Both the position numbers and the translations under genes were made by a program. From the NCBI RefSeq assembly GCF_020023995.1, contig NZ_NRRD01000002.1, positions 248,001 to 312,000 of the forward strand: a stretch of 64,000 nt of DNA, given 5' to 3'. Position 1 is the stretch's first letter; each line of letters begins with the position of its first letter. The DNA comes from Rhodobacter sp. TJ_12. Lineage in GTDB: Bacteria > Pseudomonadota > Alphaproteobacteria > Rhodobacterales > Rhodobacteraceae. Under the pieces are notes generated by a model. The model saw only the letters and a program-made list of their open reading frames with translations, was not told the DNA's origin and did no database searches. Shown here piece after piece: positions 1-64,000 of the stretch.

Positions 1-2
1 CG

Positions 3-329
3 GGCATCGGGCTTGGCGGCGCGGTGGCGATGCCGTTTTTGGCTGCGGTCTCGACGCCACTCTTCCTTGCGGGGCTTTTCCTGTGGGCCTTTGGCATTGA
101 GGGGATTTTTGGCGTTTCGCTCGCCCTTTTGGCGGACCGCTTTCGCGGTGAAGATTTGTTGCGTGCCAATCTCGCCTATGGTGTGGTCTATGCGCTTGGT
201 GCGCTGATCGGGCCCCTTTTTGCTGCGAACCTGATGCAGGCAATCGACCCGCAAGGCGTGTTCCTTGCCGCCGGGCTGATTTTTGCCGCGCTGATCGTCG
301 TGACACTCAGCTTTGGGAGGCGGCCATGA
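3..329 (+). CDS. MFS transporter, C-terminal fragment (5' end outside window)
   Basis: The reading frame is open from the first bases of the window and ends at 329, so only the last ~108 residues of a longer protein are seen. They form about three hydrophobic helices separated by short charged loops. An intracellular loop reads LLADRFRGED, resembling the loop between helices of the second half of major-facilitator permeases. The protein should sit in the inner membrane; its substrate cannot be inferred. Its stop overlaps the start of the following LuxR-type regulator gene (ATGA at 326-329), so the two are probably translationally coupled and may be functionally linked. Confidence 0.6.
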   Translation, partial: GIGLGGAVAMPFLAAVSTPLFLAGLFLWAFGIEGIFGVSLALLADRFRGEDLLRANLAYGVVYALGALIGPLFAANLMQAIDPQGVFLAAGLIFAALIVVTLSFGRRP

Positions 330-1069
330 AAACCCAGCCCCTGCTTGATCTGGCCGAGGCGATGGCGCAGGCCAAAGACCCGTTCGCCCCCTTTTCGAAG
401 TTTCTTGGGGCGCGCGGCGGGCGCGGCTTCTTTTACGGCTTCGCGGCGCTATCGACCGGCCTCGCCCAGATCCGCTCTGGCGAGGGGCTGCATTTCCGCC
501 ACAGCTACAGCCGTGAATGGGAGGATGTCGTCGGCCCGCAGGCGCTGATCGACAACGACCATTCGATCGAGGCGATGGATAATGGCGAACGCATGGTCGA
601 ATGGATGCCAACCGACTGTGCAACCTGGCTTGAAACACTCAGCCCAAAGCAGCGACGCCAGTTCGAGATCGAGGCCGATCTGGGCATGATCTATGGCACC
701 TCGCTTTTGCTCGATGGTCATCCGGCGGGCTTTTCCGGCATGGGGATTTGGATCGAAACGCAACGCTCCCCCGAAATGTTCCGGCGGGGCTGGAACAAAT
801 TCGGGGCCGAGCTGACAGCGGCTTCCAACCTGCTTGATGTTGCCGTGCGCGAGGCGCGGCCGAACCTGTTGGTGCGTTTGACCCCGCGCGAGATCGATTG
901 TCTGAGCTGGCTTGCGCATGGGCTGCGCCCCAAAGAGATTTGCTGGCGTCTTGGGATTTCGGAAAAAACCTTCGAGAAATACATCACCTCTGCCAAGGCC
1001 AAGCTGAAATCGCGCACCCGCGATCAGGCGTTGGCCAAGGCGGTGTTGCTGAAGCTGCTGCCGCTGTAG
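326..1069 (+). CDS. LuxR-family transcriptional regulator (autoinducer-binding-like N-terminus)
   Basis: The protein has 247 residues. The C-terminal ~60 residues form a LuxR/GerE helix-turn-helix beginning LTPREIDCLSWLAHG, with the recognition-helix region LGISEKTFEKYITSAKAKL, which should bind DNA. The N-terminal ~170 residues match the length and layout of the acyl-homoserine-lactone-binding domain of LuxR proteins (W and D residues around WEDVVGPQALIDND), but no ligand can be assigned. No luxI-type synthase is in the window, so this may be a solo regulator. The start overlaps the upstream transporter stop. It lies upstream of the putative RiPP locus but is separated from it by ~640 bp, so a regulatory link is only a possibility. 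Confidence 0.8.
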   Translation: MKTQPLLDLAEAMAQAKDPFAPFSKFLGARGGRGFFYGFAALSTGLAQIRSGEGLHFRHSYSREWEDVVGPQALIDNDHSIEAMDNGERMVEWMPTDCATWLETLSPKQRRQFEIEADLGMIYGTSLLLDGHPAGFSGMGIWIETQRSPEMFRRGWNKFGAELTAASNLLDVAVREARPNLLVRLTPREIDCLSWLAHGLRPKEICWRLGISEKTFEKYITSAKAKLKSRTRDQALAKAVLLKLLPL

Positions 1070-1713
1070 CCTTTGCGCGACATGGGGATTTTTCCCCAAT
1101 TGGGCGTGCGCGTCGGCTTTGTTAGCTCTGTCTTGCTGCGCAAGGGGAGAGTGGCCCCACGCGCCATTTTTCGAGGATGTTCCTGGGTTAAGTGCGCATT
1201 GGTCTGTCCCGTCACAATTTTCGTGGCGGCCGCCTTGTCAAACGCAAGCGTGGAGTGGTGAGCCTCGCACCACTGATGGCCGCGGGCGCTGTCGGAAACG
1301 CCAATGCCGCCGTAAGCGGCGCGGGCTGCGGCGCGCCTTTGGTCCGCCGGCCACCGCGGGGGCGCGCACGGAACAGACTCACGCGGCGGGGGTGGCATTG
1401 TGCCAGTTTTGCGAAGCGCGGTGTGACTTCGCACAGCCATGCAGCAGGTAAGGCGCCGACCGCCCATTTGCTGGGCGTCTCATCCCCCGTGACGCCGTTT
1501 TACGAAAGGGTCACGCCGGTCATCCTGCCGCCGGGGGGCATGCGTTTGCACGCCTATTTTCGGAATTTAAATCAGATGGTTGTCGCCAGATTGTGCGGCG
1601 CGGTGGCGCGAGGCAACACGTGTTGCGTGACCTTTGGTAGGGAAAAGCTCCGTTGACAAGTGGGGAGGCGTTGCACAGGCTTCTACCTGTAGTTGTGTTG
1701 TGAGATTTGAAAA
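1070..1713. other. 644-bp intergenic region upstream of the RiPP-like locus
   Basis: No open frame here has a convincing ribosome-binding site or recognisable product; the longer frames are low-complexity, Arg/Ala-rich translations of GC-rich DNA. A TTGACA hexamer at 1653-1658 could be a -35 element for the gene starting at 1714, but I see no good -10 at normal spacing, so the promoter is unresolved. The last ~100 bases are clearly more AT-rich than the rest, as expected of a promoter or leader. I see no tRNA or riboswitch fold. Confidence 0.4.
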
Positions 1714-2424
1714 ATGAAACGCTTCAAAATTAAAGAGCTCATCGTAAAACTTCCCACCGAAGGCTTCGATAAGACAGGCGAGTTCGATGGCAAAATTTGC
1801 AAGCAAGTGACGTTGTTGGAGTGTCCGGGGGGCGCAACCCGTGTGGACCCGGGACCGATTACCGATGGCCCCGTGGACCCCTGTCAACAAGTCACCCTGC
1901 TGAACTGTGCCAATCAGGCGACGCGGATTCAATGTGAGCTGACCCAAGTCCGAGAGCCTTGCCAACAAGTGACCTTGATTGATTGCGCGAATGGCGTGAC
2001 AAAGCAAACCTGCGACGGGCGGACGATGATCGTGGATTGCCAGCAGGTCACCTATCCCAATTGTAACGCCTCCGATGTCGGCGTCTTTGGAACCTTCTAT
2101 GGGCCGCGTTGCGGGTGCGGCGGTTGCTCGCCAATCCCCTGCACCAAAACCGAACCGACGACACTAGAAACCTGTCCGGTTACAGGCAATGCGAACGATG
2201 ATGCGGCGCTTTTCGTGGTCACGCGAGAGATTGATCGCATGCCGCTGGAATCGCTGTCTGTGCTGAAATCTCAATTGTCGGATGTCCTGCGTCGCACCGA
2301 AGAGGCGGAAAAGAAATATACGCCGTCTACCCCGCAAGAGTTGGATGCGGCAGAGGCCCAGTTGAAAGAGGCCCTGGCGGAAGTTGAGAAGCTTCGTGCC
2401 GAAATGAAAAACAAGTCCGAGTGA
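1714..2424 (+). CDS. Cys-rich tandem-repeat protein, putative lanthipeptide-type RiPP precursor
   Basis: The protein has 236 residues and matches no family I know by name. Residues 1-28 (MKRFKIKELIVKLP at the start) look like a RiPP leader. Residues 29-154 hold 15 cysteines and four copies of C-[KQ]-Q-V-T-x-x-x-C (Cys pairs 29/37, 57/65, 83/91, 109/117; period 26-28). Eight motifs place Ser or Thr exactly four residues before Cys: T33, T61, T70, T87, T96, T113, S139 and T150. That is the geometry needed for five-residue (methyl)lanthionine rings. A GCGGC-type segment lies at 133-138. Residues 160-236 are charged, Cys-free and predicted coiled coil, an unusual follower domain. The next two genes look like lyase and kinase/cyclase, which supports the precursor role. 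A structural Cys-rich protein is the alternative. The ribosome-binding site is weak. Confidence 0.6.
   Translation: MKRFKIKELIVKLPTEGFDKTGEFDGKICKQVTLLECPGGATRVDPGPITDGPVDPCQQVTLLNCANQATRIQCELTQVREPCQQVTLIDCANGVTKQTCDGRTMIVDCQQVTYPNCNASDVGVFGTFYGPRCGCGGCSPIPCTKTEPTTLETCPVTGNANDDAALFVVTREIDRMPLESLSVLKSQLSDVLRRTEEAEKKYTPSTPQELDAAEAQLKEALAEVEKLRAEMKNKSE
1798..2064 (+). repeat. Four tandem C-x-Q-V-T-x3-C protein repeats within the putative precursor
   Basis: The repeat units begin at 1798, 1882, 1960 and 2038, giving intervals of 84, 78 and 78 bp. Each encodes Cys-[Lys/Gln]-Gln-Val-Thr-[Leu/Tyr]-x-x-Cys. Units 2 and 3 also share a following C-A-N-x-x-T segment with a third Cys nine residues on. 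The DNA copies have drifted at synonymous positions, so the protein pattern is being conserved rather than a recent duplication being seen. Confidence 0.85.
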
Positions 2425-2431
2425 TTCTTGC

Positions 2432-3523
2432 ATGCAGGATGTTGCATTGCGGCCAGCCATTTGGGCGGCCGACGTTTTGCGGCAGGCTCTTATGGGGCAT
2501 GCCTGGGTTCGAACGGGTCCGCTTTACACCGCGCAACAGGCGCGTGATCTGGGGACAGAACTGCCCGATGGCTTTGTGGGGCTTGTGCGGCGCGAAGATG
2601 ATCGTGTCTTTGCCGTTGATGGGGATGGTTTCGCGCTTCTAGAGGCCCTAGACACCCCTAAGACTTTGGATCGGCGCGCGACTGATAAAAACCTTGTCAG
2701 GGCGATGGCAGAATTTGCCATGGACGGGGTCATCGCGCCGGCAAGCGCGAGCGCCGCAGCCCCGCGTTTTATCGAGATGTTGCCAAGCTTGGTTTCACCA
2801 AGCGCGCTGGACGCGGTGTCGCGCAATGTGCAGCGCTCCTATGAGGCGATCGACTTTGCCCTCGATTGGTCGGAGATTTTGGGGGAGAGCCTGTCGGCAA
2901 GTCTTTACGTTTACGGGCGCAGACAGCCCCACGACGGCGTGACAGGAGCCGATCTGGAGCATCTGGCCGCACAGATTGACAAATGGGCGGGCCTTGAACG
3001 GGTCATGGCGTCCGAATATTGGCAAGGTTGGCATGGTGCATTCGACAGCCCGTGCCGCCACAAGCTTTACGTAAGTGCTGATGCCTCTCCGGCGGGGCTT
3101 GCTGATGCGTTTGCCGCCTTGCCCGCGCTGCCGCGTTTGCGTGGCGCCAAAATCCCCGCGCAAGCGTATCACTATGGGCGGCCCGATTATTGCGTGCTTT
3201 ATTTGGCGGATGAGGCGGACGTGCCGATTTGGTCTGCGGCCCTGCGCGAGGCCCTGTCGCATATGGACGGTCTGGGGCTAAGTTTCACCACACCATTGGA
3301 TCGCAAGGGCGTTGTCTCGCTTGGCGTTGACCTGCCAGATGAGCAGGACGCTTCCCAAAGCCATCGCGCCCGTCAATCCGGGCTGATTGCACATCATATT
3401 CACGCAGCAACCCAAAATAATGCCACCCGGGACGACCGGAAGCATGAACTGCACTGGCGTTTGTTTCTGCACGGCTATCTGGGGGCGGGTTGCATTTCTA
3501 TCGAAGGGAATGGGGCACCGTGA
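2432..3523 (+). CDS. Putative stand-alone phospho-Ser/Thr lyase (HopA1-like) of the RiPP locus
   Basis: The protein has 363 residues and starts 8 bp after the putative precursor. The segment from about residue 205 to 310 resembles the HopA1/lyase proteins paired with lanthipeptide kinases: a KLYVSAD strand, a helix ending in AALPALPRL, KIPAQAYHYGRPD, then VLYLADEADV. In such systems the lyase removes phosphate from phospho-Ser/Thr to give dehydroamino acids. The basic residues in KLYVS, KIPAQ and YGRPD are candidate catalytic or phosphate-binding positions. The N-terminal ~130 residues are not recognisable. The assignment leans on remote resemblance plus context: the neighbouring synthetase has kinase and cyclase domains but no lyase domain. 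No signal peptide or membrane helix is seen. The stop overlaps the next gene's start. Confidence 0.45.
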   Translation: MQDVALRPAIWAADVLRQALMGHAWVRTGPLYTAQQARDLGTELPDGFVGLVRREDDRVFAVDGDGFALLEALDTPKTLDRRATDKNLVRAMAEFAMDGVIAPASASAAAPRFIEMLPSLVSPSALDAVSRNVQRSYEAIDFALDWSEILGESLSASLYVYGRRQPHDGVTGADLEHLAAQIDKWAGLERVMASEYWQGWHGAFDSPCRHKLYVSADASPAGLADAFAALPALPRLRGAKIPAQAYHYGRPDYCVLYLADEADVPIWSAALREALSHMDGLGLSFTTPLDRKGVVSLGVDLPDEQDASQSHRARQSGLIAHHIHAATQNNATRDDRKHELHWRLFLHGYLGAGCISIEGNGAP

Positions 3524-5964
3524 ACCAGATCGATCAGATTTCCGCTGTAGAAACCGCACCTGCCCTCTACCGCCTGCCGGATGGGGTCTTCTTTCGGCCT
3601 GCCACCCACTTGGGCGCAGAACACATGGCGGCGGTGAATGCCGCACCCGAAGATGTGATCTTGATGCGCAGGGGGGCGCGGGAACGCGACCAATTGATCA
3701 GTGCCGAGGTGGCGGATCTCTTGCGCTTGTTTTCGCAGCCTTTGACCATTGTGGATGCGGTTGTTCAATTCGCTGAACAAAGCGAAACCCCCGCCGAGGA
3801 AATCCTTGAAGAGGCTTTTCCGGCGTTTCAGTCGCTGGTTGAGCGGGGCTTCTTGGTTCCGGTCACCGAGACGGAAGAGGAACGTCCCACGACGCTGGAC
3901 ATTGGGACCGTTTTTGCTGAGCGTTATGAAGTTGCAGCGCTTCTGCGCAAGATGGAAGATACGGAAGTTTACCGCCTGCGCGCGATTGCAGGCACAGCAG
4001 CAGACACGGGCGCAGATCCAGCCCAAGGCGCAGATGCTGGGGCCGAACCGTCTGATTTCGTTTTGAAAATCTGCCATCGTGCCACGCGGCGTATGGTCAA
4101 CCTGATATCGCGCGAGGTGGCGATTTTAAAAGAGCTGGCGGATGCGGATTATTGCCCGACTTATGTCGAGCATGGCGTTCACGAAGACCGGCCCTTTGTG
4201 ATCATGACCTATCTGGATGCAGAGACGTCTCAATCCCTGACCGACCGCCTGTTAAACGCCGGCGGCCCCGAGGCGGTTGTGCAAATCAGCAAAAGGATCA
4301 TGTCGGTATTCGCGGATCTGGGGCGTCGCGGCATCATGCATGGCGATGTTCACCCCGGAAATGTCATGGTGTCCAAAGCGGGCGCTGTCTTCGTGATCGA
4401 TTTCGGGCAATCCCGTCTGCTCAAAGGCAAGCTTTCGCGCCATACGGCTGGGCGGGGTGCGGTTGACATCTATTACGAACCAGAGCTTGCCGCCGCCCTT
4501 GCCAAGGGGCAAGAGACCTTTCCGCCCGCAGTAGAGCAGGGGCAACAATTCACCGTTGCCGCGATGCTCTATCGGTTGTTGACCGGGCAGGCACATGTCA
4601 GGCTGCCCGCCTTGCGCAGCGAGCTTTTCCCTTTCTTGGCCGATCAAGTGTCGCGCCCGTTTCCGCAAAGTGTGAACCGGCGTGTTGCCAAGTTGGAGCC
4701 GGTTCTGAAACGCGCCTTGTCCAGCGCACCGGAAGAGCGTTTCCCAAGTTTCGCGGCTTTCCATAGCGCGTTTGACGAAGCGTTGGCGACGGAGGCGCCG
4801 CGATGCGTCGCGGGCCATGCAGAGCTGGCCAACCGCTATTTCGAAACGCTGAGCGCGCCCGATAAACGGTTTTTGTCCAATGGTTTTCTGGATCCTTGGT
4901 GCACGCTGAACAACGGGATGATTGGTGTGTCCTTCGCGTATCAAAGGCTAGCCGAACTTGGCTGGGCGCATCGGGGGCTTGCGTTGGCGGACGCTTGGCT
5001 GATTTGGGCAGAACAGATGGCCAGCGCGCCGCAGGCGTTCACAAGCCGCGACCGGGAAATCCGCTCCGACACGGTTGGCCGTGTCAGCCCCTTTCATACC
5101 GTGTCGGGGCTGCATTACGCCAGATCGTGCCTTGCCGCGCAAACCGGCGATGTCGCACTTTATGGCGAAGCGATTAAGGCCTTTGCCAGCAGCATTGATG
5201 CCCCCTGTCTCGAATGGGATCTGACGCTGGGCTGGGCCGGGGTCACCTTGGCGTTGGCTTTCATGGTCGCCAAGGGGCAAAAGGCCGGTTTCCCAGACAC
5301 GGCACTTTCCCCGGCCAAGGCACTTTTGCATGAACGCATCGCCAGACAGGAAAGCTGGTTGCAGGCACAGCCCGCACCCGCGGAACTAACCCGTGATGTG
5401 TTTTTGGGGGTTGCGCATGGCCCGCTCGGCCAACTGCATGCCGCGATTTTGGGGCATCAGGTCTTGGGCACCACGCCCGGGGACATTTGTGTTCAGCGCT
5501 TGGAACAACTGGCCGATTGCGCGGTGCGGATGGACGATATGGTGATCTGGCCCCGCATGGGGGGCGGGTTCAGCTATGGTTACGGGGTTCACGCCTATTC
5601 AAGCTGGTGTAACGGCAGCGCCGGTTTCGCCATGGTCTACAGCCACGCCGCAAAGGTGTTCGACCGGGCCGATTTTCGAGATATCGCGCTGGGCGCGGGC
5701 CTGCATGCGTTGCGCAATGACATCCAGTATCCGGATCTTTGCTGCGGCACGGCGGGGACCGCCTACGCCATGCTGTCTCTTTATCGGGCAACGGGGGACG
5801 CGCTTTGGGTAAGCCGTGCCCAAGATGCGGCCGATCGCGCCTTGGAGCATTCTCGGTCCTACGAACCAAGCGGTGCGCTTTATAAAGGGGAATTGGGCGT
5901 GATGTTGCTGCAACTAGACATCACAGACCCGGAAAATGCACGAATGCCCTGTTTTGAAATGTGA
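3520..5964 (+). CDS. RRE-like/protein kinase/LanC fusion, lanthionine synthetase-like
   Basis: I choose the GTG at 3520 (814 residues): it gives a GTGA overlap with the upstream stop and follows an AGGGA-type site. Residues ~20-120 resemble a PqqD-like winged helix, a likely leader-recognition element. Residues ~130-440 form a kinase: Lys in VLK (K183), the catalytic loop HGDVHPGN (H274-N281) and DFG at 294-296. The glycine loop is degenerate. Residues ~470-814 form a LanC-type cyclase barrel with AHG (H633), WCNG (C697) and CCGTAG (C741, C742). The CCG triplet gives a three-Cys zinc site as in ProcM-type cyclases instead of the usual Cys-His. It should phosphorylate and cyclise the Cys-rich precursor in the cytoplasm. 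It differs from class III/IV synthetases in lacking an N-terminal lyase domain and having an RRE-like one. Confidence 0.75.
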   Translation: MNQIDQISAVETAPALYRLPDGVFFRPATHLGAEHMAAVNAAPEDVILMRRGARERDQLISAEVADLLRLFSQPLTIVDAVVQFAEQSETPAEEILEEAFPAFQSLVERGFLVPVTETEEERPTTLDIGTVFAERYEVAALLRKMEDTEVYRLRAIAGTAADTGADPAQGADAGAEPSDFVLKICHRATRRMVNLISREVAILKELADADYCPTYVEHGVHEDRPFVIMTYLDAETSQSLTDRLLNAGGPEAVVQISKRIMSVFADLGRRGIMHGDVHPGNVMVSKAGAVFVIDFGQSRLLKGKLSRHTAGRGAVDIYYEPELAAALAKGQETFPPAVEQGQQFTVAAMLYRLLTGQAHVRLPALRSELFPFLADQVSRPFPQSVNRRVAKLEPVLKRALSSAPEERFPSFAAFHSAFDEALATEAPRCVAGHAELANRYFETLSAPDKRFLSNGFLDPWCTLNNGMIGVSFAYQRLAELGWAHRGLALADAWLIWAEQMASAPQAFTSRDREIRSDTVGRVSPFHTVSGLHYARSCLAAQTGDVALYGEAIKAFASSIDAPCLEWDLTLGWAGVTLALAFMVAKGQKAGFPDTALSPAKALLHERIARQESWLQAQPAPAELTRDVFLGVAHGPLGQLHAAILGHQVLGTTPGDICVQRLEQLADCAVRMDDMVIWPRMGGGFSYGYGVHAYSSWCNGSAGFAMVYSHAAKVFDRADFRDIALGAGLHALRNDIQYPDLCCGTAGTAYAMLSLYRATGDALWVSRAQDAADRALEHSRSYEPSGALYKGELGVMLLQLDITDPENARMPCFEM

Positions 5965-5974
5965 AAACCGCGCA

Positions 5975-6021
5975 CTCGCCCCAAGGCTATGATTTCAAGG
6001 CCCGGAATCCCTTGGGGCGAG
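5975..6021 (+). terminator. Strong hairpin closing the RiPP-like operon
   Basis: The arms CTCGCCCCAAGG (5975-5986) and CCTTGGGGCGAG (6010-6021) are perfectly complementary over 12 bp. An inner stem pairs GATTTC (5991-5996) with GGAATC (6004-6009). AT-rich sequence with T-tracts follows. It begins 11 bp after the synthetase stop, so it is a likely rho-independent terminator. Confidence 0.65.
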
Positions 6022-6369
6022 CGAATTTGATTTTGGCGGCGGCGCGTGGGGCGCGGTGCGTAAAGGCTCCGTGAAAGGGGCCTGTGATGTTGCGGCCCCG
6101 CCTGCGCGGCCTTTGGCAGGAAGGGAACGGCAGATCGCGGTGATGTCGGGCAGCGAAACCCTTGACTAAAATCTACACCCAACGTAAGAATCTGTTGTGC
6201 CCATGTGGGGGATTGTCTTCCTCTTGCCCAAATTCGTGGGGGTCGCCTACTCTTTTATAATTTGCCCTGTGCCGCACGCGCGAAAGCGAATGGCCCTGAT
6301 GATTGAACTTGCGTTTACACGACTGATGCCTGCCTTGTATCGTCACCTGACGTTAGAAAAGGAAAAGAC
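6022..6369. other. Intergenic region upstream of the MerR regulator
   Basis: About 350 bp with no supportable gene. A TTGACT hexamer at 6162-6167 followed after 17 bp by TAAGAA (6185-6190) is a possible but weak sigma-70 promoter. The ATG-initiated frames here are short and hydrophobic by chance and lack ribosome-binding sites. Confidence 0.35.
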
Positions 6370-6774
6370 ATGCCTGGCGCAGCGATGAAAATAGGAGAGC
6401 TTGCTAAGCGGGCAGGGGTCAGCCACCGCACCATCCACTATTATGAATCGCGTGGTCTGATTTCGCCAATGCAGCGCGAGGGGGCCTCGCATCGGATGTA
6501 TGAGGAAGAGGCTTTTCAGCGCCTAGAGAAAATCTCGGCCCTCAAGCATCTTGGACTGTCGCTTGAAGAGATCGAAGAGGTTCTTGATCTCTATTTCGAG
6601 GACACGCAGAGCCATCTTGCGGGCAAGAAGCGCGTGATCGAGATTCTCAAGGCGCAACTGGCCAAAACCGATGCGCAGATTGATGAGCTGGCGCAATTCC
6701 GCAGCGACCTGATCCGCAACATCCGCCATATGGAGCGTCTCTACGAAGACGCGCATTCGCCGCACTCTGCCTAA
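6370..6774 (+). CDS. MerR-family transcriptional regulator
   Basis: The protein has 134 residues. The N-terminal winged helix reads MKIGELAKRAGVSHRTIHYYESRGL, the hallmark of MerR proteins, followed by a long dimerisation helix (residues ~80-125). There are no cysteines in the C-terminal region, so a metal-thiolate sensor is unlikely; the effector is unknown. The ATG at 6370 is preceded by AAGGAAAAG at good spacing; the ATG at 6388 is an alternative start. The MFS pump gene 60 bp downstream on the same strand is the most likely target, either through autoregulation of the pair or through the short gap between them. Confidence 0.8.
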   Translation: MPGAAMKIGELAKRAGVSHRTIHYYESRGLISPMQREGASHRMYEEEAFQRLEKISALKHLGLSLEEIEEVLDLYFEDTQSHLAGKKRVIEILKAQLAKTDAQIDELAQFRSDLIRNIRHMERLYEDAHSPHSA

Positions 6775-6780
6775 ACAACA

Positions 6781-6794
6781 GGGGCATTCGCCCC
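6781..6794 (+). terminator. Small GC hairpin between the MerR and MFS genes
   Basis: GGGGC (6781-6785) pairs with GCCCC (6790-6794) across a 4-nt loop, followed by CTTTCC. It is short and could be an attenuator or weak terminator between regulator and pump genes. Confidence 0.3.
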
Positions 6795-6834
6795 GCTTTC
6801 CGCCCTAAATCTTCAGCTAACGTAAGGAAAAGAA

Positions 6835-7992
6835 ATGACGCTCCGTCACACGTCTCTTGTCGTCTTGCTGATGCTCACGGCGATAATCGTCGTCGGCCAG
6901 CTTTACATCACCATTCCCCTCACCGATGCCATTGCCGCCCAGTTTGCCACCGAACCGGCGCTTGCCGTGTGGTCAGGCACGGCCTTCGGCTTCGCCTACG
7001 CGGCCGGGTTTCTGCTTTGGGGCCCGCTGTCCGACCGGGGCGGGCGACGGCGGGTGTTGGTGCTCGGCCTTGTCTGCACCGGGGCGGTGACCGCCGCGTT
7101 AAGCCAGGCGCACGGGATCGAAGCCTTTCTCGCCGGGCGCGCCTTACAGGGGATTTTTGCCGCAAGTTTTCCCCCGGTGGCCCTCAGCCTGTTGGCAGAG
7201 GTTTTGCCGCCCGCCCGGCGTCCCTTCGGTATCTCTCTGATCAGTTTTGCCTTTTTGGCTGCGGCCCCGATCGCACAGGTGATTGGGGCGGCGCTTGCCG
7301 TGCCGCTGACCGCGTTCTTGCTTGTTCTGGCGCCCGCCTATGTGGCCATGGCCGCCGGGATCGCGCTGGTGCTTCCTGCTGCGCCTGCACCGGGCGCGGC
7401 CATGGCGGCGGCCCCTAACGGCGTGGGGCAAGGCTTGCTGAGAACGCCCCTTATCATGCTGAGCTGGGGCGCGGCGCTCACCGTGCTCTTTGGCTTCGTG
7501 ACGTTTCAGGCGGGTACCGCCGCGGGGCTTGGCGGCGGCTTTGATCCGCAACTCGTCCGCCTTGTCGGGCTGCCCCCGCTGGCGCTGAGCCTCTTTGCCG
7601 CCGCGCTGGCCAAACGCTTGGGCGGTCCGACCGTGCTGGCGCGCCTAGGTTTGGTCCTTGCCGCTGCGGGGCTTTTGCTGGCGGGGCTCTCTGGCCCGGT
7701 CACGTTGGCTGCGGCGGTTCTCGTCTCTGCCGGTGTCGGGCTTGTGGTGCCCGGGCTGATCGCAACGATTGCCGGTGCGGCCAGCAATGCCAACCGAGGC
7801 CTTGCACTGGCGCTTTATACCTTCTCGCTCTTTGTGGGGGCCAGCTTGGCGCCGCCAGTTAGCCGCGCGCTTGCGCCGCTGGGGCTTTGGTCGCTTTACG
7901 GGCTTGCGGCAAGTTTGCTGCTGGCGGCGGCTTTGGGGTTGTTTTGGGGGCAGCGCCGTCCCGCGCAGGCCCCGCAACCGATCCAAAATTGA
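6835..7992 (+). CDS. MFS transporter, drug-efflux-like
   Basis: The protein has 385 residues and about twelve hydrophobic helices, the usual size for a major-facilitator permease. The loop between helices 2 and 3 reads GPLSDRGGRRRVL, the conserved motif A of proton-coupled antiporters. An arginine in GRALQG of helix 4 is also typical of drug:H+ antiporters. It should act in the inner membrane as an exporter. The start is supported by GTAAGGAAAAG just upstream. It follows a MerR-type regulator, an arrangement common for inducible efflux pumps. The substrate is unknown. Export of the RiPP product from the upstream locus is conceivable but nothing shows it. Confidence 0.8.
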   Translation: MTLRHTSLVVLLMLTAIIVVGQLYITIPLTDAIAAQFATEPALAVWSGTAFGFAYAAGFLLWGPLSDRGGRRRVLVLGLVCTGAVTAALSQAHGIEAFLAGRALQGIFAASFPPVALSLLAEVLPPARRPFGISLISFAFLAAAPIAQVIGAALAVPLTAFLLVLAPAYVAMAAGIALVLPAAPAPGAAMAAAPNGVGQGLLRTPLIMLSWGAALTVLFGFVTFQAGTAAGLGGGFDPQLVRLVGLPPLALSLFAAALAKRLGGPTVLARLGLVLAAAGLLLAGLSGPVTLAAAVLVSAGVGLVVPGLIATIAGAASNANRGLALALYTFSLFVGASLAPPVSRALAPLGLWSLYGLAASLLLAAALGLFWGQRRPAQAPQPIQN

Positions 7993-8016
7993 GATATTGT
8001 GGAAAGGAGCTTCCCG

Positions 8017-8115
8017 ATGACTGCCCCCTTTTCTCTCTGCTCCGCTTTTGCAGGCGCTGCTTCCCAGCGGTTTTGCGCCCGCCCGACCGGTAGGGCAAAC
8101 CGGAACCCACCTTGA
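8017..8115 (+). CDS. Candidate 32-residue small ORF
   Basis: A good Shine-Dalgarno AAGGAG (8004-8009) stands 7 nt before an ATG that opens a 32-codon frame ending at 8115. The peptide begins MTAPFSLCSAFAGAAS and contains two cysteines and a basic C-terminal half. I recognise no family. It lies in the 188-bp gap between the MFS gene and the RTX gene. It could be a translated leader, a true small protein or chance; only the ribosome-binding site supports it. Confidence 0.25.
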   Translation: MTAPFSLCSAFAGAASQRFCARPTGRANRNPP

Positions 8116-8180
8116 CTTTTCACATATGGCTGCGATTCTTTGCCGCAGGATAGATCGGAATCACAGGGGATAGGGCCGCT

Positions 8181-9305
8181 ATGTTGCTTGTCAATTTTTA
8201 CGGGAATACATCAAGTTTCTTCGACGAAGCCTTCTACAACAGTTACACTGATCTTTTCGAACCGGATGTTTTAAGTATCTCGAGCACCGAAATCGTGCTC
8301 GAAAATCCGTCCAGCGGCTTTCAAACAACCTTCTCCGGCAGCGGCTTTCCTTTGGATCCGGAAAACCAGCCCCTCACCGGAACGATTACCTCTTTTTCCG
8401 TCGTGACCGACGGTTCGGTGTCCGGCTTGCCGGTGGTTGAATTCACGGGGATCAGCTGGGCGCTTGCCGATTTCGTCACCGCGCTCGATTCCCTATTTGA
8501 AGATGATAACGACGCACCGCTGAAAACACTGCTGAGCAGCCAAGACATCACGATTGATGCAACCACTGCGAATGCCGCGTGGATTGATAGCTTAGATGGT
8601 GTGACCTCCAACGTAGAGTTCTTGGGCTCGGCATTCGACGATGAAACCGGGGGCGGCTCTGGGAACGATCGTCTGATCGGCAATGCAGGCGCCGACACGC
8701 TGGATGGCGGGGACGGGCGCGACACGCTGTCGGGCGGCGACGGCGATGACTTCATCTTCGGGGGCGCCACCGCAGCCGACCGCGGCGACGTGATCTACGG
8801 CGGTGCGGGCCATGACAGCGTCGACGGCGGCTACGGCAATGATGAGCTGAACGGCGGCACCGGCAATGACACGATGGAAGGCAATTACGGCGCCGACACC
8901 TTGATCGGCAACGACGGGGACGATTTCCTCACCGGTTCGGTCTATTCGGATCTGATCTTTGGCGGCGACGGGCTCGACTTCATCAACGGCGGCTTCGGCA
9001 ATGACCGGGTGAACGGCGGCGCAGATGCCGACCGGTTCTACCACACCGGGATTGCAGGCCACGGAAGCGACTGGATTCAGGATTTCTCCTCGGCTGAGGG
9101 CGATCTGTTGCAATATGGCGGCGCCGGCGCAACCCGGAACCAGTTCCAGGTCAACTTCGCCGAGACCCCCGCCGGGACCGAGGCCGACGAAGCTTTCGTC
9201 ATTTACCGCCCGACGGGTCAGATCCTTTGGGCGTTGGTCGATGGCGCCGCGCAAGACAGCATCAATATCTTGATCAATGGGCAGAGCTACGACCTCTTGG
9301 CGTGA
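8181..9305 (+). CDS. RTX calcium-binding repeat protein, probably type I secreted
   Basis: The protein has 374 residues. Residues ~1-160 form a Ser/Thr/Asp-rich N-terminal region without a Sec signal peptide and without a family I recognise. Residues ~160-290 carry about ten glycine/aspartate nonapeptides of the form GGxGxDxLx (for example GNDRLIGNAGADTLDGGDG), which fold into a calcium-dependent parallel beta roll. The last ~80 residues are acidic and hydrophobic, as in C-terminal type I secretion signals. Such proteins leave the cell through an ABC/MFP/TolC channel, which is not in this window. No protease or lipase motif is visible, so the function may be surface-layer, adhesive or matrix. 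Confidence 0.8.
   Translation: MLLVNFYGNTSSFFDEAFYNSYTDLFEPDVLSISSTEIVLENPSSGFQTTFSGSGFPLDPENQPLTGTITSFSVVTDGSVSGLPVVEFTGISWALADFVTALDSLFEDDNDAPLKTLLSSQDITIDATTANAAWIDSLDGVTSNVEFLGSAFDDETGGGSGNDRLIGNAGADTLDGGDGRDTLSGGDGDDFIFGGATAADRGDVIYGGAGHDSVDGGYGNDELNGGTGNDTMEGNYGADTLIGNDGDDFLTGSVYSDLIFGGDGLDFINGGFGNDRVNGGADADRFYHTGIAGHGSDWIQDFSSAEGDLLQYGGAGATRNQFQVNFAETPAGTEADEAFVIYRPTGQILWALVDGAAQDSINILINGQSYDLLA
8655..9040 (+). repeat. RTX nonapeptide repeat block
   Basis: A run of GGxGxDxLx-type codon blocks encodes the calcium-binding beta roll of the RTX protein. The GGC/GAC/AAC codon pattern recurs every 27 bp with small gaps. Confidence 0.8.
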
Positions 9306-9317
9306 TACGAAGCCGGT

Positions 9318-9373
9318 CAAGCCGCAGGACGTGCCATGCGCAGGCAAGCTGCGCTTTCGCCTCTTGCGGCTTG
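9318..9373. terminator. Possible shared hairpin between converging genes
   Basis: CAAGCCGCA (9318-9326) is perfectly complementary to TGCGGCTTG (9365-9373), but the loop is 38 nt and no clear T-run follows. It lies between the RTX gene (plus) and the exosortase partner gene (minus), where a bidirectional terminator would be expected. Confidence 0.25.
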
Positions 9374-9548
9374 GCTCTTGACTATCAGCAGGGCCGCATG
9401 GACCGCAGTGGCAAGCGGTCATGTCAATTCCGCGATGATCGAAGGTCTTGCGGCGGTGTTGCGAACACTGCTTGAGACGCGGCCTGCCGGTGCAACAGCC
9501 CCGGACTGTCTGCGCAACCGCCTTGTAGGTTACCACTCCGCCTTGGGG

Positions 9549-10013
9549 TTAGATCTGATGCCGTAACGGGTCCAATTGAGGGCACGGCCCGGTTTCGAAC
9601 ACGGCGACAGCAGGGTGATAGCTGGGCGATAGTCCGACCGAATGCAGCAAAAGATAGCTGATATGGCCGAACAGCAAACGCCTATAGGGGAAATCCGTGT
9701 GGATACGCCCCCGATAAAGGTAGCCAAGCCGATCGGAAGTGGCGGCACGGGTTTCGAACAGGCCCAAGAATTGCCCCTGCGGATCAGCGGGCGCAATCCA
9801 TAGGCTGCAAGACGGCCCGGATGCATCTGCGTAATCGGCTTGTTCAGGATAGACCAGTGTCAACCCTTGCGCCGCGAAGGCCTCGGTGATTTCGGGCGCA
9901 TACAGCGCAGCCCGCCACTGATCGCTGGCCTGCTGTTCCAAGCTTCCCATATTATACTTGAAGTATAGGGGAAACAGCATCGCCAGAAGGATAAGAGCGC
10001 CTGCCTTAATCAT
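9549..10013 (-). CDS. Membrane-anchored partner protein of the exosortase
   Basis: I take the ATG at 10013, which overlaps the exosortase stop (ATGA), giving 154 residues. A single N-terminal membrane helix (MIKAGALILLAMLFPLYF) is followed by a ~130-residue domain expected in the periplasm, with two cysteines and the segments LFETRA and RRLLFGHISYLLL. Size, topology and coupling recall EpsI-type proteins encoded next to exosortases, which are thought to assist the sorting machinery, but the sequence match is not strong enough to name it. It is the last gene of the three-gene minus-strand unit. Confidence 0.5.
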   Translation of the reverse strand: MIKAGALILLAMLFPLYFKYNMGSLEQQASDQWRAALYAPEITEAFAAQGLTLVYPEQADYADASGPSCSLWIAPADPQGQFLGLFETRAATSDRLGYLYRGRIHTDFPYRRLLFGHISYLLLHSVGLSPSYHPAVAVFETGPCPQLDPLRHQI

Positions 10014-10867
10014 GCGGCCACGCGACGGCTGGAAGCCAAAATGGGCAGTGTCACCATCCACACCAGCGTCGCCATCGCCACATATTGCGACCCGGTCCCC
10101 GAGTGCAGATAGTCAAAAAGATCTTCGTAGCGCACCATGAAGAAAAGCCGCGTCCAGTTGATCAGCACTACCCCGGCCAGCCCAACCAAAAGAAGCGGCC
10201 AATTCGCAAACGGACGGACACGATTGATCGATGCCAGCACCAGCCAAGCCAGCACCATGTAAGAGATACCATGCACAGAAGAGCAGCCCCACAAAATGGT
10301 CACGGTGTTTTCCGCACCCGTGGGGATGATCGTATTGCCGTTTACCGGATACCCCGCAGCAAGCGACACCACAAAGGCGTCTGCCACCAATATCGGCGCG
10401 CCAATCAGTTTGACCGGAATAAGCCCCCAGAAACCGGGCACCGCCATATAGGCAATCAGGCCGCCCAGTTGTTTCGACGAGCGCATCACCCGGACCCCGA
10501 CAACCGTCACCGCGATCCACGAAAACCATGTCATCGGCACATAGATCAGGGCAATGACGATCGCCACGATCGCCCAATCGCCCCAGCGGGGCGACAAGGG
10601 GGCGATTTCGATACGCGCTAGGCGCCATGCGGCCCACAAAGCCGCAAACAACAAGATCGGATTAATTGCCCCACCAGACAGCAGGGCCGAAACCAAGCCT
10701 TTTTCCGCCACATGTTCGGTGACTTCGAAAAAGTTGGCATTGACGAAGGCCGATAGCAACAAAAGGCTGTAAAGGGTTCCGCGCGGAAGGCTTTGAAAAG
10801 CCGCGCGGAACACGCGCTCAAAGGCGTTACGGCTGTCAGCGGGAAAGCTGTCCGATCCAGACCGCAT
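10010..10867 (-). CDS. Exosortase/archaeosortase family transpeptidase
   Basis: The protein has 285 residues and about eight membrane helices. The family's catalytic triad is visible: Cys195 in WGCSSVHG, Arg240 in NWTRLFFM and His255 in YLHSGTGS, each at the periplasmic side of late helices as in exosortases. Exosortases cut C-terminal PEP-CTERM-like tripartite signals (motif, membrane helix, basic tail) during export and probably attach the product to surface carbohydrate. The neighbouring 65-residue protein on the same strand carries such a tail, so it is the obvious substrate. No polysaccharide biosynthesis genes surround it, unlike most exosortase loci. The subfamily is not assigned. Confidence 0.75.
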   Translation of the reverse strand: MRSGSDSFPADSRNAFERVFRAAFQSLPRGTLYSLLLLSAFVNANFFEVTEHVAEKGLVSALLSGGAINPILLFAALWAAWRLARIEIAPLSPRWGDWAIVAIVIALIYVPMTWFSWIAVTVVGVRVMRSSKQLGGLIAYMAVPGFWGLIPVKLIGAPILVADAFVVSLAAGYPVNGNTIIPTGAENTVTILWGCSSVHGISYMVLAWLVLASINRVRPFANWPLLLVGLAGVVLINWTRLFFMVRYEDLFDYLHSGTGSQYVAMATLVWMVTLPILASSRRVAA

Positions 10868-10897
10868 CTTGGGTGACCTTACCCGCCTTGTCAGAGC

Positions 10898-11095
10898 TTA
10901 GGGTTTGCGGTTTTTATGAACAGCATAAGCCACAAGGCCGCCGACGACCAAAAGCCCAGGGGCAAGAACCGGCAAGGGCGCGCCGACATTGCATTGCCAG
11001 CTATTTGAGTGGGCACAATTGGCTTTGGCCGACGCCGGCAATACACTCAAAACCACAATAGCGGCGGCACCGGCCGCACAAAGAAACTTCTTCAT
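10898..11095 (-). CDS. 65-residue exported protein with PEP-CTERM-like tail, putative exosortase substrate
   Basis: The start at 11095 is supported by AGGGAG about 8 nt upstream. Residues 1-23 form a Sec signal peptide (MKKFLCAAGAAAIVVL, cleavage after ASA). About 15 residues follow with two cysteines (NCAHSNSWQC). Then comes a tripartite tail: proline-rich APLPVLAPG, a hydrophobic helix (LLVVGGLVAYAV) and the basic end HKNRKP. This is the layout of PEP-CTERM/VPLPA-type sorting signals. The gene lies 30 bp upstream of the exosortase gene on the same strand. If cleaved near the proline motif, the released product would be only ~15-20 residues, possibly disulfide-bonded. Confidence 0.65.
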   Translation of the reverse strand: MKKFLCAAGAAAIVVLSVLPASAKANCAHSNSWQCNVGAPLPVLAPGLLVVGGLVAYAVHKNRKP

Positions 11096-11317
11096 AGTTA
11101 AACTCCCTACGGCAATTGCCGCAGTTGAACACGACCCATCCCCCGGATCCCGAGGTAAACAAGACGTTAACAGCAACGCAGCCGCTTGGCAATTGAGTCG
11201 AAAATAAGGCGGCGGCGCTGAAAGGGGCCGTGGGGATTGGCCCTGCGCCAGACTTGCCCGCAGCCCCCGATACTGGCCTTTGGCCAAGCGCGCCCCGCCG
11301 AAGACCGGCCAAGCGTC

Positions 11318-12037
11318 TCAATCAATATCAATGGGGGTCTGAACCGTCTTCTCATGGTGCGGCAAGCCCATGGCTGCTGCAATCGTTTGCAGATGGGTGC
11401 GCATCGCTTCTGCCGCCGCCAGCGGGTTCGCGGCTTCAATCGCCGCCACGATAGCGGCATGCTGATCGCTGTGGAGCGTCTGAAACTCGTCCGGGGCGAT
11501 GCGCCGATAGGTTTGGTCCCATGCGCGTTGCCACGCCACACGGCGCCGCGCGCCTGACAGGTAAATCAAGAAACCGATCAAAACGGGATTGCGCGAGGTT
11601 TCCGCCACGGCGCGGTGGAACGCATCATCAGCCTGTTCGCAGGCCGCCCGATCCTGCGCGGTGCGCCCCGCGGCCACTTTCGCCCGCAAATGGGCAATAT
11701 CGCTGGCCTCGGCGCGCAACGCCGCCTGCGCCGCGACCTGCGGTTCCAGCATCAGACGGGCTGACATCAGATCCGGTGGCGTCGCCCCTTCGATCAAAAG
11801 CGTTTCCCGGATCGGCAGATGCGCCGGGCGCCGCCCCCGAAAGGTGCCCTGACCAACGTGGCGCCAGATTTCGCCCTCGGCTTCCAGCGTGGCATAGCAG
11901 GCGCGCAGCGTTTCGCGGCTACATCCAAGGGTGGCGCACAAGGCGCGCTCGGGCGGCAACCGCGCCCCGTTCTCCGGTGCAAGCTGATCAAGCGCCGCGC
12001 GGACCTTCGGCAAGACAGCTTTGAGGCTTTTGCGCAA
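11318..12037 (-). CDS. GntR-family regulator, FadR/FCD type
   Basis: The protein has 239 residues. Residues ~1-70 are a GntR winged helix (LPPERALCATLGCSRETLRACYATLEAEGEI is the diagnostic stretch). Residues ~80-225 are a helical FCD ligand domain, with the metal/ligand histidine region AFHRAVAE and later HSDQHAAI and MRTHLQTI typical of metal-binding FCD proteins. It should sense a small organic acid and act as a repressor. It is transcribed divergently from the TSUP permease gene, which is its likely target. Confidence 0.85.
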   Translation of the reverse strand: MRKSLKAVLPKVRAALDQLAPENGARLPPERALCATLGCSRETLRACYATLEAEGEIWRHVGQGTFRGRRPAHLPIRETLLIEGATPPDLMSARLMLEPQVAAQAALRAEASDIAHLRAKVAAGRTAQDRAACEQADDAFHRAVAETSRNPVLIGFLIYLSGARRRVAWQRAWDQTYRRIAPDEFQTLHSDQHAAIVAAIEAANPLAAAEAMRTHLQTIAAAMGLPHHEKTVQTPIDID

Positions 12038-12050
12038 CGGCCCCTCCGAT

Positions 12051-12071
12051 CAGACCAATTTGCAGACCAAT
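12051..12071. promoter_or_regulatory. Direct repeat in the divergent GntR-TSUP promoter region
   Basis: CAGACCAAT occurs at 12051-12059 and again at 12063-12071, 12 bp apart (about one helical turn), just upstream of the GntR start. ATTGGTCTG on the other strand contains the TGGT core common in GntR/FadR operators, so this is a candidate operator. Confidence 0.35.
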
Positions 12072-12117
12072 CTAATGGCAGGCAAAAGACATGTCATCGC
12101 CAAAGGAGGCCTGCCCG

Positions 12118-12141
12118 ATGCCGAAGACGCCCCGACCATGA
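12118..12141 (+). CDS. Seven-codon leader ORF coupled to the TSUP gene
   Basis: A strong AAAGGAGG (12102-12109) stands 8 nt before an ATG at 12118. That frame encodes MPKTPRP and stops at TGA 12139-12141, which overlaps the ATG (12138) of the downstream permease gene as ATGA. The permease start itself has no Shine-Dalgarno nearby, so ribosomes would reach it by termination-reinitiation. The peptide is too short for a conventional function. Confidence 0.4.
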   Translation: MPKTPRP

Positions 12142-12893
12142 CGCTGTTTGATAGTCTTTTGCTTGTCAGCGCGGGCTTTGCCGCAGGCCTGCTTAATGCG
12201 GTGGCCGGGGGGGGCACCTTCCTCAGCCTGCCAGCGCTGATCTATGTGGGGGTGCCCCCGGTTAGCGCCAATGCCTCTGCCACATTCGCGGCTCTGCCCG
12301 GCTATATCGGCAGCGCTTGGGGCTTTCGTCACGATATGCAGCGCGAAGGCGCCCTTCCGCTCTGGGCGCTTGCAGGCCTTGGCATGGTTGGTGCGGTTTT
12401 CGGGGCGCTTTTGCTGACCGTGACCTCCAGTGAAACTTTCCTGTGGGTCGTTCCGTGGCTGTTGTTGCTGGCCACCGCGCTGTTTGCCTTTGGTCAACAT
12501 TTGCTGCGCGCCATCCAAAGCCGTGGCGGGGGGCAGGTTGGCGTTGTGGGGTCCGTGGTGGCCATTTTGGCGATGTCGCTTTACGGCGGCTATTTCAACG
12601 GCGGTCTGGGGATCATGTTGCTCGCAACCTTCGGGGTGATCGGGTACGTTAACCTGCATGGTATGAACGGGCTGAAGAACGTCTTGTCGGCGGTTGTGTC
12701 GCTGGTCTCCACCGTGACGTTTATCGCCGTTGGTTTGATTGCCTGGAAACCTGCAATTGTCATGGCCATCAGCGCGACCGTGGGGGGCTATCTGGGCGCG
12801 ACCCTAAGCCGGCGCATCGTGCGAACCGATCTTTTGCGCCACGGCGTCACCGCCATTGGGCTGATCATGACCGCCGTGTTTTTTGGGCGCTGA
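12138..12893 (+). CDS. TSUP/TauE-SafE family membrane transporter
   Basis: From the ATG at 12138 the protein has 251 residues. It has the two-fold repeat of the TauE/SafE family: the first helix reads AGFAAGLLNAVAGGGTFLSLPAL, and the second half has GGYFNGGLGIMLLATFGVIGYV. About eight membrane helices are expected. Family members move sulfite, sulfoacetate, sulfolactate or other small organic anions across the inner membrane; the substrate here is not determinable. An in-frame upstream start exists at 12021 but would add ~39 unlikely residues overlapping the divergent promoter. The gene is divergent from a GntR regulator and has a coupled 7-codon leader ORF. Confidence 0.8.
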   Translation: MTLFDSLLLVSAGFAAGLLNAVAGGGTFLSLPALIYVGVPPVSANASATFAALPGYIGSAWGFRHDMQREGALPLWALAGLGMVGAVFGALLLTVTSSETFLWVVPWLLLLATALFAFGQHLLRAIQSRGGGQVGVVGSVVAILAMSLYGGYFNGGLGIMLLATFGVIGYVNLHGMNGLKNVLSAVVSLVSTVTFIAVGLIAWKPAIVMAISATVGGYLGATLSRRIVRTDLLRHGVTAIGLIMTAVFFGR

Positions 12894-12943
12894 CCCTGAA
12901 AAGGGCCGGTGCTGACCGCATGGGGCTTGGGCGGCAAAGCTGC

Positions 12944-12957
12944 ACTCTAAATAGAGT
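12944..12957. promoter_or_regulatory. ACTCTA-AA-TAGAGT palindrome upstream of the hydroxycinnamate operon
   Basis: Arms ACTCTA and TAGAGT flank a 2-bp centre at 12944-12957. The AT-rich block 12960-13000, including ATTTAAAT at 12966-12973, follows. It lies ~170 bp before the first operon gene and is a candidate operator for the operon-encoded MarR protein. Confidence 0.35.
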
Positions 12958-13127
12958 AAGAAGCAATTTAAATCAGCATATTAAGTGATTTTCGGGTCGG
13001 GTTGTTATGGTCTTTCTTATCCACAAAAGGCCAGATGAAAAGCCACGCGGAACACGGCTTTCAAAGGCCGTTGACAGAAATGAATGTGTGCGTATTGTTA
13101 TTGGCAGTAACAGTTTTGGTGGTGACG

Positions 13128-13895
13128 ATGTTTGCAGGGTTCGAAACGGCACTGGTCACGGGGGGCGGCAGCGGCCTTGGACGTGCAACGGCACAACGGC
13201 TTGCCGCCTCTGGGTGCCGGGTCGCGGTTTTGGACCGATCCGCAGACCAAGCTGCTGTCGTGGCCGCCGAGATTGGCGGCGTTGGTTTGACGGCAGATGT
13301 GTCATCGCAGACGAGCGTCGCAGCAGCCTTTGCCGAGGTGACAAAAGCGTTTGGGGCGGCACCACGGATCGTTGTGAATTGCGCCGGGATCGGCACCGCG
13401 GCGCGGATTTTGCCGCGCGACGGCGCTTTGCCGATTGAGCTTTTTGAGCGCACGCTGAAGGTCAACTTGCTTGGCACCTATATCGTCATGAGCCATGCGG
13501 CGCAGGCGATGGCCCCGCTTGAGCCGGTTGGGCCCGATGGCGCGCGCGGGGTGATCATCACAACCGCCTCTGTCGCGTGGCAAGATGGCCAGATCGGTCA
13601 GGCGGCCTATGCCGCGTCCAAAGGGGGGGTGGCGTCGCTGACCTTGCCCGCCGCACGAGAACTGGCCCGGCTTGGCATTCGCGTCATGTCCATCGCGCCG
13701 GGGCTGTTTGAAACCGCGATGACCGCAGGCCTGCCGGATGAGGCGCGGGCGGCCATTTCGCAATCCATCCCCTTTCCACAACGCCTTGGCGCGCCAGAAG
13801 AATTTGCGCGCCTTGTCACGCAGATCGTCGAAAACCCGTTTCTCAATGGCGAAGTGATCCGGCTCGATGGCGCGGTGCGCCTTGCCGCGCGCTAA
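13128..13895 (+). CDS. SDR-family 3-hydroxyacyl-CoA-type dehydrogenase
   Basis: I take the ATG at 13128 (255 residues), because the Rossmann motif TGGGSGLGRATAQ follows directly; upstream starts add a spurious tail. The NNAG-equivalent reads NCAGIG, and the catalytic Ser-Tyr-Lys is in SVAWQDGQIGQAAYAASKGG. The overall pattern (APGLFETAMTAGLPDEARA, IPFPQRLGAPEEFARLV) is that of HSD10-like 3-hydroxyacyl-CoA dehydrogenases. Being first in a feruloyl-CoA operon, it probably oxidises the 3-hydroxy-3-arylpropionyl-CoA formed by the hydratase to the beta-keto thioester, as in the CoA-dependent beta-oxidative route of Agrobacterium. Confidence 0.75.
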   Translation: MFAGFETALVTGGGSGLGRATAQRLAASGCRVAVLDRSADQAAVVAAEIGGVGLTADVSSQTSVAAAFAEVTKAFGAAPRIVVNCAGIGTAARILPRDGALPIELFERTLKVNLLGTYIVMSHAAQAMAPLEPVGPDGARGVIITTASVAWQDGQIGQAAYAASKGGVASLTLPAARELARLGIRVMSIAPGLFETAMTAGLPDEARAAISQSIPFPQRLGAPEEFARLVTQIVENPFLNGEVIRLDGAVRLAAR

Positions 13896-13952
13896 GCGCC
13901 GCTTGCGGCCGATCTCCGGCCGGAGCCCGAACACCCACAAGAAGGACAGACC

Positions 13953-14732
13953 ATGAACCGCCCGATGACCCGCCCACTTCTGGATATCGCCCTTGAGGGG
14001 CCAATCGCCACTTTGACGATGAACCGCCCGGGCAAGCGCAACGCGATGTGCGACGGGCTTTTGGCTGAAATCGAGGCGTTTTTTGCGGCCCCGCCCAAGG
14101 GCTTGCGGGCGATCGTCTTGACCGGAACCGAGGGGCATTTCTGTTCCGGGCTGGATCTTTCGGAACATGTTCAGCGCGATGCCGAGGGCACGATGCGCCA
14201 TTCGCGCAACTGGCATCGCGTTATGGATCTGGTGCAGTTTTCCGGTGTGCCGGTGGTTTCGGCGCTGTTTGGCGCCGTGATCGGCGGCGGGCTTGAACTG
14301 GCGACCGCAACCCATGTGCGGGTAGCAGAACCCTCGACCCGGTTCCAACTGCCCGAGGGACGGCGGGGCATCTTTGTCGGCGGGGGCGCGACGGTCCGGG
14401 TGGGCCGGATTTTGGGCGCCGATCGGATGTGCGAAATGATGCTGACGGGGCGCAGCTATACCGGCGAAGAGGGGCTGCGGCTTGGTCTTGCGCATTATCT
14501 TGTGGGCGAGGGAGAGGCTCTGGCCGAAGCGCGCCGCTTGGCCGAACGCATTGCCGAAAACGCCCAGCTTTCGAATTTCATGATGATCCAAGCGCTGTCG
14601 CGGATCGACGATATGCCGCGCCAAGATGGTCTTTTTGCCGAAAGCCTTTGCGCCGCCGTTTCGCAGACAAGCCTTGATGCCGAAGAGGGGCTGCGCGCCT
14701 TTCTCGAAAAAAGGCCGCCGAAGTTCAGGTAG
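13953..14732 (+). CDS. Enoyl-CoA hydratase/isomerase (crotonase) family, probable hydroxycinnamoyl-CoA hydratase
   Basis: The protein has 259 residues. The crotonase fold is shown by LTMNRPGKRNAM, the oxyanion-hole segment HFCSGLDLSEH and VSALFGAVIGGGLELATATH. In a classical hydratase the two catalytic Glu lie near GGGLELA and in the LPEGRRGIFVGGG stretch; the latter Glu is present. Expected reaction: addition of water to feruloyl- or p-coumaroyl-CoA. Whether it also performs the retro-aldol step that yields vanillin is uncertain. The presence of an SDR and a ketoacyl-CoA hydrolase-like gene in the same operon argues for the beta-oxidative variant. Confidence 0.75.
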   Translation: MNRPMTRPLLDIALEGPIATLTMNRPGKRNAMCDGLLAEIEAFFAAPPKGLRAIVLTGTEGHFCSGLDLSEHVQRDAEGTMRHSRNWHRVMDLVQFSGVPVVSALFGAVIGGGLELATATHVRVAEPSTRFQLPEGRRGIFVGGGATVRVGRILGADRMCEMMLTGRSYTGEEGLRLGLAHYLVGEGEALAEARRLAERIAENAQLSNFMMIQALSRIDDMPRQDGLFAESLCAAVSQTSLDAEEGLRAFLEKRPPKFR

Positions 14733-14757
14733 GCCGCGCCTCGGCGAGAGGCGCGGC
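14733..14757 (+). terminator. Intercistronic hairpin after the crotonase gene
   Basis: GCCGCGCCTC (14733-14742) and GAGGCGCGGC (14748-14757) form a perfect 10-bp stem with a 5-nt loop immediately after the stop codon. No T-run follows, so it is more likely an mRNA-stabilising or partial-termination element separating catabolic and TRAP genes. Confidence 0.5.
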
Positions 14758-14807
14758 GACCGACCGCTCGGCTTGGGAGGGCCGGGCGTCATGGAAGGGA
14801 GGACAAC

Positions 14808-15857
14808 ATGACCACGAGAATGACCCGTCGCGGGATGCTCGCGACGTTTGGCGCGGCCTTGGCCACGCCCGCCTTTCTCCGCCGCGCGACGGCGGCAGAG
14901 GTGACGCTGCGGCTCCACCATTTCATGCCCGCGATGACCTCGACCCAGACCCAAGTGTTTGAACCTTGGGCGAAAGAGCTGGCCGAGGCCTCGGACGGGC
15001 GGATCGAGGTGCAGATTTTCCCCTCGATGCAGCTTGGCGGCAAGCCGCCGCAATTGGTCGATCAGGTCCGGGGCGGCACCTGCGACATGGCTTGGACGCT
15101 GACCGTTTATACGCCCGACCGCTATCTGGTGGCCGAGACGCTGTCTTTGCCCTTCATGGCCACGAGTGCCAAACAAACCTCTGCGGCGATGCAAAGCCTG
15201 ATGAGCGAATTCGGTCAAAACGAATATCGGGGTGTGAAGCCGCTGGCTTTCCATACCCATGCTGCGGGCAAGTTTCACATGTCGAAGACTCCGATCATGG
15301 GGGCGGCGGATATGAAGGGCCTGCGGGTGCGCAGCCCCAACAAGACGACGGGCGATCTGTTGGCAAGCCTTGGCGCGGAGCCGGTGTTCTTCCCGGTGAC
15401 CGAAATGGTCGTGGGGCTTTCGAACGGCGTCATCGATGGCTGCTGTCTGCCCTATGAGGCGGTGCCCGCGCTCAAACTACATGAGCTTACGCATGAACAT
15501 TCGGCGGCAGCTTCCGGGGCGCGGGGGCTTTATACCAACACCTTCGCGCTGGTGATGAACGAGCGGGTCTATGAGCGCCTGCCCGATGATCTGCGCGGTG
15601 TGATTGATGCCGCTTCGGGGCCGGTGTTGTCGGACCGGATGGGCAGCAATTTCGACACTTCCGAAGAGGTTGGGCGGCAAGCCGTGCTCGCGTCGGGCAA
15701 TGCCATTCACGAGATCCCCGCACAAGAGATTGCCCGCTGGCGCGAAGCGGCCGCGCCGATCCATGAAAACTGGACCCGCAAGCTTGAGCAAGCCGGGCTG
15801 GATGGCCCCGCGATCATGGCGCGCGCCAATGCGCTTTTGGACGGGGCCACATCATGA
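14808..15857 (+). CDS. TRAP transporter substrate-binding protein (DctP family)
   Basis: The protein has 349 residues. An N-terminal export signal with a twin-arginine-like start (TRRGMLATFG) ends near ATAAE. The mature part has the DctP signature: LRLHHFMP at the start, GGKPPQLVDQVRGGTCDMAW, MKGLRVRSPNKTTGDLLASLGAEPVFFP, and the conserved carboxylate-binding arginine in LRVRSP. It binds an organic acid in the periplasm and delivers it to the DctQM membrane pair encoded next. In this operon the ligand is probably a hydroxycinnamate or related aromatic acid. Confidence 0.85.
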   Translation: MTTRMTRRGMLATFGAALATPAFLRRATAAEVTLRLHHFMPAMTSTQTQVFEPWAKELAEASDGRIEVQIFPSMQLGGKPPQLVDQVRGGTCDMAWTLTVYTPDRYLVAETLSLPFMATSAKQTSAAMQSLMSEFGQNEYRGVKPLAFHTHAAGKFHMSKTPIMGAADMKGLRVRSPNKTTGDLLASLGAEPVFFPVTEMVVGLSNGVIDGCCLPYEAVPALKLHELTHEHSAAASGARGLYTNTFALVMNERVYERLPDDLRGVIDAASGPVLSDRMGSNFDTSEEVGRQAVLASGNAIHEIPAQEIARWREAAAPIHENWTRKLEQAGLDGPAIMARANALLDGATS

Positions 15858-16387
15858 CCCAGGCAGAGACCATGTATGACGTGCAGGCGCCGCCGCTACG
15901 GCGCTCACTCTGGCAGCTTTGCACCCTGTCGGCGGGGTTGGGCGGGGCGGCAATTTTTGCCGTGTCGCTGGGCGTCTCCGCGTCGGTCGTGATGCGCAAT
16001 CTGGGGTTTGGCGGTTTGCGCGGCGATTTCGAGATGACAGAGATCGCCAGTGCGGCCTGCGCCAGCCTGTTTTTGCCTTTGTGCCAGTTGCGGCGCGGGC
16101 ATGTGATGGTGGATCTTTTCACCGGCTGGTTGCCCCGCCGCGCTCGCCTGCCGCTGGATGGCGTTTGGACGCTGCTTTTTGCGGTGTTTTGGGCGGTTGT
16201 GGCTTGGCGGCTCTGCCTTGGGCTGGAAGATATGCGCGCCTATGGCGATCGCACCATGCTTTTGGGCGTGCCGGTCTGGTGGGTTTACTGCCCCGCGATT
16301 TTTGGCACCGGGCTGTCGGCGCTTGTGGCGTTTGACAGCGCGCTTTGCCTGCTGCGTGGGCGCGAGCCGCAAACGGAGTGCGCGTGA
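15854..16387 (+). CDS. TRAP transporter small permease (DctQ family)
   Basis: The protein has 177 residues and four hydrophobic helices, the usual DctQ plan. The conserved region around GLRGDFEMTEIASAACASLFLPLCQLRRGHVMVD, which spans the second helix and its loop, is typical. It overlaps the DctP gene by ATGA. It forms the inner-membrane complex with the large permease encoded immediately downstream. Confidence 0.8.
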   Translation: MTQAETMYDVQAPPLRRSLWQLCTLSAGLGGAAIFAVSLGVSASVVMRNLGFGGLRGDFEMTEIASAACASLFLPLCQLRRGHVMVDLFTGWLPRRARLPLDGVWTLLFAVFWAVVAWRLCLGLEDMRAYGDRTMLLGVPVWWVYCPAIFGTGLSALVAFDSALCLLRGREPQTECA

Positions 16388-17706
16388 TGGATCAGACCCT
16401 GATCGCGCTGGTGATGATCGCGGCCATGCTGACAGCCGTCTTTTTGCGTGCGCCGGTGGCGCTTGCCATGGGCGGGATTGGCGCGGCGGGCTATATGGCG
16501 CTTTCTAGCGCGCCCGCGCTGTTGAGTTATCTGTCCTCGGCTTGGCCGGATAAGTTCATGTCCTATGAACTCGCCATCGTGCCGCTGTTCATCCTGATGG
16601 GGAATATCGCCACGCGCACGGGCATTTCGGCGCGGATATTCACCGCCTCCAACGCATGGATCGGGCATTATCGCGGCGGGCTGGCCATGGCCTCGGTCGC
16701 AGGCTGTGCGATGTTCGGCTCGATCTCGGGCTCTTCGCTGGCGACGGCCTCGACCATGGCGCGGGTGGCTTTGCCGGAAATGAGCCGCAGCGGCTATTCT
16801 GGGGCGCTGGCGGCCGGTTCGCTTGCGGCGGGTGGCACGCTTGGCATCCTGATCCCGCCCTCGGTGGTGTTGATCATCTATGCGATGCTGACCCAGCAAA
16901 ACATCGTCAAACTGTTTCTGGCCGCGACCATCCCGGGCACATTGGCGGTGATCGGCTTCACCTTGGCGATCATGATCTGGGTGCGGCTGTTCCCCGAAGA
17001 AGGCCCGCGCCACGCCCGCGCCTCGCTCAAGACCCGGCTACGGGCCTTGGCGGGCGTGTGGTATGTGGTGGCAATTTTCGGCGGTGTGCTGGGCGGGATC
17101 TATGGCGGGTTGTTTACCCCCGCCGAAGGGGCCTCGGTCGGCGTGGTCGCGATTGCGCTCGCTGGGGTTTTGACGCGCGCGCTTGGCCCCAAGGTGCTGC
17201 TAGAGTGTCTGATCGACACGGCCGTTTCTTCCGCGATGATCTTCGCCATCGTCTTTGGCGCCGATCTGTTCAATGTGGCGCTGACCTTGTCGCGCCTGCC
17301 CGTGGCGCTGGCCGATTGGGTGGGGGCGATGGGGCTTGGCGCGATGACCGTGCTTTTGCTGATGATCGTCTTTTATCTGCTGATGGGCTGCGTGATGGAC
17401 AGCCTGTCGATGATCTTGCTCACGGTGCCGGTCTTCTTTCCCACGGTGATGTCGCTCGATTTCGGGCTGACGCCCGAGGCGCAGGCGATCTGGTTCGGCA
17501 TTCTGACGCTTGTGGTGGTGGAATTGGGCATGATCACGCCGCCCGTCGGGATGAACCTTTTCGTCATTCGCGCGATGTCGCGTGAGATTTCTTTGGGCCA
17601 GATCTTTCGCGGCACCACCCCCTTCATCGTGTCAGAGTTCAGCCGGATCGCCCTTTTGGTGGCCTTTCCGGGGCTGAGCTACTGGCTCGTGCAAATTTTG
17701 AACTGA
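16387..17706 (+). CDS. TRAP transporter large permease (DctM family)
   Basis: I use the ATG at 16387, which shares one base with the DctQ stop (TGATG), giving 439 residues; longer starts overlap DctQ. Typical DctM features are seen: an N-terminal helix with FLRAPVALAMGGIG, the LFILMGNIATRTG loop, MFGSISGSSLATASTMARVALPEM, and GGTLGILIPPS in the middle. It is the sodium-coupled translocation subunit, with about 12 membrane helices. The MarR regulator follows 12 bp later. Confidence 0.85.
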   Translation: MDQTLIALVMIAAMLTAVFLRAPVALAMGGIGAAGYMALSSAPALLSYLSSAWPDKFMSYELAIVPLFILMGNIATRTGISARIFTASNAWIGHYRGGLAMASVAGCAMFGSISGSSLATASTMARVALPEMSRSGYSGALAAGSLAAGGTLGILIPPSVVLIIYAMLTQQNIVKLFLAATIPGTLAVIGFTLAIMIWVRLFPEEGPRHARASLKTRLRALAGVWYVVAIFGGVLGGIYGGLFTPAEGASVGVVAIALAGVLTRALGPKVLLECLIDTAVSSAMIFAIVFGADLFNVALTLSRLPVALADWVGAMGLGAMTVLLLMIVFYLLMGCVMDSLSMILLTVPVFFPTVMSLDFGLTPEAQAIWFGILTLVVVELGMITPPVGMNLFVIRAMSREISLGQIFRGTTPFIVSEFSRIALLVAFPGLSYWLVQILN

Positions 17707-17718
17707 AAGGACCGCTGA

Positions 17719-18207
17719 ATGAAACGCATCAAAACAAGCCCCGCCTCGGCCCCCGTGCTGAAGGATGCGAACCTGCGCAGGTTCATGGGCTACAATATGA
17801 AGCGCGCCTACCTGACCATAGATGCCGGGCTGCGCCCCGTGCTGGAGGGGCTTGGCCTGCGCCCGGCCACCTTTTCGGCCTTGGCGGTGATTGTCGATAA
17901 CCCGGACATCACCCAGACCATGCTGGGCCAAGCGCTGCATATCGAGCGCTCGGGCGTGGTGCTGATCGTCGATGATCTGGAAGCCGCCGATCTGATCACC
18001 CGCAACAAGGTGGAAGGGGATCGCCGGTCCTACGCTTTGCGCCTGACCTTGAAGGGCCGCAAGCTTTGGGCGCGCGCGCGCCAGATGGTCGAAGATCATG
18101 ACAATCGCGTTCTGGCCAGCCTGAGCCCGCAAGAGCGGATTTTGCTCAAAGACCTGCTCAACCGCATCGAGATCGCCCCCCTCGCAGACCCCGGAGAAAC
18201 GACATGA
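17719..18207 (+). CDS. MarR-family regulator, probable hydroxycinnamoyl-CoA-responsive repressor
   Basis: The protein has 162 residues. The winged helix covers about residues 50-120 (TQTMLGQALHIERSGVVLIVDDLEAADLITRNKVEGDRRSYALRLT region), with the wing R-x-x-x-D-R-R-S signature. MarR proteins of this type (CouR, HcaR, FerR) repress hydroxycinnamate catabolic genes and release DNA on binding the aryl-CoA thioester. Its place inside the operon, overlapping the feruloyl-CoA synthetase gene by ATGA, fits that role. The palindrome at 12944-12957 is a candidate site. Confidence 0.75.
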   Translation: MKRIKTSPASAPVLKDANLRRFMGYNMKRAYLTIDAGLRPVLEGLGLRPATFSALAVIVDNPDITQTMLGQALHIERSGVVLIVDDLEAADLITRNKVEGDRRSYALRLTLKGRKLWARARQMVEDHDNRVLASLSPQERILLKDLLNRIEIAPLADPGETT

Positions 18208-20033
18208 ATATCGTCACTCAGAACTGCACGCTCTCTGACGCCCATCTGCCGCATCGTGTCCGGCTCGATTACCGCGACGATGGCGCGATGATCTTACGCT
18301 CCGCGCATCCGCTGGACCCGTCGGTGGCCTCGACCGGGGATTGGTTGCACCGCTGGGCCGCCGTGACGCCGGACCGGGTGTTTTTGTCGGAACGCGCGGG
18401 CGCGGGATGGCGCGAACTGACCTATGCGCAGGTCTTGGCGCATGTCCGGGCGATTGGCGCGGCGCTTTTGGCGCGCGGGCTTGATGCGAAAACCCCGGTC
18501 GTGATCCTGTCCGGCAATGGTATCGACCACGCGCTGATTGCCTTTGGTGCGCAATATGTGGGCGTGCCGGTCGTGCCGGTGGCCGAGCAATATTCCCTGA
18601 TCCCCGAGGCGCATGCGCGGCTGCGCTATGTCTTGCGCAAGGTGCGCCCGGCGATGGCCTTTGTGGAAAATGCAAAAACCTTTGCCGGGGCCTTGGCGCT
18701 GCCCGATCTGGACGGGGTCGAGATCGTCGCCGCCCAAACCGAAGGCGCGGGGCGAGCCGTCACACCCTTTGCCGATCTGCTTGCCGCGAAACCTGACATC
18801 GAGCTTGATATCGCCCATTCCAAGGTTGGGCCGGATACTGTTGCCAAGATCCTTTTTACCTCGGGCTCGTCTTCCGATCCGAAAGGGGTTTTGACCACGC
18901 AGCGGATGATGTGCGCCAATCAGGCCCAAATTGCCTCGGTCCTGCCGTTCCTGAAGGCCCGCCCGCCGCGCATTTTGGATTGGCTGCCGTGGAACCATGT
19001 TTTCGGCGGCTCGCACAATCTCAACATGATGCTCGCCAATGGCGGCACGCTTTGCATCGATCATGGCAAACCCACCTCTGCGGGTTTGCCGACCACGCTC
19101 GCCAATATCCGTGAGAGTATGGGCACGATGGCGTTCAACGTGCCGGTTGGCTATTCCATGCTGGTGCATGAGATGGAGCAAGACAAAGCTCTGCGTGAGG
19201 CGTTTTTCCAAGACCTCGATTTGATTTTTTACGCCGGCGCGTCGTTGCGGCAAGAAGTCTGGACCCGGCTCGAAGAGATGGCGCGCGACGTTAGCGGCCG
19301 CGTGCCCTTGATGATTTCAAGTTGGGGTTTGACCGAAACCGCACCCGCTTGCGTCATGCTGCATGAGCCGGTCACGCGCTCGGGCCTAATCGGTGTGCCC
19401 TTGCCGGGGGTCGAGGTGAAGCTCTTGCCCGACCCCGATCTGCGCTGCGAAATCCGCGTGCGGGGGCCCAATATCATGCCCGGTTATTTCGAAGATGCCG
19501 AACGCTCTGCCGCCGCTTTCGATGATGAGGGGTTCTTTATCACCGGCGATGCGGTGCGCTTTGTCGATCCGCAGCACCCCGAACGCGGGCTCGTCTTCGA
19601 TGGGCGCGTGTCTGAAGATTTCAAACTGACCACGGGCACGTGGGTGCAGGCAGGGCGGCTGCGGATGGAAGCACTCGAACAGCTGCGCGACCTTGTGCAG
19701 GATGTCGTGATTTGCGGCCATGACCGGGGTGAGATCGGGCTCTTTATCTTCCCCAAGCCTGATCATGTTCATGGCGACAACACCTCGGAAGGGGCGGTGA
19801 TCGACCCGGTGTTGCAAATCGAGATCGAGGCCGTGATGCGCGACATGGCCCGGAAGGCGACTGGCTCGGCCAAGCGCATTTCACGCGCCCTGATTTTGGC
19901 CGAGCCGCCTTCGCTCAAGGATGGCGAAGTGACCGACAAAGGCTCGCTCAATGTGCGCAAGATCATCACCCGCCGCGCCGATCTGTTGGAGCGGCTTTAT
20001 GACAACGAAGATCCCGGCCTGATCCGGGTGTGA
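18204..20033 (+). CDS. fcs: Feruloyl-CoA synthetase-like AMP-forming acid:CoA ligase
   Basis: The protein has 609 residues, the length of the long feruloyl-CoA synthetase type. The ATP loop reads ILFTSGSSSDPKGV. WLPWNHVFGGSHNLNMMLANGGTL with IDHGKPTSAG is characteristic of feruloyl-CoA synthases. Further motifs are SSWGLTETAP, FFITGDAVRF and the C-terminal EVTDKGSLNVRKI with the catalytic lysine region. It activates ferulate, p-coumarate or related acids to CoA thioesters in the cytoplasm, the committed step of this operon. MarR, hydratase, dehydrogenase and hydrolase neighbours support the assignment; exact substrate preference is not visible. Confidence 0.85.
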   Translation: MNIVTQNCTLSDAHLPHRVRLDYRDDGAMILRSAHPLDPSVASTGDWLHRWAAVTPDRVFLSERAGAGWRELTYAQVLAHVRAIGAALLARGLDAKTPVVILSGNGIDHALIAFGAQYVGVPVVPVAEQYSLIPEAHARLRYVLRKVRPAMAFVENAKTFAGALALPDLDGVEIVAAQTEGAGRAVTPFADLLAAKPDIELDIAHSKVGPDTVAKILFTSGSSSDPKGVLTTQRMMCANQAQIASVLPFLKARPPRILDWLPWNHVFGGSHNLNMMLANGGTLCIDHGKPTSAGLPTTLANIRESMGTMAFNVPVGYSMLVHEMEQDKALREAFFQDLDLIFYAGASLRQEVWTRLEEMARDVSGRVPLMISSWGLTETAPACVMLHEPVTRSGLIGVPLPGVEVKLLPDPDLRCEIRVRGPNIMPGYFEDAERSAAAFDDEGFFITGDAVRFVDPQHPERGLVFDGRVSEDFKLTTGTWVQAGRLRMEALEQLRDLVQDVVICGHDRGEIGLFIFPKPDHVHGDNTSEGAVIDPVLQIEIEAVMRDMARKATGSAKRISRALILAEPPSLKDGEVTDKGSLNVRKIITRRADLLERLYDNEDPGLIRV

Positions 20034-20040
20034 GGCTGAC

Positions 20041-20916
20041 ATGCTTGATTTTACCAATCTCCGCGCGATCGACTTTCATACCCATGCCGAAGAGCCCTGT
20101 GGTTGCCACGATGATGACGGCTATGACGATCTACAATCTTCGATGGCGCAATACTTTGGTGCCCCTTGGACCCATCCGCCCACGATCCCGCAAACCGCCG
20201 CGCATTACCGCGCGCAAAACATCGCCGCGGTGATCTTTCCCGTCGATGCCGAACGCGAGACGGGCTATCGGCGGTATCGCAATGAAGAGGTGGCCGAACT
20301 CGCGGCAGAGCATTCTGACGTGCTGATCCCCTTTGCCTCGATTGACCCGCATAAGGGCAAGCTTGGCGCGCGCGAGGCCCGGCGTTTGGTGGATGAATTC
20401 GGCGTGCAGGGCTTCAAATTCCATCCTACGATGCAGGGCTTCTTTCCCAATGATCGCATGGCCTATCCGCTTTACGAAGCGATTGCCGAAACCGGCAAGC
20501 CCGCGCTGTTCCATACCGGGCAGACCGGCGTTGGTTCGGGGATGCGCGGCGGCAACGGGATGCGGCTGAAATATTCCAACCCGATGTATATCGACGATGT
20601 GGCGGTCGATTTTCCCGATATGCCAATCATCTTGGCGCATCCCTCTTTCCCTTGGCAGGAAGAGGCGCTCTCGGTCGCCACCCATAAGCCCAATGTCTGG
20701 ATCGATCTTTCGGGTTGGTCGCCCAAGTATTTCCCTGAAATTCTTGTGCGGTATGCCAACACGCTTTTGAAAGATCGGATGCTGTTTGGCTCTGACTGGC
20801 CGATGATCGCGCCGGAAAAATGGCTGGATGCCTTTGAAAAGGCGGGCTTTCGCGATGAGGTGCGGCCCCGCATTCTCAAAGATAATGCGCTCAAACTACT
20901 GGGGGCCGCGCCATGA
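20041..20916 (+). CDS. Amidohydrolase-fold protein, probable aryl beta-ketoacyl-CoA hydrolase
   Basis: The protein has 291 residues of the amidohydrolase-2 (ACMSD-like) TIM barrel. DFHTHAEEPCGC supplies the first metal-binding His pair. GFKFHP, LFHTGQTG and ILAHPSFPW supply further His residues, and FGSDWPMIAPEKW carries the conserved Asp. In Agrobacterium, an amidohydrolase of this kind in the ferulate gene cluster cleaves 4-hydroxyphenyl-beta-ketoacyl-CoA to the hydroxybenzoate; I infer the same role from the matching gene set. It lies 7 bp after the ligase gene and overlaps the next gene by ATGA. Confidence 0.7.
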   Translation: MLDFTNLRAIDFHTHAEEPCGCHDDDGYDDLQSSMAQYFGAPWTHPPTIPQTAAHYRAQNIAAVIFPVDAERETGYRRYRNEEVAELAAEHSDVLIPFASIDPHKGKLGAREARRLVDEFGVQGFKFHPTMQGFFPNDRMAYPLYEAIAETGKPALFHTGQTGVGSGMRGGNGMRLKYSNPMYIDDVAVDFPDMPIILAHPSFPWQEEALSVATHKPNVWIDLSGWSPKYFPEILVRYANTLLKDRMLFGSDWPMIAPEKWLDAFEKAGFRDEVRPRILKDNALKLLGAAP

Positions 20917-22523
20917 CCGCTTTTGCAGCCCCGGTGGAAGATATTCTTTTCGCGTTCGAGGTGGCGGGCGCACCGCAATTGCCCGATTGGGATGGCGATC
21001 TTGCGCAAGCTGTGCTCGATCATTTTGCCGCCTTTGCGCAAGGCGAAATCGCGCCGCTTGATGCGCCCGGCGATGCGCAGGGCTGCCAGTTGGAAGCGGG
21101 ACAGGTGCGCATGCCTGATGGGTTTGGCCATGCCTATGCCAATTACGTGGACCAAGGCTGGCACGCGCTGTCTTTGCCCGAGGCGCTGGGCGGGCAGGAT
21201 GCGCCCGCGCCCCTTAGCGGCGCTGTGTCAGAGATTTTTGCCGGCGCCTGTCATGCGCTGGAAATGGTGACGGGTCTGGTGCCGGGGGCCGCGCGCGTGT
21301 TGCTCCGCTTCGGCTCAAAGGCGCAACAGGCCAAGCATTTGCCCGATCTTGCCTCGGGCGCAGCGCTGGCGACGATGTGTCTGACCGAGCCCGGCGCAGG
21401 CTCAGACCTTTCGGCCATCCGCACCCGTGCGAAGCGGGTGGGGGAGGAATGGCGGATCACCGGGGAAAAGATTTTCATCTCGGGCGGCGGGCAGGATATG
21501 TCTGACAGCATCCTGCATCTGCTCTTGGCCCGCACCGGCCCGGTCGCGGCGGGGGTAAAGGGATTGTCGCTGTTTCTTGCGCGCTCTGGCGGGGCCTTTG
21601 GGGCGAATGGGGTCACGGTGGCCCGGCTTGAGGAAAAGCTTGGCCTGCATGCTTCCCCCACCTGTCACATGGTATTTGACAACACAGCGGCGGAGTTGAT
21701 CGGGGACGAGGGCGCAGGGCTTACCGCCATGTTCACGCTGATGAACCACGCGCGGCTGGATGTGGCCTTGCAAGGCGTGGCCCATGCGGCGCGGGCGCAT
21801 CGGATCGCCTTGGCGCACGCGTTGGACCGTCAGCAGGGCCGCTGCCCCGATGGGCGCCCCGCGCGCTTGGTGGATCATGCCGATGTGCGCCGCATGTTGG
21901 ACCGGCAAAGGGCGCTTGAACTGTCTAGCCGGGCCATGTGCCAATTGGCGTTGGTCGAAATGGCGCGTGGCACCCGGCCCGAATTGCTCGAATTCCTGAC
22001 CCCGCTTGTCAAAATTACCGCGACCGAGGCCGGGATCGAGGCGGCGGATCTCGGGATCCAGATCCTTGGGGGCTATGGCTATTTGACCGAATATCGGGTG
22101 TCGCAAACCTGGCGCGATGCCCGGATTACCTCGATCTACGAAGGCGCGAACGGCGTGCATGCGGGCGCTTTGGCCGGGCGGTTGTTGCGCTGGAAAGGCG
22201 GCGCGGCGGCCACGGCTTTCGCTGAACTGGTGCGCGACTTGGCCCCAGATGCCCCCGATGTTGCGCAAGCGCTGGCGCAATGGCGGGAGATGCGCTCCGA
22301 ATTGCTGATTGCGCCGGACCCGGGGGCAAAGGCGTGGGCGTTTGCCCATGTCTCTGCACGGGTGCTGACGACAGCCTTGTGGCATCGCATGGCCATGATG
22401 GCCGATCACGCGCCCGATCCCGCGGAAATCCGCCGTCTGGCAGCGCTGCATCTGCCCGCATCTGCCAACGGGGCGCGCGGGGCTGCGGTGCGCCAAGTCG
22501 CGCCATGTGGATCGCTGGGCTGA
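20913..22523 (+). CDS. Acyl-CoA dehydrogenase family protein
   Basis: The protein has 536 residues. The FAD-binding signature MCLTEPGAGSDLSAIRTRA and the second motif GGYGYLTEYRVSQTWRDARITSIYEGANG, with its catalytic glutamate in YEGAN, are clear. The size is that of long-form (FadE5/AidB-like) family members. As the last gene of the hydroxycinnamate operon it probably dehydrogenates dihydro-hydroxycinnamoyl-CoA (phenylpropanoyl-CoA) to the enoyl-CoA, so that saturated phenylpropanoids feed the same pathway. Electron-transfer flavoprotein partners are not in the window. Confidence 0.8.
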   Translation: MTAFAAPVEDILFAFEVAGAPQLPDWDGDLAQAVLDHFAAFAQGEIAPLDAPGDAQGCQLEAGQVRMPDGFGHAYANYVDQGWHALSLPEALGGQDAPAPLSGAVSEIFAGACHALEMVTGLVPGAARVLLRFGSKAQQAKHLPDLASGAALATMCLTEPGAGSDLSAIRTRAKRVGEEWRITGEKIFISGGGQDMSDSILHLLLARTGPVAAGVKGLSLFLARSGGAFGANGVTVARLEEKLGLHASPTCHMVFDNTAAELIGDEGAGLTAMFTLMNHARLDVALQGVAHAARAHRIALAHALDRQQGRCPDGRPARLVDHADVRRMLDRQRALELSSRAMCQLALVEMARGTRPELLEFLTPLVKITATEAGIEAADLGIQILGGYGYLTEYRVSQTWRDARITSIYEGANGVHAGALAGRLLRWKGGAAATAFAELVRDLAPDAPDVAQALAQWREMRSELLIAPDPGAKAWAFAHVSARVLTTALWHRMAMMADHAPDPAEIRRLAALHLPASANGARGAAVRQVAPCGSLG

Positions 22524-22722
22524 GATCGCGCCGAAAAGGGCGTGCACGCGCGACCAATCGGGTGGGCTGCAAGCGCAAGGGCGGCTGCCCGCCCTAGATG
22601 CCCCGATGAACCGCCCTCTCCCCCGGCCGCGCCGAGACCGCGCCCCTGACAAGCGGGCGCTGTCGGGCGATTGGCGCGGGGCAGGGGCCTCGTTCGATTT
22701 CGCCTGCACTGATTTGGCGAAC

Positions 22723-22738
22723 TGTCACGCCCCTGACG
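22723..22738 (+). promoter_or_regulatory. CooA-type operator upstream of cooM
   Basis: TGTCA-CGCCCC-TGACG at 22723-22738 fits the CooA/CRP-family pattern TGTCA-N6-CGACA, with two mismatches in the right half. Its centre lies ~73 bp before the cooM start, which would place a class II transcription start near 22774. The 280-bp gap between the acyl-CoA dehydrogenase gene and cooM holds no other feature I can support. Confidence 0.55.
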
Positions 22739-22803
22739 GAACTTGCGGGGCAATGCGCCCATGATCGTCGCGACAGATACCTTTCTCGAACTTGGCGGGC
22801 GCG

Positions 22804-25800
22804 ATGATGATTTCGATACCCCTTCTGGGCTGGCTTGGGCTGGCGCTCCTTTTGACGGGCGAAATCGTCGCCCTTTGGCAGATGCGCCATCTCTATCGGA
22901 TGCTGCTGGCCTCGACCTTGGCGGAAATCGGCTATGCGATGCTCGCCTTTGGCATTGGCACGGCGGCAGGAGACGCCGGTGCGATCTTGCATCTGGTGTT
23001 TCAGGCGGTGATGCGGCTTTTGGTGCTATTGGCCGCGCGCCAACTTGTGCAGGCGGCGGGGTCAGACCGGCTTGAGGATTTGCGCGGCAGCCGCGCGCGC
23101 GCGCCCTTTGCCGCGCTGATGTTCGGTTTTGGCATGTTCTCGGCAATGGGGCTGTCGCCCTTTAAGGGGGCATTGTCGAAATTCGTCATTCTCTACAGCG
23201 CGATTGAGGCCGGAGATTGGCCGCTGGCGCTGGGCGGGACAGTGGCAAGCATCCTTGCCATCCTTTATTTCACCCGTGCGATTCAGGTGGTGTGTTTCAC
23301 CGCCGCGCCTGGTGCGCTGCCAGCGGACGAACCGATCCGGTTCTGGCCCAAGGCCCTGCGCGATCTGCCGATCTTCTTGCTTGCGTTGGTGACCATCGCG
23401 CTGAGCCTCTTTCCCGAACCCTTCTTGCATTTCGCCACCCATCTGGCGGGGCTTGGCCCGCATGCGCTCCCGGAATTTGAAGGGGCGTGGAGCGCGGCGG
23501 TCTTGCTGCCCTATATCGGCGGGTTTGCGATCTACCTGATCGGGCGGCGCGCGGCGGGGCTGCGCGACATCGCGGCGGTGATCTTGGCGCTGGCCACCTT
23601 TGCCCTTGTTGCGGTCCGGCTCCAACCCGGCGACCTTGGCGATTTCTTCGCGCTGATCTTTGCCGGTATTGGTCTGGCTGTGACGCTTTATTCGGTGCGC
23701 TACATCGCCCACAGCCATGCCATCGGGCGCTACTGGTTCTTCCTGTTCTTGATGATCGGCTCGATGATCGGCGTCGCGACCGCAGAACATCTGGGCAATT
23801 TCTACGTGTTCTGGGAACTGATGACCTGGACCTCTTACCTCCTTGTGATCCATGAAGAGACCGACAAGGCACTGAAAGCCGGGGCAAAATATTTTTTCCT
23901 GTGCACCGGTGGCGCCTATGTGATGCATTTTGGCATTTTGCTTTTGCATGCCGAGCTTGGCACGTTCGATCTGGCGGAGATTGCCGTGCGGGTGCCGATG
24001 CTGTCGCCCGGTGTGGCGGCGGTGGTGCTTTGCACCTTTCTTGTGGGGCTGGGCGCCAAGGCGGGGCTTTTCCCGCTGCATTCCTGGCTGCCCGATGCCC
24101 ACCCGGTTGCACCTTCTGCAATCTCGGCGCCGATGTCGGGGATTTTGACCAAAGCGGGGCTTTTGGGTCTGATCAAGATCCTGTTTGCGGTCTTTGGCAC
24201 CACGGCGCTGGCGGGCTATGGCCATGTGTTTGGCCTCACCGGCCCCGGCGCAGTGCTGGTGGCCTTAGGGGGCATCACCTTCTTGATCGGGGAAATTCAA
24301 GCCTTCCGGCAGACCGATCTCAAGCGTCTTTTGGCCTATTCGACGCTGGCACAAGTGGGCGAGATCACCATGGTGATCGGCGTTGGCACCTCGCTGGCGC
24401 TGACCGGCGCGCTGATGCATGTGGGCAACCATGCGCTGATGAAAACGCTGCTTTTCTTGGCGGCGGGGGCCTTCATCCTGCGCCGGGGCGAACAAAGCCT
24501 CAGCGCGCTGGCGGGCATCGGTCGGGTGATGCCGGTCACCGCTGTCACGCTGGGCCTTGGGCTCTTGGCCATCATGGGGGTGCCGCCCTTTGGCGGCTTT
24601 GTCGGCAAATTCGTGATGATCCAAGCCGCGGTCGATGCGGGCCAGCCCGGCATTGCGGCGGTGATCTTGGCGGGCGGCGTGATCGCGGCGGCCTATTATG
24701 CGCGCATCCTGCGGGTCGTGTTCTTTGCCCCCTATGAAGGCCCACCGGTGACCGAGGCGCCGCTTTCCATGCGCCTTGTGCTGGTTGTGCTCGCCGCGCT
24801 TGTCACAATGAACGGTCTTTGGCCGCAGGGGCTTTTGGCACTGGTCACCCCGGTGGTCGCCACGCTTTCGGGCCCCTCTGGCCTTGCGCCGCTTGTGCTG
24901 CCGCCTGTGGTGATGGGCTGGAGCCTTGCCGCCGCCATTGCCTGCCTCGGGGCGCTGGCCGTCTATGCCGTCGGCCGCGCCGCGCCGCGCTATGCGGGCC
25001 ACGCCGCCGTGGCGGTGATGGCGCTCGCGCTGGCCGCGATCCTTTTGCAGGCGGAGCGCTATGACCTGCTGTCCTTTTGGTTCGCGATCCTGATCGTCAC
25101 GGTCGGCGCCGCGAATCTGCTGTATTCGGTCGGCTACATGGCGCATGGCCATGCGCAACCACGGTTCTTCCTGTTTTTCGTGATGATGATCGGCGGGCTG
25201 TTGGGCGTTACCGCCTCTGACAACCTGTTCAGCTTCTTCGCCTTTTGGGAGATCATGTCGAGCTGGACGCTTTATCTTGTCATCATCCACGAAGAAACGC
25301 GCAGCGCCCTGCGCGAGGGAACGAAATACTTCCTTTTCAACTTCGCGGGCGCCAGCTTGATGTTCCTGGGCGTTACCATGCTCGCCTCGGGCGCAGGCAG
25401 CTTTGATTTTGCCGCTCTGGCACCGGCGTTCGCCCACCCCAGCGGCTGGATGATTGCGGCTGCGGCGCTGACCTTGGCGGGGCTTTTGATGAAGGCCGCG
25501 CAACTGCCCGCGCGGATCGATTGGCAAATGCACCCGGCTCCGGCGCCGACCCCGGTCTCTGGCTATATCTCGGCGGTGCTTTTGAAGGTTGGCCCCTATG
25601 GCGTTTTGAAACTTTTTGCCGCGCTTGGGGGCGCCGCCGCCTTCGCCCGCATGGCCGAGGCCAGCTGGATGCCAAACCTGATGACGCTGACCGCCCTTAT
25701 TGCGGCCATCACGCTGCTTTATGCTGGCGCGATGGCGGTGATCGAGACCGGGGTGAAAAGGATCCTGATCTGGTCCACCGTCAGCCAGCTTGGTTATGTG

Positions 25801-26595
25801 CTTTTGGGGCTTTCCATCGGCACCTCGCTTGGGGTTGCGGGGGGGCTGTTGCATGCGGTCAATCACATGCTGGTCAAGGATGTGCTGTTCCTTGTGGCGG
25901 GCTGCATTCTGGCGCAGGCCCATGTCGAAAGCCTGAATGATCTGGGCGGTCTGGGGCGGCGCATGCCCATCACCTTCACCCTGTTCCTGATCGCCGGGCT
26001 TTCGGTTGCGGGCATTCCGCCCTTGGGCGGCTTTGGGTCGAAATGGCTGATCTATCAGGCCGCGTTCCAGTCCGGCCATTACCTTTTGGGCCTTGCCGCG
26101 CTGATGTCGAGCCTGTTCACGCTCGCGGCGGTGCTGAAATTCGCCCATGCGGCCTTTATGGGCCAGCTTTCGCCCGCCGCCGCAGCAATGACCGAGCCGC
26201 CTTTGGTGATGCGCCTGCCGATGATGGCACTCTTGGGCGCTAGCCTTATCACTGGGGCCCTGCCGGGTCTGATCCTTGTGCCCATCGCCAAGGTGCAGAC
26301 CGCGCTGGGGCTTGAGGCGGTGTCGGCAAGCTGGCTTGGCGGTTTGCCCGGCCCGCTGGGCTGGCACCCGCTGGCGCTCAGCCTGTGCCTTGGGGTCACC
26401 ACGCTGGCCGCTTGGGGCTGGATGCAGCTTGCCCGTGGCGGACGCGCGCCAAGCCATATCCACGCCTGCGGCGTCACCACCATTCCCGATGCGGCGCTGC
26501 ATGTGCCCGCCGCCGCCCTTTACGAAACGCCCGACCGGCTCTTACGCCGCGCGCTGCATGCCCGGCCTGCTCAGGAAAGCACGCATCATGACTGA
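22804..26595 (+). CDS. cooM: CooM, giant membrane subunit of the CO-induced hydrogenase
   Basis: About 1263 residues from the ATG at 22804, matching the unusual length of Rhodospirillum rubrum CooM. It is a tandem fusion of two NuoL/M/N (Mrp-antiporter-like) modules. The first (residues ~300-650) includes [24 protein letters not shown], where the lysine and WLPDAHP motif mark the proton channel. The second (~750-1150) has [27 protein letters not shown], in which WLPDAH is altered. An N-terminal ~250-residue MnhC/D-like part precedes them. It should translocate H+ or Na+ driven by CO oxidation coupled to H2 evolution. TTG at 22792 is an alternative start. First gene of cooMKLXUH. Confidence 0.9.
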   Translation: [1263 protein letters not shown]

Positions 26596-27544
26596 CACTT
26601 TTTCCCTTCTTTTCGCGGTGCTGATCTTCCCCGGAGGGCTGTTCGTGATCGCGCTGGGGCTGGCGCTGAAGGGCGTGGAGCGGCGCGCCATCGCGCGGTT
26701 GCAGCGCCGCATTGGCCCGCCGCTGGCCCAGCCAGTCTTCGACATGATCAAGCTGATGCAAAAACGCACGCTGATCCCAGATACGGCCAATGCGCTTGTA
26801 TTCCTCGCCGCGCCTTTGCTCGCCGTGGCAAGCATGGCGGTGGCGGCGGCGCTCATCCCGGTGCCGGGGCTTTATGCGCCTGACCCACGGCTGGGCGATC
26901 TGATCGTGCTCTTTTACCTTATCACCGTGCCCGCAGTGGCCTTGATGCTTGCAGGCTCCTCTTCCGGCTCGCCCTTCGGCGCGATCGGCTTTTCGCGCGA
27001 AATGGCGATCATGCTGGCGTATGAGGGGCCGATCTTGCTGGCCATCACCGCTGTCGCGCTGCATGCGGGCGCCGAGATGGGCCAGCCCATCGCGCTGAGC
27101 CTAAGCGAAATCGTTGCTTGGCAGCGCGCGCATGGCGCCTTTTTGCTTGACCCTTGGATGTGGCCCGCCTTCGTCACCTATCTGACCTTCATCCCCGCCA
27201 ATCTCGGCATCGTGCCTTTCGATATTCCCGAAGCGGAATCAGAAATCCTCGAAGGGCCGCTTGTCGAATATTCCGGCCCGCCGCTTGGCCTGATGAAACT
27301 GGCCTCGGCGATGAAGGCTGTCGTCGTCCTGGGCCTTGGCGTTGCGCTCTTTTTCCCCGCCGGGCCCGAGGGGCTCGCCGGTCTCGTTCTGTTCGCGCTC
27401 AAATGCCTTGGCCTTGTGCTGGCGGTTGCGGTGCTCAAGGCGGCGGTTGGGCGGATGCGCATCGATCAGGCGGTGGTCTTTTACCTGAAATGGCCCGAGG
27501 CGTTGGGGCTTTGCGGCCTCGCCCTTGCCATCTGGCATGCATGA
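26588..27544 (+). CDS. cooK: CooK, NuoH-like membrane subunit of the CO-induced hydrogenase
   Basis: The ATG at 26588 overlaps the cooM stop by 8 bp and gives 318 residues with about eight membrane helices. NuoH/HyfC hallmarks are visible: GVERRAIARLQRRIGPPLAQPVFDMIKLM near the N-terminus (quinone-site-like loop), FSREMAIMLAYEGPI in the middle and PFDIPEAESEILEGPLVEYSGP, the acidic loop contacting the hydrophilic arm. It anchors the hydrogenase CooLXUH module to the membrane and links electron transfer to ion pumping. Longer in-frame starts inside cooM are not credible. Confidence 0.9.
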   Translation: MTDTFSLLFAVLIFPGGLFVIALGLALKGVERRAIARLQRRIGPPLAQPVFDMIKLMQKRTLIPDTANALVFLAAPLLAVASMAVAAALIPVPGLYAPDPRLGDLIVLFYLITVPAVALMLAGSSSGSPFGAIGFSREMAIMLAYEGPILLAITAVALHAGAEMGQPIALSLSEIVAWQRAHGAFLLDPWMWPAFVTYLTFIPANLGIVPFDIPEAESEILEGPLVEYSGPPLGLMKLASAMKAVVVLGLGVALFFPAGPEGLAGLVLFALKCLGLVLAVAVLKAAVGRMRIDQAVVFYLKWPEALGLCGLALAIWHA

Positions 27545-27556
27545 GGAGCCAATGCC

Positions 27557-28009
27557 ATGAACTTCCTGTCTAAAATCACCCCAAGGATCGTGGCGAAATC
27601 GCCTTGGCTCTACCGGATTAATGCGGGGTCGTGCAACGGCTGCGATGTGGAACTGGCCACCACCGCCTGTATCCCGCGCTATGATGTGGAACGGCTTGGC
27701 TGCCAATATTGCGGCAGCCCCAAACACGCCGATATCGTGCTGATCACCGGCCCGCTGACCGCGCGCGTCAAAGACAAGATGTTGCGCCTTTACGACGAAA
27801 TCCCCGATCCCAAGGTCACGGTGGCCGTCGGGGTTTGCCCGATCTCGGGCGGCGTGTTCCGCGAAAGCTATGCGATCGAAGGGCCGATTGACCGCTACTT
27901 GCCGGTGGATGTGAACGTGCCCGGCTGCCCGCCGCGCCCGCAAGCGATCATCGAGGGCATCGCCCAGGCCATTGCGATCTGGCGCGCCCGGATCGGGGAG
28001 GCGGCATGA
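27557..28009 (+). CDS. cooL: CooL, small (NuoB-like) subunit of the CO-induced hydrogenase
   Basis: The protein has 150 residues. Cysteines for the proximal [4Fe-4S] cluster are in AGSCNGCDVE, VGVCPISGG and VPGCPPRP, the NuoB/EchC pattern. It pairs with the catalytic CooH subunit and passes electrons to its NiFe site. No twin-arginine signal is present, so it is cytoplasmic and membrane-associated, unlike uptake hydrogenase small subunits. The start has AGGAGCC upstream, and the stop overlaps cooX by ATGA. Confidence 0.9.
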   Translation: MNFLSKITPRIVAKSPWLYRINAGSCNGCDVELATTACIPRYDVERLGCQYCGSPKHADIVLITGPLTARVKDKMLRLYDEIPDPKVTVAVGVCPISGGVFRESYAIEGPIDRYLPVDVNVPGCPPRPQAIIEGIAQAIAIWRARIGEAA

Positions 28010-28509
28010 TGGCATTTCTGAAAATCTTGCTCGACAACCTGCGCAAGGGCCCCGCGACCGAGGCCTTTCCCTTTGGCGAGGCGCCAACCCCGCCTGCCTA
28101 TCGCGGCAAGGTGGCGTTTGATGCGGACACCTGCACCGGGTGCAAAATGTGCGAACACGTCTGCGCAGGCGGTGCGATCCGGTTCGCCGAGGATGACGAC
28201 GGGCTGCATTTCCTGATCTGGCACAACACCTGCATTTCTTGTGGGTTGTGCGAATATTACTGCCCGACCAAGGCGATCACGCTGACGAACAATTGGCATC
28301 TCGCCCATCCGCAAAGCGAAAAATACACCCAAATCGACCACGGCACGGTTGCGCAATGCCGCTGCACCGAATGCGGCACCGCCTTCCTGCCTGCGATCCC
28401 CGCCCTGATGGATCTCGCCTATCGCGGGCAAAACGACCGAACCAAGGCGCTGGCCGGGATGTGCCCGGATTGCCGCCGTCGCGCCACCCTTTCAGGAGCC
28501 AGATCATGA
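28006..28509 (+). CDS. cooX: CooX, two-[4Fe-4S] ferredoxin-like hydrogenase subunit
   Basis: The protein has 167 residues. Two classical cluster motifs, CTGCKMCEHVC and CISCGLCEYYC, each followed by a Cys-Pro or Cys-Ala step, match NuoI/EchF. The C-terminal part has two further CxxC pairs (CRCTEC and CPDC), which look like a zinc ribbon and are longer than in minimal ferredoxins. It relays electrons from CooF/CODH to CooL. It overlaps both neighbours by ATGA, indicating tight translational coupling. Confidence 0.88.
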   Translation: MMAFLKILLDNLRKGPATEAFPFGEAPTPPAYRGKVAFDADTCTGCKMCEHVCAGGAIRFAEDDDGLHFLIWHNTCISCGLCEYYCPTKAITLTNNWHLAHPQSEKYTQIDHGTVAQCRCTECGTAFLPAIPALMDLAYRGQNDRTKALAGMCPDCRRRATLSGARS

Positions 28510-29021
28510 CCCCAAACCAAACCCTGCGCGATGCGCTTTTCGACCTTGCGCGTGAATTTCGTGGTGCGTTTTGCCTGCGGGAATCGCAAAGCGGCCTCTC
28601 GGGCTGGCTGACACTGGAGACGGCCGACGATTTGACCGCCGTGGCCACGGCGCTCAAGACTTTGGGCGCGCGGCTATCGATGGCCACGGCGATGGCCGCC
28701 TCGGAACGCGGGGCAGGCCGGGTGATCGCGTGGCATTTCGACATCGACGGGTCCACCGTAACGGTCAAGCTGACCGTGCCCGAGGGCGGCACCGTCGCCA
28801 GTTTGGTGCCGCTGTTTCGCAATGCCGACTGGCACGAGCGCGAATTCATGGAGCTTTACGATATCGCCGTCACCGGGCGCAGCGACAACCGCCGTTTGTT
28901 CTTGGATGAAAGCGTTTCGGGGCAGGTGATGGACCGGCTGATCCCACTGTCGGTGCTGTCGAATGCCGCCTCGACCAACATGCTGTTTGAAAAACTTATC
29001 ACACGGCGCGAGGTGCTGTGA
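28506..29021 (+). CDS. cooU: CooU, NuoC-like subunit of the CO-induced hydrogenase
   Basis: The ATG at 28506 (ATGA overlap with cooX) gives 171 residues; the much longer upstream frame is an artefact across cooX. The C-terminal region VPLFRNADWHEREFMELYDIAVTG is the conserved NuoC/HycE-N signature (E-R-E-x-x-x-x-Y/F-D). It has no cofactor of its own and scaffolds CooH, CooL and CooX in the peripheral arm. Confidence 0.88.
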   Translation: MTPNQTLRDALFDLAREFRGAFCLRESQSGLSGWLTLETADDLTAVATALKTLGARLSMATAMAASERGAGRVIAWHFDIDGSTVTVKLTVPEGGTVASLVPLFRNADWHEREFMELYDIAVTGRSDNRRLFLDESVSGQVMDRLIPLSVLSNAASTNMLFEKLITRREVL

Positions 29022-30106
29022 TGCAAAGCTATGAAATTCCGGTCGGCCCGCTGCATGTCTCGCTGGAAGAGCCGATGTATTTCCGCATTTCGGTGGAAGG
29101 TGAAACCGTCACCGGGTTGGAGGTCACCGCAGGCCACGTTCATCGCGGCATCGAATATCTGACCACCAAGCGCAACATCTACCAAAACCTTGCGCTGACC
29201 GAGCGGGTTTGTTCGCTATGTTCCAACAGCCATCCGCAAACCTATTGTATGGCGCTGGAAGATATTGCGCAGATCGCAGTGCCCGAGCGCGCACTTTATC
29301 TGCGCGCCATTGCCGATGAGATCAAACGCGTCGCCTCGCATATGTTCAACGTGGCGATCTTGGCCCATATCGTCGGCTTTGAATCGCTGTTCATGCATGT
29401 CATGGAAGCGCGCGAAATCATGCAAGACACCAAGGAAACGGTGTTTGGCAATCGTATGGATATTGCCGCCAATGTGATCGGCGGGGTGAAATACGACATC
29501 AGCCGTGAGACCAGCGCCTATATCCTGCATCAGCTCGACCGGCTCGAACCGATCTTGCGCGAACAGATCCGCCCGATTTACGCGACCAACCGCTCGATCA
29601 CCGCGCGCACCAAGGGAATTGGGGTAATCGGGCTCGATCATTGTATCGATTACGGGCTGATGGGGCCGGTGGCGCGCGGCGCGGGCCACGGCTATGATGT
29701 GCGGCTTGCCGCGCCCTATGGCATTTATCCGCAGCTGGATTTTGAAGCCGTCAGCTACCCCGATGGCGATGTCTGGTCGCGCGCCATGGTGCGCCTTGAT
29801 GAGGCATTGGTGGCGATTTCCTTGATCCGGCAATGCCTTGCCAAATTGCCCGAAGGCCCGCTTTCTGTGGGGCCGCTGCCGCATATTCCTGCTGGCGAAG
29901 CCGTGGCCAAAACCGAGGCGCCGCGCGGCGAGCTGATCTATTACCTCAAGACCAATGGCACCGACACGCCTGAGCGGCTGAAATGGCGCGTGCCCAGTTA
30001 CATGAACTGGGACGTGCTGCAGGTGATGATGGACCGCGCGCGGATTTCGGACATTCCGATGATCGTCAATTCCATCGACCCCTGCATCTCCTGTACCGAG
30101 CGCTGA
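29018..30106 (+). CDS. cooH: CooH, NiFe catalytic large subunit of the CO-induced hydrogenase
   Basis: The protein has 362 residues. Nickel ligands are RVCSLCSNSH near residues 65-75 and DPCISCTER at the very C-terminus. The chain ends directly after DPCxxCTER, so there is no C-terminal peptide for an endopeptidase to remove, as reported for R. rubrum CooH. It reduces protons to H2 with electrons from CO oxidation. NuoD-like segments such as GHVHRGIEYL and MDIAANVIGGVKYDI are present. It is the last gene of cooMKLXUH; a strong terminator follows 24 bp later. Confidence 0.92.
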   Translation: MMQSYEIPVGPLHVSLEEPMYFRISVEGETVTGLEVTAGHVHRGIEYLTTKRNIYQNLALTERVCSLCSNSHPQTYCMALEDIAQIAVPERALYLRAIADEIKRVASHMFNVAILAHIVGFESLFMHVMEAREIMQDTKETVFGNRMDIAANVIGGVKYDISRETSAYILHQLDRLEPILREQIRPIYATNRSITARTKGIGVIGLDHCIDYGLMGPVARGAGHGYDVRLAAPYGIYPQLDFEAVSYPDGDVWSRAMVRLDEALVAISLIRQCLAKLPEGPLSVGPLPHIPAGEAVAKTEAPRGELIYYLKTNGTDTPERLKWRVPSYMNWDVLQVMMDRARISDIPMIVNSIDPCISCTER

Positions 30107-30130
30107 ACCACTCCTCGACCCCAGCGCTCC

Positions 30131-30170
30131 ACCGGCCCCGCCCCCCGAAGGCGGGGCCGGTGTGTTTTCT
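30131..30170 (+). terminator. Rho-independent terminator after cooH
   Basis: ACCGGCCCCGCC (30131-30142) pairs perfectly with GGCGGGGCCGGT (30150-30161) across a 7-nt loop, followed by GTGTTTTCT. It separates cooMKLXUH from the hypA-cooFSCTJ transcript. Confidence 0.85.
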
Positions 30171-30230
30171 GCTGCTCTCGGCTTGGTCTAGGCCTGATCT
30201 GGTCTGCCTCCCCGCGCCTTTTCACGTTTT

Positions 30231-30246
30231 TGTCAGGCAGAAGACA
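30231..30246 (+). promoter_or_regulatory. CooA-type operator upstream of hypA-cooFSCT
   Basis: TGTCA-GGCAGA-AGACA at 30231-30246 differs at one defined position from the CooA consensus TGTCA-N6-CGACA and is a TGTC-N8-GACA palindrome. Its centre is ~64 bp before hypA, leaving room for a class II promoter starting near 30282. There is no comparable site in the 31-bp gap before cooF. Confidence 0.7.
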
Positions 30247-30302
30247 GATGCGCCGCCATGTCGGGCGTAGGGTTTTTCTATCAAGCCGGGGGGAGCCCGA
30301 AC

Positions 30303-30644
30303 ATGCATGAGATGGCGATCTGTTGCGCGCTTGTCGAAGCGGTCGGTGCCGAACTGGCGCGGCGCGGCGGTGGGCAGGTCGAGACCGTGCGGATGTCGAT
30401 TGGGGCGCTGCAGGGCATCGAACCGGATCTGCTGATCTCGGCCTTTGCGCTTTTGTCCGAAGACACGGCCATGGCCGGGGCCGCGCTCGCCATCACCCGC
30501 CGCCCGGCCCGGTTGCAGTGCCGCACCTGCAAGGGAGAGCGCGCGGCAGACCGCCATTTTCACTGTGCAAGCTGCGGCGGCACGGAGGTCAGCCTGTTGC
30601 CCGGCAAGGGCATGACGCTGGACGAAATCATCTTGCGCCACTGA
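30303..30644 (+). CDS. hypA: HypA, hydrogenase nickel-insertion protein
   Basis: The protein has 113 residues from the ATG at 30303. It begins MHEMAI, with the nickel-binding N-terminal Met-His-Glu. The zinc site is two CxxC pairs, CRTC and CASC, as in HypA/HybF. It delivers nickel to the CooH large subunit together with HypB, which is encoded 5.4 kb downstream. It sits between the cooH terminator and cooF, behind a CooA-type operator, a place where R. rubrum has no hyp gene, so its expression should be CO-dependent. Confidence 0.88.
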   Translation: MHEMAICCALVEAVGAELARRGGGQVETVRMSIGALQGIEPDLLISAFALLSEDTAMAGAALAITRRPARLQCRTCKGERAADRHFHCASCGGTEVSLLPGKGMTLDEIILRH

Positions 30645-30675
30645 GGCGCGTCACAGGAAAGGGCGGAAACCGATC

Positions 30676-31254
30676 ATGCCGCACATACCCGAAAACGCCA
30701 TCATCCACACAGATCCAGACCGCTGTCTGGGGTGCCATTCCTGCGAGATCGCCTGTGCACTCGCGCATTCGGGCGGGCAAGATATCGTCTCGGCCACCGC
30801 CGGGCGGGTGCCGCTGCATCCGCGTAATATCGTTGTCTCCTTTGAAGGGGCGACGATGCCGATGCAATGCCGCCAATGCGAAGATGCGCCGTGCACGCAG
30901 GTCTGCCCGACCAATGCTTGCCGTCAAGCCGATGGCCAGATCGAAATCGTCGAGCAACATTGCATCGGCTGCAAATTATGCGTGATGGTCTGCCCGTTCG
31001 GGGCGATTTCAGTGCGCGCGCAGGCCGATGCGGCCCCCGATCCCGATGGGCTGACCAACCGCGGCGTCGCGCTGAAATGCGATCTGTGCAAATCCTGGCG
31101 CGCCGAAACCGGCAAAGAGGCACCCGCCTGCGTGGAAGCTTGCCCGACCAAGGCCATCGAACTGGTCGACATGGCAAAATATCGTGACGCGCTGCGCAAG
31201 GCGCGCGCCCGCGAACTGGCGCAATCCCATCGTTCCCTTCGTCTGAATTTCTGA
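30676..31254 (+). CDS. cooF: CooF, ferredoxin-like electron carrier between CODH and hydrogenase
   Basis: The protein has 192 residues with four [4Fe-4S] cysteine sets: CLGCHSCEIAC, CRQCEDAPCTQVC, CIGCKLCVMVC and CDLC with ACVEAC. This is the DMSO-reductase-B/HycB-like layout of CooF. It accepts electrons from the CooS D-cluster and passes them to CooX/CooL. It is separated from hypA by 31 bp and from cooS by 16 bp, so the three are probably one transcript. Confidence 0.9.
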   Translation: MPHIPENAIIHTDPDRCLGCHSCEIACALAHSGGQDIVSATAGRVPLHPRNIVVSFEGATMPMQCRQCEDAPCTQVCPTNACRQADGQIEIVEQHCIGCKLCVMVCPFGAISVRAQADAAPDPDGLTNRGVALKCDLCKSWRAETGKEAPACVEACPTKAIELVDMAKYRDALRKARARELAQSHRSLRLNF

Positions 31255-31270
31255 AAAAGGAGGCTCACGC

Positions 31271-33238
31271 ATGAGCTGCCTCGACTGTTCTCAATGTTCC
31301 ACCGACCCCTGCGCGACCGAGATGCTGAAGATCGCGGAAGCCGAGGGGATCGGCACGGCCTGGAGCCGCGCCGCCGCACAAGAGCCGCAATGCGGTTTTG
31401 GCACCACCGGCCTGTGCTGCCGCATCTGCATGAAGGGGCCGTGCCGTATCGATCCGTTCGGCAACGGCCCGCAATATGGTATCTGTGGTGCCGACCGCGA
31501 TACCATCGTGGCGCGCCATATGGTGCGGATGATGGCCTCGGGCGCGGCCGCGCATAGCGAGCATGGCCGCCATATCGCGCTGGCGCTTTTGCACCTGAGC
31601 AAGGGCGAGTTGAAAGATTACGAAATCCGCGATGTCGAGAAACTGCACGCCATTGCCGCGCGCCACAAGGTGGCGGTCGAGGGTCGTGAACTGAGCGAAA
31701 TCGTGCGCGACCTGGCCGATCTGACGCTGTGGGATTTCCAAAACCAAGATTACAGCGCGCCGGTGAACTGGCTTGCCGCCTCGTTGCCCGCGCCGCGGCT
31801 GGAAAAACTCGGGAAATTGGGCCTTTTGCCGCATAATATCGATGCTTCGGTGGCGCAGTCGATGTCGCGCACCCATCTGGGCTGCGACGCCGATCCGACC
31901 AACCTGATCTTGGGTGGCTTGCGGGTGGCATTGGCCGATCTGGATGGCGAAATGCTGGCGACCGAACTTTCGGATGCGTTATTTGGCACGCCGACCCCCA
32001 CCGTGACCCGCGCCAATCTTGGTGTGATCAAACGCGATGCCATCAATATCGCGGTCAATGGCCACAACCCGCTTTTGTCCGAGATCATCTGCGATATCGC
32101 TGCCGATATGGAAGACGAGGCAAAGGCCGTGGGCGCGACCGGGTTCAACGTCATCGGCGTGTGCTGCACCGGCAACGAGGTGATGGTGCGGCGCGGTATT
32201 CCGCTGGCCACCAACTACCTGTCGCAAGAACTGCCAATTCTGACCGGCGCGCTTGATGCGATGATCTTGGATGTGCAATGCATCATGCCCTCGCTGCCGC
32301 GGGTGGCCGAATGTTTCCACACGCAGATCATCACCACGGACAAACAAAACAAGATCGCCGGGGCCACGCATGTGGATTTTGAAGAACATCACGCCTCGGA
32401 AAACGCCAAGGAAATTCTGAAACTGGCGCTGAGCGCCTATAAACGGCGCGATCCGAAGCGGATCAACATTCCCAATCTGCAAAACGAGGCGATTGTTGGC
32501 TTCTCGACCGAGGCGATTGTGGCCGCGCTTGGTAAGGTGAATGCAGAAGATCCGCTGGCGCCGCTGGTCGACAATATCGTGGCCGGCAACATTCAAGGCG
32601 CGGTTCTGTTTGCAGGCTGCAACAACACCAAAACGCAGCAAGACAGCGCCTATCTGGAACTCGCCAAAGCCTTGGCCGCGCGCGATATTCTGGTGCTGGC
32701 CACGGGCTGCGCGGCGGGGGCCTATGCCAAAGCCGGCCTGATGACCCAAGAGGCCACGAACACCTATGCCGGGCCGGGGCTCAAGGCGGTGCTGACCGCC
32801 GTGGGCGAAGCCGCCGGGCTTGGCGGACCGCTGCCCTTGGTGCTGCATATGGGGTCTTGTGTCGATAACTCGCGGGCGGTTTCGCTTGCCACGGCGCTTG
32901 CCAACAAGCTGGGCAAGGACATCTCGGACCTGCCGATTGTTGCCTCGGCGCCCGAGGCGATGACCGAAAAAGCCGTGGTGATTGGCACTTGGGCGGTGAC
33001 GTTGGGCCTGCCCACCCACCTTGGCACGATGCCGCCGGTGGCAGGCTCGCAGGTGGTGGCCGACCTTCTGACCACAACCGCCAAGGAACTCGTTGGCGGC
33101 TATATGATGGTCGAGACCGATCCGGCCCTTGCGGGTGAAAAGATCTTTGCCGCCATTCAGGAACGCCGCGCCGGGCTGGGCCTGCCCACCGCGACATGGG
33201 GGCCGAAAGCCCCGGCATCTGGGCTTGCGAGGATGTGA
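31271..33238 (+). CDS. cooS: CooS, anaerobic Ni-Fe carbon monoxide dehydrogenase
   Basis: The protein has 655 residues, the full family length. The D- and B-cluster cysteines are in GFGTTGLCCRICMKGPC and YGICGAD, plus the N-terminal CLDCSQC. The C-cluster ligands are all recognisable in order: His in GHNPLLSE, Cys in GVCCTGNE, VQCIMPS, AGCNN, ATGCAAGAYAK and MGSCVDNSRA. It oxidises CO + H2O to CO2 with electrons to CooF in the cytoplasm. It lacks an acetyl-CoA synthase partner, so its role is energy-generating. An AAAGGAGG site stands before the start. Confidence 0.95.
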   Translation: MSCLDCSQCSTDPCATEMLKIAEAEGIGTAWSRAAAQEPQCGFGTTGLCCRICMKGPCRIDPFGNGPQYGICGADRDTIVARHMVRMMASGAAAHSEHGRHIALALLHLSKGELKDYEIRDVEKLHAIAARHKVAVEGRELSEIVRDLADLTLWDFQNQDYSAPVNWLAASLPAPRLEKLGKLGLLPHNIDASVAQSMSRTHLGCDADPTNLILGGLRVALADLDGEMLATELSDALFGTPTPTVTRANLGVIKRDAINIAVNGHNPLLSEIICDIAADMEDEAKAVGATGFNVIGVCCTGNEVMVRRGIPLATNYLSQELPILTGALDAMILDVQCIMPSLPRVAECFHTQIITTDKQNKIAGATHVDFEEHHASENAKEILKLALSAYKRRDPKRINIPNLQNEAIVGFSTEAIVAALGKVNAEDPLAPLVDNIVAGNIQGAVLFAGCNNTKTQQDSAYLELAKALAARDILVLATGCAAGAYAKAGLMTQEATNTYAGPGLKAVLTAVGEAAGLGGPLPLVLHMGSCVDNSRAVSLATALANKLGKDISDLPIVASAPEAMTEKAVVIGTWAVTLGLPTHLGTMPPVAGSQVVADLLTTTAKELVGGYMMVETDPALAGEKIFAAIQERRAGLGLPTATWGPKAPASGLARM

Positions 33239-34017
33239 TGAAGATTGCGGTGACCGGCAAAGGCGGTGTCGGAAAATCAACGGTGACGGGCCTTTTGGCC
33301 CGCGCCCTCGCCGCCGAGGGCTGGCAGGTGATGGCGATCGATGCCGATCCAGATGCCAATCTTGCTTCGGCGATTGGCTTGCCTGCGGATCGGCTTGCGG
33401 ACCTCAAGCCGATCTCGAAGATGGTTGATCTGGCCAAGGAACGCACCGGCGCCGATGGCGCGGGCAACCATTTCATCTTGAACCCGAAAGTGGATGACAT
33501 CCCCGATGGGTTCAGCGTCGACCATGCGGGGGTGAAGCTTTTGCGGATGGGCACGGTGGATCACGCGGGCACGGGCTGCGTGTGCCCCGAACATGCGCTG
33601 ATCCGCACGCTGTTGCGCCACATTCTGACGCGGCGGCGCGAGGCGGTGCTGATCGATATGGAAGCGGGGATCGAGCATTTCGGGCGCGGCACGGTAGAAA
33701 ATGTCGATCTTCTGGTGATCGTCGTGGAGCCGGGCAGCCGTAGCTTTCAGACGGCCACCCAGATCGAGACGCTGGCGCGCGAGCTTGGCATTGCCAACCT
33801 TGCCTTCGTAGCAAACAAGGTTGACAGCGCCGAAGACGAGGCCTTCGTGCTCGAGAACACGGCGGGGAGAGAACTCCTCGCCGTGTTTCCCCTCGACCCG
33901 CAGGTGCAGGCAGCAGACCGTCGAGGTCAGTCTTTCTATGACCATCCGGGCGGCCCCGCGCGGGCGGCAGAGCTGGCCTGCGCGCTGCAAAAACGGCTTG
34001 AAGTGCAGGGGGTATAA
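33238..34017 (+). CDS. cooC: CooC, ATPase for nickel insertion into CODH
   Basis: The ATG at 33238 shares one base with the cooS stop (TGATG) and gives 259 residues. The deviant Walker A KGGVGKST with the signature lysine, the switch region IDADPDANLA and DMEAGIEHFGRG are typical of MinD-type CooC. The metal-binding CxC of CooC dimers is present as GCVCPEHAL. It couples ATP hydrolysis to nickel loading of the CooS C-cluster. Confidence 0.92.
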   Translation: MKIAVTGKGGVGKSTVTGLLARALAAEGWQVMAIDADPDANLASAIGLPADRLADLKPISKMVDLAKERTGADGAGNHFILNPKVDDIPDGFSVDHAGVKLLRMGTVDHAGTGCVCPEHALIRTLLRHILTRRREAVLIDMEAGIEHFGRGTVENVDLLVIVVEPGSRSFQTATQIETLARELGIANLAFVANKVDSAEDEAFVLENTAGRELLAVFPLDPQVQAADRRGQSFYDHPGGPARAAELACALQKRLEVQGV

Positions 34018-34020
34018 GCG

Positions 34021-34230
34021 ATGTGTCTTGGAACCGTGATCTTGGCCGAAAGCGATCTCAGTCTCGCGCAAAAGCTCTCCGATGTGATCAGCGTCGAAGT
34101 CGCGCCGGGGCTGGTGCGGGTGCGCACCCTGTTTGACGAGACCCATGATCTGCATGGGGTGACCCTGTGCAGCATCGACCTGTCCAAAGGGGTTACGATC
34201 ACCCTTGCCCATCAGGAGGATGCAGCATGA
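34021..34230 (+). CDS. cooT: CooT, small nickel-binding CODH maturation protein
   Basis: The protein has 69 residues and begins MCLGTVI; the Cys2 is the nickel ligand of the homodimeric CooT family, and the size matches R. rubrum CooT. The predicted beta-rich fold and position directly after cooC support the call. The stop overlaps the next gene by ATGA. Confidence 0.88.
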   Translation: MCLGTVILAESDLSLAQKLSDVISVEVAPGLVRVRTLFDETHDLHGVTLCSIDLSKGVTITLAHQEDAA

Positions 34231-34517
34231 CCCCGCAAGAAAAGGCTCGGGTGCGGCTGCGCCATTTCCTCGCCCATTGCGCCGAACACATGCAAGACCA
34301 TGCCCGCGAGATCGAGGGACAGTATGCCCAGATCGGTGACCCGGAAATCTGTGGTCTGATGGAACGTGCGGTGGTGGAAATGGCGCGCGCCAATGCCGCG
34401 CTGGAGGTGGTGCTGGCGCGCCTTGATGACAGCCCCATAGCGCTGCGCGGGGGCAGTTACGCGCTGAACGACCCGGCTGCGGCGCCAAAAGCGCCCCCCG
34501 CCCGCACAGAGGCCTAA
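34227..34517 (+). CDS. CooJ-like protein lacking the His-rich tail
   Basis: The protein has 96 residues and occupies the cooJ position. R. rubrum CooJ binds nickel through a His-rich C-terminus and an N-terminal histidine site. Here the C-terminus is Ala/Pro-rich with no histidine. Residues 13, 17, 21 and 25 (RHFLAHCAEHMQDH) instead form an H-X3-H-X3-H-X3-H ladder on one face of a predicted helix. A second helix (residues ~40-70) suggests a helical-hairpin or coiled-coil dimer. I infer a reduced nickel chaperone for CODH; the family link rests on position and the N-terminal pattern. Confidence 0.6.
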   Translation: MTPQEKARVRLRHFLAHCAEHMQDHAREIEGQYAQIGDPEICGLMERAVVEMARANAALEVVLARLDDSPIALRGGSYALNDPAAAPKAPPARTEA

Positions 34518-34655
34518 GCGTAATGCAGACCCGCCGCGCCCCCTTGGTTCAACGCCGCGATCGCAACGCGACCCTTGGCAGGGGCGTCTTCTTCCTGTCA
34601 CATCTGTTGAACGGCCGCTTGGCCCGATGGGACACAGCAGAAGGGAGACTGTGAT

Positions 34656-35348
34656 ATGCCCCCCCGCTTTGGAATTGCAGATGTGCTCACCAGCCGCGCA
34701 GGCGACGGCTTCTTCAAAGGGTTTCATGCCCGCCGTCATGGCAAAGGGGCGATGATTTGCACCGGCGAGGGGGATGAAAACGGTGTTTTCGTCGTCATGG
34801 ATGGCCGCTTGCGCGCCTATATGATCGGCGAAGACCGCGAAATCACGCTTTTTTATCTGATCCCAGGCGACATTTTCTGCACCCATTCGGGCTGCCTTGT
34901 CGAAGCGGTGGAACCGAGCGAGACGCGTTTTGCCGATCTGGCCACCTTCAAGCGCAAGCTTGAAGACTGCCCGTCGATCTCGTTCGGGCTGGTGTCGATC
35001 TTGGGGCGTGCGATCATGTCTTGCATGCGCACGATTGAAGATTTGATGTTTCACGACATCAAGCAGCGGCTTGCGGTGTTTTTTCTCGATCACGCTGAAA
35101 CCCAAGGCAAGCCCGTCGAGGGCGGCACCCATCTGGCGCTTGGCCTGACCACCGAAGAGATCGCCAATATGATCGGTTCGGCGCGTCAGACCACCTCGAC
35201 CGCGCTCAACAGCCTGATGAAGGAGGGCTATCTCAAGCGGCTCAACCGCACCGAATTCCTGCTGCGCGACGCCGAGGGTCTGCAAAATCTCGCCACCGGC
35301 GAGGATGTCCGCAAAGCGCTGCGCCAGCTTAAGACCGAGCCCCCCTAG
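34656..35348 (+). CDS. cooA: CooA, haem-containing CO-sensing CRP/FNR-family activator
   Basis: The protein has 230 residues, near-identical in layout to R. rubrum CooA. It starts MPPRF (Pro2 is a haem ligand). GDENGVFVV and the segment IFCTHSGC place Cys75 and His77 exactly at the redox-switching haem-ligand positions. [13 protein letters not shown] forms the dimer helix. The helix-turn-helix reads [23 protein letters not shown]. On CO binding it activates the coo promoters at TGTCA-N6-CGACA sites. It is encoded ~140 bp downstream of the CooJ-like gene and has its own AGGGAG ribosome-binding site. Confidence 0.93.
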
Positions 35349-35358
35349 GGGCCCCATT

Positions 35359-35377
35359 CCGCGCGGTTCCCGCGCGG
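35359..35377 (+). terminator. Short GC hairpin between cooA and hupE
   Basis: CCGCGCGG (35359-35366) and CCGCGCGG (35370-35377) are self-complementary copies around a 3-nt loop, beginning 10 bp after the cooA stop. No T-run follows, so termination may be partial. Confidence 0.35.
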
Positions 35378-35404
35378 CCCGGACTTCAACGAAAGGAACT
35401 TCCC

Positions 35405-35989
35405 ATGTCCGTCAAGACCCTCTTCGCTGCCGCTGTGCCGGCAGCGGCCCTGATCGTGCTGCCCTCTGTCGCGCTTGCGCACCCCGGTCATGCGCTGGGC
35501 ACCAGCTTTGCCGCTGGCGCGCTGCACCCGCTGACCGGGCTCGATCATGCCCTTGCCATGGTGCTTGTCGGCGCGCTGTCGGTGCAACAGGGGGGCGCCG
35601 CGCGCTGGGCGCTGCCCGCCGCCTTCGTCGCCGCGATGGCCGCGGGGATCGGCCTTGGCGCTACCGGGCTTGCCCTGCCGCTTGTCGAAGCGGGCATTGC
35701 CGTTTCGCTGGTGCTGTTTGGGTTGGCCGTCGCCTTCGGCTGGCGCGCGCCCTTGGCCGCCGCGTCATCGCTTGTGGCGGTTTTCGGCCTTTTGCACGGC
35801 CATGCGCATGGGGTCGAGGCGGGCGCTGGTTTTGCGTTGGTTGCGGGCATGTTGGGGGCCACGGCGCTTTTGCACGGCACGGGCATTGCCCTTGGTTTGA
35901 TCGCCCGGCGCCATGGGGTACTGGCGCTGCGCCTGCTGGCGGGCGGCACGGCCTGTTTCGGCCTTGGGCTGATGGGCGCCGCGATCTGA
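35405..35989 (+). CDS. hupE: HupE/UreJ-family nickel permease
   Basis: The protein has 194 residues. A signal-like first helix ends near ALAHPGH, and about six hydrophobic helices follow. The family motif HPGH...[12 protein letters not shown] supplies the metal-binding His/Asp. A second histidine group ([10 protein letters not shown]) and [10 protein letters not shown] follow, as in HupE/UreJ. It imports nickel for CooS and CooH assembly. Encoded between cooA and hypB, it extends the island with metal supply. Confidence 0.88.
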
Positions 35990-36004
35990 GAAAGAAGACC
36001 CCAA

Positions 36005-36027
36005 GACGGCCGCGCCTTGCGGCCGTC
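36005..36027 (+). terminator. Intercistronic hairpin between hupE and hypB
   Basis: GACGGCCGC (36005-36013) and GCGGCCGTC (36019-36027) form a perfect 9-bp stem with a 5-nt loop, 15 bp after the hupE stop. No T-run follows. Confidence 0.4.
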
Positions 36028-36048
36028 GATGCAGCAAAGGAGGGCGCC

Positions 36049-36795
36049 ATGTGCGGCACCTGCAATTGTGATCACCACCACGGGGAAACTGGTCCCGCGG
36101 CTTTGCCTCTTGAAACGACGGGGCCGCGCACGATCCGGCTCGAACAGGCGATCTTGGGGCGCAATGATGCGCTGGCAGCGCAAAATCGCGCCGCTTTCGA
36201 TGCCCAAGGCCTCTTGGCGCTGAACCTGCTGTCTTCCCCCGGTTCGGGCAAGACCACGCTTTTGTGTGAGACGATCCGCGCGCTCGCGGGGCGCTTGCCC
36301 ACCGCAGTAATCGAAGGCGATCAGGAAACCAGTTTTGACGCGGACCGCATCCGCGAGACTGGCGCCCCCGCCGTGCAGATCAATACCGGCAAAGGCTGCC
36401 ATCTTGACGCGGCGATGATCGCGGATGCCGTGGGCCAGCTTGCCCCGGTCCGGGGCAGTGTGCTGTTCATTGAAAATGTGGGCAATCTTGTCTGTCCTGC
36501 CGCCTTCGATCTGGGCGAGGCGGCGCGAGTGGTCGTGCTTTCTGTCACCGAAGGCGACGACAAGCCTTTGAAATACCCAGATATGTTTGCCCATGCCGAT
36601 CTGATGATCCTCAACAAGATCGACTTGCTGCCCTATCTCCGCTTTGATGTGGCGCGGTGTCTGGAAATGGCGCGGCGGGTCAATCCGGCGCTGCCCTGCT
36701 TGCAGCTTTCCGCCACCACCGGGGAAGGTTTTGACGCCTGGCTTGATTGGATCGCGCACCAATATACCGCACCGCGGTGCGGCGCGGGGCATTAA
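36049..36795 (+). CDS. hypB: HypB, GTPase for hydrogenase nickel insertion
   Basis: The ATG at 36049, preceded by AAAGGAGG, gives 248 residues. The N-terminus [13 protein letters not shown] has the CxxCxC high-affinity nickel motif and only a short histidine run. The GTPase motifs are [11 protein letters not shown] (P-loop), EGDQE and NKIDLL (G4). The internal metal site is TGKGCHLDA. It works with HypA to load nickel into CooH. The huge upstream in-frame extension across hupE is not credible. Confidence 0.92.
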
Positions 36796-36800
36796 ACGCC

Positions 36801-37031
36801 ATGTGTATCGCGGTTCCTGCGCAACTGATTGCCCTTCTGCCCGAAGCCATGGGGCAGGTCTGTGTCGATGGCCGGCGAGAGGAAACAATCAGCCTTGCAT
36901 TCGTGCCCGAGGCAAAACCGGGGGATCATCTTCTTTTGGCCACGGGCTTTGCAATCGCGCGCATTGAGGCGGGCGAAGCCGAAGCCCGTGCGACGGCCCT
37001 GCGCGAAATCGGCTATCTGGCGCCGCGTTAA
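36801..37031 (+). CDS. hypC: HypC/HupF-family hydrogenase maturation chaperone
   Basis: The protein has 76 residues beginning MCIAVP, the invariant start of HypC, with Cys2 binding the Fe(CN)2CO unit. It lies 5 bp after hypB. It transfers the iron cofactor from HypD to the large subunit. HypD, HypE and HypF are not in this window and must be encoded elsewhere if CooH is matured here. Confidence 0.9.
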   Translation: MCIAVPAQLIALLPEAMGQVCVDGRREETISLAFVPEAKPGDHLLLATGFAIARIEAGEAEARATALREIGYLAPR

Positions 37032-37435
37032 GAACAGGCGCTGGCTACATGCATCCGGCGGTCTTGGCCCGATGGTCAGGATTGGTGCGACATAATTGAA
37101 GGCACAGCGCAGGGCATCGCATCTGAGCGTGAAGAAAAGGCGCGCGCCAGACCGGCAAAGCCACGGGCGCGGTTGCGCTTTCGGAGCCTGTGCCGCAGGC
37201 CGATTTCGGCGTTGTCCCCAAATGCGCCCGTCGCCTGAGACGGGCGTTACGCCTCAAGTGGCTGTCCCGCGCTCCGTGAAGGTGACCGGGGAATTCGCGG
37301 GTTGATCTTGGTCCCGATGCGACCGTAAGGGAGGGCCGCGAAAAACAGAACAATATCCCCGCAGCGCGCGGACGGACTCACGCTGATGCCTTGTTTCGTG
37401 GAAGCACGCGCGCGGGACAAAGAGGAGACGACCGT
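37032..37435. other. 404-bp gap after hypC with a candidate terminator
   Basis: No supportable gene. CGCCCGTC (37225-37232) and GACGGGCG (37239-37246) form an 8-bp stem with a 6-nt loop that may end the hup-hyp transcript, although no T-run follows. The rest is GC-rich and featureless up to the AGGAG site at about 37422 belonging to the next gene. Confidence 0.4.
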
Positions 37436-38797
37436 TTGGAACTGATACTAGGTTTCTTCAACTGGCTAAACGGTATTGTTTGGGGCGTTCCGATGATCGT
37501 CTTGATCATTGGCACTGGCCTTTTTCTTCAGCTTCGTCTCGGCTTCATGCCGATCCGCAAGCTTGTTTATGGTTTCAGGGCGATTTGGAAAAGCCGCACG
37601 CCCGGCGCGGATGCGGAAGGCGATATCACCCCTTATGCCGCGCTGATGACCGCCCTTTCGGGGACCATCGGCACCGGTAACATTGTCGGTGTGGCAACGG
37701 CCATTGCGGTGGGCGGCCCCGGGGCGCTGTTTTGGATGTGGGTCACGGCCTTTGTCGGCATGGCCACGAAATATGCCGAGGTGGTTGTCGCGGTGAAATA
37801 CCGCGAGGTTGACGACAAGGGCGAGCATGTCGGTGGCCCGATGTTCGCGATCAAGAACGGTCTGGGCAAACGGTGGCACTGGCTCGGCACCGCCTTCGCG
37901 CTGTTTGGCGGCCTTGCGGGCTTTGGCATCGGCAATATGGTGCAAGCCAATGGCATCGCCAGCGCCATTCAGAATTCTTTCGGGGTGCAGACATGGATCA
38001 CCGGGGCCGTCTTGACGGTGGTGACCGGTCTGGTCGTTTTGGGCGGGATCCGGCGCATCGGCGCGGTGGCGCAAAAGGTCGTGCCGTTCATGGCGGTCAT
38101 CTATCTGATCTGCGTGCTGTTCGTTTTGGTGCTGTTTGCCGGGAATATTCCCGCGGCTTTTGCCACCATTGTGCATGATGCCTTTACCGGCACCGCAGCC
38201 GCAGGCGGGTTCCTTGGCGCCAGCATCATCATGGCGCTGCAAAAGGGCGTGGCACGCGGCATCTTTTCGAACGAAGCGGGCCTTGGCACCGCGGGGATCG
38301 CACAGGCGGCGGGTTCCAGCGCAAGCCCGGTGTTTTCGGGCGTGATCGGCATGATGGGCACCTTCATCGACACGATCATCATCTGCACCTTGACCGGGCT
38401 TGCGATCATGGTCACCGGGGTTTGGACCAGCGGTGAGACCGGGGCGCTCTTGTCCTCGGCGGCGTTCGAGGCCGCCATTCCGGGCTATGGTGGCTATTTG
38501 CTGACCATCTGTTTGGCGCCTTTTGCCTTCACCACCATCTTGGGCTGGGCCTATTATGCCGAGAAGTGCTGGGAATTCCTGCTGGGCACCGTCAGCGAAA
38601 AGCCGTTTCGCGTGCTGTGGACCATCATGGTCTTCTTCGGCGCGACCTTGAGCCTCGATTTCGCTTGGTTGGTGGCGGATACGCTCAATGCCTTGATGGC
38701 GATCCCGAACCTGATTTCGCTGCTGCTGCTGTCGCCGGTCATCGTGAAGCTGACGCAAGACCATTTCGCCCCCGGAAGCGCCGAAGCCCGGCTGTGA
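37436..38797 (+). CDS. Sodium:alanine/amino-acid symporter (AGCS family)
   Basis: I choose the TTG at 37436 because AGGAG stands ~9 nt upstream, giving 453 residues; an earlier TTG at 37391 lacks a site. The family signatures GLFLQLRLGF, ALSGTIGTGNIVGVATAIAVGGPGA, KYAEVVVAVKYR and ARGIFSNEAGLGTAGIA are all present, with about 11 membrane helices. It imports alanine or glycine with Na+. It stands alone, with no link to the hydrogenase genes. Confidence 0.85.
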   Translation: MELILGFFNWLNGIVWGVPMIVLIIGTGLFLQLRLGFMPIRKLVYGFRAIWKSRTPGADAEGDITPYAALMTALSGTIGTGNIVGVATAIAVGGPGALFWMWVTAFVGMATKYAEVVVAVKYREVDDKGEHVGGPMFAIKNGLGKRWHWLGTAFALFGGLAGFGIGNMVQANGIASAIQNSFGVQTWITGAVLTVVTGLVVLGGIRRIGAVAQKVVPFMAVIYLICVLFVLVLFAGNIPAAFATIVHDAFTGTAAAGGFLGASIIMALQKGVARGIFSNEAGLGTAGIAQAAGSSASPVFSGVIGMMGTFIDTIIICTLTGLAIMVTGVWTSGETGALLSSAAFEAAIPGYGGYLLTICLAPFAFTTILGWAYYAEKCWEFLLGTVSEKPFRVLWTIMVFFGATLSLDFAWLVADTLNALMAIPNLISLLLLSPVIVKLTQDHFAPGSAEARL

Positions 38798-38799
38798 TA

Positions 38800-38831
38800 A
38801 AAAATGTGCCGGGGCATCCGCCGGATGCCCC
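38800..38831 (-). terminator. Hairpin terminator between converging symporter and LysR genes
   Basis: GGGGCATCC (38811-38819) and GGATGCCCC (38823-38831) form a perfect 9-bp stem with a 3-nt loop. On the minus strand a T-run (the A-run at 38799-38804) follows the stem, so it best fits termination of LysR transcription; it may also act in the plus direction. Confidence 0.65.
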
Positions 38832-38941
38832 GCACCCTCGAAAAGGATGCAAAGCCAGTCCACCCTTGCCTGCCTTTGCCGTAACCTGATCTTTGTTCAC
38901 ATTGCTTTTGGGGCACTGCCGTTGGGCGGTGGGGCCTTACC

Positions 38942-39883
38942 TTACCCCGTGTGACGCAAGGCCTCCAAGACCGCTTTGAACGCGGGCGAGGGCTGGCGTC
39001 TGTTTGGATAGTAAAGGTGAAACGGGTCGAAAAAGGGACAATAGGCGTCGAGCACCTGCACCAGCCGTCCGGCCTTGAGATGCGGCGCGGCAAGCTCCAC
39101 TGGCATATAGGCGCAGCCAAAGCCCGCAAGCGCGGCCTCCAGCACCAAAAAGACATTGTTGAACGCCAGTTGCCCATCGACCTTCACGCGCAGGTCATGG
39201 CCATTCTCTTGAAATTCCCAAGCAAAAGATCGTTTGGCGGATTGCAAAGTGAAGTTGATGCAGGGCAGCTCCGCCAAGTCGCGCGGGTGCTGCGGTTTTG
39301 GATGCGTCTCAAAGACTTGCGGCGCGGCCACGACGATGTATCGCAACGGCGTGCCGATCCGCGCGGAAATCATATCCTTCGCCAAATGCTCGCCCCGGCG
39401 CACGCCGGCATCGAAGCCTTCGGCGACAATGTCGTTGAACCCGTTATCCAGCGTGATTTCCACCTTGATATCCGGGTTCGCGCGCAAAAGCGGTTGCAGC
39501 TTGGGCCAAAGCACCTGATCGATCCCAAGGTCCGACGACACGAGGCGCACCGTCCCCGCAGGGGTTTCGCGCAGCGCGCCAAGTTCATCAAGGTGTGCAT
39601 CGATCTGGCCGATGTGATGGCTGATCCCATCCAGCAGGCGCTGTCCGGCCTCGGTCGTGGCCACGGCGCGGGTGGTGCGTGTCAACAGGCGCACCCCCAG
39701 ACGCGCCTCCAACTGGCGGATCGTGTGGCTGAGCGCGGATTGTGACACCCCCAGACGGGCGGCGGCCCGGGTAAAGTTCCTTTCCTGCGCCACGGCCATG
39801 AAGGACCGCAGGTCATTGAGGTTTGCGCGCGACACGTCCGGCCTTTTTGATGCAGTATTTCGTTTTATCATTATCGATTGCAT
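38942..39883 (-). CDS. LysR-family transcriptional regulator
   Basis: From the ATG at 39883 the protein has 313 residues; a longer start adds an implausible Pro/Arg-rich head. The helix-turn-helix is NFTRAAARLGVSQSALSHTIRQLEARLGVRLLTRTTRAVATTEAG, near residues 35-80. The co-inducer domain follows with GTVRLVSSDLGID and GFDAGVRRGE, typical of LysR proteins closest to the CrgA/AaeR-like group. It is divergent from the Tat-exported hydrolase gene (start 40092) and probably controls it; the ~200-bp AT-rich gap between them is the likely operator region. Confidence 0.85.
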   Translation of the reverse strand: MQSIMIKRNTASKRPDVSRANLNDLRSFMAVAQERNFTRAAARLGVSQSALSHTIRQLEARLGVRLLTRTTRAVATTEAGQRLLDGISHHIGQIDAHLDELGALRETPAGTVRLVSSDLGIDQVLWPKLQPLLRANPDIKVEITLDNGFNDIVAEGFDAGVRRGEHLAKDMISARIGTPLRYIVVAAPQVFETHPKPQHPRDLAELPCINFTLQSAKRSFAWEFQENGHDLRVKVDGQLAFNNVFLVLEAALAGFGCAYMPVELAAPHLKAGRLVQVLDAYCPFFDPFHLYYPNRRQPSPAFKAVLEALRHTG

Positions 39884-40091
39884 TTGGTTCACGATCAATG
39901 CGCCGCGTAGGCCGAGACAAAGGGCAGGGGGACGTGGCGGTTCCAAACGGGTGCAGCTTGCGCCAAAGCGGGCTTGGCGGCCGATGGGCATTCATGAAAA
40001 TTGCTCATTACGACATCCCGACTGATCCCCCTAATCGTGCAGTCAGTTCGCCCCACCTTAACCGCAGTGACAACAATCACAGGGATGAACC

Positions 40092-41180
40092 ATGACTGAC
40101 ACACAGCACCTTTCTGCCGAAACCGATGGCACGAACGAAAGCCGTCGGAACCTGCTGAAAATGGCGGGGGTCAGCGCTGCCGCCGTCGCCGCCGCTTCTT
40201 TCGGCGGCCCGCTGCGCGCCCAGACCAGTGATTGGGACAAGACCTTCCCGCGCAGCGATGCGGTTGACCATTCCAAGGTCGAGTTCACGAACCGTTATGG
40301 CATCACGCTGGTGGGCGATCTTTATATGCCCGCCAAGCGCCCCGACGGGCCGATGCCTGCGCTGGCAGTGGCGGGCCCCTTTGGGGCGGTGAAAGAACAA
40401 GCCGCTGGCCTTTACGCACAGATCATGGCCGAGCGCGGCTTTGTCACGCTTGCCTTTGATCCGTCTTACGTTGGGGAAAGCGGCGGCCAGCCCCGGTCTG
40501 TTGCCTCTCCCGATATCAATACCGAAGATTTCATGGCCGCGATCGACTATCTTGGCCTGCATGATGCGGTCGACCGCGAACGGCTTGGCATCATCGGCAT
40601 CTGCGGTTTTGGCGGCATGGCGCTGAACGCGGTGGCCGTGGACAAGCGGGTGAAAGCGGTGGCCACCACCAGCATGTATGACATGTCCCGCGTGATGGCG
40701 AAGGGCTATTACGACAGCCTCTCCGATGCGCAGCGCGCCGAAAACCTTGCCGCGATGAGCCGCCAACGCTGGGAAGACGCGCAAAGCGAAAGCCCCGCGC
40801 TGGCCGGCGGGCTGCCCGATAGCCTTGAGGGGATCGATGATCCGGTGATCCGGATGTATCATGCCTATTACAAGGACCCGGCGCGCGGCTATCACCCGCG
40901 TTCGGTGAATTCGAACGACGGCTGGACCGTGACCAACCCGTTGTCTTTCATGAACATGCCGTTGCTCACCTATATCGACGAGATCGCGCCGCGCCCGATG
41001 CTGGTGATCGCCGGTTCCGAGGCGCATTCGCGCTATTTCAGCGAGGACGCGGTCGCCGCCGCTGCCGAGCCCAAGGAATTGATGATCATCGAAGGGGCCG
41101 ATCACGTCGACCTTTACGATCAGGTGGACATCATCCCCTTTGATAAGCTTGAGGCGTTCTTCCGCCAAAACCTCGCCTGA
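40092..41180 (+). CDS. Tat-exported alpha/beta hydrolase with Cys nucleophile
   Basis: The protein has 362 residues. A twin-arginine signal (SRRNLLKMAG, residues 18-27) ends near LRAQ, so the enzyme should be periplasmic. The nucleophile elbow reads GICGFGG with Cys171 where most hydrolases have Ser, as in dienelactone-hydrolase-like enzymes. DPSYVGES supplies the oxyanion region, and an Asp (IAPRPMLVIAGSEAH area) and His in EGADHVDLYD complete the triad. The substrate is unknown. Its gene is divergent from a LysR regulator. Confidence 0.8.
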   Translation: MTDTQHLSAETDGTNESRRNLLKMAGVSAAAVAAASFGGPLRAQTSDWDKTFPRSDAVDHSKVEFTNRYGITLVGDLYMPAKRPDGPMPALAVAGPFGAVKEQAAGLYAQIMAERGFVTLAFDPSYVGESGGQPRSVASPDINTEDFMAAIDYLGLHDAVDRERLGIIGICGFGGMALNAVAVDKRVKAVATTSMYDMSRVMAKGYYDSLSDAQRAENLAAMSRQRWEDAQSESPALAGGLPDSLEGIDDPVIRMYHAYYKDPARGYHPRSVNSNDGWTVTNPLSFMNMPLLTYIDEIAPRPMLVIAGSEAHSRYFSEDAVAAAAEPKELMIIEGADHVDLYDQVDIIPFDKLEAFFRQNLA

Positions 41181-41198
41181 CAGCCGCAAAACGCGAAA

Positions 41199-41222
41199 GG
41201 GCGCGGCCTGCTGGCCGCGCCC
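41199..41222 (+). terminator. Terminator after the hydrolase gene
   Basis: GGGCGCGGCC (41199-41208) and GGCCGCGCCC (41213-41222) form a perfect 10-bp stem with a 4-nt loop, followed by CGTCTTGTTGG. It begins 18 bp after the stop and also faces the converging chemotaxis gene. Confidence 0.7.
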
Positions 41223-41332
41223 CGTCTTGTTGGTTCTGGGCAAAGCTGTGCTTTGAGCCCCTGACCAATGCGACATCCCGATGGCTACGCTTGCGCGCGA
41301 AAATCGCTGCCGACCAATAGGCCGGCAGCGGC

Positions 41333-43714
41333 TCAGGCGCTTTTGCGGGGGGCCTCTTGATGGGCTTCCCAGCCGCTGAACCGCGCCACCAGATTGCCCA
41401 GATCGGCCACGGCGGTGGCAAGCGAGCTTGTGGCGGCGGTGGTTTCTTCGAACATCGCCGCGTTTTCCTGCGTTGCAGTGTCAAGCTGGCTCAAGGCTTT
41501 CGTCACTTCGGAAATGCCCTGTTCCTGTTCGCTCGCACTGGCGGCAATCTCGCTCACGCGGCCCGAAATATCCGACACCGCGCCCGAGATCGTTTCGAGT
41601 GCCGTGCCGCATTCACGCACCAAGGTCACGCCATCGCGCACCTGATTTCCGCTGTCGGCGATCAGCGTGCCGATTTCGGCGGCGGATTCGGCGGCGCGCT
41701 GCGCCAGTGCCCGCACTTCCGAGGCGACAACGGCAAAGCCGCGCCCCGCTTCGCCCGCGCGGGCGGCCTCGACCCCGGCATTGAGCGCCAAAAGGTTGGT
41801 TTGGAAGGCGATATCATCGATCACATTGATGATCCGGGTGATCGCATCCGAAGAGGCCTCGATCCGCTGCATCGCCTCGACGGCGGCGCGCATTGTTTCT
41901 TGCGAGCGTCCCGCCCGGTCACAGGCGTCATGGGCCAGCGCGCGCACGCTGTTGATCCCCGAATTCGTCTGCCCGACCGCGGTCAGCATTTCTTGCATCG
42001 CCGAAGAGGTTTGATCCAGCGAGGCGGCCGAGGATTCGGTGCGCCGCGACAGGTTCACCGCCGCATTGGCAATTTCGTTGCTGTCGGTGCGAATGCTGTC
42101 GGTCGCGGTCGAAATTTCGGTCACGATTGCGCAAAGGCTTTTGGCGGCGGCGTTAAAATCCATCCGCAGCGCTTTGTAGGCCTCGTCGAAGAACCCTTCG
42201 ATCGTCACATCAAGCCGCCCATCCGCCAAGGCCCGCAGCGAGGCGCTAAGCGCTTCGACCACCTGCCGCAACGCCTCGTCGGCGCGGGCGCGTTCGGCAT
42301 CGATTGCGGCGCGTTGCGCGTCTTCGGCGGCGCGTTGTGCCTCTTCGGCCTCGCGGGCGCGTTCTAGTTCTTCGCGTTCGCGGGCGGCCTCCGCCACGGC
42401 GCGTTCGCGCTGGCGCTCGGCGCTGGCTTCGCGTTCGGCGGCCAGACGGGCATCGGTTTCGCGCGCCGAGACCAGCGCCTCGCGGAACCGCTCCAGCGTG
42501 CGGGCCATGCGGCCAACCTCGTCGCCACGTTCCCGATGCGGCACGTCATGATGCAGATCGCCTTGGCCCACGGCATCCATCGCCTCTGTCAGCCGTGTCA
42601 ACGGTTGACTGACCGAGCGCGACAAACGCATCGCCAATGCTGCGGCAGCCGCCATCACAGCCGCCCCGATCACCATGAAAATCAACGTCATACGGCCCAG
42701 CGGCGCCAACAGATGATCGGCGCTTTCACTGGTCAAAAGCGCCCATCGTGTGCCCAAAAAATCGAACGGACGATAGGCGATGAAACGATCCCCCGCTTCG
42801 TTGGTGATCCGCATCACGCCGGTTTCGCCCGCCAACGCAGCTTGCACGGCGGCATCGTCTTCGCGGGTGGTGAGAATGTCATCCTCGGGTGTCGACAAGA
42901 GGTCGGACCGCAGAAAACCATCCGTGCCCACAAGATAGGCTTGCTTGGTGTCGGTGCCATCACTGACGTTTTGCAAGGCCGCGTTCATCGCCCCGATCGG
43001 CAATTGAATCGCAATCACCCCCAGCGTCGCGCCGCTGTCATCCACCACCGGCGCGGCAATGAAGGCCGCTGGCGCATCATGGCTGGGCGCATAGGGGGCA
43101 AAATCGCGAAATGCCGCCGCATCCTTGCCCGACAGCGTTAGCGCTTCGCGGAACACCACGCCCAGATCGGTATCTTTCCAAGGGCCGGTTTGCAGATTGG
43201 TGGCAAAATCGAGTTCCTTGAACACGGTATAGACGATGGTGCCCGTCGGATCGATTAGGAAGATGTCATAGAAACCGCGCTCGGCAAGCCGGGTGGCTAG
43301 GCCAGGATGCAGATCGGCGTGCAGTTGATCATAGGTGCTGCCATCGCCCGTCGAGACCAACAGGTTCTTTTCGCCCAGCGGATTGGGATTTTCCTCGATA
43401 TAGGCCGCTTGCAGCGACGCGCGGGCATCGGGGCGCTGGTCATAGGCGCTGGACATGGCCACAAGCGCACTCTGGATCGAACGATCCTGCGCCATCGATA
43501 GCAGATCGGCCCGCGTGCCCTTGAGCAAAAGATTGAGCGCCTGTTCCGGCCCCCGGGCCAGCGTGGCGAGCGTGGTTTCAGAGCCACTGATCAGCGTTTG
43601 GCGTGTGCTAAGATAGGCGGGCAGGGCCGTGCAAGTTGCCGCCACAAAGGCCACCACTGTCATCATCAACGGCAATCGGTGAGACAGATCCAGCGCTGTC
43701 AACTTGGCAAACAT
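41333..43714 (-). CDS. Methyl-accepting chemotaxis protein
   Basis: The ATG at 43714 follows GAGGAA and gives 793 residues. The order is: N-terminal membrane helix (residues ~15-40); periplasmic sensor of about 290 residues, dCache-like ([19 protein letters not shown]); second helix ~345-370; HAMP ([23 protein letters not shown]); a ~75-residue Ala/Arg/Glu coiled coil; a second HAMP-like segment ([22 protein letters not shown]); and the signalling hairpin with [27 protein letters not shown]. No CheR-binding C-terminal pentapeptide is evident. The ligand is unknown. Confidence 0.9.
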
Positions 43715-44083
43715 CGGCGGTTCCTCGTTACAAATCACTCGAACACCGGCCAAGAACTAGGGGCAAATGCTTAATATGCGGCAAAGGTGATTCAACAAAA
43801 TAGCGCGGGACCATCAGGCAAGCGCATGGTTTCGGCCTGATGCGCAAAAGATCAGCCGGAGCAGCACCAAAACGCGGCAACTTCTGATCGGAGCCTTTGC
43901 TCCTTGGTGCCGTTCCGTCGGGCTAAGGGCCCGATAAACAGCATCGGGGCGTCTTCTTGGGGCAAACGGCCCCCAAGATCGTTAGCGTGCGCAAGGCTGC
44001 GCCCCCTCGAATATGGCTTGAACCGAAAGCTGCGCTAGGTCGTATATCGGATTGTGATCGAAGCCGGACGACGGAGCGCAATT
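43715..44083. other. Intergenic region between the MCP and zntA, with two inverted repeats
   Basis: No gene is supportable. CATCAGGC (43812-43819) pairs with GCCTGATG (43835-43842) across 15 nt. TCTTGGGG (43955-43962) pairs with CCCCAAGA (43971-43978) across 8 nt. The second lies ~105 bp before the zntA start and could be a regulatory stem or operator. The region is divergent, so it must hold promoters for both flanking genes. Confidence 0.4.
44018..44048 (+). promoter_or_regulatory. Candidate long-spacer promoter of zntA
   Basis: TTGAAC (44018-44023) and TATATC (44043-44048) are separated by 19 bp, the elongated spacing typical of MerR/ZntR-controlled metal-efflux promoters. No clear dyad is visible within the spacer, so this is tentative. 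Confidence 0.25.
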
Positions 44084-46327
44084 ATGACAAATGGGCGCGC
44101 AATGCAGCGCGAGTGGCGCGTGACAGGAATGGATTGCGGCGCATGTGCCGCAAAGGTGCGCGGCGCCGTCGAACGGCTGCCCGGCGTCACGGAGGTTGAC
44201 GTGGCACTTATGGGCGAACGGTTACGGCTGTCGCTTGATGAGGCACAGACATCGGCTGAGCATATCGAAAAGGCCGTGCGCGACGTTGGTTTTGGTATCG
44301 CGCCCAAAGGCGCGCCGCCGGAACGGCCCAAGGGGGGCTTCATCTTGCCCGAGGACGCCTTTGCCGAGGGTGCGACACCTCCAGAGGCTGACGCGGAAGG
44401 GGCAGGGGCCCCGGCGCCCGCCATGGCAGCGCCGACGCCATGGTGGCACAGCGCAAAGGGCCGCCTTGTTCTGCGCACCGGTGGTTTGCTTGCCATGGCT
44501 TGGGCATCGCGCCTGATCGTCCCGGCAGAGATCGCGCATTGGGTGTTCATCGTGGCCACCCTTGTCGGGATTATGCCCATTGCGCGGCGCGCTATTGCAA
44601 TGGCGCGGGCGCGCATGCCCTTTACGATCGAGATGTTGATGACCATTGCCGCCAGCGGTGCGCTGGTGATCGGGGAGCCGGAGGAAGCGGCGCTTGTCGT
44701 CTTTCTCTTCGCCGTGGGCGAGCTGTTAGAGGGTGTTTCTGCGGGCAAGGCGCGCGACAGTATCCGGGCCCTCTCGACGCTTGTGCCAAAGACGGCGCGG
44801 CTTGAACAGGGCGGAAAAATACGGGCGATCTCGGCCGAAAAACTTGAGATCGGCCAAGTCGTTCAGGTGCGCCCCGGGGATCGCGTGCCCTGCGATGGCG
44901 AGGTGATCGAGGGCATTTCGGGCGTTGATGAAAGCCCGGTGACCGGAGAAAGCGTCCCGAGCCTCAAGGAACCGGGCGCGGTGGTCTTTGCCGGATCGAT
45001 CAACGCCGAGGCGCTTTTGCGTGTGCGTGTCACAAAGGCCTCAGAAGACAACACCATCGCCCGCATCGTGCGCCTCGTCCAAGAGGCCGAAAGCGCGCGC
45101 GCCCCGACCGAGCGGTTTATCGACCGGTTCAGCCGGATTTACATGCCTGCCGTGGTTGGCTTTGCGGGTCTTGTCGCCATCGTGCCGCCGCTGGCCTTCG
45201 GCCTGGCCTGGAGCGAATGGACCTATCGCGCGCTTGCGCTTTTGCTGATCGGGTGCCCCTGCGCCTTGGTCATCTCGGTGCCCGCCTCGATCGCCTCGGC
45301 TCTTTCGACCGGGGCACGCAATGGCCTTTTGATGAAGGGGGGCGCGGTGATCGAAGCCGCAGCCCGCACCACCCATGTCGCCTTTGACAAGACTGGCACG
45401 CTGACGCTGGGCAAGCCGCGCGTGACAGATGTGTCTGCGCTGACCGGCAGCGAAGATGTGCTGATCGCGCGTGCGGCTGGGGTCGAGCGCGGTGCGAGCC
45501 ATCCGCTGGCTCAGGCGATCTGTGCCGAAGCCGCGCGGCGCGGCGTTGATGCGGCGCCTGTTTCTGGCGGCCGCGCAATCCCCGGCAAAGGCGCGGAAGC
45601 TTTTATCGACGGAATGACCCTTTGCGTGGGCTCCGCGCGGCTGGCGCAGGAGCGCGGTGTGCTCACGGAGGACCTTCGGGCCCGGGTGGCGGCGCTCGAA
45701 GCGGAAGGGAAGACGGTGGTCATCGTCTTGCTTGACGACGCGCCCCAAGGTCTTATCGCGCTGCGCGACGATCCCCGCGCCGATGCGGCGGATGCGGTCG
45801 CGCAACTCCATGCGCTTTGGATCTCTCCTGTCATGCTGACGGGTGACAACGCCCGCACGGCGCAGGCCATCGCTGCGGGGCTTGGGATCGCGCAGCGCTC
45901 GGGCCTTTTGCCCCAAGACAAGGTGGCGGCAATCCAAGCCTTATCGCAGGACGCCCGGGTGATGATGGTCGGTGACGGGATCAACGACGCGCCCGCGCTT
46001 GCCGCCGCAGATATTGGCGTCGCGATGGGATCGGGCAGTGATGTCGCGCTAGAGACGGCCGATGCGGCGATCTTGCGCAACCGCGTCAGTGATGTGGCGG
46101 GCACGATCCGCCTTGCCCGCGCCACGATGTCCAACATCCGCCAAAACATCGCGATCGCGCTGGGGCTCAAGGCGGTCTTCCTTGTGACCACGGTCTTCGG
46201 GATCACGGGCCTTTGGATTGCGGTCCTCGCCGATACTGGTGCGACCGTGCTGGTGACGATGAATGCGCTTCGGTTGCTTTTCTTCCGCCCGACCGATGCG
46301 CCGGCCCCCAAGGTGCGTGCCGCATAA
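44084..46327 (+). CDS. zntA: Zn/Cd/Pb-exporting P1B-type ATPase
   Basis: The ATG at 44084 with GGAG 7 nt upstream gives 747 residues. A single N-terminal HMA domain has GMDCGACAAKV. The actuator loop ends in DESPVTGESVP. The membrane metal site is IGCPCALVIS. The phosphorylation site is FDKTGTLT, with SHPLA for the nucleotide domain and MVGDGINDAPAL for the hinge. The last helices read DTGATVLVTMNALRLLF; this aspartate is diagnostic of zinc/cadmium/lead pumps as opposed to copper pumps. It exports divalent soft metals across the inner membrane. Confidence 0.88.
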   Translation: MTNGRAMQREWRVTGMDCGACAAKVRGAVERLPGVTEVDVALMGERLRLSLDEAQTSAEHIEKAVRDVGFGIAPKGAPPERPKGGFILPEDAFAEGATPPEADAEGAGAPAPAMAAPTPWWHSAKGRLVLRTGGLLAMAWASRLIVPAEIAHWVFIVATLVGIMPIARRAIAMARARMPFTIEMLMTIAASGALVIGEPEEAALVVFLFAVGELLEGVSAGKARDSIRALSTLVPKTARLEQGGKIRAISAEKLEIGQVVQVRPGDRVPCDGEVIEGISGVDESPVTGESVPSLKEPGAVVFAGSINAEALLRVRVTKASEDNTIARIVRLVQEAESARAPTERFIDRFSRIYMPAVVGFAGLVAIVPPLAFGLAWSEWTYRALALLLIGCPCALVISVPASIASALSTGARNGLLMKGGAVIEAAARTTHVAFDKTGTLTLGKPRVTDVSALTGSEDVLIARAAGVERGASHPLAQAICAEAARRGVDAAPVSGGRAIPGKGAEAFIDGMTLCVGSARLAQERGVLTEDLRARVAALEAEGKTVVIVLLDDAPQGLIALRDDPRADAADAVAQLHALWISPVMLTGDNARTAQAIAAGLGIAQRSGLLPQDKVAAIQALSQDARVMMVGDGINDAPALAAADIGVAMGSGSDVALETADAAILRNRVSDVAGTIRLARATMSNIRQNIAIALGLKAVFLVTTVFGITGLWIAVLADTGATVLVTMNALRLLFFRPTDAPAPKVRAA

Positions 46328-46758
46328 AAGGCTGGGGATGCTTGCGCCAATCACGCATCCGCGACGCTTTGGCCCCCAGCCCCGGAACAACGCTCGTCTC
46401 GCTTTCGCGGGGCCGAAGCGGCTGTTCTAGGTCCCGCCGGTTTTTGCCCGAAATGCGCGCCCCTGCGATGCGGCGGATCTTGGCAGATCAAGCCCATTCG
46501 GGGCGCGTTGGCAGGTCTTCATGCCGATCTTGGCAAGGACGAGGGGGCCGGTTCCTGCGGGTCGCTCTCGCGGCTCTCGACCGCTTCTTTGTCGCAATAC
46601 CGTGAGACTCGCGCCTAAATTCTGTGCTTTCGCGCTCTAATCGCGCGGAAATGCGCGTCATGCAAAGTTTTTGATAGCGCAATCATCCCGTTTGTCGCGG
46701 TCCTGTTTGCACAATTGTTGTCAGTGGCAATTGTGGTCGATGACAAGTGGAGGGGACC
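46328..46758. other. 431-bp intergenic region upstream of the MarR-SDR-oxidoreductase operon
   Basis: No supportable gene. GGCTGGGG (46330-46337) and the CCCCAGCC-containing stretch near 46374-46382 could form a long-loop hairpin after zntA, with GGATGC/GCATCC (46336-46341/46355-46360) as a competing stem. The proximal part becomes AT-rich and contains the MarR-type palindrome listed separately. Confidence 0.4.
46710..46735. promoter_or_regulatory. CACAATTG-N10-CAATTGTG palindrome, probable MarR operator
   Basis: Perfect 8-bp arms at 46710-46717 and 46728-46735 lie 24 bp before the MarR start codon. Such ~26-bp CAATTG-containing dyads are typical MarR binding sites, so autoregulation of the downstream operon is likely. 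Confidence 0.6.
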
Positions 46759-47283
46759 ATGCAACCGAGCGACAGCAGCGCGACCGAGAAAATGGACTGT
46801 TTTGACGAAATCTGCCTAGATGTTCTGAACGAGCGGCTTTCGTATTATCTGCGCGTGCTCAACCTCGGGGTGGCTTCCGATCTGGATGCGCTGATCGCCC
46901 ATCTGCCGGTTGCGCGCGGCACTGGCAAAATCTCGACGCTTTTCGCGGTGATGCACCAGCCGGGCATTTCGGCAAGCGAGATCGCCCCCTTTGCGGGCAA
47001 AGATGCGCCGGCCATGACCCGGCTTGTGGATCGTTTGATTGACGATGGTCTTTTGGAACGGCGCGCCGATCCGGACACGCGCCGCCGTCAATGTCTGTTC
47101 ATTACCGAACAGGGGCGCGCGGTGATGGATCAGGTGCGCGCGGTGCTCGACACGGAACGCGCGCAGATGTTTGGCGTGTTGAGCGACGAAGAACATGCCG
47201 AAGCGCTGCGCCTGATGCGCAAGATGGCAGCGGGCTATGTGCAACGCGCCTTGCCTGCCACGCGCAGGGGGGGCAACAAATGA
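46759..47283 (+). CDS. MarR-family transcriptional regulator
   Basis: From the ATG at 46759, preceded by GGAGGGG, the protein has 174 residues. The winged helix includes ASEIAPFAGKDAPAMTRLVDRLIDDGLLERRADPDTRRRQ, with the D-x-R-R-R wing signature. It is the first gene of an operon with an SDR enzyme and an FAD oxidoreductase and has a palindrome in its promoter. The ligand is unknown; regulation of the adjoining amino-acid/peptide uptake genes is likely. Confidence 0.82.
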   Translation: MQPSDSSATEKMDCFDEICLDVLNERLSYYLRVLNLGVASDLDALIAHLPVARGTGKISTLFAVMHQPGISASEIAPFAGKDAPAMTRLVDRLIDDGLLERRADPDTRRRQCLFITEQGRAVMDQVRAVLDTERAQMFGVLSDEEHAEALRLMRKMAAGYVQRALPATRRGGNK

Positions 47284-47978
47284 GCGGCGTGATGCTGATC
47301 ACCGGGGCGAGCCGGGGCATCGGGCTTGCGGTGGCGCGTGAAGCGCAGGCACGGGGTTGGTTTGTCTCGCTGGGGCTGCGCCAGCCCGAGCATTTGCCCA
47401 AAGGTCTTGATGCCAGCGCCGCCGAAACCGTGGCCTATGAGGCAAGCGCGGGCGGCGAGCGCGATTGGGTCGCAGGCGTTTTGGCGCGGCATGGGCGGGT
47501 GGATGCTCTGGTGTGCTGTGCGGGCGTGCTGGAACAGCAAAGCATCGTCACCGAAGACGAGGCCGCCGTACAGCGGCTTTTTGAGATCAACGCCCATGCA
47601 CCGCGGCGCTTGGCGGCGGCGGCTTGGGCCCCACTACAAGCGGCAGGCAACGGGCGGATCGTGATCTTGGCCTCGCTTTCAGGCAAGCGCGTCAAAGGAA
47701 AACGCTCCGGCCTTTATGCTTTTTCCAAATTTGCGGCGGTGGGGCTTGCCCATGCGCTGCGTCACGAGGGTTGGGCCGATGGCATTCGTGCCACCGCGAT
47801 CTGTCCGGGCCTTGTGAACACCGAGATGGGGACGCGCGCCGCGCATGGCGATATCGACGCCGCCACCATGACCCAGCCCGCCGATCTGGCCCGGCTGGTG
47901 CTTGAAACGGTCGGTCAGCCCGCAACGCTGTCGCAGGCCGAAATCTCCCTTAATTGCCAACTGGATGGACTTTACTGA
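47280..47978 (+). CDS. SDR-family oxidoreductase
   Basis: The ATG at 47280 overlaps the MarR stop (ATGA), giving 232 residues. The NAD(P) motif TGASRGIG opens the protein. The NAG-equivalent is CCAGVLEQ, and the active-site Ser-Tyr-Lys lies in ASLSGKRVKGKRSGLYAFSKFA. It is a classical short-chain dehydrogenase/reductase of unknown substrate. Its stop shares one base with the FAD oxidoreductase start (TGATG), so MarR, SDR and oxidoreductase are made together. Confidence 0.8.
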   Translation: MSGVMLITGASRGIGLAVAREAQARGWFVSLGLRQPEHLPKGLDASAAETVAYEASAGGERDWVAGVLARHGRVDALVCCAGVLEQQSIVTEDEAAVQRLFEINAHAPRRLAAAAWAPLQAAGNGRIVILASLSGKRVKGKRSGLYAFSKFAAVGLAHALRHEGWADGIRATAICPGLVNTEMGTRAAHGDIDAATMTQPADLARLVLETVGQPATLSQAEISLNCQLDGLY

Positions 47979-49309
47979 TGCCTGGCCCACGCGTAACCCC
48001 CGTTTACGGGGATGAAAACCTGCCCGAAAAGGTCGATGTCGTCGTCATCGGCGGCGGGATCATCGGCGCCTCAACCGCGCTTGAACTGGCCGAGCGCGGC
48101 CTGAAGGTCGCGCTGTGTGAAAAGGGCGGGATCGGGCAAGAACAAAGCTCGCGCAACTGGGGCTGGGTGCGGATTTCGCGCCGCGACCCGAAAGAAATCC
48201 CGCTGATGGCAGAAACGCTGAAGCTGTGGCCCGAATTGGCCAAACGCACCGGGCGCGATGTCGGCTACAAGCAAGCGGGCATCATGTTCGCGGCCAAGAC
48301 CGACAAAGACATGGCCAAGTTCGAGCGCTGGACGCGCCACCTTGCGCCGGTTGGGTTGAGCGCCGAAGTGATGAAGCGCGATGCTTTTGATACGGTCATG
48401 GGCGGTTGCGAAGAAAAGGTCAAAGGCGGCCTTTTCACCGCCGTTGATGGCCGGGCCGAGCCGCAACTGGCCGCCCCCGCGATTGCCGAGGCCGCGCGCG
48501 CGGCGGGCGCTTCGGTGCTGACCGAATGCGCGGTGCGCGGGGTGGAAACCTCGGGTGGGGCGGTGAGCGGTGTCATCACCGAACGCGGGCCGATTGCCTG
48601 CGATGCGGTGGTGCTGGCGGGCGGGGCTTGGTCACGGCTCTTCTCGGGCAATTTCGGGCTCGAACTGCCGCAGCTTAAGGTGCAAAACACCGTGCTGCGC
48701 ACCAGCCCGATTGAGGGCGGCCCGGAGCCCGCCTATTGGAATGACACTTTCGCGTTCCGCAAACGCGCCGATGGCGGCTATTCAATTGCCGATGGCTCGA
48801 CCAATATCGCGCATTTGACGCCCGACAGCTTCCGTCTGTTCAAAACCTTCCTGCCCGCCTTCTTGCACACGATTGGCGATGTCAGCCTGCGGCTTTCCGA
48901 GCGCTTCGTGATCGAGGCCGTGACCCCGCGGCGTTGGGATCTCGATGAGCCGAGCCCGTTTGAATACACCCGCGTTTTGGACCCGAAACCGGATCGCAAG
49001 CTGCTGACGCGGATCTTGCAAGATGCCGCAAGCCGCTTCCCGATCTTTAAAGGTGCGAAAATCTTGCAAGGCTGGGCGGGGCTGATGGATGTCACCCCCG
49101 ATGCCGTGCCGGTGATTTCGGGCGTGGATGGCAAACCGGGCTTTTACATCGCCACGGGCTTTTCCGGTCACGGCTTTGGCATTGGCCCCGGTGCGGGCCG
49201 CTTGATGGCGCAACTCGTCACCGGCGAAACGCCGATGGTCGATCCGCATCACTTCCGCTTCTCGCGCTTTAGCGATGGGTCCCGCTTGGTTCCCGACGAC
49301 GGGTTCTAA
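47978..49309 (+). CDS. FAD-dependent amino-acid oxidoreductase (DAO family)
   Basis: The protein has 443 residues. The N-terminal dinucleotide motif VVVIGGGIIGASTALELAERG and the C-terminal GFYIATGFSGHGFGIGPGAGRLMAQLVTG are the two FAD-contacting signatures of the D-amino-acid oxidase/DadA/glycine oxidase family. No signal peptide is present. It probably oxidatively deaminates a D-amino acid, N-methyl amino acid or similar amine imported by the ABC system encoded immediately downstream. Confidence 0.82.
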   Translation: MPGPRVTPVYGDENLPEKVDVVVIGGGIIGASTALELAERGLKVALCEKGGIGQEQSSRNWGWVRISRRDPKEIPLMAETLKLWPELAKRTGRDVGYKQAGIMFAAKTDKDMAKFERWTRHLAPVGLSAEVMKRDAFDTVMGGCEEKVKGGLFTAVDGRAEPQLAAPAIAEAARAAGASVLTECAVRGVETSGGAVSGVITERGPIACDAVVLAGGAWSRLFSGNFGLELPQLKVQNTVLRTSPIEGGPEPAYWNDTFAFRKRADGGYSIADGSTNIAHLTPDSFRLFKTFLPAFLHTIGDVSLRLSERFVIEAVTPRRWDLDEPSPFEYTRVLDPKPDRKLLTRILQDAASRFPIFKGAKILQGWAGLMDVTPDAVPVISGVDGKPGFYIATGFSGHGFGIGPGAGRLMAQLVTGETPMVDPHHFRFSRFSDGSRLVPDDGF

Positions 49310-49389
49310 GCGCGCCGCGCCAGATCCCTTGCCGAGGGCGCCGCAGAAGCGCCCCGGTCCCCTCCACCTAACGTCTGACAGGAGATCTT

Positions 49390-51030
49390 ATGACGTCGAA
49401 ATCTACCCTTTCCCATCCCAGCCGTCGCGGCTTTTTGGGCATGACGCTTGCGGGCGCTGCCGGTCTGAGCTTTGGGGCGATGCCGCGCCTTGCCCAAGCG
49501 CAGGCGACTGGTCAGGTGATTGTTGGCATCAGCCAAGAGCCCACCGTTTTCAACCCCCACCTTCTGCATATTGAGGTGGATGAAGGCGTGCATTGGGCGG
49601 TTTTTGATCCGCTGTTCGCGGTCGAACCCGATGGCACCTTCTCGCCGCGCCTCGTGACCGAAGTGCCGACGGTAGAAAACGGCGGGATCTCGGAAGATGG
49701 CACCGAATGGCACATCAAGCTCAAAGAGGGCGTCACCTGGCATGACGGCACGCCGTTTACCGCCGAAGATGTGAAATTCACGCTTGAGTTGCAACAAGAC
49801 CCGGATTTCCGCGCCGCGCGCCGCGCGGGCCATGAGCTGATCGAAGAAATCGAAGTGCTCTCGCCCACGGAATTGCGCTGGAAAATGTCGCAATCCTATG
49901 CACCTTACATGGCGATCTTGTCGTGGACCTTCATCATCCCGAAACATGCCTTTGACGGCGTCGATGCCAACGAAGCGCCCTTCAACCAAAGCCCCATCGG
50001 CACCGGCCCCTATAAATGGGACAGCCGCTCGCCGGGCAACAATATCCAGCTTGTCGCCAATGCCGATTATCACGGCTCCAAAGCCTCGATCGAGCGTGTG
50101 GTGATTAAATATGTGCCGGATCTGACGGTGCTTTACACCCAGTTCAAAACCGGCGACGTGGATGTGATCGCGATCCAAGGCATCTCGCCCGATCACGCGG
50201 CAGAAGCCAGCAACCTGCCGGGAAAAACAGCGGTGCAAGTGCCGGTTGGCACGATCGAAACGCTGTCGCTCAACCTTGGCAACCCGGTGCTGGCCGACAA
50301 AGCCGTGCGTCAGGCGCTGTATCTGGGCGTCGATAAAACCACGATCATCGACGCGCTTTACTACGGTCTGCCGACGCCCACCGAAAGCTATATGCCGCAG
50401 CAAAGCTTCTATTACACGCCGGACCTGCCCGCGCATGTCTATGACCCCGAAGAGGGCAAGCGCGTGCTGGAAGCGGCGGGCTGGACCGTTGGGGCCGATG
50501 GCATCCGCGAAAAAGACGGGCTGCGTCTGTCGTTTGTTTGCTCGACCACGGCGGGCAACCATGTGCGCGAGCAATTGCAGCAGTTCTTGCAGCAAACTTG
50601 GCTCGACATGGGCATCGAAATGAAAATCGCCAACTTGCCGCCTGCGGTGATGTGGGGCGAGCATTGGATGCAATCGCAATTCGATATGGCGGTTGCGGGG
50701 TTGATCTTCCTCACCGGGCCCGATCCGGACACCTCTACCTTCATGCGCTCCGATGCGATTGCGGCGCAAGGCGGCGGCGGGCAGAACACCTTCCAATACA
50801 TCAACCCGCGCGTCGATGAACTGCTTGATAGCGGGGCCTCGATGGTGTCGCCCGAGGCGCGCAAACCGGTCTATGCCGAGCTGCAACACCTTGTGCGCGA
50901 TGAATTGCCGTTCTTGCCGCTGTTCCAGCGCAACGAAGGCCGCGGCCATGATGAAAAGCTGCAAGGCTACGAGCCCAACATCAACGTCCGCATCACCTTC
51001 TGGAATATGCAGGACTGGTCCTGGGCCTAA
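49390..51030 (+). CDS. Dipeptide/oligopeptide-type ABC transporter substrate-binding protein
   Basis: The protein has 546 residues. The leader carries a twin-arginine motif (SRRGFLGMTL) ending near AQAQA. Family-5 solute-binding signatures are present: WHIKLKEGVTWHDGTPFTAEDVKF and PIGTGPYKWDS. It captures a peptide or peptide-like ligand in the periplasm. It is followed by two permease and two ATPase genes on the same strand, a complete importer. Confidence 0.87.
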   Translation: MTSKSTLSHPSRRGFLGMTLAGAAGLSFGAMPRLAQAQATGQVIVGISQEPTVFNPHLLHIEVDEGVHWAVFDPLFAVEPDGTFSPRLVTEVPTVENGGISEDGTEWHIKLKEGVTWHDGTPFTAEDVKFTLELQQDPDFRAARRAGHELIEEIEVLSPTELRWKMSQSYAPYMAILSWTFIIPKHAFDGVDANEAPFNQSPIGTGPYKWDSRSPGNNIQLVANADYHGSKASIERVVIKYVPDLTVLYTQFKTGDVDVIAIQGISPDHAAEASNLPGKTAVQVPVGTIETLSLNLGNPVLADKAVRQALYLGVDKTTIIDALYYGLPTPTESYMPQQSFYYTPDLPAHVYDPEEGKRVLEAAGWTVGADGIREKDGLRLSFVCSTTAGNHVREQLQQFLQQTWLDMGIEMKIANLPPAVMWGEHWMQSQFDMAVAGLIFLTGPDPDTSTFMRSDAIAAQGGGGQNTFQYINPRVDELLDSGASMVSPEARKPVYAELQHLVRDELPFLPLFQRNEGRGHDEKLQGYEPNINVRITFWNMQDWSWA

Positions 51031-51050
51031 CCGCCGCTCAGGCCACACTG

Positions 51051-51078
51051 CGCCCTCCGGCCCCGGTGCCGGGGGGCG
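51051..51078 (+). terminator. Intercistronic hairpin after the binding-protein gene
   Basis: CGCCCTCCGGC (51051-51061) pairs with GCCGGGGGGCG (51068-51078) with one wobble pair and a 6-nt loop. Such stems downstream of binding-protein genes usually raise the binding protein level relative to the permeases. Confidence 0.5.
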
Positions 51079-51108
51079 TGTCTTTCCCACCCAGCCAGGA
51101 GACACCAG

Positions 51109-52059
51109 ATGTTGCGCTTTCTGCTTTACCGGATCATCCAGGGTGCCGTTCTGCTTGTGATCGTTTCGATGATCGGCTTCGCGGTGCTCAACCTCGCCCC
51201 CGGCGGGCCGCTTTCTCAATATGCGATGACGCCCGGTATGACCCAAACCGAGCTGGACCATATTGCCGCGCAAATGGGCCTCGACCGCCCCATTCCGGTG
51301 CAATATTTCGACTGGTTCACCCATCTTCTGGTCGGCGATTGGGGCGTAAGCTACCGCGACCAAAGCCCTGTTTTGGATGTGGTTTTCCGCCATCTGGGCG
51401 CGACCTGCCTGCTCATGGGCACCTCGACGGTGATCTCTGTGGCGCTGGGCACGGTGGTTGGCGTTTTGGGCGCGCTCAAACGCTATTCGATTTTTGACTA
51501 TGCCGCGACGGTGGGGGCCATGATCGCGCTGTCGATCCCGACCTTTTGGTTTGGCTTGGTGGCAATCTTCTTCTTCTCGCTCAAACTCGGCTGGTTGCCC
51601 GCGGGCAATATGTTCACGATCGGCGATGAATCCTTCGCCGATTACGCGATCCACCTGATCTTGCCCTCGGTCGTGCTGGCGCTTGTCAATGTGGCGATCT
51701 GGAGCCGCTATATGCGCTCGGCCACGCTTGATGTGATGGACCAAGATTTCGTGCGCACCGCCCGCGCCAAGGGCTTGCCGCGCTGGCGCATCACCACCGC
51801 GCATATCATCCGCAATGCGCTGATCCCGATGATTACGCTCGCGGGTCTGCAACTGCCCACCATCATCGGCGGCGCGCTTGTCACCGAAACCGTCTTCACC
51901 TGGCCCGGGCTGGGCCGTCTCTTCATCGATAGCCTTGGCTACAATGACTACCCGGTCATCATGGGGCTTTTGATGTTTTCCGCAATCCTCACCGTGGTGG
52001 GCAACTTTCTGGCCGACATCTTTGTCGCCGTTGCCGATCCGCGCATTCGTCTGACCTGA
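51109..52059 (+). CDS. ABC transporter permease (DppB-like)
   Basis: The protein has 316 residues and six membrane helices. The N-terminus MLRFLLYRIIQGAVLLVIVS and the early NLAPGGPL motif are characteristic of DppB/OppB. The EAA loop reads DFVRTARAKGLPRWRI and contacts the ATPase. It works with the next permease as a heterodimeric channel. Confidence 0.88.
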   Translation: MLRFLLYRIIQGAVLLVIVSMIGFAVLNLAPGGPLSQYAMTPGMTQTELDHIAAQMGLDRPIPVQYFDWFTHLLVGDWGVSYRDQSPVLDVVFRHLGATCLLMGTSTVISVALGTVVGVLGALKRYSIFDYAATVGAMIALSIPTFWFGLVAIFFFSLKLGWLPAGNMFTIGDESFADYAIHLILPSVVLALVNVAIWSRYMRSATLDVMDQDFVRTARAKGLPRWRITTAHIIRNALIPMITLAGLQLPTIIGGALVTETVFTWPGLGRLFIDSLGYNDYPVIMGLLMFSAILTVVGNFLADIFVAVADPRIRLT

Positions 52060-52071
52060 TCGGAGGGCTTC

Positions 52072-52953
52072 ATGACGGCACTTCCCGCCCCCGCCCGCTC
52101 CGCGCGCCTTGCGTTTTGGCGTGGCCCGCGCATGCGCAAGTTCATGCGCCATCACCTTGCCATGATTGGCCTCTTTCTGATCATCGTGCTGACCGCCGCG
52201 TGCTTCATTGGCCCCTATCTGCTGCCCTATGATGAGCTGCATATCGATCTGCGCGCGCGCTTTTCGCCGCCGCTGACCGGAGACCACATCTTTGGCACCG
52301 ACCCGCTGGGCCGGGATTTGGCGGCGCGGCTCTTTGCGGCGGGGCAAATCTCGCTTGCTGTCGGCTTTACCGCGATGATCCTCTCCACGCTCATTGGCAC
52401 CGTGATCGGCACGCTTGCGGGCTATTTTGGCGGCTGGACCCGCACCGGGCTGATGCGCATTGTCGATGCGTTCTTGTCCTTCCCCTCGATCTTCTTGATG
52501 TTGACGCTTGCCGCCTTTGTGCAGCCTTCGCCCGGCATGATCACGCTGATCATCGCGGTCACAAGCTGGATGGAGGTCGCCCGGATCGTCGAGGCCGAGG
52601 TGCGCAGCCTCAACCGGCGCGAATTCACGCTGGCCGCCAAAATGATCGGCGCCAGCCATCGTTGGATCATGCTGCGCGAACTGCTGCCCAATGCCGCCGG
52701 GCCGATCATCGTCGCCGCAACGCTGACTGTCGCCCGCGCGATCTTGCTGGAGGCCTATATCTCCTTCCTTGGCTACGGCATTCAGCCGCCGCTGCCCTCG
52801 TGGGGGAATATGCTCAACAATGCCCAGCAATACCTTGATAGCGCGCCGTGGCTTGCCATCGTGCCGGGGGTGGCAATCACCCTTGCCGTGACCTCGTTCA
52901 ACTTTATTGGCGACGGGCTGCGCGATGCGCTGGATGCGAGGGTTGTGGAATGA
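52072..52953 (+). CDS. ABC transporter permease (DppC-like)
   Basis: The protein has 293 residues. The OppC-type N-terminal segment is followed by HIFGTDPLGRDLAARLFAAGQISLAVG, a DppC hallmark. The EAA loop is NRREFTLAAKMIGASHRWIM, and PPLPSWGNMLNNAQQYLDSAPW lies near the end. The stop overlaps the first ATPase gene (ATGA). Confidence 0.88.
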   Translation: MTALPAPARSARLAFWRGPRMRKFMRHHLAMIGLFLIIVLTAACFIGPYLLPYDELHIDLRARFSPPLTGDHIFGTDPLGRDLAARLFAAGQISLAVGFTAMILSTLIGTVIGTLAGYFGGWTRTGLMRIVDAFLSFPSIFLMLTLAAFVQPSPGMITLIIAVTSWMEVARIVEAEVRSLNRREFTLAAKMIGASHRWIMLRELLPNAAGPIIVAATLTVARAILLEAYISFLGYGIQPPLPSWGNMLNNAQQYLDSAPWLAIVPGVAITLAVTSFNFIGDGLRDALDARVVE

Positions 52954-53981
52954 GCGATCTGTCTCAAACCGTGCTGTCGGTGCGTAATTTGCAAGTCTCG
53001 TTCCGGGGGGGCGATGGCCTCGTCCGGGTCGTGCATGGGGTGGATTTTGACCTTAAGGCGGGGGAAACGCTTGCCTTGGTGGGGGAATCCGGCTCTGGCA
53101 AATCGGTCACCTCTTTCGCTTTGATGCGGCTTTTGCCGGACCCGCCGCGCAGCCAGATCAGCGGCCATGTCAGCATTGGCGGGGTTGATCTGCTGGCGCT
53201 TTCCGACCGGGATATGGAAAAGATGCGCGGCCCCCGGATCGCCATGATCTTCCAAGAGCCGCTGACCTCACTCAACCCGGTGCACCGGATTGGCGATCAG
53301 ATTGCCGAGGCGATCCGGTTTCACCGCAAGATGACCCGGCGCGAGATTGAGGCGCGGGTGCTGGAACTGCTCAAGCTGGTGGGCATCCCCGAACCCGCCA
53401 AACGCATGCGCGCCTATCCGCATGAGCTTTCGGGCGGCATGCGCCAGCGCGTGGTGATCGCCATTGCGCTGGCGCTGGAACCCGATGTGCTGATTGCCGA
53501 TGAGCCCACCACCGCGCTTGATGTGACGGTGCAGGCGCAAATTCTTGATCTGCTGCGCGAATTGCAAACCCGCACCGGCATGGCGATGTTGTTTATCACG
53601 CATGACTTTGGCGTGGTGGCCGAGGTCGCGGACCGGGTGATGGTGATGTATTCGGGCCGCATCGTCGAAGAGGGCGCGCTCGATGACGTGCTGGCCCGCC
53701 CTCGCATGCCCTATACGCGCGGGTTGCTGGCCTCGGTGCCCCGGTTGGAAACGGCGGGGCTTGATACCGGGCCTTTGGGCACGATCGAGGGTTTTGTGCC
53801 CAGCCCCAACGCTTTGCCGCCCGGTTGCAGTTTTGCGCCGCGCTGCGCCTTTGCCCAAGAGGGGCTGTGCACCAGCGCGATGCCGGAACTGGCCGCGCAT
53901 GGTCAGCCCCACCATCCGGTGCGCTGTGTGCGCGCCGCCGACCCTGCGCTTTGCGCCGATTTGCAGGAGCTTCAGCCATGA
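52950..53981 (+). CDS. ABC transporter ATP-binding protein (DppD-like)
   Basis: The ATG at 52950 gives 343 residues. Walker A is GESGSGKS, the signature is LSGGMRQR, Walker B is [12 protein letters not shown] and the switch His is in FITHDFGVV. The C-terminal oligopeptide-type extension has [15 protein letters not shown] with the four cysteines that may hold an iron-sulfur cluster in DppD. It powers the importer with the next ATPase. Confidence 0.88.
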
Positions 53982-55006
53982 CCCGCCTCAAACCGCTGAT
54001 CGAAACCCTTGGGCTAAGCAAGCATTTCGCGGTGCGCCAAGGCCTGTTGGGCCGCGCCACCGGGGCCGTGCGCGCCGTGGACGAGGTCAATTTGCGCATC
54101 CATCGCGGCGAAGTGGTCGGGCTTGTGGGGGAATCCGGTTCGGGCAAATCCACGCTCGGTCGGGTGATGATGATGGCCGAACCGCCCTCCAGCGGCTCGG
54201 TGATTTATGATGGCTATGACATCGCCGCCAGCACCCCGCGCCAATTGCATCCGTTTCGGCGCAAGATGCAGATGGTGTTCCAAGACCCTTATTCTTCGCT
54301 CAACCCGCGTATGACGGTGGAAGACAGCCTGACAATGCCGCTGCGCTTTCACCAGCCAGAGATGAGCGCGCGCGCGCGGCGCGACAAAGCGGCAGAGGTG
54401 CTGGAATCGGTGGGGCTCTCGCGCAGCACGATCACGCGCTACCCGCATGAATTTAGTGGCGGCCAGCGCCAGCGGATCGGCATTGCCCGCGCGCTAATGG
54501 TGGACCCGGAATTCATTATGGCCGATGAACCGGTTTCCGCGCTGGATGTTTCGGTGCAGGCGCAGGTGTTGAACCTGTTTTCCGAAATCCGCACGCGGTT
54601 GGGGCTGACGCTTTTGTTCGTGACCCATGACTTGGCTGTTGTGGGGCATATCGCGGACCGGGTGGCGGTGATGTATCTGGGCCAGATCATGGAAATCGCG
54701 CCCACGCGCGCGCTCTTTGCCGCCCCCGCGCATCCCTATACCGAAACGCTGCTTTCGGCGGCGCCTGACCCGGTTTTGGGGCGCAACCGCAAGCGCATTG
54801 TGATGAAGGGCGAACCGCCGAGCCCGATGAACCCGCCCTCGGGCTGCGTGTTCCGCACCCGTTGCCCCTATGCGGTCACGGCTTGCGCTCAGGCCCGCCC
54901 GCTGCTCGTGGAACGTGCACCGGGCCATGCCACGGCCTGCATCCGCGATGACATCACCCTGACCCCGGCGGTGCGCGATACGCCCAAGCTTCAGGCGCAT
55001 GCTTGA
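53978..55006 (+). CDS. ABC transporter ATP-binding protein (DppF-like)
   Basis: The ATG at 53978 (ATGA overlap) gives 342 residues. Walker A is GESGSGKST, the Q-loop FQDPYSSLNPRMTV is the DppF/OppF hallmark, the signature is FSGGQRQR and Walker B is IMADEPVSALDV. The C-terminal CVFRTRCPYAVTAC extension is present. It completes the five-gene importer. Confidence 0.88.
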   Translation: MTRLKPLIETLGLSKHFAVRQGLLGRATGAVRAVDEVNLRIHRGEVVGLVGESGSGKSTLGRVMMMAEPPSSGSVIYDGYDIAASTPRQLHPFRRKMQMVFQDPYSSLNPRMTVEDSLTMPLRFHQPEMSARARRDKAAEVLESVGLSRSTITRYPHEFSGGQRQRIGIARALMVDPEFIMADEPVSALDVSVQAQVLNLFSEIRTRLGLTLLFVTHDLAVVGHIADRVAVMYLGQIMEIAPTRALFAAPAHPYTETLLSAAPDPVLGRNRKRIVMKGEPPSPMNPPSGCVFRTRCPYAVTACAQARPLLVERAPGHATACIRDDITLTPAVRDTPKLQAHA

Positions 55007-55224
55007 TCAGCGCCAAAAGGGGATGATCGGGGCGGGCAGGATGGCGGAAAAAGGTCTTTGGGTCGTGGTCGTCTAGGGGACGAGGCGACGCCAGCCCTTG
55101 CGGTTGCGGCCATGCGCGTGGCTTTGCGCGCCCCCTTGGGGGTCAGCCACGCCCCTCCGGCACCGACTGGGTGTAAAGGCTATCACCCCCCGTTGCGTGC
55201 CAGACGGGCCGCTTTGTCTGCCCG

Positions 55225-55809
55225 CTATTTCCGGCACCGGCGGAAGAAGGGCAGCCGCGCTGTGTCTTGCAAAAGCGCATCGGCGCAAAAGAGATCAGCA
55301 TAATGCAAGATCAGCACCTCGGGGTCCGGGCCGCGCAGCGGTGCATGGGTGGCATGGGTGGCCACGGCTGCGATGATGTCTTCTTCCACGCCAAGTTCCG
55401 CCAGCATCAAGGCGCCAAGCACCCCATGGGGGATCCGCGCGGCAACTGGCGTGTCGATATCTGTCCCTTCGACCCGATCCATCAGCAGCGGTTTATCCAG
55501 ATCATGCAGCAGCAAGATCGCCAGCAACCGGGCGCGATCCACCCGCCAGCCCCATTGCGTCTGTGCTGTTTGATAAAGCGCAAGGCCCGCCTCGATCACA
55601 TCATTGGTGTGATCGACCAGCCGGGCTTGCGAGCCATGCGAAAACGGCACATCGGTGATCGCGGTATAAGACGATGCCGCGAGCATTGAGCCCCAAGCCG
55701 TCAGCGCCGCATGGCGCAACGGGTCGGGCAATTCGCACAGGCGCGGAAAGGCCGCCTCAAGCGCCGCGCGGGTTTTGACATCGGGTTCAACGATACTGTA
55801 GCTTTTCAT
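55225..55809 (-). CDS. HD-domain metal-dependent phosphohydrolase-like protein
   Basis: The protein has 194 residues. Metal-binding histidines are spread as in HD proteins: VDHTNDVIEAG, LLHDLDKPLL (the HD pair), RIPHGVLGA and THATHAPLRGP. It is cytoplasmic with no extra domain. The substrate is unknown. Its gene converges with the ABC operon and starts only 30 bp from the divergent RpiR regulator gene, which may control it. Confidence 0.75.
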   Translation of the reverse strand: MKSYSIVEPDVKTRAALEAAFPRLCELPDPLRHAALTAWGSMLAASSYTAITDVPFSHGSQARLVDHTNDVIEAGLALYQTAQTQWGWRVDRARLLAILLLHDLDKPLLMDRVEGTDIDTPVAARIPHGVLGALMLAELGVEEDIIAAVATHATHAPLRGPDPEVLILHYADLFCADALLQDTARLPFFRRCRK

Positions 55810-55838
55810 TTCCGGTCGCTCCCGCTTATCGTGCTGCT

Positions 55839-56801
55839 ATGACAAAAAAGAACCTCAAGCCCTCGGTGGCAGGCAGCACGGGCCCCAAAGCGGGGAATGC
55901 TGCGTCTCGGGGGGGCGAGCGCGCAGGGGCGCCGCAAGATCTTGCCCAGACGCTGGAAGCGCGGGTCTACCGCGCCTATGCGGGGCTGACCCGCTCGGAG
56001 CAGCGGCTGGCCGATGTGCTGTTGGAACATCAGATGGAGCTGCCCTTGGTCACGGCGGCGGAGCTGGCCGCGAAGGCTGGCGTGTCCAAAAGCACGGCAG
56101 CACGGTTGTTCCGCGCCTTGGGCTATAGCAGCTATCCCGAGGCGAAGCGGGCGATCCGATCCGAGCAGTTCTGGGGCTCGCCGCAAAGCGGGCTGGCCGC
56201 GCAAGAGGAGCCGGGCGATGCCGCCCCCGCGCGGATGATGGAGGCCGATCTCGAAAACATTCGTCAGACCTTGGCGGCCATTCCGGATCAGAAGCTGATC
56301 GACTGCGCGCAGGCGATGGCAAAGGCGCAACGCATCCGCATTTTGGGTATGCGCAGTGGCGAAGGGCTGGCGCATCATGCGGGCCACTATCTGACATTGG
56401 TGCGTGCCGATGTGCAGGTTCTGGAAGTGGGCACTGGCGCGCTGTCGCGCGCGGTGGCCGAATTCGCGCCGGGCGATTTGCTTTTCGTCATCGCCTTTCG
56501 CAGGCGCCCGCGCGCACTGGTCAAAATTCTTGAAGCTGCGCGCGCTGCGGGGGCGCAAACGCTTTTGATCACCGATCTTTCGGCTGCGGCCAGTGCAAGG
56601 GTTGCCGATATGACCTTGCGTTGCCGGACCCAAAGCCCCGCGCCCTTCAATACGTTCACCGCAGCGGTGACGCTGATCAACGCGCTGGCGTGGCAGATGC
56701 ATGCGCAAATGGGGCCGCAGGCGCGCGAACGCTATCGGCTGATCGACCGGCTGGTGGGGGAATTCGACGATGTGTCGACCCCCGCGCCGCTCGATCTGTA
56801 A
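55839..56801 (+). CDS. MurR/RpiR-family transcriptional regulator
   Basis: The protein has 320 residues. Residues ~40-115 form the RpiR helix-turn-helix (LTRSEQRLADVLLEH, TAAELAAKAGVSKSTAARLFRALGYSSYPEAKR). Residues ~160-290 form a SIS phosphosugar/ligand domain (IRILGMRSGEGLAHHAGHYL, DLLFVIAFRRRP). The first ~35 residues are a Lys/Gly-rich disordered tail. Family members sense sugar phosphates or other metabolites. It lies between the HD gene (divergent) and the racemase/ABC genes (convergent) and could regulate either. Confidence 0.82.
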   Translation: MTKKNLKPSVAGSTGPKAGNAASRGGERAGAPQDLAQTLEARVYRAYAGLTRSEQRLADVLLEHQMELPLVTAAELAAKAGVSKSTAARLFRALGYSSYPEAKRAIRSEQFWGSPQSGLAAQEEPGDAAPARMMEADLENIRQTLAAIPDQKLIDCAQAMAKAQRIRILGMRSGEGLAHHAGHYLTLVRADVQVLEVGTGALSRAVAEFAPGDLLFVIAFRRRPRALVKILEAARAAGAQTLLITDLSAAASARVADMTLRCRTQSPAPFNTFTAAVTLINALAWQMHAQMGPQARERYRLIDRLVGEFDDVSTPAPLDL

Positions 56802-56808
56802 GCCGGGC

Positions 56809-57519
56809 TTAGGCAACAAGATGGCCCCGCGTGGGCCGTGCCCAAACCCCGAGACGCGAGGTTTGCGCCCCTTGTCGCGCCAGGGTGCTGGCAAGACCGA
56901 TCGCGGCGCCGACCCCCTCGACCACCGGCAGGCCATGTTCCGCCTCCAGCGCACGGGCGAAATCGGCCATGCCCGCGCAGCCCAGAACAATCGCTTCGGC
57001 GCCGCCCGCTTTGGCGGCGCGGATGTGATCGGAAATTGCATCGCATGCGCCCGAGGCCGGATCATGCAGTGCCAGCACCGGGATATCGCTGGCCAGCACA
57101 TTGGCGCAACGGTCCGCGAACCCATACCGGGTGGCATTGTCGCGCAGCACCGGGACCGAGCGCGTCAGCGTCGTGACAATGGCGAACCGATGCCCCAACA
57201 GCGCGGCAACATGCATCGCCGCCTCGCCAATCCCAATCACCGGCCCCTCCAGATAGGCGCGCGCCGCATCCAGCCCGGTATCATCGAAACAGGCTATCAC
57301 ATGGGCCTGCGCGCCCGCCTCTTGCGCGCGGCGCATCGCGGACAGCATTCCTGGCACCGCCAGCGCGCCATCAAACGGCCCCTCAATCGCATCGGGGCCG
57401 TGCCGCGATTGCCCGGCCAAGATCTCCACATCCGGCGCGGCAGCGGCGCGGGCGGCGCGGGCGATCCCCTCTGTCATCGCGGCGGTGGTGTTGGGATTGG
57501 TGATGGCGATGCGGATCAT
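56809..57519 (-). CDS. Aspartate/glutamate/hydantoin racemase family protein
   Basis: The protein has 236 residues. The two catalytic cysteines of the family are present: Cys in IACFDDTG (about residue 76) and in LGCAGM (about residue 182). The N-terminus IRIAITNPNTTAAMTEGIARAA is the hydantoin-racemase-type signature. It probably epimerises a hydantoin, allantoin-like or amino-acid substrate taken up by neighbouring transporters. Its start overlaps the stop of the preceding THI5-like gene, so they are co-translated. Confidence 0.78.
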   Translation of the reverse strand: MIRIAITNPNTTAAMTEGIARAARAAAAPDVEILAGQSRHGPDAIEGPFDGALAVPGMLSAMRRAQEAGAQAHVIACFDDTGLDAARAYLEGPVIGIGEAAMHVAALLGHRFAIVTTLTRSVPVLRDNATRYGFADRCANVLASDIPVLALHDPASGACDAISDHIRAAKAGGAEAIVLGCAGMADFARALEAEHGLPVVEGVGAAIGLASTLARQGAQTSRLGVWARPTRGHLVA

Positions 57520-58433
57520 GCCAGCTCTCCGGGCGCAAAGGCGCGTGTGGGGGCTGGATCATTCAGCTCTTCATAGGGGATGGGCGCGGCGGTCAGATGC
57601 GCATCCGCAATCCCCTGTTGCCAGCGCGCATAGCCCGCCGGATTGATGCGCGGCACGGTATACATGCCCTGCGCGCGGTATAGATCGACCACTTTGACCG
57701 CAATCTCGATGTCGAGCGCGGGGAAGGTCCGGGTCAGAAAATCGCGCATGCTGTCGGCGGGATGGGCATTGACCCATTCCATGCCCCGCCCCAGCGCCCG
57801 CGCAAATCGGCTCAGCCGCGGATCATCCGGGGCCATGCCTTCGGTGTAATAGACGCTCCACGGGATATCGCCGCCATCCACCGCGAAAATCGTGGTGACA
57901 TGGCCCTTGCCCGCCGCCGCATAAGTCAGCGCGCCGGGCAGGTCGACCAGAAGATAATCGCCCATGCCGCCCGCGAAACACTCCGACAAGATGCCCGCGT
58001 CCAGATCTTGAATATAGTTCACCTGCTGCGGATCGACGCCCGCTTCGCGCAGCATCATTTTCAGATAGATACCCACGCTGGCCCCGTTCGAGCCTTTCAT
58101 CAGCACGGTTTTTCCGATCAGCGCCTGCGCATCGAAATGTGGCCCGCCATCCGGCGCCTGCCGCCCCAGCAGCGCAAGCGGTGCGCGGTTCGAAACCTGT
58201 GCAAAAGGCACCAGCCGCCGGCCGCGCCCGTGAAACATCGACGGCACCCAGATCCCGCCCAGCGCCGCCTCGGCCGCGCCGTCACGGATATGATCAAGCA
58301 CCAGATCCCAAGGCCGTGGCACGACCTCGGAAACCTCTAGGTTTTCCGCGGCGAAATAGCCCTGTTCCACGGCCACGTAATGCGGCAGGTAGTTGAGAGA
58401 ATGGCCAGTGGCCGAGACAAGGAACCGATCCAT
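57516..58433 (-). CDS. NMT1/THI5-like binding-protein-fold protein without signal peptide
   Basis: I choose the ATG at 58433 with GGAG ~10 nt upstream (305 residues). The fold signature is YLPHYVAVEQGYFAAENLEV and GKTVLMKGSNGASVGIYLKMMLREAGVDP, as in SsuA/ThiY/THI5 binding proteins. Members that serve ABC transporters carry an export signal; this one starts directly with MDRFLVSATGHSLNYLP and has none, nor is one gained from the ATG at 58463. It may be a cytoplasmic enzyme or ligand carrier. It is encoded between a CUT1-type ABC ATPase and a racemase. Confidence 0.72.
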   Translation of the reverse strand: MDRFLVSATGHSLNYLPHYVAVEQGYFAAENLEVSEVVPRPWDLVLDHIRDGAAEAALGGIWVPSMFHGRGRRLVPFAQVSNRAPLALLGRQAPDGGPHFDAQALIGKTVLMKGSNGASVGIYLKMMLREAGVDPQQVNYIQDLDAGILSECFAGGMGDYLLVDLPGALTYAAAGKGHVTTIFAVDGGDIPWSVYYTEGMAPDDPRLSRFARALGRGMEWVNAHPADSMRDFLTRTFPALDIEIAVKVVDLYRAQGMYTVPRINPAGYARWQQGIADAHLTAAPIPYEELNDPAPTRAFAPGELA

Positions 58434-58459
58434 TGCGGTCTCCGGTTGTGAGGAAAAGG

Positions 58460-59629
58460 TCACGCGACAGCGCTGGCGGGGGTGGGCACGGCAGGCAGGC
58501 GGTGACCGGTCGGTTTGTCAAACCAGCACGCATCGGCGTCGGCGTAATCCAGACTGCAGTCATCGCCCCAGTCAAAGCCCGGATGGCCCGGCATGCGCAC
58601 GAAGATCAGATCCTCGGTGTTGATCCCCTCGGTTTCGCCGCCCCCCAGACGACAGCCCAGAATGGTTTCTGCGCCCAAACGCTCGATCACGGCGACACGG
58701 GCCTTCATGCGCCCCGCGCCCACCGGCTTGAGCACCAGCTTTTCGGGGCGCAGACCAAAGATGGCCGAGGTCGCCCCCGAGGGGCTTCCGGCGTGATGCT
58801 CCCATGTCGCGCCTTGTGCGGTCAGGGTCTTGCCGGTGATATGCACCGGGATCAGGTTCATCGGCGGTGCCCCCACGAACCGCGCCACAAAGGTGTTGGC
58901 GGGCGCATCATAGATTTCATCGGGGGTGCCGATTTGCTGGATGTGGCCGCCGTTCATCACCACGATACGGGTCGCCATCGTCATCGCCTCGACCTGATCG
59001 TGGGTCACATAGACGAAGGTCTTTTTCACCTTCTGATGCAGCGTGGTAATTTCCGAGCGCATCTGCGTGCGCAGCTTGGCATCAAGGTTCGAGAGCGGCT
59101 CATCCAACAGATAGAGCGACGGATCGCGCACCAACGAGCGCGCCAAAGCCACACGCTGGCGCTGCCCGCCCGACAGGCTGGCGGGGCGGCGGTCCAGCAG
59201 CGGGGTCAGTTCCAATTGCGCGGCAATCTTTTCGACCGCCTCTTTCACCTCGGGGCGGTGCATCACTTGCCAGCGGTGGAACAGGTTCACCAGCGGGATG
59301 TGGTGCCATTTGCGGAACTGGTCCATCACCAGCGGAAAGGCGATATTGGCGCGCACCGTCATATGCGGATAAAGCGCATAGGATTGGAACACAAAGGCCA
59401 CACCGCGCTGTTTAGGCGTCCAGTCATTGGCAAGCTGGCCATCAAAAAGAAGCTCGCCCCCGGTGATTTCGGACAGCCCCGCGATCATCCGCAAAAGCGT
59501 GGATTTCCCACAGCCCGACGGCCCCAGAAGCACGAGGAATTCGCCATCCTCGACGCTCGCGTTAAAACGCCGGATCACCGTGTTGCTGCCGAAGGTCTTG
59601 GAAATACCGTTGAAGTCGATCTTGGGCAT
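58460..59629 (-). CDS. CUT1-type ABC transporter ATP-binding protein (UgpC/MalK-like)
   Basis: The protein has 389 residues. Walker A is GPSGCGKST, the signature is LSGGQRQRVALARSL, Walker B is LYLLDEPLSNLD and the switch is YVTHDQVEAMTMA. A C-terminal TOBE domain (GLRPEKLVLKP) is typical of MalK/UgpC. An insert of ~30 residues after the Q-loop (residues ~100-130, Trp/His-rich) is longer than usual for MalK. It drives the two permeases encoded upstream on the minus strand. Confidence 0.87.
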   Translation of the reverse strand: MPKIDFNGISKTFGSNTVIRRFNASVEDGEFLVLLGPSGCGKSTLLRMIAGLSEITGGELLFDGQLANDWTPKQRGVAFVFQSYALYPHMTVRANIAFPLVMDQFRKWHHIPLVNLFHRWQVMHRPEVKEAVEKIAAQLELTPLLDRRPASLSGGQRQRVALARSLVRDPSLYLLDEPLSNLDAKLRTQMRSEITTLHQKVKKTFVYVTHDQVEAMTMATRIVVMNGGHIQQIGTPDEIYDAPANTFVARFVGAPPMNLIPVHITGKTLTAQGATWEHHAGSPSGATSAIFGLRPEKLVLKPVGAGRMKARVAVIERLGAETILGCRLGGGETEGINTEDLIFVRMPGHPGFDWGDDCSLDYADADACWFDKPTGHRLPAVPTPASAVA

Positions 59630-59633
59630 CGGA

Positions 59634-60464
59634 TCACCCTTTCACTGCGCCGGAGGTCAAGCCTGCGACGATCTTGCGTTGCACGAGAAGGAAGAAGGCC
59701 ACCGCCGGCAAGGAGAAGACGAGCGCCGCTCCCATCACCGCCGAAAGCGGGGTTTCATATTGGCCGATGAAGCTGGCAAGCCCCACAGAGGTCGGCCACA
59801 GGTCGCGATCCATCAAGAAGGTCGCGGCGAACAAAAACTCGTTCCAGCCCGCAAAGAAGGAAATCACAGCCGCCGCCGCCAGCGAAGGCGCGATCAGCGG
59901 AAAGACGATGAAGGACAAGATCCCCATGCGCGGGCAATTGTCGATGATCGCGGATTCCTCGATTTCATAGGGGATCGCATCCATCGCCCCCTTGAGGATG
60001 AAGGCCGCTACCGGCAGCGAAAAGCCCACATTCGCCAGCACCAGACCCCAAAGAGAGTTCAACAGGCCCAGCGAAATGAACATCGCATAAAGCGGCACGA
60101 CCAAAAGCGCCTCGGGGATGACTTGCGTCATGAACAGCAAAAAGCCGATCAGCCCGCGCCCGTGGAATTTGAACCGCGACAGCGCATAACCTAGGATCGA
60201 GCCAAGCGTCAGGCTGAGCACCGTGGTGCCCGCCGCAATCAGCCCGGTGTTGACGAGCCAGCGCAGGATCGGCACCGCGGCCAGTTCCTCCAGCAATTCG
60301 GGCAGGTTCGACAGTTGCGGCCAAGGCACCTGCCCGGTGTTGTAAAGCTGCGAGTTCACATTCAGCGCGGTGGACGCCATCCAATAGATCGGGAAGCCCG
60401 CAAAGACGACCAGCACCAAGATCAGGCAGACGCGCAAAACGGCAAAGAGGGGATTGGTTCTCAT
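59634..60464 (-). CDS. CUT1-type ABC permease (MalG-like)
   Basis: The protein has 276 residues and six membrane helices. The EAA motif reads IPYEIEESAIIDNCPRMGIL, and the C-terminal region QRKIVAGLTSGAVKG is the MalG-type end. The loop GYALSRFKFHGRG is also typical. It overlaps the neighbouring permease by ATGA. It pairs with the MalF-like permease; the substrate is not fixed by sequence. Confidence 0.87.
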   Translation of the reverse strand: MRTNPLFAVLRVCLILVLVVFAGFPIYWMASTALNVNSQLYNTGQVPWPQLSNLPELLEELAAVPILRWLVNTGLIAAGTTVLSLTLGSILGYALSRFKFHGRGLIGFLLFMTQVIPEALLVVPLYAMFISLGLLNSLWGLVLANVGFSLPVAAFILKGAMDAIPYEIEESAIIDNCPRMGILSFIVFPLIAPSLAAAAVISFFAGWNEFLFAATFLMDRDLWPTSVGLASFIGQYETPLSAVMGAALVFSLPAVAFFLLVQRKIVAGLTSGAVKG

Positions 60465-61363
60465 TTCGACATCACCTTCGCGCGGCGGCGTTCAAAGACA
60501 AAATGCACCGCAGCCACCAACAGCGCGAGCGCAAGCCCAACCGCGCCATAGGCCGAGGCCAGCCCAAGATCGTAGTCCTCAAAGGCCGTGAGCCGGATTT
60601 GCACCACCAGCGTCGAGGTGGAGCCGATCGGCCCGCCGCCGGTCAAAAGGTAGATGATCTCAAACCGGCGGATCGACCAGACCGCGACCAGAAGCGACAC
60701 AAGCTGCATTGTTGGCAGCACATGCGGCAAGGTTACATTGCGAAACACATTCAGCGCATCGGCGCCGTCGATCCGGGCCGCCTCGCGCACCTCTTCGGGG
60801 ACAGATTGCAGCGCGGCCAGCATCACCAGCATTACGAAAGGCGCAACCTGCCAGACCGTCACGATCATGATCGAGGGCAGCGCCCAATTCATCGAGGTAA
60901 GCCACTGGATGCGGTCAAAGCCAAGGAATTGCACGATCTCATTGGCCACGCCGGAGGGGCCGTTATAGATCCACAGCCAGATCAGCGTAGCCGCCACATT
61001 GGGCACCGCCCAGCCAAACAGCAAGATCGCGCGGACAATAGACCGCCCCTTGAAGGGACGATCCATCGCAAGCGCCGAGATTGTGCCGAGCGCCACCCCG
61101 AAAATCACCGTCAGCAGCGTATACAGAATGGTGACATGCAACGAGGTGTAGAACTGGCTGTCGGTGATCAGCTCGGCATAGTTGGCAAGGCCGATGAAAT
61201 CGCCCTTGTTGGGGTTCATCAGGCGCGTATCTGTGAAGCTCATCCACATCTGGCGGCCAAGCGGCCAGAACATGAACACCCCCAGATAAGCCATGGGGAC
61301 CGCGACGAACGCATAGGGCACAAGGCCCAAGAGGCGATCACGCGAAAGAATGTTTCGGGTCAT
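60461..61363 (-). CDS. CUT1-type ABC permease (MalF-like)
   Basis: The protein has 300 residues and six helices. The opening LLGLVPYAFVAVPMAYLGVFMFWPL and the FTDTRLMNP segment are typical of MalF/UgpA. The EAA loop is VPEEVREAARIDGADALNVFRNVTLP. It is encoded directly after the solute-binding protein gene. Confidence 0.87.
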   Translation of the reverse strand: MTRNILSRDRLLGLVPYAFVAVPMAYLGVFMFWPLGRQMWMSFTDTRLMNPNKGDFIGLANYAELITDSQFYTSLHVTILYTLLTVIFGVALGTISALAMDRPFKGRSIVRAILLFGWAVPNVAATLIWLWIYNGPSGVANEIVQFLGFDRIQWLTSMNWALPSIMIVTVWQVAPFVMLVMLAALQSVPEEVREAARIDGADALNVFRNVTLPHVLPTMQLVSLLVAVWSIRRFEIIYLLTGGGPIGSTSTLVVQIRLTAFEDYDLGLASAYGAVGLALALLVAAVHFVFERRRAKVMSK

Positions 61364-61395
61364 AGGTCGCGGTCCTCATCCTGAGTGGCCGTGGA

Positions 61396-62640
61396 TCAGT
61401 TGAAATCCTTGTGGATCTCGGCTTCGGCCTCGGCCAACGCTTCTTCAGACGTTGCCGCGCCCAACAGCACTTTTTCCAAGGCGGTCATCACCGGGCGCAT
61501 GATCGAGGTGGTTTCCAATTCATACCCCGGGATCAGGGTCGTGCGCGAGGTTTTCGCCAGTTCCGCGAATTCGGCGGCCCAAGGGTTCTCGGCTTGGAAG
61601 GCATCGGTCACCGGCACATCGGTCGCCAGCGCATCCGGGCCCGAGGCCGCGCGCAGCGCCTGTTGACCCTCGTCCGAGATCAGCCACGCCAGGAAAGCTT
61701 TCGCCTCGGGCTGCGCCTCGGAGAATTTCGACAGACCAAGGAAGATTTGCTGGTGCGCGCCGGGGTTGGCAAAGGGCAGCGGCGCCGCGCCCATATCCGC
61801 CGAGGGCAAGGCCCCGCCCGAGGCGATATTGAGCGAGCCACCAGAGTTGTCGATCGAGAAGGCCACTTGTTGCTCTTTGAAGCGGGTGCGCTGGGTCGTC
61901 ATCGGGTCGCCGATCGGCATGATGCCCGAGTCATAGGCGGCCTTGAACGCATCGAAGGCGGCAACCGCTTCGGGGGTGTTGATGGTCAGATTGCCTTCGG
62001 AATCGACCCAGTTCACCCCGTAGCCATAGGCCCAGTTCTGGAAATCCATGAACCACGCGCCAAATTCGTTCATCGAATGGCGGCCGGTGAAGCCAATCGC
62101 CCCGGTCGCTTCCATCGTGGCTTTGGCGGCTGCGATCATGCCATCCAGATCGCTCGGCACTTCGACGCCGGCTTCTTGCAAAAGCGCTTTGTTGAAGATC
62201 AACGCGTACACGGCGCGTTGCCAAGCGATGCCCAGACGGGTGCCATCGACCACGCCATTGTCATTGGTGGCGTTGAGGTTGGTAACGCCCTCTGTCACAT
62301 CATCGAGCGGCACGAGGAACTCTGCCCCCACAAGGCTGTAAAACAGACCTTCTTGCACGATCATGATATCGGGGCCTTGTTGCGCGCCCATTTCGGTCAT
62401 CAAGCGGTCCGCGTAATCTTTCGACGGGATCGCCTCTTGTTCCAAAACGATATCGGGGTGGCTTTCTTCAAAGGTTTTCAGCGCTGCCCAGAGGTTTTGG
62501 CCCCGCAGCGCGTCAAGCCATTGCGAGTTGGCGATAACCAGCGTGGTTTTATCCGCAGCCATGGCGGGGGCCGTCAGTGCACCGGCCAAAATCGCGGTGG
62601 CGGCCGCGCCAGCCAGAAGGAAACGTCGGGTGAAGGTCAT
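61396..62640 (-). CDS. CUT1-type extracellular solute-binding protein
   Basis: The ATG at 62640 follows GAGGAC and gives 414 residues; the longer frame starts inside the upstream gene. A Sec/Tat-like leader (TRRFLLAGAAATAILAG) ends near AMAADK. The mature part has the family-1 pattern: VLEQEAIPSKDYADRLMTEMGAQQGPDI, GVVDGTRLGIAWQ and the C-terminal SEAQPEAKAFLAWLISDEGQQ. It binds a sugar or sugar-like/polyol compound in the periplasm for the adjacent importer. Confidence 0.86.
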   Translation of the reverse strand: MTFTRRFLLAGAAATAILAGALTAPAMAADKTTLVIANSQWLDALRGQNLWAALKTFEESHPDIVLEQEAIPSKDYADRLMTEMGAQQGPDIMIVQEGLFYSLVGAEFLVPLDDVTEGVTNLNATNDNGVVDGTRLGIAWQRAVYALIFNKALLQEAGVEVPSDLDGMIAAAKATMEATGAIGFTGRHSMNEFGAWFMDFQNWAYGYGVNWVDSEGNLTINTPEAVAAFDAFKAAYDSGIMPIGDPMTTQRTRFKEQQVAFSIDNSGGSLNIASGGALPSADMGAAPLPFANPGAHQQIFLGLSKFSEAQPEAKAFLAWLISDEGQQALRAASGPDALATDVPVTDAFQAENPWAAEFAELAKTSRTTLIPGYELETTSIMRPVMTALEKVLLGAATSEEALAEAEAEIHKDFN

Positions 62641-62684
62641 GGAGAGGTCCTCGTTGTGTTGGACTGAGAGGGAGGGTTGGGGCG

Positions 62685-64000
62685 TCACACCGAGACGCGA
62701 TGCACCCCGAGCGGCACGTGACACGAGAGGTTCTCTGCCCCTGTCTGCGTCACGAGATAGCAATCACCGATATTGGCACCGGCTTTGAGCGGGTCGAGCC
62801 ATTGCGAATGCAGAACGAAGGTCATCCCTTCTTCCAGCGTCGCATGGTTGTTCGACTGAATATTATAGGGCGGCATTTTCGCCATCGAGACCGAATGGCC
62901 GACATTGGGGTTATGCGGCCCCTTGGTGGCGGGCCAAACATGATTGATGCGCCGCCCCATCGCTTCCCAATCGGGGTTGGGCACGTATTGGCTGGGCACT
63001 TTCAGCGGCGCGCCGCCTTCCCCCGCGCTCCAGTTATAGGGCATGGTGCGGCTGTCGGCATCGCTCAGATAGCCGCGCGCGATATAAGGGTCAAAGGAGG
63101 CATTGGCGATGTCCGAGATCAGCGCGCCGGGGCGCACCAGCGCCGCCGCCTTTTGCACCCCTTCGGTGCACATCGCCAGAACCTCTTCTTGCGCATCGGT
63201 GATCTCGCCCACGGCAATCATCCGCGCGATCTGCGCGCTGTAGCCATGGTATTGCACCGCCGAGATATACAGGTTGATCAGATCGCCGGGGCGCACGACA
63301 TGGCCATAGGGCTTGCCGCAGGCGGTGCCCCAAGGGTTGATGCCGATTTGGTAGCCATCCCCCGTTTCGCCGCCGCGCGCCATTTGCGCGAAGGTGAAAG
63401 CGGCATAAATCTCGTGATCGGTCACGCCGGGACGAATGACGTGATAGGCCGCTTCCATCCCGATACAAGCCAATTGCGCCGCGGCACGCACCACCGCCTG
63501 TTCGGCCACCGAGCGGCGCCGCTGCATCCGGTCGACGATATCGTTGCAGGCCACAAAGCGCGTGCCCGCCATCGTTTCCTTGAGCCCGGCCCAATAGGGG
63601 GCCGAGGTCGCATCGCCGATCAGCCCGATCTGCGCACGGGCAAAGCCCCGCTCGTTCAGATGTGCGGCCACGGCTTCCACCACCCGATCCAATGCCCGGC
63701 CGGGGCGGTTGTAGGTCTCCCGTCCCCAGGTGCCGATCTGCCAGATATCTTCCACCAAAACCGGCTCTCCCGCCGGGGGCAGAACGACCGAGCTGGAAAA
63801 GACCGAAAACAGGCCCAGCGGCTTGTCACTATCGGTCGGGATCACCAGCACGCCTTCGCGCGCCCAGTCGCAGATATAGCGCAGGTAGGAATTTGAGACC
63901 TTGTAGGAGCCGATGCTGTCGGCATGCACCAAAATCACATCATGTCCTGCCGTCGAGGCCTCTTGCCGGATCCGGCGCAGACGGTCGGCAAATTCGCCTT
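62685..64000 (-). CDS. M24-fold (pita-bread) peptidase/creatinase-like protein, 5' end outside window
   Basis: The frame stays open to the window edge (it continues with EFADRLRRIRQE upstream of the GTG at 63938), so the N-terminus is missing; 438 residues are seen. An N-terminal creatinase/prolidase domain precedes the pita-bread domain. The usual metal ligands are altered: the first Asp site reads RPGDLINLYIS (Asp to Asn), the second GYSAQIARM (Asp replaced) and the Glu sites VLHSQW and ANIGDCYLV. Only the His in GHSVSM is kept. Like creatinase, it is probably metal-independent and may hydrolyse a small amidine, amide or cyclic compound. It is encoded just upstream of the CUT1 importer. Confidence 0.75.
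   Translation of the reverse strand, partial: GEFADRLRRIRQEASTAGHDVILVHADSIGSYKVSNSYLRYICDWAREGVLVIPTDSDKPLGLFSVFSSSVVLPPAGEPVLVEDIWQIGTWGRETYNRPGRALDRVVEAVAAHLNERGFARAQIGLIGDATSAPYWAGLKETMAGTRFVACNDIVDRMQRRRSVAEQAVVRAAAQLACIGMEAAYHVIRPGVTDHEIYAAFTFAQMARGGETGDGYQIGINPWGTACGKPYGHVVRPGDLINLYISAVQYHGYSAQIARMIAVGEITDAQEEVLAMCTEGVQKAAALVRPGALISDIANASFDPYIARGYLSDADSRTMPYNWSAGEGGAPLKVPSQYVPNPDWEAMGRRINHVWPATKGPHNPNVGHSVSMAKMPPYNIQSNNHATLEEGMTFVLHSQWLDPLKAGANIGDCYLVTQTGAENLSCHVPLGVHRVSV

What the first reader, a model, noticed from the sequence alone, without database searches (positions are those of the whole stretch)
1714..6021. Undescribed lanthipeptide-type RiPP locus: repeat precursor, split lyase, RRE-kinase-LanC synthetase
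Seen: three tightly packed plus-strand genes ended by a strong hairpin. They encode a Cys-rich repeat protein with a leader-like N-terminus, a stand-alone protein resembling HopA1-type lyases, and a fusion of a PqqD-like domain, a protein kinase and a LanC cyclase. Known: class III/IV synthetases fuse lyase, kinase and cyclase in one chain; class V systems use separate kinase and HopA1-type lyase proteins. Inference: this arrangement (lyase detached, recognition domain fused, CCG cyclase) fits none of the classes I know and would be a new variant making multi-ring methyllanthionine proteins.
Basis: partly seen in the sequence, partly recalled or inferred. Interest (0 to 1): 0.85.

Follow-up and report, generated by a model that had tools for sequence, protein, structure and literature searches.

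The report
RRE-guided split lanthipeptide synthetase operon
Three adjacent bacterial genes look like a so far undescribed way of making ring-containing (lanthionine) proteins, in which a separate phosphate-removing enzyme and a kinase-cyclase fusion each carry their own peptide-gripping domain; related operons turn up here and there in several bacterial phyla.

Summary
Window 1714-5964 holds a three-gene operon: Cys-rich precursor (236 aa), stand-alone lyase (363 aa) and an RRE-kinase-LanC fusion (814 aa), then a hairpin. The lyase has no family-profile hit, but the 18 best PDB matches of its model are HopA1, LxmY or lanthipeptide synthetases, and K240 and R250, spaced as in the class V lyase CaoY, are invariant in 25 of 25 aligned lyases. 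The fusion's N-terminal domain folds like PqqD/RRE. New here: the lyase also carries an RRE-like domain homologous to it (hhalign E 5.6e-7). The pair recurs in six phyla besides Pseudomonadota (by record titles); 7 of 7 loci newly found through the lyase profile had the synthetase beside it. Precursors share a strand-like leader and, mostly, a C-terminal helix. Where LanC is lost (6 loci, perhaps two lineages) precursors have 0-1 Cys, against 2-21 in 17 LanC-bearing loci. The layout fits none of classes III-VI as described in the passages I could read; one 2023 paper says class II-V enzymes lack an identifiable RRE. No chemistry was tested; ring topology and product function remain open.

The parts
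1714..2424 (+). precursor protein, 236 aa, 15 Cys
   Evidence: same position and layout in homologous loci
1714..1764 (+). strand-like leader segment (residues 1-17), proposed RRE-binding site
   Evidence: alternating-hydrophobic motif shared with homologous precursors; binding is inferred
1798..2175 (+). Cys-rich core, first to last Cys (residues 29-154), with CxQVTxxxC repeats
   Evidence: spacing statistics
2242..2421 (+). conserved C-terminal helical segment (residues 177-236), possible second recognition element
   Evidence: one of eight segments in a profile that ranks precursors of other loci at 9 of the top 10 places among 1258 ORFs; helix is read from sequence
2432..3523 (+). stand-alone HopA1/LanY-type phospho-Ser/Thr lyase, 363 aa
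   Evidence: model pLDDT 74, PDB matches, K211, K240, R250 in 25 of 25
2495..2746 (+). RRE-like N-terminal domain of the lyase (about residues 22-105)
   Evidence: profile-profile match of 12 lyase N-domains to the synthetase RRE, prob 92%, E 5.6e-7; same region found with the full lyase profile
3520..5964 (+). RRE-kinase-LanC synthetase, 814 aa, GTG start
3568..3864 (+). RRE/PqqD-like domain (about residues 17-115)
   Evidence: model pLDDT 83; best PDB match PqqD 5sxy
3922..4779 (+). protein kinase domain (about residues 135-420) with K183, E199, HGDVHPGN, DFG
   Evidence: Pfam; motif alignment
4903..5958 (+). LanC-type cyclase domain (residues 462-813) with AHG, WCNG and CCG motifs
   Evidence: Pfam 3.4e-25, profile positions 6-349 of 350; motifs in 14 of 14 LanC-bearing synthetases
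5975..6021 (+). 12-bp stem hairpin after the operon
   Evidence: fold z -3.3

Best explanation
The operon encodes an RRE-guided, two-protein lanthipeptide synthetase and its protein-sized substrate. The precursor presents a strand-like leader, and probably a C-terminal helix, to RRE-like domains carried by both enzymes. The kinase of the fusion protein phosphorylates Ser/Thr of the Cys-rich core. The separate HopA1/LanY-type lyase eliminates phosphate (Lys240 as base, Lys211 and Arg250 supporting) to give Dha/Dhb. The zinc LanC domain of the fusion protein then adds Cys thiols to form several (methyl)lanthionine rings. Shown: gene order, domains, predicted folds, conserved residues, co-inheritance, coupled loss of LanC and Cys. 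Inferred: substrate binding, the reactions and residue roles, the rings, the function of the product.
For: Kinase and LanC by Pfam/NCBIfam, AHG, WCNG/WCQG and CCG motifs in 14 of 14 and 7 of 7 LanC-bearing synthetases. Lyase fold: the 18 best PDB hits are HopA1, LxmY, class III synthetases or CuvL. K211, K240, R250 in 25 of 25 and Y257 in 24 of 25 lyases, window included; K240/R250/Y257 have the 10- and 7-residue spacing of K219/R229/Y236 of the class V lyase CaoY (PMC9486802, passages). RRE fold and RRE-like lyase N-domain. Lyase in 15 of 26 synthetase-derived loci, synthetase beside the lyase in 7 of 7 newly found lyase-derived loci. The same RRE fused to a 2OG oxygenase in Cupriavidus. Precursors with 2 or more Cys: 17 of 17 LanC-bearing loci, 0 of 6 LanC-less ones.
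Against: No chemistry was tested. No family profile supports lyase or RRE. RRE PDB matches are weak (best E 2.5e-3; 8 of the top 27 are lysine methyltransferases). The lyase model is only pLDDT 74 and the window's N-domain is divergent. No protease, exporter or immunity gene was noticed as shared, but neighbours were only partly looked at. L008 has no recognisable precursor in its 16 kb; L011 lacks the C-terminal helix; L055's precursor was picked by eye and neither precursor profile finds it or L056's. The C-x3-[S/T] spacing strong in the first homologues (41 of 70 Cys versus 14.3) is weaker in the replicate set (19 of 66 versus 11.5), where other spacings prevail, and [S/T]-x3-C, strong in the window, is not enriched in either set (9 of 70 versus 13.8; 4 of 66 versus 11.6). 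Kinase motifs deviate: L007 HGDVC and EFG, L006 DLG; my pattern finds no HGD..N in L054 and no DFG in L053, L056, L058. L055 has His for Y257.
Confidence: 0.78

Rival explanations
1. It is a rearranged member of an existing class (class IV whose lyase was replaced by a class V-type lyase, or a class V system with a fused LanC) and does not deserve a class of its own; the RRE is an accessory.
For: The kinase-LanC part scores best against class IV LanL (NF038150, 4.7e-33, model positions 236-808 of 851); lyase fold nearest HopA1 and class V LxmY; class V is described as separate lyase, kinase and putative LanC (PMC10676316, passages), so all parts are known.
Against: Neither class has this layout: no lyase in the synthetase chain, kinase fused to LanC, RRE-like domains on both enzymes; the layout is found in several phyla, so it is a stable lineage, not one accident.
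Confidence: 0.3
2. The enzymes dehydrate the precursor but the product is not a lanthionine peptide: LanC serves another thiol addition, or Dha/Dhb are the end product.
For: A LanC-less branch with Cys-poor precursors exists (L016-L021), which suggests that kinase plus lyase can stand alone.
Against: In LanC-bearing loci the LanC motifs are intact in 21 of 21 (14, 7), and the 17 precursors found there have Cys, with spacing to Ser/Thr that departs from chance.
Confidence: 0.1
3. The repeat protein is an ordinary Cys-rich structural or metal-binding protein and the neighbours act on other substrates or in signalling.
For: No homologue of the whole precursor was found by tblastn in plasmids; the core is long for a lanthipeptide (recalled).
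Against: Leader and C-terminal helix are shared with proteins in the same place in other loci and Cys content follows LanC.
Confidence: 0.06

Closest known systems
Class V lanthipeptide dehydratase LanK/LanY (CaoK/CaoY, LxmK/LxmY)
   Same: separate HopA1-type lyase, same Lys/Arg/Tyr spacing as CaoY; phosphorylation then elimination
   Different: kinase there is a separate APH-type protein; no RRE found in the cacaoidin cluster by its authors (PMC8068269, passages); lyase, kinase and putative LanC are three proteins (PMC10676316, passages); here kinase is fused to RRE and LanC, and the lyase has an RRE-like domain
Class IV synthetase LanL
   Same: protein kinase followed by zinc-type LanC in one chain; best NCBIfam match
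   Different: LanL has an N-terminal lyase in the chain (PMC10604976, passages); here that stretch is unmatched (match starts at 236 of 851) and an RRE stands at the N-terminus; CCG motif (that LanL usually has CHG is recalled; a review gives Cys-Cys-His/Cys)
Class III synthetases LanKC (ThurKC, PneKC, SalKC)
   Same: kinase plus LanC-like fold; matched by the lyase model, presumably through their lyase domains
   Different: class III cyclase lacks zinc ligands and the lyase is fused (PMC9486802, PMC10604976, passages); here zinc-type motifs and a separate lyase
Class VI synthetases of streptococci (LanKCb)
   Same: kinase and cyclase in one chain
   Different: described as one chain with truncated lyase and cyclase and short substrates (PMC10676316, passages); here separate lyase, full-length LanC and a 236-aa precursor; original paper not held
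RRE-fused RiPP enzymes (LanB, TbtB, ThcOx) and PqqD
   Same: predicted PqqD-like peptide-binding domain
   Different: no mention of kinase or HopA1 in the main text of two RRE surveys (PMC12710340, PMC7470986; term searches; supplements not seen)

Membership tests
Class IV lanthipeptide synthetase (LanL) | lyase-kinase-LanC in a single chain | tested here: not met
   NF038150 matches only from 236 of 851, 114.5 bits against a cut-off of 650; the lyase is a separate gene
Class IV lanthipeptide synthetase (LanL) | zinc-type LanC domain | tested here: met
   WCNG (WCQG in L009) and CCG motifs in 14 of 14 and 7 of 7; metal binding itself not tested
Class III synthetase (LanKC) | LanC-like domain without zinc ligands | tested here: not met
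   ligand motifs present; NF038151 78 bits against 575
Class V lanthipeptide system | separate HopA1/LanY-type lyase | tested here: met
   Foldseek ranks 1-5 HopA1 and LxmY; residues; but no PF17914 hit
Class V lanthipeptide system | stand-alone aminoglycoside-phosphotransferase-like kinase LanK | tested here: not met
   kinase is fused to RRE and LanC
Class VI (LanKCb of streptococci) | one chain with kinase and truncated lyase and cyclase | tested here: not met
   feature from a review passage, original not held; here no lyase stretch in the chain and LanC matched over 6-349 of 350
RRE-dependent RiPP enzymes | PqqD-like winged-helix RRE | tested here: met
   model pLDDT 83; PqqD 5sxy best hit, TMt 0.68; 19 of the top 27 hits are RiPP or PQQ/microcin pathway proteins, 8 are methyltransferases; no E at or below 0.001
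RRE-dependent RiPP enzymes | binding of the leader by the RRE | not testable with these tools
   no complex prediction or binding data
Lanthipeptide | lanthionine or methyllanthionine in the product | not testable with these tools
   needs mass spectrometry

The most novel reading that the evidence does not exclude
A distinct, unnamed class of lanthipeptide machinery in which RRE-like domains on both a HopA1-type lyase and a kinase-LanC fusion hold one protein-sized precursor, many rings being closed with the Cys on the N-terminal side of the Ser/Thr (C-x3-S/T), with a branch that has lost the cyclase and makes Cys-free dehydroamino-acid proteins.
Probability: 0.5. Interest if true: 0.85.

Novelty: new variant of a known kind. 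Interest (0 to 1): 0.75.

Why it matters
It would add a class-level layout to lanthipeptide biosynthesis that the published layouts seen here (lyase-kinase-LanC in one chain, or separate LanK and LanY) do not describe, and it brings RRE-guided targeting to kinase/lyase dehydration. Lineages with and without LanC are a natural experiment on whether cyclisation must follow dehydration, and protein-sized multi-ring substrates are attractive for engineering stable scaffolds.

Tried and rejected
Sequence-only support for the lyase: no Pfam, NCBIfam or solved-structure match worth keeping; weak Pfam hits (Autoind_bind for the window lyase; NdhM for the L004 lyase) rejected as noise. Similarity to defence kinase MADS6 is taken as plain kinase similarity. 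One scan of viral contigs gave nothing (5 pattern matches, 0 relatives). Plasmid tblastn with lyase or precursor alone: no match. The weak family hit G223 (61 aa, E 3.4e-4) was not followed beyond, where its 3.2-kb locus L002 gave no hit to the lyase or synthetase profile. A universal C-x3-[S/T] ring rule, formed on the first ten precursors, was not upheld as universal by the replicate set. A tree with reference LanL/LanKC was not built. Rows left out of the LanC/Cys comparison: L008 (no precursor found), L009, L014, L015 (contig or gene edges), L022 (synthetase cut by the contig end), L023-L030 (short or weak matches). The core statistics use one of three repeat units of L003 and leave out L013 as near-identical to L004.

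Full report
Observation. Searches show three tightly packed + strand genes: precursor 1714-2424, lyase candidate 2432-3523, synthetase GTG 3520-5964, followed by a 12-bp stem hairpin (5975-6021). The synthetase matches LANC_like (3.4e-25), APH (5.1e-12) and Pkinase (1.8e-9); precursor and lyase have no family match worth keeping. The precursor reads as a strand-like start, a core with 15 Cys in CxQVTxxxC repeats, and a long helical-looking C-terminus.

Relatives. Tblastn of the synthetase against 72,556 plasmid records found 17 records with a match, 2 of them covering at least 80% of the query: Paenibacillus peoriae (30% identity) and Cupriavidus oxalaticus (27%). In P. peoriae the same order of genes stands; its precursor holds three tandem leader-core-helix units. 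In Cupriavidus (L004, and L013, strain amp6) precursor and lyase lie in an operon convergent with the synthetase, together with a protein that fuses the same N-terminal domain to a 2OG-Fe(II) oxygenase (PF13640 3.2e-12 for L013). The one scan of genome contigs gave 26 loci; the lyase profile found a lyase in 15 of the 26 (L005-L008, L010-L013, L016-L022), upstream of the synthetase on the same strand in 14 and in the convergent operon in L013. Of the 11 without, L009, L014 and L015 lie at contig or gene edges and L023-L030 are short or weak matches; L023 and L025 have RRE-kinase-like proteins (422 and 435 aa) without a lyase in the stretch held. Record titles of the 15 name Bradyrhizobium, Neoroseomonas, Nitrosomonas, Cupriavidus, Bailinhaonella, Catellatospora, Cellulomonas, Humibacillus, Acidobacteriia, Thermoanaerobaculum, Gemmatimonadales, Verrucomicrobia and Chitinophagia; with Paenibacillus that is six phyla besides Pseudomonadota (phylum placement recalled).

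Replicate by lyase only. Genome searches with the lyase alignment: 1 of 385 class genomes and 1 of 398 phylum genomes, the window's own in both; in the phyla of L010, L006, L007 and L011: 3 of 396, 3 of 247, 4 of 130 and 1 of 125, each count including the starting genome. An earlier search with the window lyase alone gave 2 of 295 family genomes, the own one and a weak 61-aa hit. The first look scores only a few candidates per genome, so these are lower bounds. The same-genus genome G046 has no match. The seven new loci all have the RRE-kinase-LanC gene beside the lyase, 7 of 7.

Lyase. Alignment A3 (16 rows) gave a model with pLDDT 74. The best 18 PDB hits are HopA1 (5.5e-6), LxmY of the class V dehydratase LxmKY (1.1e-4), the class III synthetases PneKC, SalKC and ThurKC, and CuvL; six have E at or below 0.001. 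In 25 lyases, window included, K211, K240, R250, D252, S310 and R312 are invariant and Y257 is in 24. PMC9486802 (passages) gives K219, R229 and Y236 for CaoY, the same spacing as K240, R250, Y257. K211 may stand where CaoY has Arg187 and SpvC a Lys; that equivalence is inferred from position.

RRE-like domains on both enzymes. The N-terminal domain of the synthetase (A4, 13 rows; model pLDDT 83) has PqqD as best PDB hit (E 2.5e-3, TMt 0.68); 19 of the top 27 hits are RiPP, PQQ or microcin pathway proteins, 8 are protein lysine methyltransferases (that the pathway proteins contain RREs is partly recalled). The lyase N-terminal domain (A5, 12 rows) aligns with A4 by hhalign with probability 92%, E 5.6e-7; against the whole lyase profile the same region is found (75%, 2.5e-5). 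The N-domain is missing from L016-L021 and L055, and L053 has an unaligned N-terminus. PMC10604976 (passages) states that none of the core enzymes of classes II-V contains an identifiable RRE, and PMC8068269 (passages) found none in the cacaoidin cluster.

Precursors. Homologous precursors start with a motif like F-x-V-K-D-L-M-I-x-V. A profile of the C-terminal helix from eight precursors, searched against 1258 ORFs of thirteen other loci, ranked predicted precursors at 9 of the top 10 places; L058 and L020 came 14th and 15th, and L017, L055 and L056 were not among the 22 shown. The leader profile (nine precursors) put them at 6 of the top 7 places; L020, L057 and L052 came 11th, 17th and 20th, and L053, L055, L056 and L058 were not among the 22. 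E-values are mostly weak (best 9e-14 and 0.0057), and the candidates had been picked by eye before. Core statistics with Cys fixed: in nine homologues C-x3-[S/T] 41 of 70 against 14.3 (z 8.9), still 15 of 33 against 5.5 when L005, L007, L010 and L022 are left out; in the window 6 of 15 against 2.5, and [S/T]-x3-C 8 of 15 against 2.5. In the eight replicate precursors C-x3-[S/T] is 19 of 66 against 11.5 (z 2.7), driven by L052, while C-x2-[S/T] leads overall (29 against 13.4) and in L054; [S/T]-x3-C is depleted (4 against 11.6). Biased Cys-Ser/Thr spacing is therefore common, a single ring rule is not shown, and the window's own T-x3-C pattern is not shared.

LanC and Cys lost together. AHG, WCNG (WCQG in L009) and CCG motifs are in 14 of 14 LanC-bearing synthetases and in 7 of 7 replicates. 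L016-L021 have a degenerate or missing LanC, and their leader-bearing precursors have 0 Cys (L017, L019, L020, L021) or 1 (L016, L018) counted from the likely start. The 17 LanC-bearing loci with a precursor (window, L003-L007, L010-L013, L052-L058) have 2 to 21 Cys in it. These are not 23 independent cases: by eye the LanC-less ones are about two lineages, and L004/L013 and L056/L058 are near pairs.

Mechanism. Kinase phosphorylates, the separate lyase eliminates, LanC cyclises, with RRE-like domains on both proteins holding one substrate. Steps after domain assignment are inferred from class III-V enzymology. What the product does is unknown; my guess is a secreted antagonistic or signalling protein (about 0.4). 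No shared protease or exporter was noticed, but neighbours were listed for eight loci only and ten proteins scanned. A radical SAM gene lies near L011, with ABC/HlyD/TolC-like genes read from sequence, not searched.

Literature. Ten searches of an open-access library listed no paper that I recognised as describing an RRE-kinase-LanC protein with a separate HopA1-type lyase; of the listed papers I read passages of eleven, none whole. Two RRE surveys have no mention of kinase or HopA1 in the main text (term searches). The original class VI report is not held; a review describes class VI as one chain with truncated lyase and cyclase (PMC10676316, passages). PMC7268733 (passages) sorts any LanC plus PF00069 protein into class III or IV, so such proteins may sit unnoticed in those lists.

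Verdict. A real, conserved system; a new variant, at class level, of a known kind; chemistry untested.

Noticed in passing
L013:5161-6294 and L004:12369-13442 (minus strand): The same RRE domain fused to a 2OG-Fe(II) oxygenase in the precursor-lyase operon of two Cupriavidus, suggesting hydroxylation as an extra modification; L013 also has a full LanB-type dehydratase gene next to it (7805-10972; PF04738 and PF14028).
   Followed up: partly
L016-L021: LanC-less branch: RRE-kinase plus short lyase with Cys-free or one-Cys precursors (Cellulomonas, Humibacillus, Neoroseomonas, a Nitrosomonas MAG); possibly dehydroamino-acid peptides without rings.
   Followed up: partly
L056:1891-4779, L057, L058, L055, L007, L009, L014: A second protein kinase gene lies beside the synthetase in these Gemmatimonadota and Acidobacteriota loci; the one scanned (L056) is a Pkinase-TPR protein.
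   Followed up: partly
L003:7840-8592: P. peoriae precursor made of three near-identical leader-core-helix units in one chain.
   Followed up: partly
L011:3909-5030: Radical SAM gene near the Verrucomicrobia locus, with ABC/HlyD/TolC-like genes around (the latter read from sequence).
   Followed up: partly
window 6370-7992: MerR regulator and MFS transporter just downstream of the operon; not seen as shared with the other loci listed.
   Followed up: partly
window 8181-9305: RTX calcium-binding repeat protein (PF00353).
   Followed up: partly
window 9549-10867 (minus strand): Two overlapping genes that look like an exosortase and its EpsI-like partner (recalled resemblance; the 10013-10867 protein had no Pfam hit at 0.001).
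   Followed up: no
L023:7001-8269 and L025:6812-8119: RRE-kinase-like proteins of 422 and 435 aa in Bacteroidota MAGs without a lyase in the stretch held.
   Followed up: no
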